From positions 1 through 41,946 of the forward strand of contig JAKSPO010000016.1 in assembly GCA_024404675.1 (NCBI GenBank): a DNA stretch of 41,946 nucleotides. The letters run 5' to 3'. The position numbers and the translations under genes were made by a program. Positions 1 to 41,946 of the stretch are shown in pieces. This stretch comes from Lachnospiraceae bacterium (GTDB lineage Bacteria > Bacillota > Clostridia > Lachnospirales > Lachnospiraceae). The notes below the pieces were generated by a model. That model was given only the letters and a program-made list of their open reading frames with translations. It made no database searches and was not told the DNA's origin. Position 1 is the stretch's first letter. Every line of letters starts with the position of its first letter.

Positions 1-223
1 CATTTTTTCCATCTACTCTTCCTCATCCTTAATTATGTATTACTATTACTTTTTTCAAGGCCATCCATGTTATCATATTTTTCTTGGTATAAATGTTTAT
101 TTTGGATAAGCCAAATGAAATCACTCAATTCTCTCATTGAACCTTGAAGCATCTTCTTCGTCACGTGCTCATTCGATTAGATTTTCATATTAATCGTTTG
201 AAGTTCCAGATGTATATCCCACA

Positions 224-397
224 TCATTTTAAGTCTTCAAAAAATTCTCTTCCAGGCCTTTCTTTTAATCTATAGCCAGTAATCATATTTCTAATCAAAT
301 CAGATTTTGTTCTTCCAGACCTCTCACATAGGTCTTCAAATATCTTTTCCTCTTCGTCTGAAAGATAGACTTTTACATAATTCGTATACTTTCGCAT
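224..397 (-). CDS. Small ribbon-helix-helix protein, MobC/CopG-like, probably shortened
   Basis: A 57-residue reading frame that begins MRKYTNYVKVYLSDEEEK. The pattern is that of a ribbon-helix-helix DNA-binding fold: a short beta strand (YVKVYL), an acidic helix (DEEEKIFEDLCERSG), then RTKSDLIRNMI. Such proteins act as auto-repressors or as MobC-type relaxosome accessory proteins on plasmids and mobilizable elements. The start is supported by an excellent ribosome site (AAGGAGG, 402-408) five bases upstream of the ATG. The frame stops early for a MobC protein (usually about 100 residues or more). After the stop, a neighbouring frame stays partly protein-like as far as position 1 but contains stops, so this may be a frameshifted remnant. 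It follows a long structured untranslated region on the same strand, which fits a gene of a mobile element. Family call is by eye only; CopG-type antitoxin or repressor is an alternative. Confidence 0.55.
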   Translation of the reverse strand: MRKYTNYVKVYLSDEEEKIFEDLCERSGRTKSDLIRNMITGYRLKERPGREFFEDLK

Positions 398-413
398 ATT
401 ACCTCCTTGGGGT

Positions 414-509
414 TTTAGGGGATCATTCCCCTAAATAGAAAATGGTACAATTGGGACCATTTTGAATTTGTGGGCAACAAATTCGTTGCTTGAGAAAGAC
501 TAATTAGTC
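414..509 (-). promoter_or_regulatory. Series of perfect hairpins/palindromes in front of the RHH gene
   Basis: Four consecutive dyads lie between the structured RNA region and the ribosome site of the RHH gene. They are TTTAGGGG/CCCCTAAA (414-421 with 428-435), AAAATGGT/ACCATTTT (439-446 with 456-463), GAATTTGT/ACAAATTC (464-471 with 477-484) and the 12-bp palindrome GACTAATTAGTC (498-509). The first ends six bases before the Shine-Dalgarno sequence. None carries the T-run of an intrinsic terminator on the minus strand. They could be operators for the RHH protein or translational control hairpins; the role is inferred. Confidence 0.5.
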
Positions 510-1172
510 AAAGTGCGTCATTACAATTCTATTCACTACAGAAGCCGTTCGCCTTTCTCTTTTCGCCTTTACATAATCCATCAACTATAACTTGCTAACA
601 TCCTTATACAGGTCGGTTTCGTTGGGCAACGGCTTCAGGGCGCACTCTCCCTATCGCTATGGATAGAGAGTCAACGTACTAAAGATGCAGGCCGTATATC
701 GTCCTGGGTATCCGTATTCCCGATCATCTGACTCTGTTAGCATACACTTATGATGCCTTTCATAAGTGCAGTTTCCAGTACACTTTCTGCATGCGTCATA
801 TGCCTTTCTACATGCCAAACCTTTCGATTCTCTATGCACTCCCTCCGGCCTTATACCAATCACCAGAGCATTTTTGCCTCCGCGGGATAGTTTTAACCAT
901 AATAGAACAAAATGCTCTATTTTAGGCTTATAGAGGCCTTCCTTCCGCCTTTAGCCCCTTACGTTACAGAAACAGGATGATCCGTCTGTTCCTGGCCGGA
1001 TGCATTCTATGAATGAGCTGCATCATACTACCACTATTATACTGACACGTCCCTCAGATAGCTTATAAGGTCGAGTAGTATGCCCCACCTTATCGCCCTC
1101 TCTTACTAACCACAGAGCCTGGTGCTGCCACACTTATCGTCTTTAGCAGCCAAGACTCTTCGGTCATGGGAA
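510..1172 (-). ncRNA. Candidate large structured non-coding RNA
   Basis: About 660 bases without a convincing protein gene but full of complementary segments. Nested helices pair 512-517 with 641-646 and 541-549 with 628-636 (GAAGCCGTT/AACGGCTTC, 9 bp). Hairpins lie at 645-670, 745-752/761-768 (CACTTATG/CATAAGTG), 866-874/909-917 (GAGCATTTT/AAAATGCTC, enclosed by 847-855/929-938) and 1024-1031/1075-1082 (CATACTAC/GTAGTATG). On the minus strand the presumed loops are purine-rich with repeated GAAA, as in folded RNAs, and a promoter (1179-1207) sits directly upstream; the plus strand has neither. Size and setting (end of a mobile element, next to a tRNA gene) recall large ornate RNAs such as ROOL or GOLLD, but I cannot assign a family. 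It may end before, or run into, the RHH gene. The minus-strand direction and RNA nature are inferences. Confidence 0.5.
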
Positions 1173-1178
1173 TGTTAA

Positions 1179-1207
1179 ATTGTAATAGAACATATAATCC
1201 TTTCCAA
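1179..1207 (-). promoter_or_regulatory. Promoter of the large structured RNA / RHH transcript
   Basis: Minus-strand -35 TTGGAA (1202-1207), 17-bp spacer and -10 TACAAT (1179-1184) predict a transcript starting near 1172. It faces away from the plus-strand promoter at 1241-1269. Confidence 0.5.
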
Positions 1208-1219
1208 CAGAAAAGGATT
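1196..1219. repeat. 8-bp stem-loop in the divergent promoter region
   Basis: AATCCTTT (1196-1203) and AAAGGATT (1212-1219) form a perfect hairpin with an 8-base loop. It overlaps the minus-strand -35 element. On the plus strand it is followed by a weak T-rich stretch, so it could also be a terminator remnant. Confidence 0.35.
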
Positions 1220-1223
1220 TCTC

Positions 1224-1248
1224 TTTGTCAAGTGTTTTACTTGACAAA
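1224..1248. promoter_or_regulatory. 10-bp inverted repeat, probable operator between divergent promoters
   Basis: TTTGTCAAGT (1224-1233) and ACTTGACAAA (1239-1248) are perfect inverted copies around a 5-bp spacer. The right arm contains the plus-strand -35 hexamer TTGACA, so a bound repressor would block the small-RNA promoter. The repeat also lies 17 bp upstream of the opposite promoter's -35. The RHH protein encoded nearby is an obvious but untested candidate ligand. Confidence 0.5.
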
Positions 1249-1269
1249 CAACTTGTATTCAGCTATAAT
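1241..1269 (+). promoter_or_regulatory. Consensus sigma-A promoter of the small RNA
   Basis: Perfect TTGACA (1241-1246), 17-bp spacer and perfect TATAAT (1264-1269). Transcription should start near 1276. No ATG-led reading frame follows, so it drives a non-coding transcript. Confidence 0.8.
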
Positions 1270-1275
1270 AGGGAT

Positions 1276-1362
1276 AAGATTTGAATATTTGATAGCTGAT
1301 TTTCTTTAGAGAAATCATCAGCAAATAGAAGCGAAACACATCTTGCAGGATGTGTTTTTTTT
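1276..1362 (+). ncRNA. Candidate ~87-nt small RNA with two hairpins
   Basis: A self-contained transcription unit: a perfect consensus promoter, then a hairpin (GCTGAT 1295-1300 and TTTC 1301-1304 pairing with GAAA 1311-1314 and ATCAGC 1317-1322, with a 2-base bulge), a short unpaired linker, and an intrinsic terminator (ACACATC 1336-1342, loop, GATGTGT 1349-1355, then eight T). No start codon with a ribosome site lies inside. Size and two-hairpin layout resemble copy-control or regulatory antisense RNAs of plasmids and conjugative elements, but I find no long complement to it within the window, so the target is unknown. It is transcribed away from the large structured RNA. Confidence 0.6.
1336..1362 (+). 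terminator. Intrinsic terminator of the small RNA
   Basis: Seven-base stem ACACATC/GATGTGT with a six-base loop, followed by TTTTTTTT and further T-rich sequence. Confidence 0.75.
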
Positions 1363-1374
1363 CTTTTTTATTTG

Positions 1375-1397
1375 AAATTCGTAGCAAAATTCGTAGC
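1375..1397. repeat. Tandem AAATTCGTAGC repeats, probable recombinase arm-type sites / element end
   Basis: Two copies of AAATTCGTAGC (1375-1385 and 1387-1397) in direct orientation with a 12-bp period. Repeated ATTCGTAGC-like blocks are familiar from the termini of tyrosine-recombinase elements in Clostridia. Their location, 125 bp from the 3' end of a tRNA gene, supports an attachment-site region. The opposite end and the integrase are not in the window. Confidence 0.45.
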
Positions 1398-1482
1398 CAA
1401 TGCTAATTTAGGTCAATTTTTTAACAAAATGGCTTGCCTTCGAAATCCATCATTTATTGCTTATCAACGCTAGAAGTTTTGC
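1398..1482. other. AT-rich spacer between repeat block and tRNA terminator
   Basis: No gene, promoter or clear repeat could be recognised here. It presumably contains the element/chromosome junction if integration used the tRNA 3' end. Confidence 0.3.
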
Positions 1483-1519
1483 AAAAAAATAAGACCTTAT
1501 CTTTCGATAAAGCCTTATT
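1483..1519 (-). terminator. Intrinsic terminator of tRNA-Leu
   Basis: On the minus strand a long stem (1506-1519 pairing with 1488-1501, one or two mismatches) closes a GAAA loop (1502-1505) and is followed by seven T. Confidence 0.75.
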
Positions 1520-1522
1520 TTA

Positions 1523-1604
1523 TGCGGATAACAGGACTTGAACCTGCACATCTTGCGATACGAGAACCTAAATCTCGCGTGTCTGCCAGTTCCACCATAT
1601 CCGC
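1523..1604 (-). tRNA. tRNA-Leu (anticodon UAG)
   Basis: The acceptor stem GCGGATA pairs with TATCCGC. The anticodon stem CGAGA/TCTCG holds the loop TTTAGGT with anticodon TAG (reads CUA). There is a long variable arm as expected for leucine and a T-arm with GGTTCAAGTCC. The discriminator base is A and the CCA is not encoded. No promoter is visible in the 30 bases between it and the truncated GH9 gene upstream, so it may be read from that gene's promoter. Its 3' end faces the mobile-element-like region. Confidence 0.9.
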
Positions 1605-1634
1605 TTGTTTGCTAATGTTTAGCCACGGCAGCAC

Positions 1635-3068
1635 CTAAAGCTCTCCTGCCTGCGACTCCACACGAAGATCATAGTCTCCCGCATCGTGCCAGCCACCTTT
1701 ATTAAGTCCCGGAACATGCTCCCCCGGCTGATACTTCGTAAGTGTCGACGGGCCCTGCATATAGCCGTCAAAATGGTTGAAATTAACCGGTGCCATCTCC
1801 GCATCGTCCATATGGCAAAGTCCGTGCCATACACGGTATTTTTCGCTGACTTTCATATGGCACATCTGCACCGGCAGAAAATATTCAAGCACCGGCTGCC
1901 ATACACCACGGTCATATACATCCTTTGCTATGCGAAACACATTAGAACAGGACTCTCCGTAGGCAATCTGATAAAGTCCTTCCTCCTTCACCGCATCAAA
2001 CGGAAAATGGAAGTAGCGGTATCTTAAGAACATGCCCCACTCCTTCGGCACACCGCGAAGAACAACCTCCTTCTTCACTGCCCCGAGACGATACAGAATC
2101 GCCTCCTTAACCTCCTCACGGGGATCGGTCTCGATTACCGCGCATTTGTCCTGATTCACGTGATAGCCGACCTGAGACACCTGAACGGTTGCAGGGTATC
2201 TCCATTCCGGCGTGATGACCGGCGAGATTGTAAGCTTAAGCACATCTCCAGCTCGGTTCACGGGAAGCTCCGCGCACAGGACAAACCAACCGTTCTGCTG
2301 ATTCATACGGCCGTCATACAGCTTAAGCGGTATCTCCTCACTTGTCACGGTGTAGCTGTAAAGCGGCTCCTCCGGACATACGGTAAAGCTGTGTCCGCAG
2401 GCATAGGGCTCGCCGATGATTTCGTCGGAACGCATTGGGTTATAGCCCTTACCATGACCGGTCAGCATATCCTCATCCGCAAGTGCATCGCCGCGCGCAT
2501 ACATCCCGCCGATTTCATATACGGAGGGCATCGCCTTAGTCGGTCCGTTCGGCTGCTGCGGGAACAAGCCGCAGGTATCGTCCATCATCCAGTAATGCCC
2601 GAGCACATGTGCAGGGGGAATCTCCAGATTGAAGCAGGCCTTTCCCTGAAACTGTTCAGGAAGCGGATTCTTAAGATCAACGGTTACCGAAACACTCCGC
2701 CCTTCTCCGTGAAGCTTTACCGAATAATCAAGCACCAGATCGGGGTAAATGAGCGGATTGAACCCGCGCATATGCTGACGCTCGTCCGGGTAGTGCAGGT
2801 TAGCACACACCGAATTGTTCTCCTCACTGATGTCCCTTGAAACAAGCACCGGAACCGGCTGCCACTGTCCGGGCGTCTGCTCGAAGCGTACGTCGCCGGT
2901 CATTGCCATACGGCGTCCGTTCATCAAAATGCCGATGCCGCTCTGGTGTCCCGCGGCATAATTATCGTTGAAGGCAAGCACATCCACACCGCTGCAGGTG
3001 AAATATCCCTGCTTCGGATCTACGACGAAAGCCTCTGCCTGATTTCTGTTCTCAATATTCTTCTCCAT
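1635..3068 (-). pseudogene. Truncated family 9 glycoside hydrolase (endoglucanase/beta-glucosidase type)
   Basis: GH9 enzymes cleave beta-1,4-glucans by an inverting mechanism. This 477-residue frame has an N-terminal region of about 290 residues of unclear fold, an Ig-like N-terminal domain typical of GH9 (about residues 295-380, starting near VQVSQVGYHV) and the first ~90 residues of the catalytic domain, ending just after GGWHDAGDYD, which carries the Asp pair that activates water. The remaining (alpha/alpha)6 barrel with the catalytic Glu is missing: the frame hits TAG nine codons after that motif and no other frame continues it. The gene ends 30 bp from tRNA-Leu. There is no signal peptide, so the parent was probably a cytoplasmic oligosaccharide-degrading member. 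Start: AAGGAGC six bases before the ATG. Almost certainly inactive; the cause could be deletion or element insertion. Confidence 0.75.
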
Positions 3069-3113
3069 ATCTGCTCCTTAATGTCGGTATACGCGCGAAC
3101 CGACTGCTGCAAT

Positions 3114-3142
3114 ATCGTAACCATACCACAGTGCTATTTCAA
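3114..3142 (-). promoter_or_regulatory. Probable promoter of the GH9 gene
   Basis: Minus-strand TTGAAA (3137-3142), 17-bp spacer and TACGAT (3114-3119), about 45 bp upstream of the start codon. Confidence 0.4.
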
Positions 3143-3183
3143 AAACGATAAAGAATATTATACTTTTGTTGTCATTTTCCGCG

Positions 3184-3210
3184 AAAAAACTCCCCGCCGG
3201 CGGCGAGGAG
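3184..3210 (-). terminator. Intrinsic terminator of the cytidylate-kinase-like gene
   Basis: A 9-bp GC-rich stem (CTCCTCGCC with GGCGGGGAG, one G-U pair) around a 3-base loop, followed on the minus strand by six T. Confidence 0.85.
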
Positions 3211-3222
3211 TTTCGAATCGTC

Positions 3223-3828
3223 TTATTTGGTTACTACATCATACAGTACATTGACACAGGCATCGATTCCGAAGGTACTGCTATTTAACGTCATATCGTA
3301 ATTCTGTGCCTTGCCCCACTCGGAATCCGTGTAGTACTTATAGTGGTTGGCACGTGCCTTATCGCGCTTCCGAAGCGTCTTCTCGACATCGCCCGGCGCA
3401 AAGCCGTACTCATTAACCGCACGCTTAGCCTTGCAAGCCATATCTCCATGGATGAAGACGTGAAGTGAATCCGGATAATCCTTCAGGATGAAATCCGCGC
3501 AACGACCGACAATAACGCAGTTCTCCTTATTGGCAATCTCACGAATGATGTCGGACTGTACCACAAAAAGCTGATCCTGCAACGGAAGCATATTGCCGCC
3601 GAACACCTGTCCCGCATAGGTCATGTTGCTTGCGATGTTGAAAAGAAGGCTTCCGGTGATATGCTCACCCTGCTCCTCGATAAATTCCTTCGCAAGTCCG
3701 CTTTCCTTCGACACGCGGTCAATCAGCTCCTTATCATAATAGGAATAGCCGAGCTTCTCCGCAAGCTTCTTACCGATCTGGCGTCCGCCGCTACCGCACT
3801 CTCGACTGATAGTAATAATCTTCTTCAT
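3223..3828 (-). CDS. Cytidylate kinase-like family protein
   Basis: A P-loop nucleotide kinase-like protein of about 201 residues, cytoplasmic. It opens with ITISRECGSGGRQIGKKLAE, whose ECGSGGRQIGKKLA matches the modified Walker A of the cytidylate_kin_2 family common in gut Clostridia. Next come YYDKELID, CVIVGRCADFILKD and a basic C-terminal lid region (LRKRDKARANHYKYYTD). The family is related to CMP kinase, but the true substrate of these short members is not established. The upstream in-frame GTG was rejected because AAGGGGG lies eight bases before the ATG used here and would overlap a GTG start. It has its own promoter with an extended -10 and its own terminator, so it is probably monocistronic. 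Confidence 0.8.
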   Translation of the reverse strand: MKKIITISRECGSGGRQIGKKLAEKLGYSYYDKELIDRVSKESGLAKEFIEEQGEHITGSLLFNIASNMTYAGQVFGGNMLPLQDQLFVVQSDIIREIANKENCVIVGRCADFILKDYPDSLHVFIHGDMACKAKRAVNEYGFAPGDVEKTLRKRDKARANHYKYYTDSEWGKAQNYDMTLNSSTFGIDACVNVLYDVVTK

Positions 3829-3862
3829 ACCGAACACCCCCTTGGGATTCTCTATTAGGAAT

Positions 3863-3868
3863 ATTATA
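3863..3868 (-). promoter_or_regulatory. Extended -10 promoter of the cytidylate-kinase-like gene
   Basis: TATAAT preceded by TG one base upstream (TGTTATAAT on the minus strand), about 35 bp before the start codon. The -35 region is poor (TTTTCC), which fits an extended -10 promoter. Confidence 0.45.
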
Positions 3869-3961
3869 ACACCTTTGGGACGAACGGAAAAGTATTTTTC
3901 TCATCTTTTTCCATATTCTGCATTCCCCACTACGATGTCCGAATATCCGTAGAAAACCACC

Positions 3962-4489
3962 CTATTCCTTGATTGTAAGCGCCTTTAACACCTCAGAAAG
4001 AAGCTTTCGGTTCTTCTCATCGGTACAGACGGTGACGAAGATACCGTGCGCCTCATCATAATAGTAAGTAACCTGAAGCGTCTCCTTACCGGCCTTATCC
4101 TCATAAGAGATAGCGCGCGCCGGATAATTTCCCGCACCGTAGATGCCCTGTTCGTCAATCGTAAAGGAATAGCTTCCGTCACTCTGGAAATTCTCGAGCG
4201 TTTCTTCCAGATTCGTATCCTTACCGATACTCGTTACCGAAATATAGCATTCCCGATTCTTAACAGCCAGAAAGCGGTCCATATAGATCCGATTCTTACC
4301 GTCCAGAAGAATCGTCTCATAGGTGATGTCATTCGAATTAAACTTAATGGTATAGCCGTGCTCCTCCGAATTATATGTCGTCTCGACACCGAAGTTCTGA
4401 AGACTGAGCATCACGACAATCAAAAGAAACACAACGGAACCCAGTGCCACTAAAATAAATGCAGGTTTTTTGATTATTGATTTAAGCAT
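3962..4489 (-). CDS. Membrane-anchored hypothetical protein
   Basis: 175 residues. A short basic N-terminus (MLKSIIKKPAF) is followed by one hydrophobic segment (about residues 10-32, ILVALGSVVFLLIVVMLSL) with no lipobox, then a soluble domain of about 140 residues presumably outside the cell. The domain is rich in Tyr/Thr beta-type sequence (YTIKFNSNDITYETILL, YSFTIDEQGIYGAGNYPARAISY) and ends in a Lys-rich helix. The pattern recalls PsbP-like or other small secreted beta domains, but I do not recognise a family and assign no function. GAAGGAAGA precedes the start. The downstream kinase-like gene has its own promoter, so a shared operon is doubtful. Confidence 0.65.
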   Translation of the reverse strand: MLKSIIKKPAFILVALGSVVFLLIVVMLSLQNFGVETTYNSEEHGYTIKFNSNDITYETILLDGKNRIYMDRFLAVKNRECYISVTSIGKDTNLEETLENFQSDGSYSFTIDEQGIYGAGNYPARAISYEDKAGKETLQVTYYYDEAHGIFVTVCTDEKNRKLLSEVLKALTIKE

Positions 4490-4650
4490 TGCATTCTTCC
4501 TTCAAAAGTGATATAAAGTCATTTTATACGAAAAACGCCAAGAAAGCAATGCTTTCCTACATTGCTTAATCCACCAAGGAGGCGTACACTTTCAATACCG
4601 ATATCTGTTGTGCCTGATAAGGGATGCTAATTTAAGAGGGAATAAATAGA

Positions 4651-6003
4651 ATGAAGAATGCTCATACAATTGAAATGACAACCGGTTCGCTTCCCAAAAA
4701 GATGCTCCGCTTCGCTGTGCCGTTGATTCTCTCAAGCATATTCCAGCTACTGTTCAACGCCGTAGACCTGATTGTCGTTGGACAGTTCGTTGACGATACC
4801 GCTGTCGGCGCAGTCGGTTCTACCGGCGCGCTTGTCAATCTGCTCACGAATCTGTTCCTCGGCCTTTCCGTCGGTACCAATGTACTGGTTGCCCGCTATA
4901 TCGGCTCAGGCAATGACGAGGATGCTTCCGAAACGGTTCACACCTCGATTCTGATCAGCCTGATTTCGGGCGTGCTGCTTGCCGTTATCGGCATTGTCTT
5001 CGCCCGTCCGATGCTTGTTCTGATGGGTTCCCCTGACGGAGTACTGAATCAGGCAACTCTTTACCTGCGCATTTATTTCCTCGGTATGCCGATTATGATG
5101 CTTTATAACTTCGGTAGCGCCATCCTTCGCGCAATCGGTGATACCAAGAGACCGTTAATCTATCTTACATTTGCCGGCTTTATCAACGTGTTCATGAATC
5201 TTATCTTCGTGCTCGGCTTCCATCGCGGTGTGGATGGTGTTGCATGGGGAACGGTTATTTCCCAGCTCGTTGCGGCAATCCTTATCATGCGAAACCTTGC
5301 GCATTCGGACACCTGCTGCCGTTTCATTCCCACAAAGCTTCATATTACGAAGAATAAGCTTGTCGGCATCGCAAGAATCGGTATCCCGGCAGGTCTGCAG
5401 GGCTGTATATTCTCTGCTTCCAATGTGCTGATTCAGTCTTCCGTCAACGAATTCGGCAAGCTCGGTATCTCGGGAAGCGCTGCGGCAGGCAACATTGAGG
5501 GCTTCGTATATGTTTCGATGAATGCCTTCCATCATACCGTATTAAGCTTTACCGGACAGAATTACGGTGCCGGCAATATGAAGCGGGTGCGCCAGACGCT
5601 AAAATGGGGACTTCTCTATGTCCTGCTTGCCGGCGGCATCCTCGGCAATCTTGTCGTACTGTTCCGCGTTCCGCTTCTTAAGCTTTATGTCAGCGAAGCC
5701 GATTCCATTGCTTACGGAAGCACGCGTATTATTATGATCAACACCTTGTATTTCCTGTGCGGCACAATGGACGTCACCGTCGGTGCGCTTCGTGGCGTCG
5801 GCTTCTCCCTGATTCCGATGTTCGTATCGCTGATTGGTGTGTGCGGCTTCCGTGTGGTATGGATTTTCACCTATTTCCGCGCACATCATACGATGGAAAT
5901 GCTCTTCATTTCCTACCCGATCAGCTGGGTTGCAACCTTCCTTTGTCAGCTTCTAGTATTCATGCTTTGGGTGCGTTCCACCAAGCGGAAGGGAATCGCC
6001 TGA
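4651..6003 (+). CDS. MATE family efflux transporter
   Basis: 450 residues, the usual MATE length, with about 12 predicted membrane helices in two homologous halves. The first half begins MLRFAVPLILSSIFQLLFNAVDLIVVGQFV and contains VGAVGSTGALVNLLTNLFLGLSVGTNVLVARYIG, the signature of the multidrug and toxic compound extrusion family. These proteins exchange organic cations, drugs or metabolites for Na+ or H+ across the plasma membrane. The second half repeats the pattern (GIPAGLQGCIFSASNVLIQS, FTGQNYGAGNMKRVRQTLKWG). Substrate cannot be read from sequence. The start is preceded by a modest GAGGG; the adjacent genes on either side do not share its transcription unit obviously, because the next gene has its own promoter. 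Confidence 0.9.
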   Translation: MKNAHTIEMTTGSLPKKMLRFAVPLILSSIFQLLFNAVDLIVVGQFVDDTAVGAVGSTGALVNLLTNLFLGLSVGTNVLVARYIGSGNDEDASETVHTSILISLISGVLLAVIGIVFARPMLVLMGSPDGVLNQATLYLRIYFLGMPIMMLYNFGSAILRAIGDTKRPLIYLTFAGFINVFMNLIFVLGFHRGVDGVAWGTVISQLVAAILIMRNLAHSDTCCRFIPTKLHITKNKLVGIARIGIPAGLQGCIFSASNVLIQSSVNEFGKLGISGSAAAGNIEGFVYVSMNAFHHTVLSFTGQNYGAGNMKRVRQTLKWGLLYVLLAGGILGNLVVLFRVPLLKLYVSEADSIAYGSTRIIMINTLYFLCGTMDVTVGALRGVGFSLIPMFVSLIGVCGFRVVWIFTYFRAHHTMEMLFISYPISWVATFLCQLLVFMLWVRSTKRKGIA

Positions 6004-6015
6004 GGGGGGTATTTT

Positions 6016-6044
6016 TTGCGTACTCTTGACAAAGGTGCTATAAT
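6016..6044 (+). promoter_or_regulatory. Promoter of the LTA-synthase-like gene
   Basis: TTGCGT (6016-6021), 17-bp spacer, and TATAAT (6039-6044) with an extended TG (TGCTATAAT). A better-looking TTGACA at 6025-6030 is only 8 bp from the -10 and cannot be the partner. Confidence 0.6.
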
Positions 6045-6085
6045 ATAGTTTCAACCTAAGCAATACTCTTTTTTAGGAGCCGTTT

Positions 6086-8191
6086 ATGCAAGACAAAATG
6101 GATCAGAACATGAAAACCAATCCTTGCAAAGCATTTCTCGGAGCCATGCGCAAAGGCGTGCACGGTGTACGGGCTTTCTTTGGTTTGCCTTTCTTTCGGT
6201 TCCGCCTTGTACAGATTTATCTGCTCGCTTTCGTGACGACCTATGTAATCGAGGGACTTTCCCATTTTCGCTCCTTGCCGCAGTTTATGCATGTCGTGAA
6301 AAGTCCTTTGGTGTTCCTTGTGAACGTCCTGATTGTTGCCATTTTATTTGCGCCGGCAATCCTGTTTCGAAAGCGGTTCTTCTTTTATTTTCTTGCGACA
6401 TTTATCTGGCTGATTGTCGGTGTGGCGGATTTCATCATTCTTCATAACCGCGTCACTCCGTTCACCGCTAACGATTTTAAGATGCTCGACGATGCGCTCG
6501 ATGTGATTATTCACTATTTTAAACCGTTCCAGATTGTCGCACTGATTGCACTGATTCTGATTGCGCTGTTTCTCCTTGTATTCTTCGCGATTAAGAGCCC
6601 GAAGACGAAGGAGCCGGTGCATTACAAGTCCGCTATTTTGATAGTCATTGTCGTGATTGCAGCCAACCTTTCTTTGATCTTTGGAAGCATTTCCGCAGGC
6701 ATCATGGAGCGTACCTTCCCGAACCTTGCCGATGCGTACCAGGAGTACGGTCTCCCGTATTGCTTCGTTGCAAGCATCATCGACACAGGTATTCATAAGC
6801 CGTCGGATTACTCCAAATCGAAGGTTGACGACGTGATTGCATCGCTTCCTACCGCGACTCCGACCATTTACGAAAAGGAAGACGAGCAGCCGAATATCAT
6901 CTTCATTCAGCTCGAATCCTTCTTCGATCCGAAGAGAATTAAAGGAATAGAGTTTCCGGCAGACCCGATTCCGAACTTCACTCACCTCTACAATCAATAC
7001 TCAAGCGGCCTTCTGACTGTTCCAAGCATCAGTGCAGGTACGGCCAATACGGAGTTTGAGATTCTTACCGGAATGAATATGGCCGACTTCGGTACCGGCG
7101 AATACCCTTACCGTACGATTCTTCAGTCAAGCACCTGTGAAAGCCTGGCCTACAACCTTCGCCATTACGGCTATACCGCGCATGCGATGCATAACAACAC
7201 CGCCACCTTCTACGGTCGCGATGTGGTATACAGTAACCTCGGCTTCCAAAGCTTCGATCCGGTTGAGACAATGCCTGATGTTACCTTGAATGCCTTAAAC
7301 TGGGCGCAGGACAGCATTCTCTATCGGGAGATTATCTCCGCCCTCGATTCCACACCCGGACGCGACTTCGTATTTGCCGTCTCTGTTCAGGGTCACGGCA
7401 AATACCCCGATGAAGAAATTCTCGATGAAGCACTTGAGCTGACCGATGTCAATGAAGCCTTTGACGATTCAACCATTTACGGTTTGAAATATTATATTAC
7501 ACAGCTGAATGAGATGGATGCTTTCATCGGAAGTCTTGTCAGCTATCTGTCTGAGCGTAAGGAGAAGACGGTTTTGGTTCTTTATGGCGACCATCTTCCG
7601 GGCTTCCGCTTTGAAGAGAGTGATCTGAACAGAGGCTCCCTTCTGCAGACGGAATATGTCATCTGGTCCAACTTCGACCTGAAGCCGATAGGCATGAACT
7701 TATATTCCTACCAGTTAGGTTCCTACTTGCAGAATCGCCTCGGCCTCCACGAGGGACTGATTACCAGACTGCACCAGTCGCACTTTGATAACCCTTCAAA
7801 GAGTCTTGACGAAACCCTCAACGAACTCAGAATGCTCTCTTACGATATGCTGTACGGCGAGCAGTACTGCTGGGAACAGGTTAACCCTTACAAGCCGACC
7901 GAGCTTACATTTGGCTATTATGATCTGCCGATTACCTCGCTGCATCCGATATACGATGCCGAGAACAATCAGTACTATCTGACGCTGTACGGCTTGAATA
8001 TTACGCCTTATTGTTCGATTTATATCAACGGTGAGCGGCACAAGGAAACCATCTATGTTTCCTCTAAGGAACTGTTCCTGCCGCGCATTGCACTGCATGA
8101 CGGAGACAAGATCTCCATCGGCGTCTACAACGACGGACATCTGTACCGGATGTCCGAGCCTGTTATCTTCCAGGCATCCGATTATAAATAA
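6086..8191 (+). CDS. LTA synthase family protein (membrane sulfatase-fold phosphoglycerol transferase)
   Basis: 701 residues. The N-terminal ~215 residues contain about five membrane helices (YLLAFVTTYVIEG, VFLVNVLIVAILFAPAI, FYFLATFIWLIVGVADFII, IVALIALILIALFLLVFFA, SAILIVIVVIAANLSLIF). An extracellular sulfatase-fold domain follows from about residue 270 (PNIIFIQLESFFDP). Family landmarks are the SAGTANTEFEILTG segment holding the nucleophile Thr, HAMHNNTATFYGRD, and VLYGDHLPG with the metal-binding Asp-His pair. Such enzymes move glycerol phosphate from phosphatidylglycerol onto lipoteichoic acid or related glycans. The C-terminal ~85 residues form an additional beta-rich domain with YGLNITPYCSIYINGE, unlike minimal LtaS. 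AGGAG seven bases upstream supports the start. Co-transcribed with the next gene (15-bp gap). Confidence 0.88.
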   Translation: MQDKMDQNMKTNPCKAFLGAMRKGVHGVRAFFGLPFFRFRLVQIYLLAFVTTYVIEGLSHFRSLPQFMHVVKSPLVFLVNVLIVAILFAPAILFRKRFFFYFLATFIWLIVGVADFIILHNRVTPFTANDFKMLDDALDVIIHYFKPFQIVALIALILIALFLLVFFAIKSPKTKEPVHYKSAILIVIVVIAANLSLIFGSISAGIMERTFPNLADAYQEYGLPYCFVASIIDTGIHKPSDYSKSKVDDVIASLPTATPTIYEKEDEQPNIIFIQLESFFDPKRIKGIEFPADPIPNFTHLYNQYSSGLLTVPSISAGTANTEFEILTGMNMADFGTGEYPYRTILQSSTCESLAYNLRHYGYTAHAMHNNTATFYGRDVVYSNLGFQSFDPVETMPDVTLNALNWAQDSILYREIISALDSTPGRDFVFAVSVQGHGKYPDEEILDEALELTDVNEAFDDSTIYGLKYYITQLNEMDAFIGSLVSYLSERKEKTVLVLYGDHLPGFRFEESDLNRGSLLQTEYVIWSNFDLKPIGMNLYSYQLGSYLQNRLGLHEGLITRLHQSHFDNPSKSLDETLNELRMLSYDMLYGEQYCWEQVNPYKPTELTFGYYDLPITSLHPIYDAENNQYYLTLYGLNITPYCSIYINGERHKETIYVSSKELFLPRIALHDGDKISIGVYNDGHLYRMSEPVIFQASDYK

Positions 8192-8206
8192 TAGCGAGGT
8201 ACGACA

Positions 8207-8605
8207 ATGAAGAAGAATCTTTCCTTTCTGTTCTGCGGCATCATGGCTGCATTCGGTATCTGCCTTGTACTGTTCGGCTTTACAGAAGCTGCAAGAGCAG
8301 TCGACAACGATGTCATGTTTACGCATATGTTTGTAACAATTCCCGGCTTTCTCGGGATAATCGGCGGCCTTCTGTGCCTTACCGTCAAAGCATACAAATC
8401 AGGTGTCAGGTTCGTCCTTATGAACTTCTTCTACCTGTTTTTAATCGGTTTCATTGCGGAATGCATCTACTTCCAGTTCTTCTATTTCGGTGTGCATTCG
8501 CCGCAGCTTAAGCTTATGATTCCGGCGGCGCTTACCTGCCTTGTGTACGGTGTACTTTATATGATTTTCCATATCATCTTCCGTTGCATCTATCGTAAGA
8601 AATAA
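8207..8605 (+). CDS. Small multi-pass membrane protein of unknown function
   Basis: 132 residues with four likely membrane helices (LSFLFCGIMAAFGICLVLFGF, MFVTIPGFLGIIGGLLCL, FVLMNFFYLFLIGFIAECIYFQFFYF, LMIPAALTCLVYGVLYMIFHIIF) and a basic C-terminus RCIYRKK. No catalytic motif is visible and I do not recognise the family. It begins 15 bp after the LTA-synthase-like gene with a GAGG ribosome site and ends just before a strong terminator, so the two form an operon. A supporting role in envelope polymer synthesis is an inference from context only. Confidence 0.7.
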   Translation: MKKNLSFLFCGIMAAFGICLVLFGFTEAARAVDNDVMFTHMFVTIPGFLGIIGGLLCLTVKAYKSGVRFVLMNFFYLFLIGFIAECIYFQFFYFGVHSPQLKLMIPAALTCLVYGVLYMIFHIIFRCIYRKK

Positions 8606-8624
8606 CTCGACAATTACACGAAAA

Positions 8625-8648
8625 ACGCCCTGCAGACACGCAGGGCGT
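8625..8648. terminator. Bidirectional intrinsic terminator
   Basis: ACGCCCTGC (8625-8633) pairs with GCAGGGCGT (8640-8648) around a 6-base loop. T4 follows on the plus strand and T5 on the minus strand, so it can end both the LTA-synthase operon and the long convergent metF-to-lipoprotein operon. Confidence 0.85.
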
Positions 8649-8695
8649 TTTCTTATTCTGTGCCGCATAATTGCAGCTTTTATGTTCTTAACGCA

Positions 8696-9691
8696 TTACA
8701 TCGCATTCCAAAGCGCATTGTTAATATCTACCTTGGCGTTCGCTCTCCATTTGTCGTAAAGCTCATCAAAGTACTCCTTACAGATTCTGGCGTACTCTTC
8801 CTCCTCGGCCTTCTGCGTTTCCGCAGCATTGATCTTGTTCTTGCAATAGAAGATATACAGACCGTCATTCGTTTCCACAATATTGCTGAGCGCGCCCTCC
8901 GGCAAAGCGAACAGTGCATCGGTAATCTCTCGCGGGAAGGAGTCGCGGCCAATCGTCATCTCAACACTCGGCGCATCGGTCTTATCCTTTGCAAACTTGT
9001 AAAAATCCTCGGCACGAAGTGCATTCTCAAGAAGGATTCGCATGTCGCCTCGAAGCTCCTGTAAGCCTTCACCGGATACCGTTACCGGATTGCCTTCATT
9101 GTCCTTATATACCTTAGTTTTGAACAGATAGTAGAAGTCGCTTCTTCTTGTCGCATTCTCGTCCGGTCTTGCATCAACGTTCAGGGTTACGGTCTCATAA
9201 ACCTTCTTCGCAAGAATATTGTCGGAATAGATCGAGCGCACCAGCTCTTCGGTAATACCATATCGCTTCGCGGTCTCCTCGGTAATGTGGTTCAGAAAAT
9301 TGCTTGTGTAATCGTTGACATTCAATACATCGTCTGCACCAAGCGCAACATCGAACTCATTTGCCATCGAACCGACAAGCTTAATGTAGATGATTCTCTC
9401 CAAAAGCTCGTCCTTCATAAGCTCGGAATAGTTTCGACCGTCTCTCGTGAATCGGAACTCCCAGATGTCCTTTCCGTAGAGCGTCTCGACCTCCTCGCGC
9501 ATGCTAAGAAGATAGATGTTCGCCTCTGCGTAGCTGACCTCCTTACCGTCGATTCGCATCAAAACATCCTTTGTAAAGCCCTGACTCGACGGCAAATCCT
9601 TGTCCTTGCCGCCCTTCTTTCCGCAACCGCCAAATGTTCCCGCAAGAAGCACTAACACAAGCAGCAGAAGTATTCTGTTTCTCTTATTCAT
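8696..9691 (-). CDS. PrsA/SurA-like lipoprotein foldase (peptidylprolyl isomerase family)
   Basis: 331 residues. A lipoprotein signal with lipobox GTFGGC (Cys near residue 23) anchors it outside the membrane. A SurA-N-like helical region spans about residues 40-180 (VSYAEANIYLLSMREEV, ELMKDELLERIIYIKLV, EELVRSIYSDNILAKKVYE). A parvulin-type region follows, recognisable from about residue 185 to 300 (YYLFKTKVY, FYKFAKDKTDAPSVEMTIGRD, ALFALPEGALSNIVETNDG, YIFYCKN). Such proteins help secreted proteins fold. Some parvulin active-site residues are not obvious, so it may act mainly as a chaperone. The start codon overlaps the last eight bases of mfd, with an AAGGGAGAG site inside mfd, so the genes are translationally linked. 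Confidence 0.8.
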   Translation of the reverse strand: MNKRNRILLLLVLVLLAGTFGGCGKKGGKDKDLPSSQGFTKDVLMRIDGKEVSYAEANIYLLSMREEVETLYGKDIWEFRFTRDGRNYSELMKDELLERIIYIKLVGSMANEFDVALGADDVLNVNDYTSNFLNHITEETAKRYGITEELVRSIYSDNILAKKVYETVTLNVDARPDENATRRSDFYYLFKTKVYKDNEGNPVTVSGEGLQELRGDMRILLENALRAEDFYKFAKDKTDAPSVEMTIGRDSFPREITDALFALPEGALSNIVETNDGLYIFYCKNKINAAETQKAEEEEYARICKEYFDELYDKWRANAKVDINNALWNAM

Positions 9692-12600
9692 TGTTCTCTC
9701 CCTTCTCCTCCGAAAGCATCTCCCGCATCACACGAAGGACCTCCATACATTCCGCAAGCATCCCGAGCGCATCCTGCGCGGTCTCAAGCGTATAGGTAAA
9801 TTTCGGACTGTTTCCGGGCGTCATGGAGATTCGCCGCCCGTAAAATTTTAAAAACTCCGGAATCCGGCCAACCTGCAGCCTTGCCTTCTGATACATGGAA
9901 AGCACCAAAAAGCCCCGCTTCAGTGTCAGCTTTTCTACATAGCACTGATGTGCCTTCGCCTTTAAAAGCGCCACATGCAGAAGAAGATTCACGCAGTTTG
10001 GCATATCACCGTAACGGTCGCAGAGCTCCTCCTGCATATCACTTAACTCGTCCTCGCTCTCAATTCCCGCAATTCGCTTATACATATCAAGCTTCTGCAT
10101 CTCGTTTCGAATGTAGTTCGAGGGAATATATGCATCCAGATCGGCATCGATCGTCGTTTCGAAATTCTCCTCTGCCACCGTTTCGCCCTTCATGGAGCGA
10201 ACGGCTTCATTTAACATCTTACAATACAAATCATACCCGACCGCTTCCATATGTCCGCTCTGCGCTGCGCCTAAAAGGTCTCCTGCGCCGCGAATCTCAA
10301 GATCTCGCATGGAAATCTTGATGCCGGAGCCAAGGTCCGAGTACTCTCTGATGGCAGCCAGTCGCTTCTCGGCCACCTCCGTCAATAGCTTCCCCGTCCG
10401 ATAAAGGATAAATGCATACGCGGTTCGATTCGAACGTCCGACACGTCCACGAAGCTGGTAAAGCTGCGACAGGCCAAACCGATCTGCATCGTCGATAATA
10501 ATCGTATTGACATTGCTGATATCCATACCGGTCTCAATGATGGTGGTGGAAACCAGCACATCGATATCGCCGTTGATGAAATCAAACATTACGTCCTCAA
10601 GCTGTCGCTCGCTCATCTGCCCATGGGCAAATGCCACGTTGGCCTCCGGGCAAAGCTCATGCAGCTTCCCGACAAGGTCCTCGATGCCGGCAACACGCGG
10701 CACCACATAATAGACCTGTCCGCCGCGATTTAACTCACGGTTGATTGCCTCACGAATCATCTCCTCGTTTCGCTCAAGCACAAAGGTCTGAATCGGAACA
10801 CGGTCCTGCGGCGGTTCCTCCAGCACACTCATATCACGAATACCAATCAGGCTCATGTGAAGCGTCCTCGGGATCGGTGTCGCCGTCAGCGTAAGCGCAT
10901 CCACATCCTTTCGAAGCTGCTTGATCTTCTCCTTATGTGTAACGCCGAAGCGCTGCTCCTCATCAACGATCAGAAGTCCAAGATTCTTGAATTCCACATC
11001 CTTACTGAGAATTCTGTGCGTTCCGATCAGAATGTCCACCTGGCCCTTTCTGAGGCGCTCAAGCGTCTTCTTCTGCTCGCCTGCCGTACGGAACCGGCAC
11101 ATCATATCTACAGCGAACGGGAAGTCACGCAGACGATTGCTGAAGGTATTATAATGCTGCTGCGCAAGAATTGTCGTCGGTACCAATACCGCAACCTGCT
11201 TTCCGTCCGAAACTGCCTTGAAAGCTGCTCTGATTGCAATCTCGGTCTTTCCGAAGCCTACATCGCCGCAGATCAGGCGGTCCATAATTCTTGTGCTTTC
11301 CATATCGCGCTTGGTATCCTCAATCGCACGGACCTGGTCCTCTGTCTCCTCGTACGGGAAGAGCTCCTCAAACTCCTTCTGCCAGACAGTATCTTTGCAG
11401 AAAGCATGTCCCGGCTCCTCCTGACGGATTGCATAAAGCTTAATCAGGTCTGCCGCAATATCCTTGACAGCGTGATAAACACGCGTCTTCGTTGTCTTCC
11501 ATTCGGAACCGTTCAGTTTATTTAACTTCGGCTTCTTCGCCGCATCGGAATCAGCGTATTTCTGGATCACATCCAGTCCGGTCGCCGGTACATACAAAAC
11601 ACCGCCATCCCCGTACTCGAGCTTGATGTAATCCTTGACAATCTTGTTCGTTGTAATCTGCTCGATACCGCGGTACACTGCCACGCCGTGATTCTCATGA
11701 ACCACATAGTCGCCGCTCTCGAGTTCGTTCAGCGCATTGATCTTCGCCCCGGAATAGGTAGTTGCCTTCTTATGTTTCTTCTTCTCGCGTCCGAAGATAT
11801 CGCTCTCGTCGATGACAACGAATTTAAGCATCGGATATTCAAAGCCCTGATGAAGGTTACCGTATACGACCATAATCTCCTGCGGCCCGACAACACGCTC
11901 GGGGTCTTCGCTGAAGAATGCGGAAAGCTCATGCTCACGGAGATTTTCCGCAAGTCTTGCGGCCCGCGTATGAGAACCGCAGACAAGAAGCGTGCGATAC
12001 CCATTCTTTCGATAACCGCTAAGATCGTGCACCAGTGCCTCAAAGTTTCTGTTATATGAGGCAACGGAGCGGGCAAATATATCGAAGCTCGCGGCCGGCT
12101 TCCACTCTGCACCGATTCCGGCAAGTGTCGTGAGAAGCACCGAACGTCTGCTGCCAAACTGCGCAAGCACCTTCTTATAATCAAAAATCGCGTCGGTCTG
12201 TCCCGGAAGGATATATCCCTTCTCAAGACGTCCCGTCATACTCTCGGCAAATTCCTTCGAGGTCGCCTCCGCACTGGCATCGATTCTGTCCGGCTCGTCC
12301 AGAACAAAAAGCGTCTCCTCCTCCGGAAAATACGACAGAAGGCTCACATTGTCCTTACGAAAATACGTAATATACGAATCCAGATTGGTGGCATTTTTAA
12401 AGTAGGTCAGATTCTCCTTCAGCTCATCCACGCTGTGACGAACGCGGGCTGCCTCCTCCGTCTTCATCGCAGCAAGAAGCTTCTTTTCGACCGAAACAGC
12501 CTCCTTTTCGATTCTGCGAATTCCGTCCTGCAGCTCCTCCTCATCCACGATGAACTCCATCGCCGGATAGATGGTCAGGTCGGACACATTCTCGATGGAG

Positions 12601-13232
12601 CGCTGGCTGGAGATGTCAAAGCTTCGAATCGAATCGATATCCTCACCCCAGTATTCGATTCGATACGGGGTATCCTCGCTCAGAGGAAAGATATCAAGAA
12701 TGCCGCCTCGTACGGCGAACTCACCCGGATTCTCAACCTGTGCCTGCTTCTGATAGCCCATCGTCACGAGTTTCTCACGAAGCTCCTCCATGGAAGGGGC
12801 GTCCTCCGCACAGACATATACCGCCGATTTGCGGATTTCCTCAAGCGGCAGAAGTCTGTCTAAAAGTCCCTGCACACTCGTAATAACCGTGCAGGGCTCA
12901 CCGTCAAGTAACTTCTTCAGTACAAGCATACGCTCCTTAACGATTGCGTTTCCGTGTACATCAGCGCTATAAAAGATTACATCCTTCGCCGGATACAGGC
13001 ACACATTTCGGTCATAAAGGCGCATATCCTCGACCATTTCCTTCGCGCGCAACTCGTTCGCAGTAACAATCAGTCGATAAGGGTACTCCTGCCCGAGTGC
13101 GCTGACAAAATGACTTTTCTGCACGGAAGTACACCCCGATACCTGTACCGGGGCTTTCTTTCTGCCGATAAATTCTCTGACCGCGAGGAATTCCCTGTCC
13201 TCATAAAGCGGCTGCAAAAAAGTCTTAATCAT
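9684..13232 (-). CDS. mfd: Transcription-repair coupling factor Mfd
   Basis: 1182 residues, full length. Mfd is a cytoplasmic ATP-driven translocase that removes RNA polymerase stalled at DNA damage and recruits UvrA. Visible modules in order: an N-terminal UvrB-like region (QVENPGEFAVRGGILDIFP, YWGEDIDSIRSFD); a CarD-like RNA-polymerase-interacting domain (ELESGDYVVHENHGVAVYRG, near residue 500); a superfamily 2 helicase core with Walker A GDVGFGKTEIA, Walker B DEEQRFGV and motif III TATPIPRTL; motif VI QLRGRVGRSNRTAYA; and a C-terminal TRCF domain (IPSNYIRNEMQKLDMYKRIA). AGGAAGG precedes the start. It follows pth by 31 bp, a pairing seen in many Firmicutes, and overlaps the downstream lipoprotein gene. 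Confidence 0.97.
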   Translation of the reverse strand: MIKTFLQPLYEDREFLAVREFIGRKKAPVQVSGCTSVQKSHFVSALGQEYPYRLIVTANELRAKEMVEDMRLYDRNVCLYPAKDVIFYSADVHGNAIVKERMLVLKKLLDGEPCTVITSVQGLLDRLLPLEEIRKSAVYVCAEDAPSMEELREKLVTMGYQKQAQVENPGEFAVRGGILDIFPLSEDTPYRIEYWGEDIDSIRSFDISSQRSIENVSDLTIYPAMEFIVDEEELQDGIRRIEKEAVSVEKKLLAAMKTEEAARVRHSVDELKENLTYFKNATNLDSYITYFRKDNVSLLSYFPEEETLFVLDEPDRIDASAEATSKEFAESMTGRLEKGYILPGQTDAIFDYKKVLAQFGSRRSVLLTTLAGIGAEWKPAASFDIFARSVASYNRNFEALVHDLSGYRKNGYRTLLVCGSHTRAARLAENLREHELSAFFSEDPERVVGPQEIMVVYGNLHQGFEYPMLKFVVIDESDIFGREKKKHKKATTYSGAKINALNELESGDYVVHENHGVAVYRGIEQITTNKIVKDYIKLEYGDGGVLYVPATGLDVIQKYADSDAAKKPKLNKLNGSEWKTTKTRVYHAVKDIAADLIKLYAIRQEEPGHAFCKDTVWQKEFEELFPYEETEDQVRAIEDTKRDMESTRIMDRLICGDVGFGKTEIAIRAAFKAVSDGKQVAVLVPTTILAQQHYNTFSNRLRDFPFAVDMMCRFRTAGEQKKTLERLRKGQVDILIGTHRILSKDVEFKNLGLLIVDEEQRFGVTHKEKIKQLRKDVDALTLTATPIPRTLHMSLIGIRDMSVLEEPPQDRVPIQTFVLERNEEMIREAINRELNRGGQVYYVVPRVAGIEDLVGKLHELCPEANVAFAHGQMSERQLEDVMFDFINGDIDVLVSTTIIETGMDISNVNTIIIDDADRFGLSQLYQLRGRVGRSNRTAYAFILYRTGKLLTEVAEKRLAAIREYSDLGSGIKISMRDLEIRGAGDLLGAAQSGHMEAVGYDLYCKMLNEAVRSMKGETVAEENFETTIDADLDAYIPSNYIRNEMQKLDMYKRIAGIESEDELSDMQEELCDRYGDMPNCVNLLLHVALLKAKAHQCYVEKLTLKRGFLVLSMYQKARLQVGRIPEFLKFYGRRISMTPGNSPKFTYTLETAQDALGMLAECMEVLRVMREMLSEEKGENNE

Positions 13233-13263
13233 ACTGCCTTCCTGACGGCAAATGCCGTATTCC

Positions 13264-13821
13264 TTAATTGAACTTGTTCATTGCTGCCTCGGGACCGTCG
13301 GAAAGATACACCGGAATCTCCTCGGTGATCTTCTTCATAACCTCCCGCATAACAGGCTCTGTCTCCTTCGGGAAGCGACCGAGCACGAAATCGGCAAGAT
13401 CCCAGCCCTCCGGCTTCTGTCCGACGCCGATACGAAGCCTCGTAAAATCAGACGTTCCGACATGAGCAATAATACTCTTCATACCGTTATGTCCGCCCGC
13501 GCTGCCCTTTGTACGAAGGCGAAGCTTTCCGGGCTCCATAGCAATCTCATCGCAGATTACGATCAGGTCCTCGGGAGAAACCTTATAGAAATCCATGCAG
13601 GCTCTGACACACTCGCCGCTGTTGTTCATAAAGGTCTGCGGCATAACGAGCATAACCTTATGCCCTGCGATGGCGCCGCGCCCCGTGATTCCTTTACACT
13701 CTTTGTTTTTCATCTGAATCTGAAACGCATCCGCCAAAGCGGTTATCGCGTCAAATCCGACATTGTGCCTGGTCCCGGCGTATTTGCTGCCCGGGTTTCC
13801 AAGGCCGACTATCAAAATCAT
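13264..13821 (-). CDS. pth: Peptidyl-tRNA hydrolase
   Basis: 185 residues. Pth cleaves the ester bond of peptidyl-tRNA dropped from ribosomes and recycles tRNA in the cytoplasm. The family signature is intact at the N-terminus, MILIVGLGNPGSKYAGTRHN, with the conserved Asn of GLGNPG and the catalytic His of TRHNVGF. The second conserved region reads VICDEIAMEPGKLRLR followed by GSAGGHNGMKSI; it differs from the common DDLDLP but keeps the key Asp. I chose this Met because AAGGAGAT lies ten bases upstream and family members begin here. A longer frame starting at 13896 would add 25 unusual residues and overlap metH. It sits between metH and mfd in the same run. Confidence 0.92.
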   Translation of the reverse strand: MILIVGLGNPGSKYAGTRHNVGFDAITALADAFQIQMKNKECKGITGRGAIAGHKVMLVMPQTFMNNSGECVRACMDFYKVSPEDLIVICDEIAMEPGKLRLRTKGSAGGHNGMKSIIAHVGTSDFTRLRIGVGQKPEGWDLADFVLGRFPKETEPVMREVMKKITEEIPVYLSDGPEAAMNKFN

Positions 13822-13889
13822 CGAACCGTTATCTCCTTCATCTGTGTCTGCTGCTTGATTTCTTCGAAACAGCAGGTTAAATATAGCCC

Positions 13890-16319
13890 TTAGCAATTGA
13901 AAATCTCCCTGGCGATATCCACCGTAGTCTTAGCGTCGCGGCTGTAATAATCGGCACCGATTCTCTTCGCATAATCCTCGGTAAGCACCGCTCCGCCGAC
14001 TACAGTCTTGCAGGCAAGTCCTGCTGCCTTCAAAGCCTTGATGGTATCCTCCATGCTGCCAAGCGTCGTCGTCATCAGCGCACTCAGTCCGACAAGCGGC
14101 GCACCGGTCTCTCTTGCGGCCTTAACAACGGCTTCGATCTCAACATCCTTTCCGAGATCGTATACGGTAAAGCCGTAATTCTCAAGCAAAACCTTAACAA
14201 TATTCTTGCCGATATCATGGATGTCGCCCTTCACGGTTGCAAGGACAATCTTACCCTTGCTGACCTGCTGTTCCCCGGAGCTCTGCACCTTTTCCTTGAT
14301 ACAGCCAAATGCCCCCTGCACAACGGAAGCCGAAAGAATCAGCTGCGGCAGGAATATGCGTCCCTTCTCAAAGCCGCTTCCGACCGAATCGAGTGCCGGA
14401 ATCAGAACATGGTTTACAATATCCATGGAATCCATCTCGTTAAGAAGCTCTCTTGCAAGGAATTCTCCTCGCTCCGCACGGCCACTCAAAACCGCTGCGT
14501 AAAGCTCTGCCGGCTTATCACCAAACGACGCGCGAATCTTAGCTTCGGTGTCATCTGCCGTCGAACCGACCGCCACCGTTGCACCGGCCTTCAGCTCTGC
14601 CTTTGCCGGAACGAAATCCTTGTAGGCCTCGGTATAAGCAATGGCATGCTGATCGATGTTCATCAAAAGGCGATAGGCACGAAGCGCACCCATCATGGAA
14701 TCCGAATTCGGGTTCATAATCGGCAAAGTAAGTCCGTTCTGAAGCGCCATCGTAAGAAATGCACTGTTAACTAACTCTCTGTTCGGAAGACCAAAGCTGA
14801 TATTGGAAACGCCGAGCACCGCGCCGGTATGCAGGCGGTCACGCACCATCGCAACAGCCTTCAGAGTCTCCTGCACGGCTGCCTGCTCCGCACTGGCGGT
14901 AAGGGCGAGACAGTCGATCTGTACTGCATTTTTCTTAATGCCGAGTGCTTCGGCACGCGCAACAATCCGCTCTGCGATAGCAAAGCGTTCCTCTGCCTTC
15001 GGCGGGATGCCGCCTTCATCCAGAGTCAGTCCGACAACGGTTGCGCCGTATTTTTTCACAAGCGGAAGAATGGACGAAAGGCTCTTCTCCTCGCCGTTTA
15101 CACTGTTTACAAGCGGGCGACCGTTATAAACACGAAGTGCGGCCTCAACGACCTCGGGAATGTTGGAGTCAATCTGCAACGGTACACTTACGATTGCCTG
15201 CAGCTCGCGAATGACCCGCACCATCATCTCCTTTTCGTCAACACCGGGTAGGCCGACATTGACATCCAGAATCTCGGCACCTGCCTCGACCTGGGAGATT
15301 GCCTGCGAAAGAATATAGTCCATATCTCCGTTAAGAAGTGCCTCCTTGAAGCGCTTCTTGCCGGTAGGATTGATACGCTCTCCGATGCATCTCGGCTCGG
15401 AGAACCACACAGCTTCGGTTGAGGAGCAGATTCCGCAAAGCTCACTCTTTGCGGGCACCTCATAGGTAACGCCGTCCGTGAGGTACTCCTGCGTGCGCTT
15501 CTTCAGTGCCGCAATATACTCCGGCGCCGTTCCGCAGCAGCCGCCGACAGCGGTAATGCCGTAGGGAAGAAGCGATGCGATGCAATCGGCAAACTCCTCC
15601 GGCGTAACATTGTAGGTATTGGTTACCGGATCGGGCAGGCCTGCATTAGGCTTTAATACAATCGGCAGCTCCGTAATCTCATAAAGACGCTTCACCATCG
15701 GCGCAAGCTCCTCCGGTCCGAGCGAGCAGTTGAAACCGATTGCGTCGGCGCCAAGCCCGGAAAGCGTCAGTGCCATACATTCGATGCTTGTTCCGGTAAA
15801 TGTGCGTGCATTGGCCTCAAAGCTCATCGTAACGTAGACCGGCTTGTCGGAATGCTCCTTGGCTGCAAGAAGTGCTGCCTTTGCCTCATACAGATCGGTC
15901 ATGGTTTCGATTACAATCATATCCGCATCCTTAGCAGCCTCAATCTGCTCGGCGAACATGTCATACGCCTCTTCAAACTGCAGATCGCCAAGCGGTGCCA
16001 GCATCTTACCGATCGGTCCGATGTCTAATGCAACCTTTGTTCCGGGATAGTCCTTGCAGGCTGCCTTGGCGTTGGCAACCGCTGCCCCGACAAGCTCCGA
16101 AACCGAATAGCCGGATGCCGCCATCTTATAGCGATTGGCGCCAAATGTGTTGGTATATACGACGTCGGAACCGGCTGCGAGATAGCTTCTATGCACACCG
16201 GTTACCTTCTCTGCCTCAGTGATGTTCCAGACCTCCGGAATACCGCCAAGCGGGAGTCCGAGTGCCTGCAGTCTGGTTCCCATTGCACCGTCAAGGATTT
16301 GTATTGTCTTCTGTTTCAT
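13890..16319 (-). CDS. metH: Cobalamin-dependent methionine synthase MetH, short form
   Basis: 809 residues against about 1,200 for full MetH, because the reactivation domain is encoded separately in the gene just upstream. It transfers a methyl group from methyl-tetrahydrofolate to homocysteine via methylcobalamin. The homocysteine-binding barrel (residues 1-290) shows ILDGAMGTRLQALG and the zinc Cys pair in VGGCCGTAPEY, with a further Cys at GFNCSLGPEEL. The pterin-binding barrel follows (IGERINPTGKKRFKEAL, ILDVNVGLPGVDE). Next comes a B12 cap region (near residue 600-680) and the cobalamin-binding Rossmann domain with VKGDIHDIGKNIV (DxHxxG), SALMTTTL and VVGGAVLTEDYA. GGGAG precedes the ATG, 13 bp after the upstream stop. 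Operon with metF and the reactivation gene. No riboswitch is visible. Confidence 0.95.
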   Translation of the reverse strand: MKQKTIQILDGAMGTRLQALGLPLGGIPEVWNITEAEKVTGVHRSYLAAGSDVVYTNTFGANRYKMAASGYSVSELVGAAVANAKAACKDYPGTKVALDIGPIGKMLAPLGDLQFEEAYDMFAEQIEAAKDADMIVIETMTDLYEAKAALLAAKEHSDKPVYVTMSFEANARTFTGTSIECMALTLSGLGADAIGFNCSLGPEELAPMVKRLYEITELPIVLKPNAGLPDPVTNTYNVTPEEFADCIASLLPYGITAVGGCCGTAPEYIAALKKRTQEYLTDGVTYEVPAKSELCGICSSTEAVWFSEPRCIGERINPTGKKRFKEALLNGDMDYILSQAISQVEAGAEILDVNVGLPGVDEKEMMVRVIRELQAIVSVPLQIDSNIPEVVEAALRVYNGRPLVNSVNGEEKSLSSILPLVKKYGATVVGLTLDEGGIPPKAEERFAIAERIVARAEALGIKKNAVQIDCLALTASAEQAAVQETLKAVAMVRDRLHTGAVLGVSNISFGLPNRELVNSAFLTMALQNGLTLPIMNPNSDSMMGALRAYRLLMNIDQHAIAYTEAYKDFVPAKAELKAGATVAVGSTADDTEAKIRASFGDKPAELYAAVLSGRAERGEFLARELLNEMDSMDIVNHVLIPALDSVGSGFEKGRIFLPQLILSASVVQGAFGCIKEKVQSSGEQQVSKGKIVLATVKGDIHDIGKNIVKVLLENYGFTVYDLGKDVEIEAVVKAARETGAPLVGLSALMTTTLGSMEDTIKALKAAGLACKTVVGGAVLTEDYAKRIGADYYSRDAKTTVDIAREIFNC

Positions 16320-16331
16320 AAAAATCTCCCG

Positions 16332-17063
16332 TCAGTTATCCTTCTGATGGCATTTTGCAGCCATTGCACAGCCCTCACAGGCTCCCTTCGCGCAGTTTCC
16401 AACGGAAAGCTCGGCATTAATCTCCTGTCCGCTTCCCAGAATATCACGAAGCCTTCGAAGCTCCTCTTCCTTTGTGATGTCGCGAAGACCGATGATTGCC
16501 GTTACCGATTTCACCGGCGTAAGCATATTGCCTTCTGTCATCGCAAGACCGATTCGCTTTCCGGTTTCAAGGGTTGCCAGAAAATCCTTCTGGATTGCAA
16601 GCGGCAGGTCTCCGTAGCCCGGTGAATAACGCATCGTCTGCTGCATCGTCGGAAACTGTACCGAAAGCTCCTCCTGAAAATCATTGCAGATCTGCTCGAT
16701 TGCCGCACCGGACATAGCATCGGTAATCAAAGCCTTCGGCATATTGGTGACTTGAAGCTTGCGAAGTAAGGCGTCCACGCCGCTTCCGAGCGTCGCCGCG
16801 AACAAAACCACCTTGCCGCAACCGGTCAGAAGCTTTACGATATCCTTTCCGGTAAGCTCCATCGCACATTCGGAAATCACCACCCGCTCCTCGGAGCATA
16901 TCTCCACATCGAATACACCGTAGCAGTAGGACGGCTTGCAGGCCTCCATCAACGGACCCTCGCATTCATCCATCAATCCGCTTATCACTTCATCCGGTGT
17001 ATTCTTCCCATAGCCGAGATAAAGCGCCGTCTCCTGTCTGTTAATCGGTTTCAGCTTAACCAT
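16332..17063 (-). CDS. Methionine synthase B12 reactivation-domain protein (stand-alone)
   Basis: 243 residues resembling the C-terminal Met_synt_B12 domain of full-length MetH, which binds S-adenosylmethionine to re-methylate oxidised cobalamin. Recognisable segments are RQETALYLGYG at the start, VVLFAATLGSGVDALLRKL, DAMSGAAIEQICND, MRYSPGYGDLPLAIQKDFL with RYSPGYGD as the hallmark, and TPVKSVTAIIGL. The C-terminus has a Cys cluster (CAKGACEGCAMAAKC), which in similar proteins may bind a metal or iron-sulfur centre; that is an inference. It lies between metF and a MetH lacking exactly this domain, so the two products should work together. Ribosome site GGGGT. Confidence 0.88.
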   Translation of the reverse strand: MVKLKPINRQETALYLGYGKNTPDEVISGLMDECEGPLMEACKPSYCYGVFDVEICSEERVVISECAMELTGKDIVKLLTGCGKVVLFAATLGSGVDALLRKLQVTNMPKALITDAMSGAAIEQICNDFQEELSVQFPTMQQTMRYSPGYGDLPLAIQKDFLATLETGKRIGLAMTEGNMLTPVKSVTAIIGLRDITKEEELRRLRDILGSGQEINAELSVGNCAKGACEGCAMAAKCHQKDN

Positions 17064-17076
17064 AAGTCACTACCCC

Positions 17077-17967
17077 TTAGTCTGTTCCCTTCAGATGCGG
17101 ATTCAGTATCGGTGCCACCGCATCCGAAATTCTTTTTGCCACATAAGGACTGTTCATCGTGTAAAGATGAATGCCGTCCACACCACGGCTGATCAGGTCA
17201 ATCACCTGGTCAATCGCATAAGCAATACCAGCCTCCTTGATTGCTTCCGGATAGCTCTCATAACGAGCCATCATACGAGTGAACTTCGCCGGCAGACTCG
17301 CACCGCACATCGTTACCATTCGCTCAATCGAAGCCTTACTCGTACACGGCATAATACCCGCCTCAATCGGAACGGTGATTCCGGCCGCTCTTGCCTTCTC
17401 AAGGAAACGGAAATACGCATCGTTATCAAAGAAAAGCTGCGAAAGAAGATGTGTTGCGCCGGCATCCACCTTGCGCTTCAGATTGTCAATGTCAGCTTCC
17501 AGGCTTACCGCCTCCTGGTGTCCCTCCGGATAGCAGGCGCCCATGATATGAAAATCGCCCTTGGTCTTCAGATAAGCAATCAGGTCGGAGGCATGTAAGA
17601 AATCCTTCTTCGGCTCGCAAGAAGCCTTCGGATTAAAATCTCCGCGAAGTGCGAGAATATTATTAATGTTCCGCTCCTTCAGCTGCTCACAGATCAGGTC
17701 GATATCCTCCCTGCTGTTATACAGGCAGGTAAGATGCACGGCTGCCTCGATACCGTACTTCTCCTGAATAATCTGCGCAATATCGGCAGTCTTCGTGTCG
17801 GCCGCACTGCCGCCGGCACCGTAGGTTACGCTTATAAAGTCGGGCTTAAGTCCCTTCAAACCGTCAAGTGTGTTATATATCGTATCGATCGGCATATCCT
17901 TCTTCGGCGGGAATATTTCAAAGGTAAATGCCGTTCTTCCGTTTTGCATAATTTCGCTAAGCTTCAT
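17077..17967 (-). CDS. metF: Methylenetetrahydrofolate reductase MetF
   Basis: 296 residues, the usual bacterial length. The FAD-containing cytoplasmic enzyme reduces 5,10-methylene-THF to 5-methyl-THF, the methyl donor used by the MetH encoded downstream. The TIM-barrel signature is clear: FTFEIFPPKKDM with the catalytic Glu, PDFISVTYGAGGSA, VHLTCLYNSREDI, NNILALRGDFNP (the Asp that contacts FAD), DFHIMGACYPEGH and QLFFDNDAYFRFLEKARA. It is the first gene of the methyl-transfer operon. The promoter is just upstream with a 20-bp near-palindrome in the leader (17992-18011), a plausible operator. Start supported by GAGG. Confidence 0.96.
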   Translation of the reverse strand: MKLSEIMQNGRTAFTFEIFPPKKDMPIDTIYNTLDGLKGLKPDFISVTYGAGGSAADTKTADIAQIIQEKYGIEAAVHLTCLYNSREDIDLICEQLKERNINNILALRGDFNPKASCEPKKDFLHASDLIAYLKTKGDFHIMGACYPEGHQEAVSLEADIDNLKRKVDAGATHLLSQLFFDNDAYFRFLEKARAAGITVPIEAGIMPCTSKASIERMVTMCGASLPAKFTRMMARYESYPEAIKEAGIAYAIDQVIDLISRGVDGIHLYTMNSPYVAKRISDAVAPILNPHLKGTD

Positions 17968-17991
17968 CGGTCGTACCTCATTTCAGTCAAT

Positions 17992-18011
17992 CTATCAAAT
18001 GCATTCGATAG
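17992..18011. promoter_or_regulatory. Near-perfect 20-bp palindrome in the metF leader
   Basis: CTATCAAATGCATTCGATAG has only one mismatched pair around a central ATGCAT. It lies downstream of the metF -10 and upstream of the ribosome site, where a bound repressor would block elongation. The regulator is unknown; a methionine or one-carbon regulator is a guess from position. Confidence 0.45.
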
Positions 18012-18019
18012 TCGATCAA

Positions 18020-18048
18020 ATTATAACACATTTTCCGCTCAAAAAAAA
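18020..18048 (-). promoter_or_regulatory. Promoter of the metF-metH-pth-mfd run
   Basis: Minus-strand TATAAT (18020-18025) with an upstream TG (TGTTATAAT, extended -10). The -35 position 17 bp away is only TTTTTT (18043-18048), shared with the upstream terminator's T-run. Confidence 0.5.
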
Positions 18049-18082
18049 GGGGCGAATTGCACCCGCTCGGCACGATTCGCCC
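18041..18082 (-). terminator. Intrinsic terminator of the 18105-19046 gene
   Basis: GGGCGAAT pairs with ATTCGCCC (18050-18057 and 18075-18082), and eight T follow on the minus strand. The T-run is reused as the -35 region of the metF promoter. Confidence 0.75.
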
Positions 18083-18104
18083 TCATTATTCTCTATTATT
18101 CCCC

Positions 18105-19046
18105 TCAAACCGCATTTCTTATGATGTTTAAGCGGCTGTCTCTGGTTCTTTTCCTCTGCTCCTGATACAATTCGTTCTGTTCATGTACTAAAGAAGGGGT
18201 CAGCTCCGAAACCGATCGATGCATATTTTCATATAATTCATCATCTGCCCGAAAACCGGAAATCCACTCCTGTAACTCACGAACACGCTCCATATCCGGC
18301 TCTCCTGCGAGAAGATAACCAAACACCTTTCTTGCCTCCCAATCGATATACGCAGCCTTAGCGCCGGCTGTTTTCGCACCGCCGAAGGGACCGCACACGC
18401 GGCGAAGTGTTGCCGCAGTCATTCCTATGCCGAGATTCTCTCCGTCAATCGGCGTCACTACTCTGCGCGCATACATACCGTCAACGGCCTCCCGCAGGCA
18501 ATATTCCGTCGCCGTCACCTCCGCGGCAAGCACCAAGGTCATCACTGCTCCGTTTCTCTCAAGCAGATAAGCTCGAAGCGTGGCCCCCGCATAAACATTC
18601 TGGATATCGACCACGATTCCCGGAGCACAAAGCTCACCAAGGCGAACCTGGCTTCTTCGAAGCTCTTCCACCAGTGCCGGCTCAGGCATATAATCGGACA
18701 CATTCTCCTTTGCGTACAGCTTTACCGGCTCGCCGTCATTATAAAAAAGTGCCAGTCTGTCAAGATACGCATCCTCTTTCCGAAACGAAGCAAGCGGCAG
18801 CATCGTACGAGGATCGTAAGCCCCTTCTATGTGGCGCTCGCCCTGCCCGAATTTGATCTGATGAAAGCATTCGCCGGAATGGAAGAACAGCATCCCGCGC
18901 TGATCCTCCCGAAGCAGTTCAACCATTGCACTGTAAGGTCTTCCAAAGCTTTGAATCGTACCGTTGATCGTTGCCTGCACGGCAAAGCCCGCAGGAACCT
19001 GACACTCCGCGATAGGCTGTCCTGTTATTGCATCATTTAGAAACAT
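18105..19046 (-). CDS. Protein of unknown function
   Basis: 313 residues, no signal peptide and no membrane helix, so cytoplasmic. I do not recognise the family. The N-terminal half is mixed alpha/beta (AGFAVQATINGTIQSFGRPY, MLFFHSGECFHQIKFGQGE, RLALFYNDGEPVKLYAKEN). A central helical part has VEELRRSQVRLGELCAPG. A segment with ATLRAYLLERNGAVMTLVLAAEV precedes a Gly/Ala-rich stretch, LGIGMTAATLRRVCGPFGGA. The C-terminal ~80 residues are charged and helical (ERVRELQEWISGFRADDELY, QNELYQEQRKRTRDSR), possibly a coiled coil. It is a single-gene unit: promoter at 19074-19102, AGGAGGT ribosome site, terminator at 18041-18082. Confidence 0.65.
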   Translation of the reverse strand: MFLNDAITGQPIAECQVPAGFAVQATINGTIQSFGRPYSAMVELLREDQRGMLFFHSGECFHQIKFGQGERHIEGAYDPRTMLPLASFRKEDAYLDRLALFYNDGEPVKLYAKENVSDYMPEPALVEELRRSQVRLGELCAPGIVVDIQNVYAGATLRAYLLERNGAVMTLVLAAEVTATEYCLREAVDGMYARRVVTPIDGENLGIGMTAATLRRVCGPFGGAKTAGAKAAYIDWEARKVFGYLLAGEPDMERVRELQEWISGFRADDELYENMHRSVSELTPSLVHEQNELYQEQRKRTRDSRLNIIRNAV

Positions 19047-19073
19047 GTGGCACCTCCTAATGACTCTCTCTTC

Positions 19074-19102
19074 AGCATATCATATTCAAGCACTCCGTTC
19101 AA
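19074..19102 (-). promoter_or_regulatory. Promoter of the 18105-19046 gene
   Basis: Minus-strand TTGAAC (19097-19102), 17-bp spacer, TATGCT (19074-19079), about 30 bp before the start codon. Confidence 0.5.
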
Positions 19103-19110
19103 GCCCGGCT

Positions 19111-19154
19111 AAAAAATACAAGGCCCGGAACACTTCCGAAGAAGCGCCGGGCCT
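19111..19154 (-). terminator. Intrinsic terminator of the TrpB-like gene
   Basis: AGGCCCGG (19121-19128) pairs with CCGGGCCT (19147-19154), with extra pairing (TTC/GAA) in the loop; a T-rich tract (TTGTATTTTTT) follows on the minus strand. Confidence 0.75.
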
Positions 19155-19190
19155 CGCTATCAGGGAGGACCATATAAATCTTTTAAAAAG

Positions 19191-20558
19191 TTATGCCTGA
19201 GGAACCATGGCAAGGCTTGCTGCGATCTCCTCATCGGTCGGGATGTAGTCGCTCATCGTGCCGTCATTGTAAGCACCGTATGCGTACATATCGAAATATC
19301 CGGTACCGGTAAGACCGAATACAATCGTCTTAGCCTCTCCGGTTTCCTTGCACTTCAAAGCCTCATCAATTGCTACACGAATTGCGTGGCTGCTCTCCGG
19401 AGCGGGAAGAATACCCTCAACACGGGCAAATTTCTGTGCTGCCTCGAATACTGCCGTCTGCTCAACGCTTCTCGCCTCAATCAGTCCCTGGTCATACAGC
19501 TCGGAAATAACCGGGCTCATACCATGGTAACGAAGGCCGCCTGCATGGTTTGCGGAAGGAATGAAGCTGCTGCCAAGCGTGTACATCTTAGCAAGAGGAC
19601 ATACGCGACCGGTATCACAGAAGTCATATACATAGGAACCTCTTGTAAGGCTCGGGCAGGATGCAGGCTCAACAGCAATAATCTGATAATCAGCCTCACC
19701 ACGAAGCTTCTCGCCTACGAAGGGAGAGATCAAGCCGCCAAGGTTGGAACCGCCGCCGGCACAGCCGATGATCATATCAGGCTTGATGCCGTATTTGTCT
19801 AAAGCAGTCTTCGTCTCAAGACCGATAACGGACTGGTGAAGAAGAACCTGGTTCAGAACGGAACCGAGAACGTAACGATAACCCTCCTGCTTGGTTGCTG
19901 CCTCAACAGCCTCAGAGATTGCACAGCCAAGGCTTCCGGTCGTTCCCGGGAAATCAGCGTTCATCTTACGACCGATTTCGGTCTCCATGGACGGAGAAGG
20001 GGTTACCTTTGCACCATAGGTACGCATAACCTCACGACGGAAGGGCTTCTGCTCATAGGAGCATTTAACCATATAAACCTGGCAATCCAGATCGAAGTAA
20101 GAGCAAGCCATGGAAAGTGCGGTACCCCACTGACCTGCGCCGGTCTCGGTCGTAACACCCTTAAGGCCCTGCTTCTTTGCATAATAAGCCTGCGCAATTG
20201 CGGAATTCAGCTTGTGGCTTCCGGAGGTGTTGTTACCCTCGAACTTGTAGTAGATATGTGCCGGGGTGCCGAGTGCCTTCTCAAGGCAATAAGCACGAAC
20301 AAGCGGAGACGGACGATACATCTTGTAGAACTCACGAATCTCAGCCGGAATCTCGATGAATGCGTCATCGTTGTTAAGCTCCTGCTCGCAAAGCTCCTTA
20401 CAGAATACAGGCTCAAGATCCTGTACGCTCATCGACTGTCTCGTTCCGGGATTAATAAGCGGAGCCGGCTTCTTCTTCATATCGGCACGAACATTGTACC
20501 ATTCCTTAGGCATCTCCTGCTCTTCAAGATAAATCTTGTACGGGATTTCTTTACTCAT
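19191..20558 (-). CDS. TrpB2-type tryptophan synthase beta chain
   Basis: 455 residues, longer than canonical TrpB (~400) and typical of the stand-alone TrpB2 class. It is a pyridoxal-phosphate enzyme that condenses indole (or a related acceptor) with serine. Visible features are an N-terminal extension characteristic of TrpB2 (YKIYLEEQEMPKEWYN), RPSPLVRAYCLEKALG, the PLP lysine in NNTSGSHKLNSA, ETGAGQWGTALS, and the phosphate-binding glycine loop CAGGGSNLGG. There is no trpA or other trp gene beside it, as is usual for TrpB2. It is preceded by a T-box leader whose specifier codon is UGG, so expression should rise when charged tRNA-Trp is scarce; that supports a true role in tryptophan supply. 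AGGAAGGAA precedes the start. Confidence 0.92.
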   Translation of the reverse strand: MSKEIPYKIYLEEQEMPKEWYNVRADMKKKPAPLINPGTRQSMSVQDLEPVFCKELCEQELNNDDAFIEIPAEIREFYKMYRPSPLVRAYCLEKALGTPAHIYYKFEGNNTSGSHKLNSAIAQAYYAKKQGLKGVTTETGAGQWGTALSMACSYFDLDCQVYMVKCSYEQKPFRREVMRTYGAKVTPSPSMETEIGRKMNADFPGTTGSLGCAISEAVEAATKQEGYRYVLGSVLNQVLLHQSVIGLETKTALDKYGIKPDMIIGCAGGGSNLGGLISPFVGEKLRGEADYQIIAVEPASCPSLTRGSYVYDFCDTGRVCPLAKMYTLGSSFIPSANHAGGLRYHGMSPVISELYDQGLIEARSVEQTAVFEAAQKFARVEGILPAPESSHAIRVAIDEALKCKETGEAKTIVFGLTGTGYFDMYAYGAYNDGTMSDYIPTDEEIAASLAMVPQA

Positions 20559-20653
20559 AATAGTTCCTTCCTCTCTTCAAATAAGCAAATGTGTTTTTGG
20601 AATCGCTATTTTGTGCATTCGCACTGCATGCCGATAATCTTCTCAATAAAAGT

Positions 20654-20908
20654 AAAAAAGCCCTGTCCGTAATAGGACAGGGGAGAATATTCTACCTCTG
20701 CGGTGCCACCTATTGATATGCTTTCGCATACACTCTGCCATGCACAATCATACATGTATCGCTGTAACGTGCGATTCACGTCTCCCCTACTGACCATACG
20801 GCGTTCGGTTCGCCCTCACGGGTCCATTCCCTTAAGCTCCGATACCGCACTCACACCCTCTGCGGCTCTCTTTGATCTTACCCTTAAGCTACTACTCCCG
20901 ATCATCGG
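20654..20908 (-). promoter_or_regulatory. T-box riboswitch, tRNA-Trp specific
   Basis: The transcribed leader of the TrpB2 gene holds the T-box elements in order. Stem I begins near GATGATCGGGAGTAG and contains AGAGAG. Its apical hairpin is CCGCA/TGCGG around AGGGTGTGAG. The specifier region reads GGGAATGGACCC with codon UGG at 20824-20826 followed by A. The antiterminator T-box sequence AGGTGGCACCGC lies at 20700-20711. The competing terminator has stem CCCTGTCC/GGACAGGG (20661-20668 and 20675-20682) followed by TTTTTT (20654-20659). The acceptor-binding bulge reads UGGC rather than the common UGGU; its last base C pairs with discriminator G, as in bacterial tRNA-Trp. Uncharged tRNA-Trp would stabilise the antiterminator and switch on the gene. 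Confidence 0.93.
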
Positions 20909-20924
20909 TTCCAATTATAGATTC

Positions 20925-20953
20925 AGCATAAACGAACAGCCTGCATTTGTCAA
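20925..20953 (-). promoter_or_regulatory. Promoter of the T-box-trpB2 unit
   Basis: Minus-strand TTGACA (20948-20953), 17-bp spacer, TATGCT (20925-20930). A TATAAT lies 5 bp further downstream without a good -35. Confidence 0.55.
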
Positions 20954-20983
20954 TGCAAAACGCCCAACATTTGCAGGCTGTTC
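20934..20983. repeat. 12-bp perfect inverted repeat around the trpB2 promoter -35
   Basis: GAACAGCCTGCA (20934-20945) and TGCAGGCTGTTC (20972-20983) are exact inverted copies enclosing 26 bp that contain the -35 hexamer. It lies eight bases after the glgD stop, so it may serve as glgD's transcription end (the T-run is weak) or as an operator. Confidence 0.55.
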
Positions 20984-20990
20984 TAAAAAT

Positions 20991-22103
20991 TTAATATCTG
21001 TCAACCTTCTCGTCTACGATGCAGATCTCGCCCTCGCCAACATAACGGCTTCCTGCGGAAATCGTGCCGCGGCTTTCAACGATACAGTTCTCGATGTAAG
21101 CACCGTCACTGATCTGAACATCGTTCAGAATGATGGAATTCTTGATGGTTACATTGTTGCCGATGTAAACCTTCTTGAAGATTACGGAATTCTCAACGGT
21201 TCCGTCCACGATGCTGCCGGAGGAAACAAGGCTGTTTCGAACAACGGCACTCGGGTTAAACTTCGCCGGCGGCAGATCGTCCACCTTGGAATAAATATCC
21301 GGATACTGCTTGAAGAAGTAATCTCTGACCTCCTTGTTCAGGAAATCCATATTGGTTCTGAAATAATCCTCAACCGTTGCAATATTGCTCCAGTAGCCGT
21401 CCATCTTGAATGCGCAGATCTTCTTCTGATTCTTGTAACGGGTAAGTACACCGCTGACAAAATCAAAATTGTTATCGCGAATCGTCTTCTCAAGAAGATC
21501 CATCAGAAGACGACGACGGATTACATAAATACCGGTAGATACCATTCTCGTCTCGGACTGAAGAGGCTTCTCTTCAAAGCTTACGATACGGTTCTCCTCG
21601 TCGGTAACCACGGTTCCGAAACGGGAATTGTCCATTCCTGCCGGAAGCTCCGTCGTAACAACGGTAATATCTGCCAGAGACTCAATATGTGCATTGATAA
21701 CCTGATTGTAATCCAGCTTGTAAATACCGTCACCGGAAGCGATTACAACATAAGGCTCATGGCTGTTCTGCAGGAAATCCATATTCTGATAAAGTGCATC
21801 GGCCGTACCGCGATACCAGAAGCCGTTCTCCTGGGTAATCGTCGGAGCGAACAGATACAAGCCACCCTGCTTACGTCCGAAATCCCACCATTTGGAGGAA
21901 TTCAGATGCTCATGCAGCGAACGGGAGCTGTACTGTGTCAGCACTGCAACCTTCTGAATATGAGAATTGGTCATGTTGGAAAGCGCAAAGTCAACTGCTC
22001 TGTAGCTTCCTGCCACAGGCATAGCCGCAATGGCTCTACGGCTTGTAAGTCCCTGCATACGGCTGGAATTGCCGCCTGCTAAAATGATACCGATTGCTTT
22101 CAT
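20991..22103 (-). CDS. glgD: ADP-glucose pyrophosphorylase regulatory-type subunit GlgD
   Basis: 370 residues, shorter than GlgC as usual. It belongs to the nucleotidyltransferase family that makes ADP-glucose from glucose-1-phosphate and ATP for glycogen synthesis. The N-terminal loop reads [20 protein letters not shown], which departs from the catalytic GGxGxRL(x)PLT pattern of GlgC. This agrees with GlgD being a modulatory partner rather than the main catalyst. Further landmarks are [40 protein letters not shown] and a C-terminal left-handed beta-helix (residues ~280-370, [20 protein letters not shown]). Its ATG overlaps the glgC stop by four bases, so the two are coupled. Confidence 0.93.
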
Positions 22104-23374
22104 TGCGTGTCACCTGCCTTTACCAAACTTTCACCGCTTTCGAGAACACCGCCGGGATAATCTGCCTCGCAGGTCTCTCCGGAAATGACTGTATTCTTGC
22201 CGACCGTCACAGCGTTCGGAATCACAGAGCCTTCACCGACGGTAACAAGACCGTCCCCATAAATGTTCGGCTTCCAGGTGTTCGGCTTCTCCTCGCCTAC
22301 GCCGATCCGGCAGTTCTCACCGATTGAAACACTCTCGGCAATGATTGCCTTCTCCACATAGGTTCCGGCACCGACAACGGTACCCTTCATGATAATGGAG
22401 TCTCTGACAACGGCGCCCTTCTCGATTGTAACACCCTCGCCGATAACAGAGTTATGAACCTCACCGTAAACCTCAGTTCCTTCACCGATAATCGCACGAT
22501 TGATCACAGCATCACTCGCAATGTACTGCGGACGAATCATGTCGCTCTTTGTATAAATCTTCCAATGCTCATCGTAGAGATTGAAATCGGGAAGAATATC
22601 GATCAGCTCCATGTTGGCTGCCCAATAAGAGCCAAGCGTTCCTACATCCTTCCAATACTCGTTGAATTCATAGGCAAATACACGATCGCCGCGATTGTGG
22701 CAATAAGGAATGATGTGCTTACCGAAGTCACAGCCCTCCTGCTCGGAAAGCGTAATCAGAGCTTCTCTGAGCACCTTCCAGGTGAAGATGTAAATACCCA
22801 TGGAAGCAAGGTTACTTCTCGGGTTCTTCGGCTTCTCCTCAAACTCCTTGATGCGCATGTCATCATCCGTGATAACGACACCGAAACGGCTTGCCTCTTC
22901 CCACGGAACAGGGATGGTTGCGAGCGTAATGTCGGCATTGTTGCGCTTATGATAATTCAGCATCTCTTCATAATCCATCTTGTAAATGTGGTCACCGCCA
23001 AGGACGAGCACATACTCGGGATTGTAATACTCCATGAAACGGAGATTCTGGTAGATCGCGTTCGCCGTACCGGTATACCACTCGGCATTCGTACTCTTCT
23101 CATACGGAGGAAGAATGGAGACGCCGCCGATATTACGGTCCAGATCCCACGGAATACCGATTCCGATATGGGTGTTCAGTCGGAGCGGCTGATACTGGGT
23201 CAAAACACCTACGGTATCCACTCCTGAATTGATACAGTTGCTTAAAGGGAAGTCAATGATACGGTACTTGCCCCCAAAACTAACTGCCGGTTTCGCTACG
23301 CTTTGTGTGAGCACACCGAGACGGGAGCCCTGTCCACCTGCGAGAAGCATAGCGATCATTTCTTTCTTTATCAC
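22100..23374 (-). CDS. glgC: Glucose-1-phosphate adenylyltransferase GlgC
   Basis: 424 residues beginning at a GTG. ADP-glucose synthesis is the committed step of bacterial glycogen formation in the cytoplasm. The catalytic N-terminal domain shows [47 protein letters not shown], the metal/substrate-binding [21 protein letters not shown] and [19 protein letters not shown] beta-helix follows (residues ~295-424, [20 protein letters not shown]). The GTG start is chosen because AGAGGTG lies five bases upstream; a longer frame to 23446 starts before the ribosome site. It leads the glgC-glgD operon, divergent from murC. Confidence 0.95.
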
Positions 23375-23411
23375 AGAATCACCTCTTAACTGTAGAAATT
23401 TAGATAAAGAT

Positions 23412-23417
23412 ATCATA
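23412..23417 (-). promoter_or_regulatory. Extended -10 element for glgC
   Basis: Minus-strand TATGAT preceded by TGG (TGGTATGAT), about 38 bp before the GTG start; the -35 is poor. Confidence 0.35.
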
Positions 23418-23448
23418 CCACACACGCGAAAAAAAGAAAACTGCAAAC

Positions 23449-23476
23449 TTGTATTTTTCAGATTTCATGGTATAGT
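23449..23476 (+). promoter_or_regulatory. Promoter of murC
   Basis: TTGTAT (23449-23454), 16-bp spacer, TATAGT (23471-23476), about 44 bp before the start codon. It is divergent from glgC. Confidence 0.45.
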
Positions 23477-23519
23477 ATAAATTGGAGTTATTCTGAAAGA
23501 ATAAAAAGGAATGCAAAAT

Positions 23520-24923
23520 ATGTTTACAATAGATTTCAAAAAACCGATTCACATTCATTTTCTCGGCATCGGCGGGATCAGTATGAGCGGTCTTGCAGAG
23601 CTTCTTTTGAAGCGCGGCTTCACCATCAGCGGCTCCGATCGTACCGAAAGTGATCTGACCGACCGTCTCGAAACGCTCGGTGCAAAGGTATTTTATAAGC
23701 AGGTCGCCTCCAACATCACAAAGGATATCGACCTTGTCGTTTATACCGCAGCAATCAGTGCGGACAACGAAGAATATATGGCTGCCGCTTCCGCAGGCAT
23801 CCCAATGATTGACCGTGCCGAGCTGCTCGGCCAGCTTTCCGCAACCTACCCGGTTTCCATCGGCGTATCCGGAACGCACGGCAAGACGACAACGACCGGT
23901 ATGATTGCAAGCATTCTTCTTGAGGCGGGCTTTGATCCTACCGTATCCCTCGGCGGAAAGATGGCTTCCCTCGGCGGAAACCTTCGTATCGGCGCTTCCG
24001 AGCGCTTCCTGTTCGAGGCCTGCGAGTATAAGAACAGCTTTCTGAAGTTTCATCCGAGCGACGCAGTCATTTTGAATATTGACGCAGATCACCTGGATTT
24101 CTTCAAGGATCTTGCACATATCCGAAGCTCCTTCAAGGAATTTGCCTCTAAGCTCCCTGAGGGCGGACATCTGATCATTAACGGTGAGATTACCGGACTT
24201 AGCTCCTTCCTTGAGGGTCTTTCCGCAACGGTCGATACGTACGGACTCCTTCCGGAGGGTGTTGAGCCTGCCTCTTCTCCCTACCGCTATACCGCTACGA
24301 ATATTGCATTTGACAACATTGGTTGCGGCTCCTACGATCTGTATCGTGATGGAGTATATGTAGATAGAATCGCGCTTTCGGTAATCGGCATCCACAATGT
24401 TTCCAACTCTCTTGCCGCTGTTGCCGAGGCTTATATCAGAGATATCCCCGTTTCCGTTATCAAGCGTGGCCTTGCCGCCTTCACCGGAACCGAGCGTCGC
24501 TTCGAAAAAAAGGGTGTCCGCGAGGGTGTTACCATCATCGACGATTATGCACATCATCCGACGGAGATTACCGCAACCTTAAAGGCTGCACTTTCCTACC
24601 CGCATAACAGACTCTGGGTCGTATTCCAGCCTCACACCTATTCCCGAACGCTTGCGCATCGTACGGATTTCGTTCGTGCACTCGCCGTTGCGGATCGAAT
24701 TGTACTCGCAGATATTTATGCCGCAAGAGAGATCGATACCGGTGCAATTTCCTCCGCCATGCTTGCAGAGGATCTTCGCAAGATGGGTAAGGAAGCTTAT
24801 CATTTCCCGTCCTTCGAGGAGATTGAAAACTTTTTGAAAAAAAATTGTGTCAACGGTGACCTGTTGATAACTATGGGTGCAGGAAACATAGTAAATGTGG
24901 GCGTTTCGCTGTTGAAATCATAA
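23520..24923 (+). CDS. murC: UDP-N-acetylmuramate--L-alanine ligase MurC
   Basis: 467 residues. This cytoplasmic ligase adds L-alanine to UDP-MurNAc, the first amino acid of the peptidoglycan stem peptide, using ATP. The Mur ligase modules are in order: the N-terminal Rossmann domain with IHFLGIGGISMSGLAELLL and SGSDRTES; the central ATPase with P-loop GVSGTHGKTTTTGMIAS, FEACEYKNSFLKFHP and NIDADHLD; and the C-terminal domain with DDYAHHPTEITATL and VVFQPHTYSRT. I take the second ATG (MFTIDF) because AAAAGGA ends right at the first ATG and is nine bases from the second. The last codons contain an inverted DnaA-box-like sequence. Confidence 0.96.
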   Translation: MFTIDFKKPIHIHFLGIGGISMSGLAELLLKRGFTISGSDRTESDLTDRLETLGAKVFYKQVASNITKDIDLVVYTAAISADNEEYMAAASAGIPMIDRAELLGQLSATYPVSIGVSGTHGKTTTTGMIASILLEAGFDPTVSLGGKMASLGGNLRIGASERFLFEACEYKNSFLKFHPSDAVILNIDADHLDFFKDLAHIRSSFKEFASKLPEGGHLIINGEITGLSSFLEGLSATVDTYGLLPEGVEPASSPYRYTATNIAFDNIGCGSYDLYRDGVYVDRIALSVIGIHNVSNSLAAVAEAYIRDIPVSVIKRGLAAFTGTERRFEKKGVREGVTIIDDYAHHPTEITATLKAALSYPHNRLWVVFQPHTYSRTLAHRTDFVRALAVADRIVLADIYAAREIDTGAISSAMLAEDLRKMGKEAYHFPSFEEIENFLKKNCVNGDLLITMGAGNIVNVGVSLLKS

Positions 24924-25091
24924 ACTTATCAACTTTATCCACAACGCGTTCGACACGCATCGTTGTGGATAATTTTATTTGCGGCAAATGCCTGTTTATA
25001 TCCGTGGAAGTGCCTTATTTTCCTTGCTTTCCTGGAGTTTGGCACAGGTATTTGTTCCGCTCGGCGGCGGCAGTTATCAACTTTATCAACA
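24862..25091. promoter_or_regulatory. Cluster of DnaA boxes upstream of dnaD-dnaI
   Basis: Six DnaA-box matches. Perfect consensus TTATCCACA occurs at 24935-24943 and, inverted, at 24964-24972. One-mismatch or near matches are TTATCAACA inverted at 24862-24870 (inside the murC end), TTATCAACT at 24926-24934, TTATCAACT at 25074-25082 and TTATCAACA at 25083-25091. Two pairs (24926-24943 and 25074-25091) are abutting tandem repeats with exact 9-bp period in the same orientation, 148 bp apart. The cluster precedes the dnaD promoter by about 40 bp, which suggests DnaA control of the helicase-loading genes or a DnaA-titration site. There is no dnaA or dnaN gene here, so this is unlikely to be oriC. 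Confidence 0.7.
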
Positions 25092-25127
25092 ATACAGTTC
25101 TACAAAAATAGGCATCACTTTCGCCTA

Positions 25128-25156
25128 TTTACAAACCAAAAACCCTGGGTTATAAT
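25128..25156 (+). promoter_or_regulatory. Promoter of dnaD-dnaI
   Basis: TTTACA (25128-25133), 17-bp spacer and perfect TATAAT (25151-25156). It lies about 57 bp before the start codon and directly downstream of the second DnaA-box pair. Confidence 0.65.
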
Positions 25157-25213
25157 GTGGTCTCGGTAGGGGGTATTTTCGCTCTTTACGTAGTAACCCG
25201 GAGGTTTTAGGAC

Positions 25214-26293
25214 ATGTGTACGCTAGGTATTATTTCAAAATCGAAAGCCAGTACCGTCACTGCGATTCCGAACCGCTTCATCGATGAATACATGATGGAA
25301 GCGAGCGGCACCGATGTGAAGGTATATCTGTATCTTCTGCGTCACATGAGCGACGGGGATACCGATATTTCGGTACATACGATGGCGGATTTTCTGGACT
25401 GCACCGAGAAGGCGCTGCTCCGCTCTCTTTCCTATTGGACCAGACAGGGCATTCTTGAGTACACAGTTTCCGACGACGGTGCGATTGACTCGATCCGACT
25501 TGCGGACCTTTCCGACGGTTACCTGACCGACTCGTTAAGCCGTAAGGAGCCCGAACCGAAGCAGACGCCCGTTAAGCCTATGAAGCCTGCTCCCATAAAG
25601 AAATCGCCTGCTGAGCGTATCGATGCCGATGCAGCTTCCTATGATGCGGATATGTCCTTCATTCTTTCCTCTCTGGAAAGCTATTATGACAGAGCACTTT
25701 CCGCAGAGGATATCCGTGCTGCACAGTATATTCATCTGACACTTGGATTTTCAAGCGACCTGCTCCTTTTCTTATACGAGATCTGTATTGATCAGCAGAA
25801 GGCCGCTCCGAAATATGTTGTAAAGAAGGCCGAAGACTGGCAAGCCAACGATGTGCATACCGTTGAGGAAGCGAAGAATTATATGCTTCTGTTCAGCGAT
25901 GCCTATAACACCTTCCGTAAGGGCTTCGGTATCAGTGACAATCTCACCTATGACGAGCTGTCACTTCTTCGTACCTGGGTGAACGATTGGCATATGTCTG
26001 CCGAGCTGATTGGTGAAGCCTGCAGACGCACCACGATGCAGGGACATCGCAGGGGTTACAGCTACGCAAACAAGATTCTTTCCGACTGGCGAAGTCAGGG
26101 CGTAACAACACTTCAGGATATCGCTCCGCTTGACGAAAAGCATCGTTTGGAGAATGCTGAGAAGCCCGCAGTCAAGAAGAACAGCACCTCTGCTGCTCCT
26201 AAGAAGCCTAATATGTTCAACGACTTCAATCAGCGCACCTACAGCGCCGAGCAGTGGAAAGAGATAGAGAAGCGTATGTACGCCAAGAAGTAG
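25214..26293 (+). CDS. dnaD: DnaD-family replication initiation protein
   Basis: 359 residues. DnaD and DnaB of Firmicutes remodel DNA and help load the replicative helicase after DnaA or PriA. The N-terminal winged-helix domain (residues ~10-100) shows IPNRFIDEYMMEASGTDVKVYLYLLRHM and ISVHTMADFLDCTEKALLRSLSYW. A Pro/Lys-rich linker follows (~115-135). Then come two DnaD C-terminal-type (DDBH2) repeats (~145-225 and ~235-310). The last includes YANKILSDWRSQGVTT, the YxxxIxxxW signature that binds single-stranded DNA. The C-terminal tail is basic and low complexity, ending NMFNDFNQRTYSAEQWKEIE. A GGAGG site lies upstream. Transcribed with the helicase loader that follows 15 bp later. Confidence 0.88.
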   Translation: MCTLGIISKSKASTVTAIPNRFIDEYMMEASGTDVKVYLYLLRHMSDGDTDISVHTMADFLDCTEKALLRSLSYWTRQGILEYTVSDDGAIDSIRLADLSDGYLTDSLSRKEPEPKQTPVKPMKPAPIKKSPAERIDADAASYDADMSFILSSLESYYDRALSAEDIRAAQYIHLTLGFSSDLLLFLYEICIDQQKAAPKYVVKKAEDWQANDVHTVEEAKNYMLLFSDAYNTFRKGFGISDNLTYDELSLLRTWVNDWHMSAELIGEACRRTTMQGHRRGYSYANKILSDWRSQGVTTLQDIAPLDEKHRLENAEKPAVKKNSTSAAPKKPNMFNDFNQRTYSAEQWKEIEKRMYAKK

Positions 26294-26308
26294 AAAGGAA
26301 GTACTGGT

Positions 26309-27313
26309 ATGGGATTGACGAATTCCGAGTATGATGCAATCTTGCGGGAATACGACGAGCTGCAGGCACAGAATCGCTATGATCGGCAGATGCGGCGCCA
26401 GGAGGTCTATAAGGCAATCCCCGTTTTGAACGAGTTAGACGAACGCATTGCTTCCGGCTCCGTAGCGGCAACTACGCTTGCCTTACGCGGGGATGAAGCG
26501 GCCATTGAAAACAATCGCCGCGCCATTTCGTTAATTGTGTCCCAGAAGAAGCAGCTGATGCGCCAGGCCGGATTTCCCGAGGATTATATGGAGCTTCGAT
26601 ACCGCTGTCCGCTTTGCAAAGACACCGGTTTTACGAATAACGAGATGTGCTACTGCTTCAAGCAGGCAATCATCGATCGCTATTACCTCGACCCGGGCCG
26701 CAAGGCACTTCTCGAGAAGGAGAACTTCAGCACCTTTAACGCCGAATACTATTCTGACGAGGCAATCGACGAAACAACCGGCGATACCTTTCGTGAGGTT
26801 GCCCTTGATGCACGTGCCAGAGCCATCTCCTATGTTGAGAATTTTGACACCAACCGTCGCAATCTGCTTTTGATCGGTTCCACCGGCGTAGGCAAGACCT
26901 TTTTATCGAACTGCATCGCAAAGGCGTTGATGATAACCGGACATACCGTGATGTATCTGTCTGCCTTCCGTCTCTTTGAGATTTTTGAAGAATATCGTTT
27001 CGGCAAGAAGGATGATTCCGATAAGGCCGGTAAGGATTTCGATATGATTCTGGACTGTGATCTTTTGATTATTGATGATCTCGGATCGGAAATTGCCAAT
27101 GCCTACACGACCTCGCAGCTTTTCGTCTGCATGGAGGAACGGCATCTTCATGGGAAGCCGATTCTGATTTCCACCAACCTTACCGCCGACCAGATCCGCG
27201 CCCGTTATTCGGAGCGTATCTCCTCGCGATTATTCAACAATTATCAGTATATTAAGCTTCTCAGTGACGACATTCGCGTCAAGAAGCTGTTTTTGGAAGG
27301 TAATCCCGACTGA
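26309..27313 (+). CDS. dnaI: Helicase loader DnaI/DnaC-like AAA+ ATPase
   Basis: 334 residues. It delivers the replicative helicase onto DNA. The N-terminal helical domain (residues 1-90) contacts the helicase. A Cys cluster follows, YRCPLCKDTGFTNNEMCYC (about residues 92-112), the zinc-binding knot typical of DnaI. The AAA+ domain has Walker A LLIGSTGVGKTFLSN, Walker B DLLIIDDLGSE, and an arginine finger region YSERISSRLF. It is closer to DnaI of Bacillus than to E. coli DnaC because of the Cys cluster and the DnaD neighbour; databases may label it DnaC. AAAGGAAG precedes the start. Confidence 0.9.
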   Translation: MGLTNSEYDAILREYDELQAQNRYDRQMRRQEVYKAIPVLNELDERIASGSVAATTLALRGDEAAIENNRRAISLIVSQKKQLMRQAGFPEDYMELRYRCPLCKDTGFTNNEMCYCFKQAIIDRYYLDPGRKALLEKENFSTFNAEYYSDEAIDETTGDTFREVALDARARAISYVENFDTNRRNLLLIGSTGVGKTFLSNCIAKALMITGHTVMYLSAFRLFEIFEEYRFGKKDDSDKAGKDFDMILDCDLLIIDDLGSEIANAYTTSQLFVCMEERHLHGKPILISTNLTADQIRARYSERISSRLFNNYQYIKLLSDDIRVKKLFLEGNPD

Positions 27314-27325
27314 TTATTCAGTCGT
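27308..27325. repeat. 7-bp inverted repeat at the dnaI stop
   Basis: CGACTGA and TCAGTCG around TTAT span the dnaI stop codon and precede an AT-rich TATAATATTATA stretch. It could be a weak terminator or an operator for the next gene; there is no T-run. Confidence 0.35.
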
Positions 27326-27353
27326 TATAATATTATAAACTACGGAGGTTCCT

Positions 27354-28538
27354 ATGTCTGAAGAGGAGAAGAAGTTAGTTGAAAATGTTTCGTACGGCCC
27401 TATGGGAATTATTGCTCTTGAGAGCAGCCGTTCCATCGGTGCCAAGGTCAATGACTGGATTGCATCCTGGAGAGACAATCGTGATTCCAAGTATGCCAAT
27501 ACGCCGGACTATGACCGCTATCAGAGAGATTCCTACCTGATTGATGCCAAATGCCCTCGTTTCGGTTCCGGTGAAGCAAAGTGCATTATCAACGAAACCA
27601 TTCGAGGCCTGGATGTTTACATTCTTGTAGATGTCTGCAATTACAGCCTCACCTATAAAGTATGCGGCCAGATCAACCACATGTCACCCGATGACCATTT
27701 CGCAGATCTGAAGCGTGTCATCAGTGCAATCAGCGGCAAGGCAGCACGTATTACGGTTATTATGCCGTTCCTTTACGAGAGCCGTCAGCATAAGCGTTCT
27801 GCAAGAGAATCTCTTGACTGTGCACTGGCACTGCAGGAGCTCGTAAATCTCGGTGTTGATTCCATCATCACCTTCGATGCACATGATCCCCGTGTTCAGA
27901 ACGCAATTCCGACCCGCTCCTTCGAAGACGTAAAGCCCACCTACCAGTTTACAAAGGCTCTGCTTCGTAATGTTCCCGATCTTGTGATGGACAGCAGCCA
28001 CCTGATGATTGTAAGCCCCGATGAGGGTGCTATGGGTCGTGCGGTTTATTTCGCAACTATGATTGGTGCCGATATGGGTATGTTCTACAAGCGCAGAGAT
28101 TACTCCCGTATTGTTGACGGACGTAACCCGATTGTTGCACACGAGTTCCTCGGAAACGACGTACAGGGCAAGGATGTCATCGTTATCGACGATATGATCT
28201 CCTCCGGCGAAAGTATGCTTGATGTTGCAAGAGAATTGAAGCAGCGCAATGCAGGACGTATCTTCGTCTGCTCCACCTTTGGTCTGTTTACCAACGGCCT
28301 TGAGAAGTTCGATAAGGCTTACAAGGAAGGCCTGATCGACCGTGTAGTTACGACGAACCTTATCTATCAGACTCCCGAGCTTTTAGAGCGTGATTGGTAC
28401 ATCAGTGCAGATATGAGTAAGTACATTGCCCTGCTCATCGACTCTTTGAACCACGATGCTTCCATCAGCAAGCTTCTGAATCCTACCGATCGCATTCACA
28501 GGGTTCTGGAGCGTCACAGAAACGGCGAGAAGATCTGA
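27354..28538 (+). CDS. Ribose-phosphate pyrophosphokinase-like protein (atypical PRPP synthetase)
   Basis: 394 residues, about 75 longer than class I PRPP synthetases. The fold is recognisable from GLDVYILVDVCN, HFADLKRVISAISGKAARITVIMPFLYESRQHK (standing where PYARQDRK is found), SIITFDAHDPRVQNAIP (replacing DLHAxQIQGFF), VSPDEGAMGRA and FYKRRD. The PRPP loop reads VIVIDDMISSGESML instead of DDxxxTGGT, keeping the two acidic residues but not the Thr-Gly-Gly. PRPP synthetases transfer pyrophosphate from ATP to ribose-5-phosphate for nucleotide, His and Trp synthesis. Such divergent copies occur in Lachnospiraceae, probably beside a standard prs; whether this one makes PRPP is uncertain. GGAGG lies six bases upstream; it follows dnaI and ends at a strong terminator. 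Confidence 0.8.
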   Translation: MSEEEKKLVENVSYGPMGIIALESSRSIGAKVNDWIASWRDNRDSKYANTPDYDRYQRDSYLIDAKCPRFGSGEAKCIINETIRGLDVYILVDVCNYSLTYKVCGQINHMSPDDHFADLKRVISAISGKAARITVIMPFLYESRQHKRSARESLDCALALQELVNLGVDSIITFDAHDPRVQNAIPTRSFEDVKPTYQFTKALLRNVPDLVMDSSHLMIVSPDEGAMGRAVYFATMIGADMGMFYKRRDYSRIVDGRNPIVAHEFLGNDVQGKDVIVIDDMISSGESMLDVARELKQRNAGRIFVCSTFGLFTNGLEKFDKAYKEGLIDRVVTTNLIYQTPELLERDWYISADMSKYIALLIDSLNHDASISKLLNPTDRIHRVLERHRNGEKI

Positions 28539-28568
28539 TTTCCATCGGATACTAGAATTAATGCTAAG

Positions 28569-28608
28569 AAGGACGGAAACGCGTAATATGCGCCTTTCCG
28601 TCCTTTTC
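28569..28608 (+). terminator. Intrinsic terminator after the PRPP-synthetase-like gene
   Basis: AAGGACGGAAA (28569-28579) pairs perfectly with TTTCCGTCCTT (28595-28605), followed by T-rich sequence. Confidence 0.85.
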
Positions 28609-28681
28609 TGATACCTTTACGCCTTCGTCCTGCCGGGCATCCTGTAATCAGCCCCGGTCGCATACAAACCCTACCACATAC

Positions 28682-28716
28682 AAAAACGGCCATATGCTTT
28701 CAAAGCATATGGCCGT
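28682..28716 (-). terminator. Intrinsic terminator of the 28737-30158 surface-protein gene
   Basis: Very long near-palindrome ACGGCCATATGCTTT/AAAGCATATGGCCGT with a minimal loop at 28701; TTTT follows on the minus strand. Confidence 0.8.
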
Positions 28717-28736
28717 ATTCTTTCATCAGTTATAAA

Positions 28737-30158
28737 TTATCGGAACAGAATATCGGTCTTCTCGTCCTCGCGTCTTCTGATGATCTTCACAATGATGGAG
28801 ATAATAATGATGATCAAAAGTGCTCCGCCCAACCAGAAGAACATACAGATATCCATAAACTGCGGGTCAAAAGAGAGCTTACAGATCTTACATACATTCT
28901 TGTTCTCCTCTTCCTCCTTCACCTCCGGAACCGCTGTCGGAAGGAGTTCGATTACCTGCGTCGGAACCGGTGTCGGCTCCAGTGTAGGCGTCGCCGTAAT
29001 CTCGGGAGTCGGTTCGGGTTCTTCCTCCGCACCGACCGAATAAAGGTCTACCAGCTGGAAGTTCTCCAACTCTCCAACCCACTGTCCGCCTACGCCAAGA
29101 TACTGGTCAATCCAGATAAAGGAACGAACGAAAATCGGCGTTCCCTCCGTATACGGAACACCCTCGGGAAGAAGCTTTGCAACGGGAATTGCAACATGTG
29201 TGGACTCAGGTGTCTGATAGGACGGAACAACCTCATAATCCTGCACGAAAATACTGTGAACAAGGTAAGCCACTCCACCGTAAACCTCGGTCTGTGCGGC
29301 ATTTCTCTCAAACTCCTCCGGCAACTTTACATCATACTCAAGAACATATCCGTCCTCATCCTGATTGATTGCAAGGTTATACACCTCCGGAATCGGAAGC
29401 TTATCGTAGGTCTCGTAGGGGTAATACTCCTCAATATCCTTACCAAAGGCTGCCGTCTCTGACCAGTCGGAATAATACGTATTCTTCTTGAATTCCTCGT
29501 CGTTGTCCTCGGTAACAACTACATAACGTACACGAATGTACAACACATGCTTCGTCCAGTCAATATAGCTGTGATCATTATCGGAATTCTTAGAAAGCAG
29601 TGCCTCAGGAATCACACTCTTCCAGCCCTTTAAAGTATCGGTACCCTTCCAGGCCTTGTTGTCCTTATCCTTGATGTTTCCGAAATCTTCAAAAATCTGA
29701 ACCGACTGCACGCGACCTTTCTCCGACTCGATGCCAATGTAAGCCCAGTCACCGAGTACCTTCTGCTTCTTGGCATTCAAGCCATCGGTATCCCAGTACT
29801 CGTTATAATGCCAGTCATCGGGGCTGTCGATTGCCCAGTCAACCTGCGCGGTAAGCTTTAAGGTTGCAAGTCCGTTCGCGTTGATAAGACGCTTTGCAGC
29901 CGCAGGCTCCATATCAAAATACTCGGTCATGGAAGCATTCTTTGAGAATGCGGCATTGACCGTCTGAACCTTCTTGTCTTCTGAAATTCTGTCCAAAAAT
30001 ACATACTTCGGTGCCTCGAGAATGAACGGAAGATTATTCTCCTCTATCACATTCTCCACAGTGTCCTCAGGCATCTCTCCGTCCTCCGCACCTGCTGTGT
30101 TAGAGAACAGAACCGTAAGCATCATCAGCATACAGAACATACTCAAAAACTTCTTCAT
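28737..30158 (-). CDS. Surface-exposed protein with signal peptide, Pro/Thr linker and C-terminal anchor helix
   Basis: 473 residues. A signal peptide (MKKFLSMFCMLMMLTVLFSN) is followed by a large extracellular region (~25-390) with many aromatic residues (AQVDWAIDSPDDWHYNEYWD, YIRVRYVVVTEDNDEEF, YYSDWSETAAFGKDIEEYYP), suggesting fibronectin-like beta domains. A Pro/Thr/Glu linker (EPEPTPEITATPTLEPTPVP) comes next, then a short Cys segment (CKICKLSFDPQFMDICMFF), a membrane helix (GGALLIIIIISIIVKIIRRR) and a charged cytoplasmic tail. I do not recognise the family; an adhesive or wall-associated role is inference. The start was chosen at the Met after AGGAGG; a longer frame begins upstream of that ribosome site. 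Own promoter and terminator. Confidence 0.75.
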   Translation of the reverse strand: MKKFLSMFCMLMMLTVLFSNTAGAEDGEMPEDTVENVIEENNLPFILEAPKYVFLDRISEDKKVQTVNAAFSKNASMTEYFDMEPAAAKRLINANGLATLKLTAQVDWAIDSPDDWHYNEYWDTDGLNAKKQKVLGDWAYIGIESEKGRVQSVQIFEDFGNIKDKDNKAWKGTDTLKGWKSVIPEALLSKNSDNDHSYIDWTKHVLYIRVRYVVVTEDNDEEFKKNTYYSDWSETAAFGKDIEEYYPYETYDKLPIPEVYNLAINQDEDGYVLEYDVKLPEEFERNAAQTEVYGGVAYLVHSIFVQDYEVVPSYQTPESTHVAIPVAKLLPEGVPYTEGTPIFVRSFIWIDQYLGVGGQWVGELENFQLVDLYSVGAEEEPEPTPEITATPTLEPTPVPTQVIELLPTAVPEVKEEEENKNVCKICKLSFDPQFMDICMFFWLGGALLIIIIISIIVKIIRRREDEKTDILFR

Positions 30159-30202
30159 CGCTACCTCCTGATCATATCTCCCTGTAGTCATAAATCAGTT
30201 AA

Positions 30203-30231
30203 ATTATTCCATACTTTACGACTTTCGTCAA
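30203..30231 (-). promoter_or_regulatory. Promoter of the surface-protein gene
   Basis: Minus-strand TTGACG (30226-30231), 17-bp spacer, AATAAT (30203-30208). Confidence 0.5.
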
Positions 30232-30256
30232 CAGAAAGAGTGTCTCCATTGTGTGA

Positions 30257-31510
30257 CTAGTTTGTGAAAAATGCTTCGACAAATGCGATCAAAGCCTCCA
30301 TATCCTGTTTCGCCATCAATTCGCGGGCAGAATGCATCGCCATAATCGGGACGCCAACATCCGCTACCGCCATCGGTAGCCACGAGGATACCAGAGGTCC
30401 CATCGTCGAGCCACCGGGAATATCCGAATGATTCACATGCTTGCCAAAGGGGATTCCGTTTCGCCTGCACAGAAGCGCAAGCCTCGCGATTGTCTCCGAC
30501 TCATACGTATAGCGCTGGTTCGCGGAAAGCTTCAATACGACTCCCTCGCCGAAGGATACCGCATTCTGCGCATCATAACGCTCCGGATGATTCGGATGCA
30601 ATGCGTGTGCCACATCGACAGAAAGCATCGTACTCTTCACAATGGCTTCGGTAAGCCTTGCATTGGCATACCCAAGCCCGTCATAAATCTTACCAAGAAG
30701 CATCGAAAGCATCGCCGAATCCGCTCCCTGCTTCGTCTGGCTTCCAATCTCCTCATTATCGAAAAATGCACCGAGCTTCAGTCCGCTCTTTTTAGCATTT
30801 GCCGCAAAAAGGCCCTCAAGAATTGCATAGCAGGAGGTCTGGTTATCAAGGCGCGGCGAAGAAATCATATCCTGCGCAAAGCCAACCGTCTCCGGTTCAT
30901 CGTTGTTGTAGACCCACAGATCAAAATCGAGAATATCCGCAGCGTCACAGCCGCAGAGATCTGCGACAAAGCTCTGAAACCAGCCCTTTTCCGGCTTCAT
31001 TCCGCCAAGCGGACGCATGTCGATCTGCTTTTTAAGCTCTGTTCCCTTGTTTACCTCACGATTAAAATGAATCGGCAGGTTCGGTATGGTAAGCACCGGC
31101 ACAACGCTGTCCACCAGGCGCATCGCCGTCTTGTCGCCGTCAGCGTAGTAAACTCTGCCGGCAATTCCGAGCGGACGATCGAGCCAGGTCGACAGAATCG
31201 GTCCGCCGTAGGTTTCCGTATCTAAAACGCAATAGCCACCCGGCACCTCGGCCGACGGCTTGATATGAAGGCACGGATAGTCAGTATGCGCAAGCGCCAG
31301 ACACATCGCATCGCCGGCGTTATAATCCTCGCCGATCACCCATGCAAAAAGCTGGCTGTCGGCAGGACTTGTCATATAAGCACCCGGCGCAAGCTCCCAC
31401 GGCTCACCCATAGAGAGCATACGAAAGCCTTGCTCGGCAAGTAGTCTTTTCATCGTGTCAACCAAGTGATAGGCTGTCACATTATTCTTTAAAAAGCTGA
31501 TAATATCCAA
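30257..31510 (-). CDS. M18 family metal aminopeptidase
   Basis: 417 residues, starting at TTG with GGGGG nine bases upstream. M18 enzymes are cytoplasmic, dodecameric, two-zinc aminopeptidases that prefer acidic N-terminal residues. Metal and catalytic landmarks are AHTDYPCLHIKP (first His ligand), DFDLWVYNNDEPETVG, FDNEEIGSQTKQGADS (catalytic Glu and Glu ligand), DVAHALHPNHPERYD and the C-terminal His in PIMAMHSARELM. Length and motif order match the family. It follows the NdpA-like gene by 12 bp and appears to be the last gene of the long minus-strand run that begins at yqeY; no good terminator was found after it. Confidence 0.92.
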   Translation of the reverse strand: MDIISFLKNNVTAYHLVDTMKRLLAEQGFRMLSMGEPWELAPGAYMTSPADSQLFAWVIGEDYNAGDAMCLALAHTDYPCLHIKPSAEVPGGYCVLDTETYGGPILSTWLDRPLGIAGRVYYADGDKTAMRLVDSVVPVLTIPNLPIHFNREVNKGTELKKQIDMRPLGGMKPEKGWFQSFVADLCGCDAADILDFDLWVYNNDEPETVGFAQDMISSPRLDNQTSCYAILEGLFAANAKKSGLKLGAFFDNEEIGSQTKQGADSAMLSMLLGKIYDGLGYANARLTEAIVKSTMLSVDVAHALHPNHPERYDAQNAVSFGEGVVLKLSANQRYTYESETIARLALLCRRNGIPFGKHVNHSDIPGGSTMGPLVSSWLPMAVADVGVPIMAMHSARELMAKQDMEALIAFVEAFFTN

Positions 31511-31522
31511 AGCGTCGTCCCC

Positions 31523-32524
31523 CTAAGCCTTGATGGTATGAATATCCTTCAGAAGGATGGTGATATTGCCTTCCTCGTCCTGCAGATACTCAACGAAATT
31601 CGCATTCTTCAGATATTCCACCGGAACGAGAAGCTCGATCCCGTTATCAGTCACAATCTTCTGCTTCTTCATATACGCGCGCTCCGTCTTCTTGCTGACC
31701 TGCATTGGCTCACGCTCGATTCGCTCGTGCTCAAGCTTCTCACGATATACCGCCTTCGCACTCTCGTTGTCGTCGAAAACGGCCTGCTCAATGCGGGCAA
31801 CGCTGACCTTTCCGGTCTGCTCAACGTGATTGGCAACCTCTTTCTTGTAATCAAGCACCTTGGCAGCAACCTCCTCGGGCTTGTAGCATTCTCGGATGGT
31901 ATCGATTGTCGTATCGCGAATCGTGTCAACCTTCTCCTTCTCGGAACGCTGTGCCTTCAGATGAAGCACCTTCTCGGCAATATAATTCTCCCGATGCTCG
32001 CCATCAAAATAGTACTGGGAATCGGACATCAGTACAGTTCTATCAAGAACATTAATCAGGAAGAACTCATAATCCTTTGAGGTCGCCTTCGGCATGATAT
32101 TGGCGGCAATCACCCAGTTGACGCGCCCGTCGTCGGACACCTTGCACACAAAATGCTCCTGAAAATTCACCTTGAAGAATCCGACAATCGGCTGCTCCTC
32201 CACGATACAGAACACGAAGATTCCGCTGCCGGAGTGCATCTCTGCGTTATTCTTCACGAGGTCGTACACATTGTCCGATACAACGCTGACAAATGCCTCC
32301 AAATCGTCCGGGTCATCCGTCACAACCTCGTCCAGGTAATCGCCCTCCTGAAAGGTACCCACCTTGGCCTTGGTGTTGTCCAGATTCGCTGCCACAAGCT
32401 TCTGGATGTAAGGATAGATCTTGTCCTCATCATTGATTTTGATCTCATTGTACACGGGGGCGGGAAGGCTCTCGTCCATCGAGCACAGATAGGTTCTCAT
32501 AATTTCAATTTCACTGCTTTTCAT
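31523..32524 (-). CDS. Nucleoid-associated protein, NdpA/YejK-like
   Basis: 333 residues. Similar in outline to the 37-kDa nucleoid-associated protein family, whose molecular role is not well defined. Recognised segments include the acidic central part (SGSGIFVFCIVEEQPIVGFFKVNFQEHFVC), the stretch SVARIEQAVFDDNESAKAV, and the C-terminal signature KIVTDNGIELLVPVEYLKNA followed by NFVEYLQDEEGNITILLKDI. No signal peptide or membrane helix. AAGGA lies nine bases upstream. It is part of the run yqeY - small protein - MscS - surface protein - this gene - M18 peptidase. Family assignment is from memory of the C-terminal pattern. Confidence 0.7.
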   Translation of the reverse strand: MKSSEIEIMRTYLCSMDESLPAPVYNEIKINDEDKIYPYIQKLVAANLDNTKAKVGTFQEGDYLDEVVTDDPDDLEAFVSVVSDNVYDLVKNNAEMHSGSGIFVFCIVEEQPIVGFFKVNFQEHFVCKVSDDGRVNWVIAANIMPKATSKDYEFFLINVLDRTVLMSDSQYYFDGEHRENYIAEKVLHLKAQRSEKEKVDTIRDTTIDTIRECYKPEEVAAKVLDYKKEVANHVEQTGKVSVARIEQAVFDDNESAKAVYREKLEHERIEREPMQVSKKTERAYMKKQKIVTDNGIELLVPVEYLKNANFVEYLQDEEGNITILLKDIHTIKA

Positions 32525-32539
32525 ACATAAAAATCCTTC

Positions 32540-33592
32540 TTACTCACTGATAATCACTTCGGATGCGGGGCGTCCGTCTTCATCTACGGAATAATAATCC
32601 CAGCAATCCTCCTGCCCGATATCCTGCTGCTGCATTCTGACGCCGTGTATCGTTAGCGGCTTCAGATAGTACACAACGCGGGACGGAAGCAGGTCCTCAT
32701 GCGCTACAATCGCATGCTCCTGGCCGTACACCTTAAGCGTAACGCCCGGTTCCACCATCAGACAGCTTTGGCTTCGCTCCGCCTGCAGGGTAATACCGTA
32801 CTCCTGCGTTCTCTCGGCATTGACCGTAAGCGTACCTTCACCGGAAAATGTGATACTGCCGCCGTAAAACCAGCCCCAGGCTACAATGCCCTCGAGATAG
32901 CTGTCGCCCATCAGATAGATGCGGAAGCCGTTGCCAAGCTCGTTCACATGCAGCACACCGCCGTGGAAGTTATTCAGAACGAGAACATTATCCTCGGCAT
33001 CATATATAAGGCTTCCACCCTCTAAATCCTCGATCACCTCGGTGAATCGCTCGTTCTCGCGGCACAGATATGCCTCGAAAGCTCCGATCTCGACCTTATT
33101 GATAACAAATTCGTTGTCATAAATCCCGGTTCCGATATGATAAAGCGGCAGATTGTCAAGCTCCGGAAACGCATCGTCACCATCCACGAACGGTGTCGGG
33201 GTAGGTGCCTCCGTTGCCGTCGGCGTAGGCTCCTCGGTCGGCGTGGGCGTCGGTTCCTCCGTCGGAACGGGCGTCGGCGTTACGATATCCACTGGCGGCG
33301 TAGGTGTCTCCATGGGCGTAGGCGTAGCGCTTACACTACGCACCGGTTCCTCAGGCTCCGGCGCTTTGTTAAGCTCCATCAGATCAACGGTAAATGCGAC
33401 CGTCAATGCCGCTGCTGCCAGATAGAACAGGCGCAGCTTATGCTTATGGTGCCGGTTCTGCTCATTTGTCTGTTTACGGGCAGAGCTTCCGATTTGAGAA
33501 TTGAACTCGTCCTTCACTGGAGAATGTCCAAACTCCTCCTGCGGGCGAAATTCCGATTCCTTTCGAAACTCCTGCTCCTTCTTAAACTCCAT
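32540..33592 (-). CDS. Type II membrane-anchored surface protein with Pro/Thr linker and beta-rich domain
   Basis: 350 residues. The N-terminal ~53 residues are cytoplasmic and charged (MEFKKEQEFRKESEFRPQEE). A single membrane helix follows (LRLFYLAAAALTVAFTVDLM). Next is a Thr/Pro/Glu-rich spacer of about 65 residues with repeated TPTEEP and PTPT units, typical of cell-wall-spanning linkers. The rest is a beta-rich domain with IYDAEDNVLVLNNFHGGVLH, RIYLMGDSYLEGI, SITFSGEGTLTVNAE and CLMVEPGVTLKVYG, resembling right-handed beta-helix or carbohydrate-binding-like repeats. No catalytic motif seen. Start at the ATG six bases after AAGGGTG; an upstream in-frame GTG overlaps that ribosome site. 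In the MscS operon; a wall function is inferred. Confidence 0.72.
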   Translation of the reverse strand: MEFKKEQEFRKESEFRPQEEFGHSPVKDEFNSQIGSSARKQTNEQNRHHKHKLRLFYLAAAALTVAFTVDLMELNKAPEPEEPVRSVSATPTPMETPTPPVDIVTPTPVPTEEPTPTPTEEPTPTATEAPTPTPFVDGDDAFPELDNLPLYHIGTGIYDNEFVINKVEIGAFEAYLCRENERFTEVIEDLEGGSLIYDAEDNVLVLNNFHGGVLHVNELGNGFRIYLMGDSYLEGIVAWGWFYGGSITFSGEGTLTVNAERTQEYGITLQAERSQSCLMVEPGVTLKVYGQEHAIVAHEDLLPSRVVYYLKPLTIHGVRMQQQDIGQEDCWDYYSVDEDGRPASEVIISE

Positions 33593-33610
33593 TCGTGTCA
33601 CCCTTCCGAA

Positions 33611-34498
33611 TTAGCGATTGTGAATATCGAGCTGCGGGAATGCGATTTCAATGTTCGCACGGTCAAATGCGCACTTGATCTCCTTATTCAGGATTCTGCG
33701 CCCCTTGAAAATATCCTTCTCCATAACCTCGGCCTTAATGCGAAGAACCACGCAGGAATCCGCCAGTTCTTCCACGCCGAGATACTCAATCGCACCTATG
33801 AACACGTCGCTTCTCTTCTGCTTAATAGACTGCAGAATCCCGCCAATCTTCTTCTCAAGCTCATCCAGGTCGGTCGCATAGGATACGCCGACATCGGTAA
33901 TGGCGAGGGAACTCTGGGCGGAACGGTTGATAATATTCTTCAGGTCGGAATTGTTGATAATCTTCAGATTGTCGCCGGTATCACGCAGGCAGATCGTACG
34001 GATGCCGATGTTTTCAACGGAACCACGGAACCCGTCAACCTCAATAATATCGCCGATATTGAACTGATTCTCAAACAGAATGAAGATACCGGTCACGATG
34101 TCGGCAACCAGCGTCTCTGCGCCGAAACCAAGTACCAACGCAACAATTCCTACGCTCGCACAGATCGTGCTGACATTAACGCCGATAATCGAAAGTGACC
34201 AGCAGAAGCCGATGATGACAAATGCGTACTTGATAAGGCTTGCGGAAACCGTTGCAAGCGTTCTTGCACGTCCCTTTCCTTTGGCCGCCGCTTCAAGAAT
34301 CAGCTGTACAATACAGTTCAATGCATACAGCATGACAATTACAATCAGAACCTTCAGTCCCATCACAGGCTTGATATGCATCTGCTGCAGATAATCCTCC
34401 GCATCAAAGAAGATATCCGTTACCACGCCAATAATCCCCGTTGCAATCAACAGGGCAATCGAAATAATCAGTCCTACAAGTCTCTTTCCTGTCTTCAT
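33611..34498 (-). CDS. mscS: Small-conductance mechanosensitive channel (MscS family)
   Basis: 295 residues with three main membrane segments (LVGLIISIALLIATGIIGVV, LKVLIVIVMLYALNCIVQLIL, LIKYAFVIIGFCWSLSIIGV). The pore-lining TM3 region is Gly/Ala-rich, ICASVGIVALVLGFGAETLV. The MscS beta domain follows with FENQFNIGDIIEVDGFRGSV and ENIGIRTICLRDTGDNLKII, and then the C-terminal alpha/beta domain. The channel opens under membrane tension to release solutes during osmotic downshock. The ATG overlaps the upstream stop (TGATG), with GGAGGAG five bases before it, so the two genes are translationally coupled. Slightly long N-terminus for a minimal MscS. Confidence 0.93.
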   Translation of the reverse strand: MKTGKRLVGLIISIALLIATGIIGVVTDIFFDAEDYLQQMHIKPVMGLKVLIVIVMLYALNCIVQLILEAAAKGKGRARTLATVSASLIKYAFVIIGFCWSLSIIGVNVSTICASVGIVALVLGFGAETLVADIVTGIFILFENQFNIGDIIEVDGFRGSVENIGIRTICLRDTGDNLKIINNSDLKNIINRSAQSSLAITDVGVSYATDLDELEKKIGGILQSIKQKRSDVFIGAIEYLGVEELADSCVVLRIKAEVMEKDIFKGRRILNKEIKCAFDRANIEIAFPQLDIHNR

Positions 34499-34785
34499 CA
34501 CGTCTCCTCCTCACGTCCGTTTTGATAGAAATCGCTGATTTTAGCCTGCGCCTGCATAGAACGATGCTTCGCCACAAACCGGTCTCTGTCACTTAAGATT
34601 GCAAGCATCTCGTCAACGACCTCCTCCGGTGAGATGTGCGCCGGCATCCTACTAAGATAGCCGCACATCCTGCCGGCAGTATAATCCGTGTTCATGTATT
34701 TATAGGCAATCGTTCTGCACAGCTCCTCCGGCAGTCCTTTTCCAAGCAGAAGCCGCATAACCTCTGCACTCTTCTCACTCGCCAT
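34498..34785 (-). CDS. Small hypothetical protein coupled to mscS
   Basis: 95 residues, soluble, largely helical (EVMRLLLGKGLPEELCRTIAYKYM, SPEEVVDEMLAILSDRDRFV), with a basic/polar C-terminus. No family recognised. It starts 16 bp after yqeY with a GGAG site and its stop overlaps the mscS start, so it sits inside the operon and is evidently translated. Confidence 0.68.
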   Translation of the reverse strand: MASEKSAEVMRLLLGKGLPEELCRTIAYKYMNTDYTAGRMCGYLSRMPAHISPEEVVDEMLAILSDRDRFVAKHRSMQAQAKISDFYQNGREEET

Positions 34786-34801
34786 CGCACACTCCGATAG
34801 C

Positions 34802-35242
34802 CTAGTTACCGGTAAGCTTTGCTACAACGGCGTTGATGACCTTACCGTCTGCCTTGCCCTTAAGCTCACCCATGACAGCCTTCATAATCATACCCTTGTT
34901 GCCGGATGCCAGAACATCGGCGAACTTCTCCTTCACCAGTGCCTCAATCTCCTCAGCGGAAAGCATCTTCGGTGCATACTCCTCGAAAACAGCAAGTCTT
35001 GCCTGATATTCTGCCTTAAGCTCCGCGCGGGAATCGGGACAGGTCTCGATCTGCTCCTTTACGCTCTTAATCTCCTTAAGAATCGCCTGGTCAGTCATCT
35101 CATCCGGAATATTCTCACGGCAGCCTGCGTCAATCGCCAGCTTCTTCGTTGCCGAAACAAGCGTCGAAATTGCATCCTTTCTAACCTTATCGTGATCCTT
35201 CATAGCCTGAATCATGGCCTTCTGTAAAGCTTCAAACTGCAT
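34802..35242 (-). CDS. yqeY: GatB/YqeY domain protein
   Basis: 146 residues, the usual length. The family resembles the tRNA-binding tail of GatB, but its role in cells is unclear. Typical features are an N-terminal helical segment with the Lys-rich RKDAISTLVSATKKLAIDAG, EYQARLAVFEEYAPKMLSAE and the C-terminal segment NKGMIMKAVMGELKGKADGK followed by VINAVVAKL. AAGGAGG precedes the start. It is the first gene of a six-gene minus-strand run; a leader hairpin and a promoter lie upstream. Confidence 0.9.
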   Translation of the reverse strand: MQFEALQKAMIQAMKDHDKVRKDAISTLVSATKKLAIDAGCRENIPDEMTDQAILKEIKSVKEQIETCPDSRAELKAEYQARLAVFEEYAPKMLSAEEIEALVKEKFADVLASGNKGMIMKAVMGELKGKADGKVINAVVAKLTGN

Positions 35243-35264
35243 AATAGCGCCTCCTTGTATTCTC

Positions 35265-35293
35265 TTTCCGAAGGATTTATCTCCCTTCGGAAA
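35265..35293 (-). promoter_or_regulatory. 10-bp perfect leader hairpin before yqeY
   Basis: TTTCCGAAGG (35265-35274) and CCTTCGGAAA (35284-35293) with a 9-base loop that carries GGGAGAT on the minus strand. It lies just upstream of the real ribosome site and downstream of the promoter. There is no T-run, so it may be an operator or mRNA-stabilising or control hairpin. Confidence 0.45.
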
Positions 35294-35345
35294 ATCTTCA
35301 TTGTCAATCGCACGGCCGTTTCTTCGCCATGCCCATATATTTCTA

Positions 35346-35374
35346 TTATTTCACAATCCCCGCAATTATTCAAG
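35346..35374 (-). promoter_or_regulatory. Promoter of the yqeY operon
   Basis: Minus-strand TTGAAT (35369-35374), 17-bp spacer, AATAAT (35346-35351). Confidence 0.5.
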
Positions 35375-35450
35375 AATAAAAGGCGGCAAAAACTTCCCCA
35401 CCCGCGAATTGCCCCCTCTCGCATATTCTTTCGGAAAATGAAAAAAGTAC
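35375..35450. other. Spacer between divergent promoters
   Basis: AT/C-rich sequence separating the yqeY and 35551 promoters; no gene or clear repeat seen. Confidence 0.3.
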
Positions 35451-35479
35451 TTGCATTTTCCGGCACGTTGTAATAGAAT
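35451..35479 (+). promoter_or_regulatory. Promoter of the small membrane protein gene
   Basis: TTGCAT (35451-35456), 17-bp spacer, TAGAAT (35474-35479). A hairpin (CTCAAAAA/TTTTTGAG with GC/GC inside, about 35492-35516) follows in the leader. Confidence 0.6.
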
Positions 35480-35550
35480 AAGCGAGCAACTCTCAAAAAG
35501 GCAGTGCTTTTTTGAGCAACCGTAGGCACACAAATAAGGAGAATCATGCG

Positions 35551-35790
35551 ATGACTTTATTTCTAATTATCGGTTTGACCAGTTGTTGTTTAACAATTCT
35601 TTCCGTGGCTGTTGCGGTATATTTCATCTGCCATGCTAAGGCCCTTGAGCGTGAGCTGCAGGACACCGCGGAGCACTACGAGGCCGAACTCATGCGGGTC
35701 AGAAAGCTCTTGTTTCCGGAAGGAAAGAAGGAGCAGGCGGAATCGAAGCCGCACAATCCAATCGGGTTTGCCTTGAAAGAAGCAAGCTAA
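35551..35790 (+). CDS. Small single-pass membrane protein
   Basis: 79 residues. An N-terminal membrane helix (MTLFLIIGLTSCCLTILSVA and onward to VYFIC) is followed by a charged helical segment (HAKALERELQDTAEHYEAEL) and a polar tail. I do not recognise a family. The start is the ATG nine bases after AAGGAG; a longer frame from 35512 has no ribosome site and includes the leader hairpin. It has its own promoter and terminator. Its size is near the limit of reliable calling, but the signals around it are strong. Confidence 0.65.
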   Translation: MTLFLIIGLTSCCLTILSVAVAVYFICHAKALERELQDTAEHYEAELMRVRKLLFPEGKKEQAESKPHNPIGFALKEAS

Positions 35791-35798
35791 CTATTCAG

Positions 35799-35837
35799 GT
35801 GGCCGTCTCCGTCACAAACGGGGATGGTCACTTTTTT
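35799..35837 (+). terminator. Intrinsic terminator of the small membrane protein gene
   Basis: GTGGCCGTC pairs with GATGGTCAC (with G-U pairs), followed by TTTTTT. Confidence 0.8.
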
Positions 35838-35923
35838 ATACCAGCATCGTATTCTACATTGACACCCACACAGGAAAATCCTAAACTGAATGTAGTATGA
35901 ATGCTTTTGAAAGGAGAAACCGT

Positions 35924-37102
35924 ATGCTTTACAGAAAAGACCGCGAAGGACGTGACATCTCCCAGCTCGGCTATGGCTGCATGCGCTTTACAAGAAAGGG
36001 TGCTTCCATCGATTTTGAGAAGGCCGAGAAGGAAGTTATGTATGCCATTGAGAACGGCGTAAACTATTTCGATACCGCTTATGTTTATCCCGGCAGTGAG
36101 GATTGTCTCGGTCGGATTTTAGAGAAGAACAAGGTTCGCGAAAAGGTTTATATTGCGACTAAGCTGCCGCAGTATATCACCCGCTCCTCCGCCGGAATCG
36201 ATAAGACCTTTAAAGAAGAGCTCTCCCGCCTCCGCACCGATTACATCGATTACTATCTGATGCATATGTTCACCGATTATGCTGAGTGGGAGCATCTGCA
36301 GAAGCTCGGAATCGAGGAGTGGATCGACGCCCACAAGAAGGACGGCAGTATTCGTAACATCGGCTTCTCTTATCACGGCAACACAGACATTTTCCTGAAG
36401 CTTTTAGATGCCTATGATTGGGATTTCTGTCAGATTCAATATAATTACCTTGATGAGCACACCCAGGCAGGTCGTGCGGGGCTCGATGCCGCTGCCAAAA
36501 AGGGCATCCCGGTTATCATTATGGAACCGCTTCGCGGCGGAAAGCTTGTCAATCTTCCCGAGAAAGCCAGAAAGGCGCTTGCCGAGGATACCCATGGCTA
36601 TACCGCTGCCGAGCTTGGACTCCGCTGGCTTTGGGATCAGCCGGGCGTCACCTGCATCCTCTCCGGCATGAATTCCATGAAGATGGTAAAGGAGAATATC
36701 CGTATCGCCTCCGAGGCGGTTGCCGGACATCTGACAGAGGAGGATTTCTCCATTGTCGAGCGCATTAAGACCATCATTCACGAGAAGGAAAAGGTTGGCT
36801 GCACCTCCTGCCGTTACTGTCAGCCGTGCCCGAAGGGTGTCGATATTCCATCCATTTTCCATTATTACAATCTGATGTATATGGAGGGCCGCAAATCCTC
36901 TGCCCGCTTTGAGTTCGCACAGGCAATGGGTATGCGTAAGGAGCCCGGCTTCGCAACGCAATGCATCGGCTGCGGTGCCTGCGAGAAGCATTGCCCGCAG
37001 AATCTTCCGATTCAGCAGAAGCTGAAGGAGGCTGACAAGGCACTGCGCCCGCTTCCCTACAAGATCGGTATCAATATCGCTCGAAAGATTATGATTCGCT
37101 AA
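35924..37102 (+). CDS. Aldo/keto reductase with C-terminal 2x[4Fe-4S] ferredoxin domain
   Basis: 392 residues. The N-terminal aldo/keto reductase barrel shows LGYGCMRF, NYFDTAYVYPGSEDCLG with the catalytic Asp/Tyr, KVYIATKLP with Lys, and DYYLMHMF with His. A ferredoxin-like tail carries two cysteine clusters, CTSCRYCQPCPKGVDIP and CIGCGACEKHCPQNLPI, each suited to a [4Fe-4S] centre. The family is common in anaerobic gut bacteria; the physiological substrate is unknown, and electron transfer from the clusters to the active site is a family inference. Start: the second ATG, seven bases after AAAGGAG; the earlier in-frame ATG lacks a site. Single-gene unit ended by a bidirectional terminator. 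Confidence 0.92.
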   Translation: MLYRKDREGRDISQLGYGCMRFTRKGASIDFEKAEKEVMYAIENGVNYFDTAYVYPGSEDCLGRILEKNKVREKVYIATKLPQYITRSSAGIDKTFKEELSRLRTDYIDYYLMHMFTDYAEWEHLQKLGIEEWIDAHKKDGSIRNIGFSYHGNTDIFLKLLDAYDWDFCQIQYNYLDEHTQAGRAGLDAAAKKGIPVIIMEPLRGGKLVNLPEKARKALAEDTHGYTAAELGLRWLWDQPGVTCILSGMNSMKMVKENIRIASEAVAGHLTEEDFSIVERIKTIIHEKEKVGCTSCRYCQPCPKGVDIPSIFHYYNLMYMEGRKSSARFEFAQAMGMRKEPGFATQCIGCGACEKHCPQNLPIQQKLKEADKALRPLPYKIGINIARKIMIR

Positions 37103-37106
37103 AAAC

Positions 37107-37156
37107 AAGGGGCTGTCCCTCGTCAACTACGACGAAAGGCAACCCCTTTCTTTTTT
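37107..37156. terminator. Bidirectional terminator between convergent genes
   Basis: AAGGGG (37107-37112) pairs with CCCCTT (37143-37148), with additional inner pairing CGTC/GACG; T-rich tract follows on the plus strand. It lies between the aldo/keto reductase and the convergent PH-like gene. Confidence 0.65.
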
Positions 37157-37158
37157 AC

Positions 37159-37788
37159 TTACCATCTTCCGCGATATTCTGTGTTGTAACCGTTGTTCTC
37201 CTTCGGTCTTAAATCATTCGGATACATAGTATCTGCGAAAACATCCGTCTGAAGATCCTTCACCATCTTGAAAACTCTCTCGAAATCCTCAATATCCTCA
37301 ATCGCAAAATGCTTCTCATGCTCCTGATTGTTATATCTTCCGGAGTGGCTCGCATGTCCGCACTCTAAGATAACATCACCAACACCGAACATCTGATCAA
37401 AGACGCCTCTCTTCAGATTGATGTGTGACAGATCGGTGTACGGCTTCATCTCATAGGTATAAGCAAAAATTCCGCCGGAAATATAGATTCCCTTGTCCGT
37501 TATAAGATATTCCTTTCTCCTATAGCGAAGCGTGCAGAACAAAATGCTTCCGAGATAGAGCCATACCGGCATCAGGTGTATCGCCAGGAATATCACAAAA
37601 AAGCCCTTCATCGGTCCTATATCATCTTGCTTCGTAATCATCGTAAGGAAGAAGAAGTCAAATGCACCCCACAACAATGCTACGAACAGAAACGGATTAA
37701 TAATCGTCTCAAAAACGAAGCACTTAAACTGCGGCTTACCCTGCCAGATGATCCGCTCGTTGCTTCCAACCATATTTCTTAAATTCAT
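37159..37788 (-). CDS. PH-domain-like membrane protein (bacterial PH / DUF304 type)
   Basis: 209 residues. It starts MNLRNMVGSNERIIWQGKPQ, the WQGKP pattern common to bacterial PH-like proteins. Two membrane helices follow (FLFVALLWGAFDFFFLTMI, FFVIFLAIHLMPVWLYLGSIL). Then comes the beta-rich domain YRRKEYLITDKGIYISGGIF with the short segments TYEMKPYTDLSHI and GVGDVILECG. Function of this family is not established. The start was placed after GGGAGGG (five bases before the ATG); the previous in-frame ATG lies at the ribosome site itself. The C-terminus (DLRPKENNGYNTEYRGRW) is basic and polar. Confidence 0.8.
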   Translation of the reverse strand: MNLRNMVGSNERIIWQGKPQFKCFVFETIINPFLFVALLWGAFDFFFLTMITKQDDIGPMKGFFVIFLAIHLMPVWLYLGSILFCTLRYRRKEYLITDKGIYISGGIFAYTYEMKPYTDLSHINLKRGVFDQMFGVGDVILECGHASHSGRYNNQEHEKHFAIEDIEDFERVFKMVKDLQTDVFADTMYPNDLRPKENNGYNTEYRGRW

Positions 37789-37883
37789 CGCTATCCCTCC
37801 CATTCAGACATGTCGATCTTATTAGCCATGGGCCTGACCGACAGCATCCTGATTATACCATACTCGGTGCGATTCATCAATCC

Positions 37884-38816
37884 TTAAGGAAGCGGATGTC
37901 CGGCAGAAAGGTACAACTCGTACCACTCTTCACGGCTAAGTCTGATATCAGCCGCTGCGATGATCTCCTGCAGTCTCTTCTCGCCGGCCGTTCCGGTAAT
38001 CAGCTGCATATTAGCAGGATGTCTCAAAATCCAGGCTGCCGCAATTGTTGTAGCGGAAACACCATACTTTGCCGAAAGCTTATCAAGTACAAGATTCAGC
38101 GCAGGGTATTCCTCGCTTCCGATAAAGCAGCCTCTCCAGGCAGGCATCTGAAAAGGTGACCACGCCTGAATCGTGATGTCATGAACACGGGAATAGTCAA
38201 GCACACTGCCGTCCCGGTCAATCGCACCGTCGCTTGTCATGTTCGATTCCATACCGTTTGCGACCATATTCGAAACCGCAAGGCTGAACTGCAGTTGATT
38301 AATAATCAGATCCTGCTTCACACTTTTCTTTAAAAGCTCGATCTGCATTGGGCGATAATTGGAAACGCCAAATCGAAGCACCTTTCCCTCCCGTTCGAGT
38401 CGGTCAAATGCCTCCGCCACCTCTTCCGGCTCGGTAAGTGCGTCCGGTCTGTGGAGCAGCAAAACATCCAGATAATCAGTCTGAAGACGCTTTAAGCTTC
38501 CCTCAACCGCATTGATAATATACTTCGCCGACAGGTCATAATGCTGTACTGCTGCCTTTGTGTTGATGCCGCATTTGGACTGCAGGATCATATCCTCACG
38601 GCGAAGGCTTGCATCGGATGCCATCGCCTGACCGAATACCTCCTCGCTTCTTCCGCCGCCGTAGATATCTGCTTGGTCAAAATAGTACGCCCCCTGCTCC
38701 ATCGCCAGGTGGAGAAAGCGATTCATTTCCTCTGGACTCTTATCCGCAAGTCGCATACAGCCTACAACAATCTGCGGCACCGACATTGCTGTATTTCCAA
38801 GCTTAATCTCTCTCAT
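37884..38816 (-). CDS. Aldo/keto reductase (YdhF-like)
   Basis: 310 residues, cytoplasmic. NAD(P)H-dependent reductase barrel: VGCMRL near the N-terminus, YYFDQADIYGGGRSEEVFG with the catalytic Asp and Tyr, MILQSKCGI with the Lys, DVLLLHRPD with the His, and the nucleotide-binding C-terminus ITGTAGEKRLQEII. It lacks the ferredoxin tail of the other reductase in this window. The motif arrangement is that of the YdhF group; substrate unknown. Start: the ATG after CGGAGAGTGACG; an upstream in-frame GTG overlaps this ribosome site. It lies 26 bp downstream of the copA stop and may be read through from it. Confidence 0.88.
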   Translation of the reverse strand: MREIKLGNTAMSVPQIVVGCMRLADKSPEEMNRFLHLAMEQGAYYFDQADIYGGGRSEEVFGQAMASDASLRREDMILQSKCGINTKAAVQHYDLSAKYIINAVEGSLKRLQTDYLDVLLLHRPDALTEPEEVAEAFDRLEREGKVLRFGVSNYRPMQIELLKKSVKQDLIINQLQFSLAVSNMVANGMESNMTSDGAIDRDGSVLDYSRVHDITIQAWSPFQMPAWRGCFIGSEEYPALNLVLDKLSAKYGVSATTIAAAWILRHPANMQLITGTAGEKRLQEIIAAADIRLSREEWYELYLSAGHPLP

Positions 38817-38842
38817 CGTCACTCTCCGTATTATGCACTTCT

Positions 38843-39052
38843 TTACTGAACAGAAATAACCTTGTAGCCTTCTTCAACAACTGCCTTCGTAAGCACCTCT
38901 GAAGAAACCTCACTGTCCATTGTTACAACTGCGGTACCCTCCTTGTGGCTTACCTCAGCGCTTGTAACACCGTTCAGTGCCTCCAAAGCCTTCTTCACAT
39001 GCATCTCGCAGTGTCCACACATCATACCCTCAATCTTCATTGTTTTAACCAT
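38843..39052 (-). CDS. copZ: CopZ copper chaperone, likely produced by internal start within copA
   Basis: 69 residues in the same frame as the end of copA, beginning MVKTMKIEGMMCGHCEMHVK and ending VEEGYKVISVQ, exactly the length and layout of free-standing CopZ (CxxC metal site, beta-alpha-beta-beta-alpha-beta fold). The ATG at 39050-39052 is preceded by AAAAGGAGA (39061-39069) at nine bases, as strong as true starts in this window. The codons making this site read through in copA as IIEKETKTM. So the cell may make both a CopA with an appended domain and a free CopZ, which delivers Cu(I) to the pump and to CsoR. Alternatively the site is a relic of a gene fusion. Internal initiation is inferred, not shown. 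Confidence 0.6.
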   Translation of the reverse strand: MVKTMKIEGMMCGHCEMHVKKALEALNGVTSAEVSHKEGTAVVTMDSEVSSEVLTKAVVEEGYKVISVQ

Positions 39053-41365
39053 TGTTTTTGTCTCCTTTTCTATTATGGTATTCTTTATATCCTGCTCCTT
39101 CTTAAGTGCCTGCTTATGCAGTCGCACCAGGTTGAGTCGCAGGGCATTGGTTACTACACAAAAGCTTGATAAGCTCATCGCTGCGGCGGCAAACATCGGA
39201 TTCAGCGACCATCCGAATATCGGAACGAACACGCCCGCCGCGAGCGGTATTCCGATTGTATTATAGACAAATGCCCAGAACAGATTCTGCTTAATGATGC
39301 GAAGCGTCGCCCGGCTTAATGTAATTGCCCCGGATACATCCGTGAGACTGCTCTTCATCAGAACAACCTCGGCAGCCTCAATTGCAACATCCGCACCTGC
39401 ACCGATTGCAATACCGATATCGGCTGTTGTCAGTGCCGGGGCATCATTTATGCCGTCACCGACCATGATTACCCTGCCGTTCTGTTGCAGTCTCCGGATC
39501 TCTGCCTCCTTACCGCTCGGAAGAACTCCGGCGATGACCTCATCGACGCCGGCCTTCACGCCGATTGCCCTAGCGGTCCGCTCGTTGTCGCCCGTAAGCA
39601 TCACAACATGAAGTCCCATCTTCTTCAGCTCAGAGATTGCCGCAAAGCTTTCCTCCTTCATCGTGTCCGATACCGCGATAATACCGCAAAGCTTGTCACC
39701 TCTTGCAAAGAACAGGGGCGTCTTACCGTCTTCGGCAAGCGAATCGGCCTTCTTATGCCACTCACCAGAAATCTCTGCGTATTCCTCAATCATACGGCTG
39801 TTTCCGCCGTAAAGCATCGTTCCATCAAGCTTAGCGGAAAGCCCATTGCCCGGCAACGCCGTAAAATGTGAAACCTCCGCAGGAACCATCGAAAGAGCCT
39901 CACAATAACTTCGAACAGCGCCTGCCAAGGGATGCTCGCTTCGATTCTCAAGTGCATACGAAAGCTCCAAAAGCTCCCGCTCCGTCATATCGGATGCCGG
40001 AATAATATCTGTAACTGTCGGCTCGCCACGCGTAATCGTTCCCGTTTTATCAAGCACAACGGTTCTGACCTTTCCGGTTTCCTCAAGCGATACTGCTGTC
40101 TTAAAAAGAATACCGCTACGGGCACCCTTGCCGCTTCCGACCATAATCGCAACCGGTGTTGCAAGACCAAGCGCGCACGGACAGCTCACAACCAGAACCG
40201 CAATTCCTCTTGCAAGCGCATACCCAAAATCCTTCCCAAGCAAACACCATACAACAATGGTCACCGCAGAAATCGCCATAACAGTCGGAACAAATACGCC
40301 CGACACCTTGTCAGCAAGCTTTGCAATCGGCGCCTTTGTTGCAGCCGCATCACTTACAAGCTTAATAATCTGCGAAAGCGTCGTGTCCTCTCCGACTCTT
40401 GTTGCTCTACACTGAAGGAATCCCGAGCGGTTCAGCGTTCCTGCCGAAACCTCTTCCCCTGCGGACTTATCAACCGGAATACTCTCGCCGGTCAGGGCAG
40501 ACTCATCAACGGCACTGTCGCCGGATACGACCACCCCATCAACAGGAATACTCTCGCCGGGTCTTACCAGGAAGATATCCCCCTCCGAAACTTCTTCAAT
40601 ATCAACGCTTTGCTCAATACCGTCACGAACTACGACTGCATTTTTCGGAGAAAGCTTCATCAAACTCTTAAGAGCATCCGTCGTACGTCCCTTTGAGCGT
40701 GCTTCCAGCATCTTTCCAAGGGTAATCAGGGTGAGAATCGTGGATGCCGACTCAAAATAGAGCGAGTCCATATACTTCATAACCATCTCGGCATCGCCAA
40801 GTCGCTGCGCCTCACTCATCGCGAAAAGTGCCACCGTACTATAGGCAAATGCGGCCGTTGAGCCAAGTGCAACCAGAGCATCCATATTCGGAGATCGATG
40901 CCAGAGGCTCTTAAATCCGTTAATGAAGAAACGCTGGTTGATAACCATGATAATCACAGTCAGAAGAAGCTGCAGCAAGCCGTGTGCAACATGGTTATGA
41001 TGAAAGAACGAAGGAATCGGCCACCCCCACATCATACTTCCCATTGAAACATACATGTGAAGAAGCCAGAATACAAGCGATACCATCAGGCGTCTTTTCA
41101 GTATCGGTGTCTCCGTATCCTTTAACTGCTCATTGGCGGAAGAAGTGCTTCCACTCCTTTTCTGACCACTCTTCTCACTTGCACCATATCCGGCTGCAAC
41201 AACTGCAGAAATGATGCTTTCCGAAGAAGCTTCGCCATCAACGCGCATTGAATTTGTCAATAAACTGACCGTACAGGACCTGACGCCTTCCACCTTCGAA
41301 ACCGCTTTCTCAACACGAGCGGAACAGGCAGCACAGGTCATTCCTGTAACTTGAAACTGTTTCAT
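38843..41365 (-). CDS. copA: Copper-exporting P1B-type ATPase CopA with C-terminal CopZ-like domain
   Basis: 840 residues. CopA pumps Cu(I) out of the cell. The N-terminal metal-binding domain has GMTCAACSARVEK (CxxC). About eight membrane helices follow, with actuator TGES (SALTGESIPVD), the intramembrane SCPCALGLATPVA, phosphorylation site DKTGTITRGEP, nucleotide-binding SEHPLAG, and GDGINDAP. Cu-binding Tyr-Asn (FVYNTIG) and MxxxS (AMSLSSF) residues lie in the last helices. Unusually, the C-terminus carries a second metal-binding domain (about residues 772-840, IEGMMCGHCEMHVKKALEAL) joined by a charged linker EKETKTM. An internal ribosome site and ATG precede that domain (see separate entry). 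Transcribed with csoR, 8 bp apart, from a CsoR-operated promoter. Confidence 0.95.
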   Translation of the reverse strand: MKQFQVTGMTCAACSARVEKAVSKVEGVRSCTVSLLTNSMRVDGEASSESIISAVVAAGYGASEKSGQKRSGSTSSANEQLKDTETPILKRRLMVSLVFWLLHMYVSMGSMMWGWPIPSFFHHNHVAHGLLQLLLTVIIMVINQRFFINGFKSLWHRSPNMDALVALGSTAAFAYSTVALFAMSEAQRLGDAEMVMKYMDSLYFESASTILTLITLGKMLEARSKGRTTDALKSLMKLSPKNAVVVRDGIEQSVDIEEVSEGDIFLVRPGESIPVDGVVVSGDSAVDESALTGESIPVDKSAGEEVSAGTLNRSGFLQCRATRVGEDTTLSQIIKLVSDAAATKAPIAKLADKVSGVFVPTVMAISAVTIVVWCLLGKDFGYALARGIAVLVVSCPCALGLATPVAIMVGSGKGARSGILFKTAVSLEETGKVRTVVLDKTGTITRGEPTVTDIIPASDMTERELLELSYALENRSEHPLAGAVRSYCEALSMVPAEVSHFTALPGNGLSAKLDGTMLYGGNSRMIEEYAEISGEWHKKADSLAEDGKTPLFFARGDKLCGIIAVSDTMKEESFAAISELKKMGLHVVMLTGDNERTARAIGVKAGVDEVIAGVLPSGKEAEIRRLQQNGRVIMVGDGINDAPALTTADIGIAIGAGADVAIEAAEVVLMKSSLTDVSGAITLSRATLRIIKQNLFWAFVYNTIGIPLAAGVFVPIFGWSLNPMFAAAAMSLSSFCVVTNALRLNLVRLHKQALKKEQDIKNTIIEKETKTMVKTMKIEGMMCGHCEMHVKKALEALNGVTSAEVSHKEGTAVVTMDSEVSSEVLTKAVVEEGYKVISVQ

Positions 41366-41373
41366 AAAATCAC

Positions 41374-41679
41374 CTACTTCATAAGCTTCTGAAGTGTTAC
41401 CAGAAGTTCATCAATTACATCCTCACGACCTTCTTTAATATCCTTCACAACACAGCTTTTCATATGACTTGCAAGCAATTCCCTGCAAAATCCATTCAGT
41501 GCAGCCTGCACAGCAGAAGCCTGCACAAGAATATCGTTACAATACTGATCCTGCTCTACCATACCACGAATACCGCGAATCTGACCCTCAATACGATTTA
41601 ATCGATGAGTCAGCTTACGCTTCTCTTCTTCAGATCGATCCTTCGTCTTATGACAGAAACAGTTCTCCTGTCCACTCAT
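41374..41679 (-). CDS. csoR: Copper-sensing repressor CsoR
   Basis: 101 residues, all helical, of the CsoR/RcnR family. The copper site Cys-His-Cys is visible: QYCNDIL, then SHMKSC with His and Cys spaced by three. A DNA-binding segment lies near the N-terminus (KRKLTHRLNRIEGQIRGIRG). Cu(I) binding makes the tetramer leave DNA and allows transcription. The operator sits in its own promoter (41716-41734), giving autoregulation of csoR-copA. An N-terminal CFCH cluster is an additional metal-type motif. Start: ATG seven bases after GGAGGG; a longer in-frame start precedes the ribosome site. Confidence 0.92.
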   Translation of the reverse strand: MSGQENCFCHKTKDRSEEEKRKLTHRLNRIEGQIRGIRGMVEQDQYCNDILVQASAVQAALNGFCRELLASHMKSCVVKDIKEGREDVIDELLVTLQKLMK

Positions 41680-41713
41680 ATATGTACCCTCCAAAACCAT
41701 TCATTGCACTAAT

Positions 41714-41741
41714 TGTATACCCCCTAAGGGTATATTGTCAA
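41714..41741 (-). promoter_or_regulatory. csoR-copA promoter with CsoR operator
   Basis: Minus-strand TTGACA (41736-41741), 16-bp spacer, TATACA (41714-41719). The spacer is filled by the palindrome TATACCCCCTAAGGGTATA (41716-41734), matching the AT-flanked C/G-tract operator of CsoR. A bound repressor would cover both promoter elements. Confidence 0.85.
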
Positions 41742-41773
41742 TACAGAAATACCTGCATGTACGGAAGACACAA

Positions 41774-41806
41774 CAAAAAAACTCACAAAGCATATGCTCT
41801 GTGAGT
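41774..41806 (-). terminator. Intrinsic terminator of the tRNA cluster
   Basis: ACTCACA (41781-41787) pairs with TGTGAGT (41800-41806), with AGCAT/ATGCT continuing inside; seven T follow on the minus strand. It separates the tRNA unit from csoR. Confidence 0.85.
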
Positions 41807-41814
41807 TTCAGAAG

Positions 41815-41885
41815 AGGCGCGAACCGGATTTGAACCGGTGATCATGGTGTTGCAGACCAGTGCCTTACCACTTGGCTATCGCGCC
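41815..41885 (-). tRNA. tRNA-Cys (anticodon GCA)
   Basis: The acceptor stem GGCGCGA pairs with TCGCGCC. The anticodon loop is CTGCAAC-type, with GCA reading UGC. The T-arm contains GGTTCAAATCC, the discriminator is U as expected for Cys, and no CCA is encoded. Confidence 0.92.
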
Positions 41886-41891
41886 ATATAA

Positions 41892-41946
41892 CTCCCCCAG
41901 TTGGACTCGAACCAACGACATCATGATTAACAGTCATGCGCTCTAC
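41892..41946 (-). tRNA. tRNA-Asn (anticodon GUU), partial at window end
   Basis: The 3' part is present: D-arm remnant GTAGAGCGC, anticodon stem ATGACTGTTAATCAT with anticodon GTT, T-arm GTTGGTTCGAGTCCAAC, acceptor TGGGGGA with discriminator G. The 5' acceptor strand lies beyond the window. It lies 6 bp from tRNA-Cys and is surely co-transcribed. Confidence 0.88.

Follow-up and report, generated by a model that had tools for sequence, protein, structure and literature searches.

Conserved internal ribosome sites in fused copA genes point to a nested CopZ-like copper chaperone

Does the copA gene of this Lachnospiraceae bacterium encode one protein or two? The window, by which we mean the whole 41,946-nt stretch of DNA analysed, carries copA on the minus strand (41365..38843), and the first-pass annotation proposed that the end of this gene also yields a free chaperone. 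The gene encodes a Cu(I)-type P1B ATPase of 840 aa, in which a core lies between an N-terminal HMA domain (41186..41356, minus strand; PF00403, 65.1 bits) and a C-terminal one; Pfam finds E1-E2_ATPase, Hydrolase and two HMA stretches. The protein passes the copper-translocating ATPase profile TIGR01511 with 597.5 bits (cut-off 397) and TIGR01525 with 642.9 bits (cut-off 346.25), and stays under the cut-off of the enterobacterial CopA equivalog NF007952 (PRK10671; 658.9 vs 1316 bits). Invariant in an alignment of 35 sequences are C395-P396-C397, D439-K-T-G-T443, G636-D-G-x-N-D641, C11 and C14; we take CPC, DKTGT, GDGxND and the N-terminal CxxC to be motifs of the Cu(I) P1B-type ATPase CopA.

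On its upstream side, 8 nt apart, copA adjoins a csoR-type copper-sensing repressor gene (41374..41700, minus strand; PF02583, 99.8 bits). An SD-like GGAGGG precedes its ATG at 41679, which is a more likely start than 41700. The inverted repeat TATACCC-5 nt-GGGTATA (41716..41734), which sits inside a promoter-like TTGACA-18-TACAAT (41741-41712), is probably the CsoR operator.

The last 69 codons of copA (38843..39052, minus strand) encode a domain that matches the Pfam HMA profile PF00403 with 60.4 bits (cut-off 24.8), residues 4-64 covering positions 1-62 of the 62-position profile. Its MxCxxC metal site reads MMCGHC, and its sequence relatives of solved structure include CopZ 2qif, 6ff2 and 1k0v. 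The domain nevertheless scores below the curated CopZ model NF047957 (70.8 vs 85) and below NF033795 (57.6 vs 91), NF033794 (52.5 vs 95) and TIGR00003 (39.9 vs 62). This stretch had been called a complete CopZ; the domain is indeed complete, but because of these cut-offs it is better described as a complete CopZ-like HMA domain, one that may function like a CopZ while lying outside the curated CopZ models.

Direct reading, together with the comparison of fused genes, places an internal Shine-Dalgarno (SD) sequence, AAAAGGAGA, at 39061..39069 on the minus strand. The context of the internal start, 5' to 3' on that strand, is GAAAAGGAGACAAAAACAATGGTTAAAACAATGAAG. Nine nt separate the GGAG (39065-39062) from an in-frame ATG (39050..39052, minus strand), which is Met772 of CopA, and from this ATG 69 sense codons run in the copA frame to the TAA at 38845-38843 with no intervening stop. 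Sequence and coordinates agree with the first-pass annotation, which had placed the SD nine bases before the ATG and whose span, 38843-39069, extends from the stop codon through the first SD base. The site lies in a low-confidence, fast-evolving linker (residues 753-771; 39053..39109, minus strand). In a single AlphaFold2 model of CopA (mean pLDDT 76.9, pTM 0.59), residues 753-770 have pLDDT below 50 and the C-terminal HMA domain starts at the internal Met, with strand beta-1 from residue 772.

The anti-SD energy at this start is -9.5 kcal/mol. It is the best-ranked in-frame internal start of copA and 7th (tied with three others) among all copA start triplets in any frame, the gene's own start included. 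A rank of 7 in a single gene is, taken alone, unremarkable. What places the internal site beyond chance is its conservation: a complement of at least 7 nt precedes 157 of the 235 boundary starts in fused genes, compared to 14 of 5718 other in-frame ATGs of the same genes.

For this comparison we started from 301 sequences and left out L001, L003, L004 and L244 (copies of the locus in the window), 7 duplicates and 11 sequences without a recognised core. There remained 242 distinct fused copA genes, including the window copA, and 37 others without a fused HMA domain, numbers that do not measure prevalence, since the loci were taken as the top matches of a fused query and one of the six search patterns was derived from the C-terminal HMA domain. 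In 229 of the 242 fused genes, which are related and thus do not count as independent events, the domain boundary carries a start codon and an SD (5 nt or more, with an energy of -7 kcal/mol or lower). The pattern holds among 110 representatives with less than 70% core identity: 106 have the start codon, and of these 104 have an SD of at least 5 nt and 66 one of at least 7 nt, compared to 195 and 9 of 2468 control ATGs. The first-pass annotation had named a sequencing error hiding a stop codon between the two parts as a possible flaw; with the open fusion shared by 242 distinct genes, such an error is unlikely.

The start residue in the 229 SD-bearing genes is M in 226, L (TTG) in two and V (GTG) in one. 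In the two TTG genes (L078 and L156) the TTG stands at SD spacing. In L115, the chosen GTG has an ATG immediately after it. Choosing, as was done here, the start of lowest anti-SD energy among 12 codons slightly favours the targets; the SD/Met test was repeated in a fixed window anchored at the metal site. There, 222 genes have both SD and Met, 3 SD only, 7 Met only and 10 neither (Fisher p 3e-11), the last class including L156, L200 and L257, three genes that have their start outside this window and are SD-bearing in the main count.

The SD falls in all three codon phases (180, 27 and 22 of the SD-bearing genes) and encodes 53 different peptides, for example KEx, GE, QEE, TEE, RS and GG. This result argues that selection acts on the DNA. 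At least 35 changes of phase are needed on one FastTree tree, and the linker takes 58 different lengths across 187 fused genes. The mean anti-SD energy at the site (n=186) is -10.6 kcal/mol, compared to -7.4 with synonymous recoding and -4.1 with codon shuffling of the linker. Individually, only 25 of the 186 genes reach p <= 0.05 in the synonymous null, so that much of the signal resides in the encoded amino acids. L178, whose motif is misplaced, was excluded from the recoding and linker-length sets; it was also flagged for a second C-terminal motif, which resembles a chance match.

Along the mRNA, the lowest mean anti-SD energy (-10.3) is found in windows ending 3-6 nt upstream of the start, with a weaker second dip (-6.8) within the HMA domain at +33. 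The 60-nt MFE at the start is -2.6 kcal/mol, compared to -13.9 in random windows and -10.1 in the upstream linker. The start region is AT-rich (34% GC vs 51%) and its structure only 0.9 kcal/mol above that of codon-shuffled windows; the weak structure is mostly a matter of composition.

These comparisons argue strongly that copA is a nested two-product gene, in which in-frame internal initiation would very probably yield a free CopZ-like chaperone. The proposal of internal initiation thus holds up across relatives, where 229 of 242 fused genes retain SD and start codon, the SD having formed anew in other codon phases and with other amino acids. A csoR-copA mRNA read from the copA start would give the 840-aa copper pump with an HMA domain at each end, while ribosomes starting de novo at the internal SD and ATG, in the unstructured, A-rich linker, would translate the last 69 codons into a free, soluble copper chaperone. 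The free product would deliver Cu(I) to both the pump and CsoR. On this proposal, the copA stop was lost in a tandem copA-copZ, joining the frames, and selection would have continued to maintain the start of copZ and its ribosome site after the fusion.

The same site could also serve a short transcript, from an internal promoter or a processed mRNA. This is unlikely as the source of CopZ, although it is compatible with internal initiation on the long mRNA and requires the ribosome site just as well. A weak promoter-like match at 39048-39021 on the minus strand might be taken in its favour, but it falls downstream of the internal ATG, and a scan restricted to sigma-70-type sites finds 4 promoter-like sites in the region compared to a mean of 3.7 in shuffles.

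We give still less credence to the idea that the SD and ATG are left over from a once-separate copZ, with the long CopA as sole product since the fusion. Such an origin is in itself plausible, since 20 relatives have, after the copA stop, a separate HMA gene with an SD and start codon of its own. The SD is present in all 20, at -9.1 kcal/mol or lower. The HMA gene starts within 180 nt of the copA stop in 11 of them and 306-367 nt past it in the other 9, where there is room for a small intervening gene. Most likely the fusion arose by loss of the copA stop in an ancestral copA-copZ tandem, a direction from split to fused that we infer. An apparent split/fused polymorphism within one genus (G184 and G283, scored as 'stops inside') was rejected, the stops being the normal gene end. 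A fusion kept for the pump alone would add a second metal domain to it, and excerpts of PMC11970713 describe two MBDs on A. fulgidus CopA.

Ten fused genes (L052, L068, L085, L139, L140, L143, L177, L185, L270 and L273) have moreover lost the site or the start, so that the fusion can exist without it. They are what remains of 13 genes first labelled SD-less: L080 has a site that is strong in terms of energy (-12.6), and in L169 and L180 the site precedes the second HMA domain. The first-pass annotation had held that a degraded site in fused relatives would count against internal initiation; degraded sites do occur, in these ten, while the great majority keep SD and start. Against a mere leftover, the fusion is old, its state requiring no more than 7 changes on a tree of 279 rows compared to 34-37 in five shuffles (all trees being unrooted FastTree trees with no support cut, from which seven ATPases of another, Cd-like group were omitted where met), and the SD persists in 104 of the 106 representatives with a start codon despite the varied linker lengths and repeated changes of phase. 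The separate losses show what decay looks like: counted with all 13 genes first labelled SD-less, they need 11 tree changes, about as many as there are genes, which shows that a site no longer maintained degenerates.

More improbable again is that the SD-like element slows elongating ribosomes after the membrane domain, for insertion or folding, with no initiation at all. In the AlphaFold2 model the element lies past TM8 and ahead of a separately folding domain, as such pausing would have it. The element is, however, paired with a start codon at the distance typical of an SD, and in both genes with tandem C-terminal HMA domains (L169 and L180) the SD and ATG stand before the last domain, not the first. 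In addition, 36 of the 37 CopA-type proteins without a fused HMA domain end 7-16 residues past the TM8 anchor motif, so that insertion there needs no such element. Hardly credible, finally, is a K-E-x-M linker motif needed by the pump: K and E do dominate at -5 and -4 (138 and 173 of 229 SD-bearing genes), but the peptides are many and in three codon phases, and KE is spelled AAGGAG in 100 of 125 cases at the site compared to 137 of 736 elsewhere.

Returning to internal initiation, we surveyed short HMA frames in 46 genomes, with matches listed down to about 36 bits and an outcome that depends on the threshold. Among the matches listed, a frame of at most 90 aa scoring at least 50 bits is found in 4 of 7 fusion-free genomes (G045, G075, G076 and G120), in 2 of 8 genomes with a site-less fusion (G090 and G171; 8 of the 10 known were surveyed) and in none of 31 SD-bearing genomes. 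Given this dependence on the threshold, the absence from SD-bearing genomes is suggestive only and we do not count it as support. Lower-scoring short HMA frames (about 36-48 bits, 73-102 aa) occur in 17 of the 31 SD-bearing genomes among the matches listed, which also include HMA matches of 51-59 bits in 122-185-aa frames in six SD-bearing genomes (G056, G114, G116, G140, G143 and G164) and in longer frames of 328 and 462 aa in G163 and G101. The nested copZ thus need not be the sole free HMA in these genomes.

More broadly, we consider it fairly likely that in a large clade of gut and rumen Clostridia, and in some Treponema, CopZ is an obligate gene within a gene, the C-terminal domain of the pump doubling as the CopZ of the cell and its dose being set by a site selected throughout the existence of the fusion. 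The internal site may fix the CopZ:CopA ratio, or adjust that ratio with copper. If so, an unannotated copper chaperone is hidden in many copA records; for three cultured strains, the gene table, which is incomplete, lists a single ATPase at the locus. With a three-phase site, loss variants and split-gene relatives, these genes also form a natural dataset on internal initiation that is unusually clean.

We found no description of internal initiation of a chaperone in copA in the open-licence literature, which is weak evidence of absence; excerpts of PMC8475189, PMC9470648, PMC7558416, PMC11005335 and PMC11970713 contain none. In-frame internal initiation as such is known in bacteria, and excerpts of PMC11005335, the text of which mentions copA 0 times, describe a second in-gene start giving an N-terminally truncated form for clpB, infB, cheA, ccmM, ssaQ and arcB. 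Unlike in those genes, the predicted short form of copA is one complete domain, which other lineages encode as a separate gene. The tandem copA-copZ operons of Staphylococcus, Listeria and Enterococcus have the pump and the HMA/CopZ gene in the same order, but there a stop divides two genes, whereas here copZ is nested with no stop between. One of the two MBDs of A. fulgidus CopA is C-terminal. The pump described here shares with it the possession of two MBDs (excerpts of PMC11970713), whereas the CopZ of A. fulgidus, which carries a fused iron-sulfur domain, is another protein (excerpts of PMC7558416), and the excerpts of neither paper mention an internal start.

The first-pass annotation had also likened this locus to frameshifting in E. 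coli, and the comparison is apt as an analogy, with another mechanism at the opposite end of the gene. E. coli CopA and CopA(Z) are reportedly made by programmed ribosomal frameshifting, said to have been described in 2017 by Meydan and by Drees. That frameshifting releases the N-terminal domain of CopA. The window copA contains no -1 heptamer of the type X XXY YYZ (Y = A or T) in frame, and E. coli-type frameshifting was rejected. According to excerpts of PMC9470648 and PMC7558416, the single copA of E. coli gives both a copper pump and a free metallochaperone. The same pair is predicted here from sequence, but through a second start in frame with the first, and from the C-terminal domain. 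If true, this gene would be convergent with E. coli CopA(Z), a one-gene pump plus chaperone made by an unrelated decoding trick. Such a second, independent bacterial route to both proteins would suggest a benefit in holding the pump:chaperone ratio constant.

The copA gene in the window (41365..38843, minus strand) encodes an 840-aa CopA, in which HMA domains at the N- and C-termini flank a copper P1B-ATPase core. The first-pass annotation had placed a Shine-Dalgarno site (SD), an ATG and a 69-codon CopZ-like HMA at the end of this gene, and this is correct in both coordinates and domain content: the SD AAAAGGAGA (39069-39061, minus strand) has 9 nt between its GGAG and the ATG at 39052 (minus strand), which opens the last 69 codons of copA, and the corresponding 69-aa C-terminal stretch of CopA is a full HMA domain with metal site MMCGHC. 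Using an HMA model at E <= 0.001, we found three matches in the window's own genome, two being the ends of CopA and the third a 79-aa frame adjoining a second, more distant ATPase.

Upstream of copA, with 8 nt between, lies csoR (minus strand; listed as 41374-41700, ATG 41700). The csoR ATG at 41679 is better served by a good SD (GGAGGG) and gives a 101-aa protein with the N-terminus MSGQENCF. Before csoR, a promoter-like TTGACA-18-TACAAT (41712-41741) encloses TATACCC-5-GGGTATA, an inverted repeat that probably serves as the CsoR operator. The copper operon is immediately preceded by a tRNA-Cys gene (41814-41885, minus strand), and a tRNA-Leu gene (1523-1604, minus strand) is near the start of the window.

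In an AlphaFold2 model of CopA built from 35 sequences, pLDDT is below 50 at residues 753-770, with block means of 83-90 from residue 771 onward. In the C-terminal HMA, the first strand opens with the internal Met (residue 772), and initiation at this residue would give exactly one folded domain according to the model. CopZ entries 2qif, 6ff2 and 1k0v are among the sequence relatives in the PDB.

Among all start triplets of the window copA in any frame the internal site ranks only 7 (tied), and it is top among the in-frame internal ones. Because one gene alone is weak evidence for an internal site, we collected relatives from 80 named loci, 22 genomes of the genus and 150 genomes of the family (100 regions fetched), and at order and phylum level took the best matches from 196 and 299 genomes, respectively. 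This sample, which is biased towards fusions, holds 279 distinct ATPase genes in which the core was recognised: 242 are fused, 20 are followed within about 420 nt by a separate HMA gene, and 17 show neither arrangement.

A start codon is found near the HMA boundary in 235 of the 242 fused genes (231 ATG, 2 TTG, 2 GTG), and 229 of the 242 pass both SD thresholds (a complement of 5 nt or longer and an energy of -7 kcal/mol). This comparison strongly supports the dual-product reading of the first-pass annotation, with internal initiation producing the predicted 69-aa protein besides the pump. Complements of at least 7 nt precede 157/235 internal starts compared to 14/5718 other in-frame ATGs of the same genes. 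After thinning to 110 representatives at 70% identity, measured from 180 residues before GDGxND to the last membrane helix (TM8), 106 of 110 have a start codon; at least 5 nt complement is found for 104 of these starts and at least 7 nt for 66 (195 and 9, respectively, among 2468 controls). Ten fused relatives are without the internal site or its start.

SD and start also occur jointly. Counted in a window anchored at the metal site, SD and Met are both present in 222 of the 242 genes and both absent in 10, with the SD alone in 3 and the Met alone in 7 (Fisher p value = 3e-11). Two SD-bearing genes without Met (L078 and L156) have TTG at SD spacing instead, and another (L115) has GTG, then immediately ATG. 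Where C-terminal HMAs form a tandem pair (L169 and L180), SD and ATG stand before the last one only, in both genes. For the second copies of tandem N-terminal HMAs, Met is found at that position in 0/5, and SD-like energy of -8 or below in 2/5.

The start region is open, with a mean 60-nt MFE of -2.6 kcal/mol (230 genes). The corresponding means are -10.1 for upstream linker (130 genes), -13.2 for the HMA and -13.9 for windows drawn at random from these genes. This low MFE is mostly composition (GC 34% versus 51%).

Several observations point to selection on the nucleotides of the internal SD. The SD lies in all three codon phases (180, 27 and 22 genes), and one FastTree tree requires no fewer than 35 switches of phase. 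Translated, the SD core gives 53 distinct peptides. KE at the site is spelled AAGGAG in 100/125 cases, compared to 137/736 for KE pairs at other positions of these genes. Across 186 genes, mean anti-SD energy is -10.6 kcal/mol; synonymous recoding raises it to -7.4 and shuffling of the linker codons to -4.1, and in these two tests single genes reach p <= 0.05 in 25/186 and 160/186, respectively. In 14-nt windows, the mean energy minimum (-10.0 to -10.3) falls 3-6 nt before the start, with a smaller dip (-6.8) within the HMA at +33. The linker around the SD is free to change: 187 genes show 58 kinds of linker length, and upstream of position -5 the top residue at any position is present in at most about a third of genes.

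In the 20 relatives with a separate HMA gene, the copA stop is followed by 17-367 nt (at most 180 nt in 11/20) and then its start codon, with an SD at -9.1 kcal/mol or lower in 20/20. Staphylococcus, Listeria and Enterococcus records, among those listed, mostly carry an ATPase plus copZ or HMA protein annotation. On the 279-core tree, fused and not-fused states require 7 changes, compared to 34-37 in the five label shuffles listed. The simplest history would be a tandem copA-copZ pair whose copA stop was lost, rarely and long ago, while the copZ start was retained, a direction that we infer.

Fusion, SD and ATG are found, for example, in the cultured carriers Roseburia sp. 831b (-9.9 kcal/mol), Ruminococcus albus 7 (-11.1) and Butyrivibrio fibrisolvens D1 (-10.3), for which the gene table used names a single ATPase at the fused locus; in Collinsella aerofaciens two genes are annotated. 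The presence of fused copA in Treponema ruminis and T. bryantii suggests inter-phylum transfer. Treponema loci L046, L063, L069, L070, L073, L076 and L081 have the same fused copA, with the start MKI.VKGMMCGHC, and probably received it from Clostridia. Two fused copA genes are without internal start (L052 in genome G171, L185 in genome G090), and each of these genomes contains a short, high-scoring HMA frame at a separate place (75-76 aa, 63-65 bits), a pattern that would fit takeover by a free copZ. One 984-aa CopA frame (L223) extends 227 residues past TM8 into what resembles a lipoprotein; a further gene fusion or an error of assembly may explain it.

According to one study, A. fulgidus CopZ passes Cu(I) to the pump's membrane domain and isolated metal-binding domains are unable to do so in vitro (PMC11970713); another names copper sensors as further clients of CopZ proteins (PMC9470648). 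An untethered domain thus has tasks that may lie beyond a tethered one, and a free CopZ-like form, if made here, may have such a role.

The E. coli CopZ is made from copA by frameshifting (PMC9470648), in contrast to the window copA, from which the E. coli-type slippery site that we sought, an in-frame -1 heptamer X XXY YYZ (Y = A or T), is absent. The listings and passages covered by our literature search describe no internal start that yields a chaperone from within a copper-pump gene. In-frame internal starts are established for clpB, infB, cheA, ccmM and others (PMC11005335).
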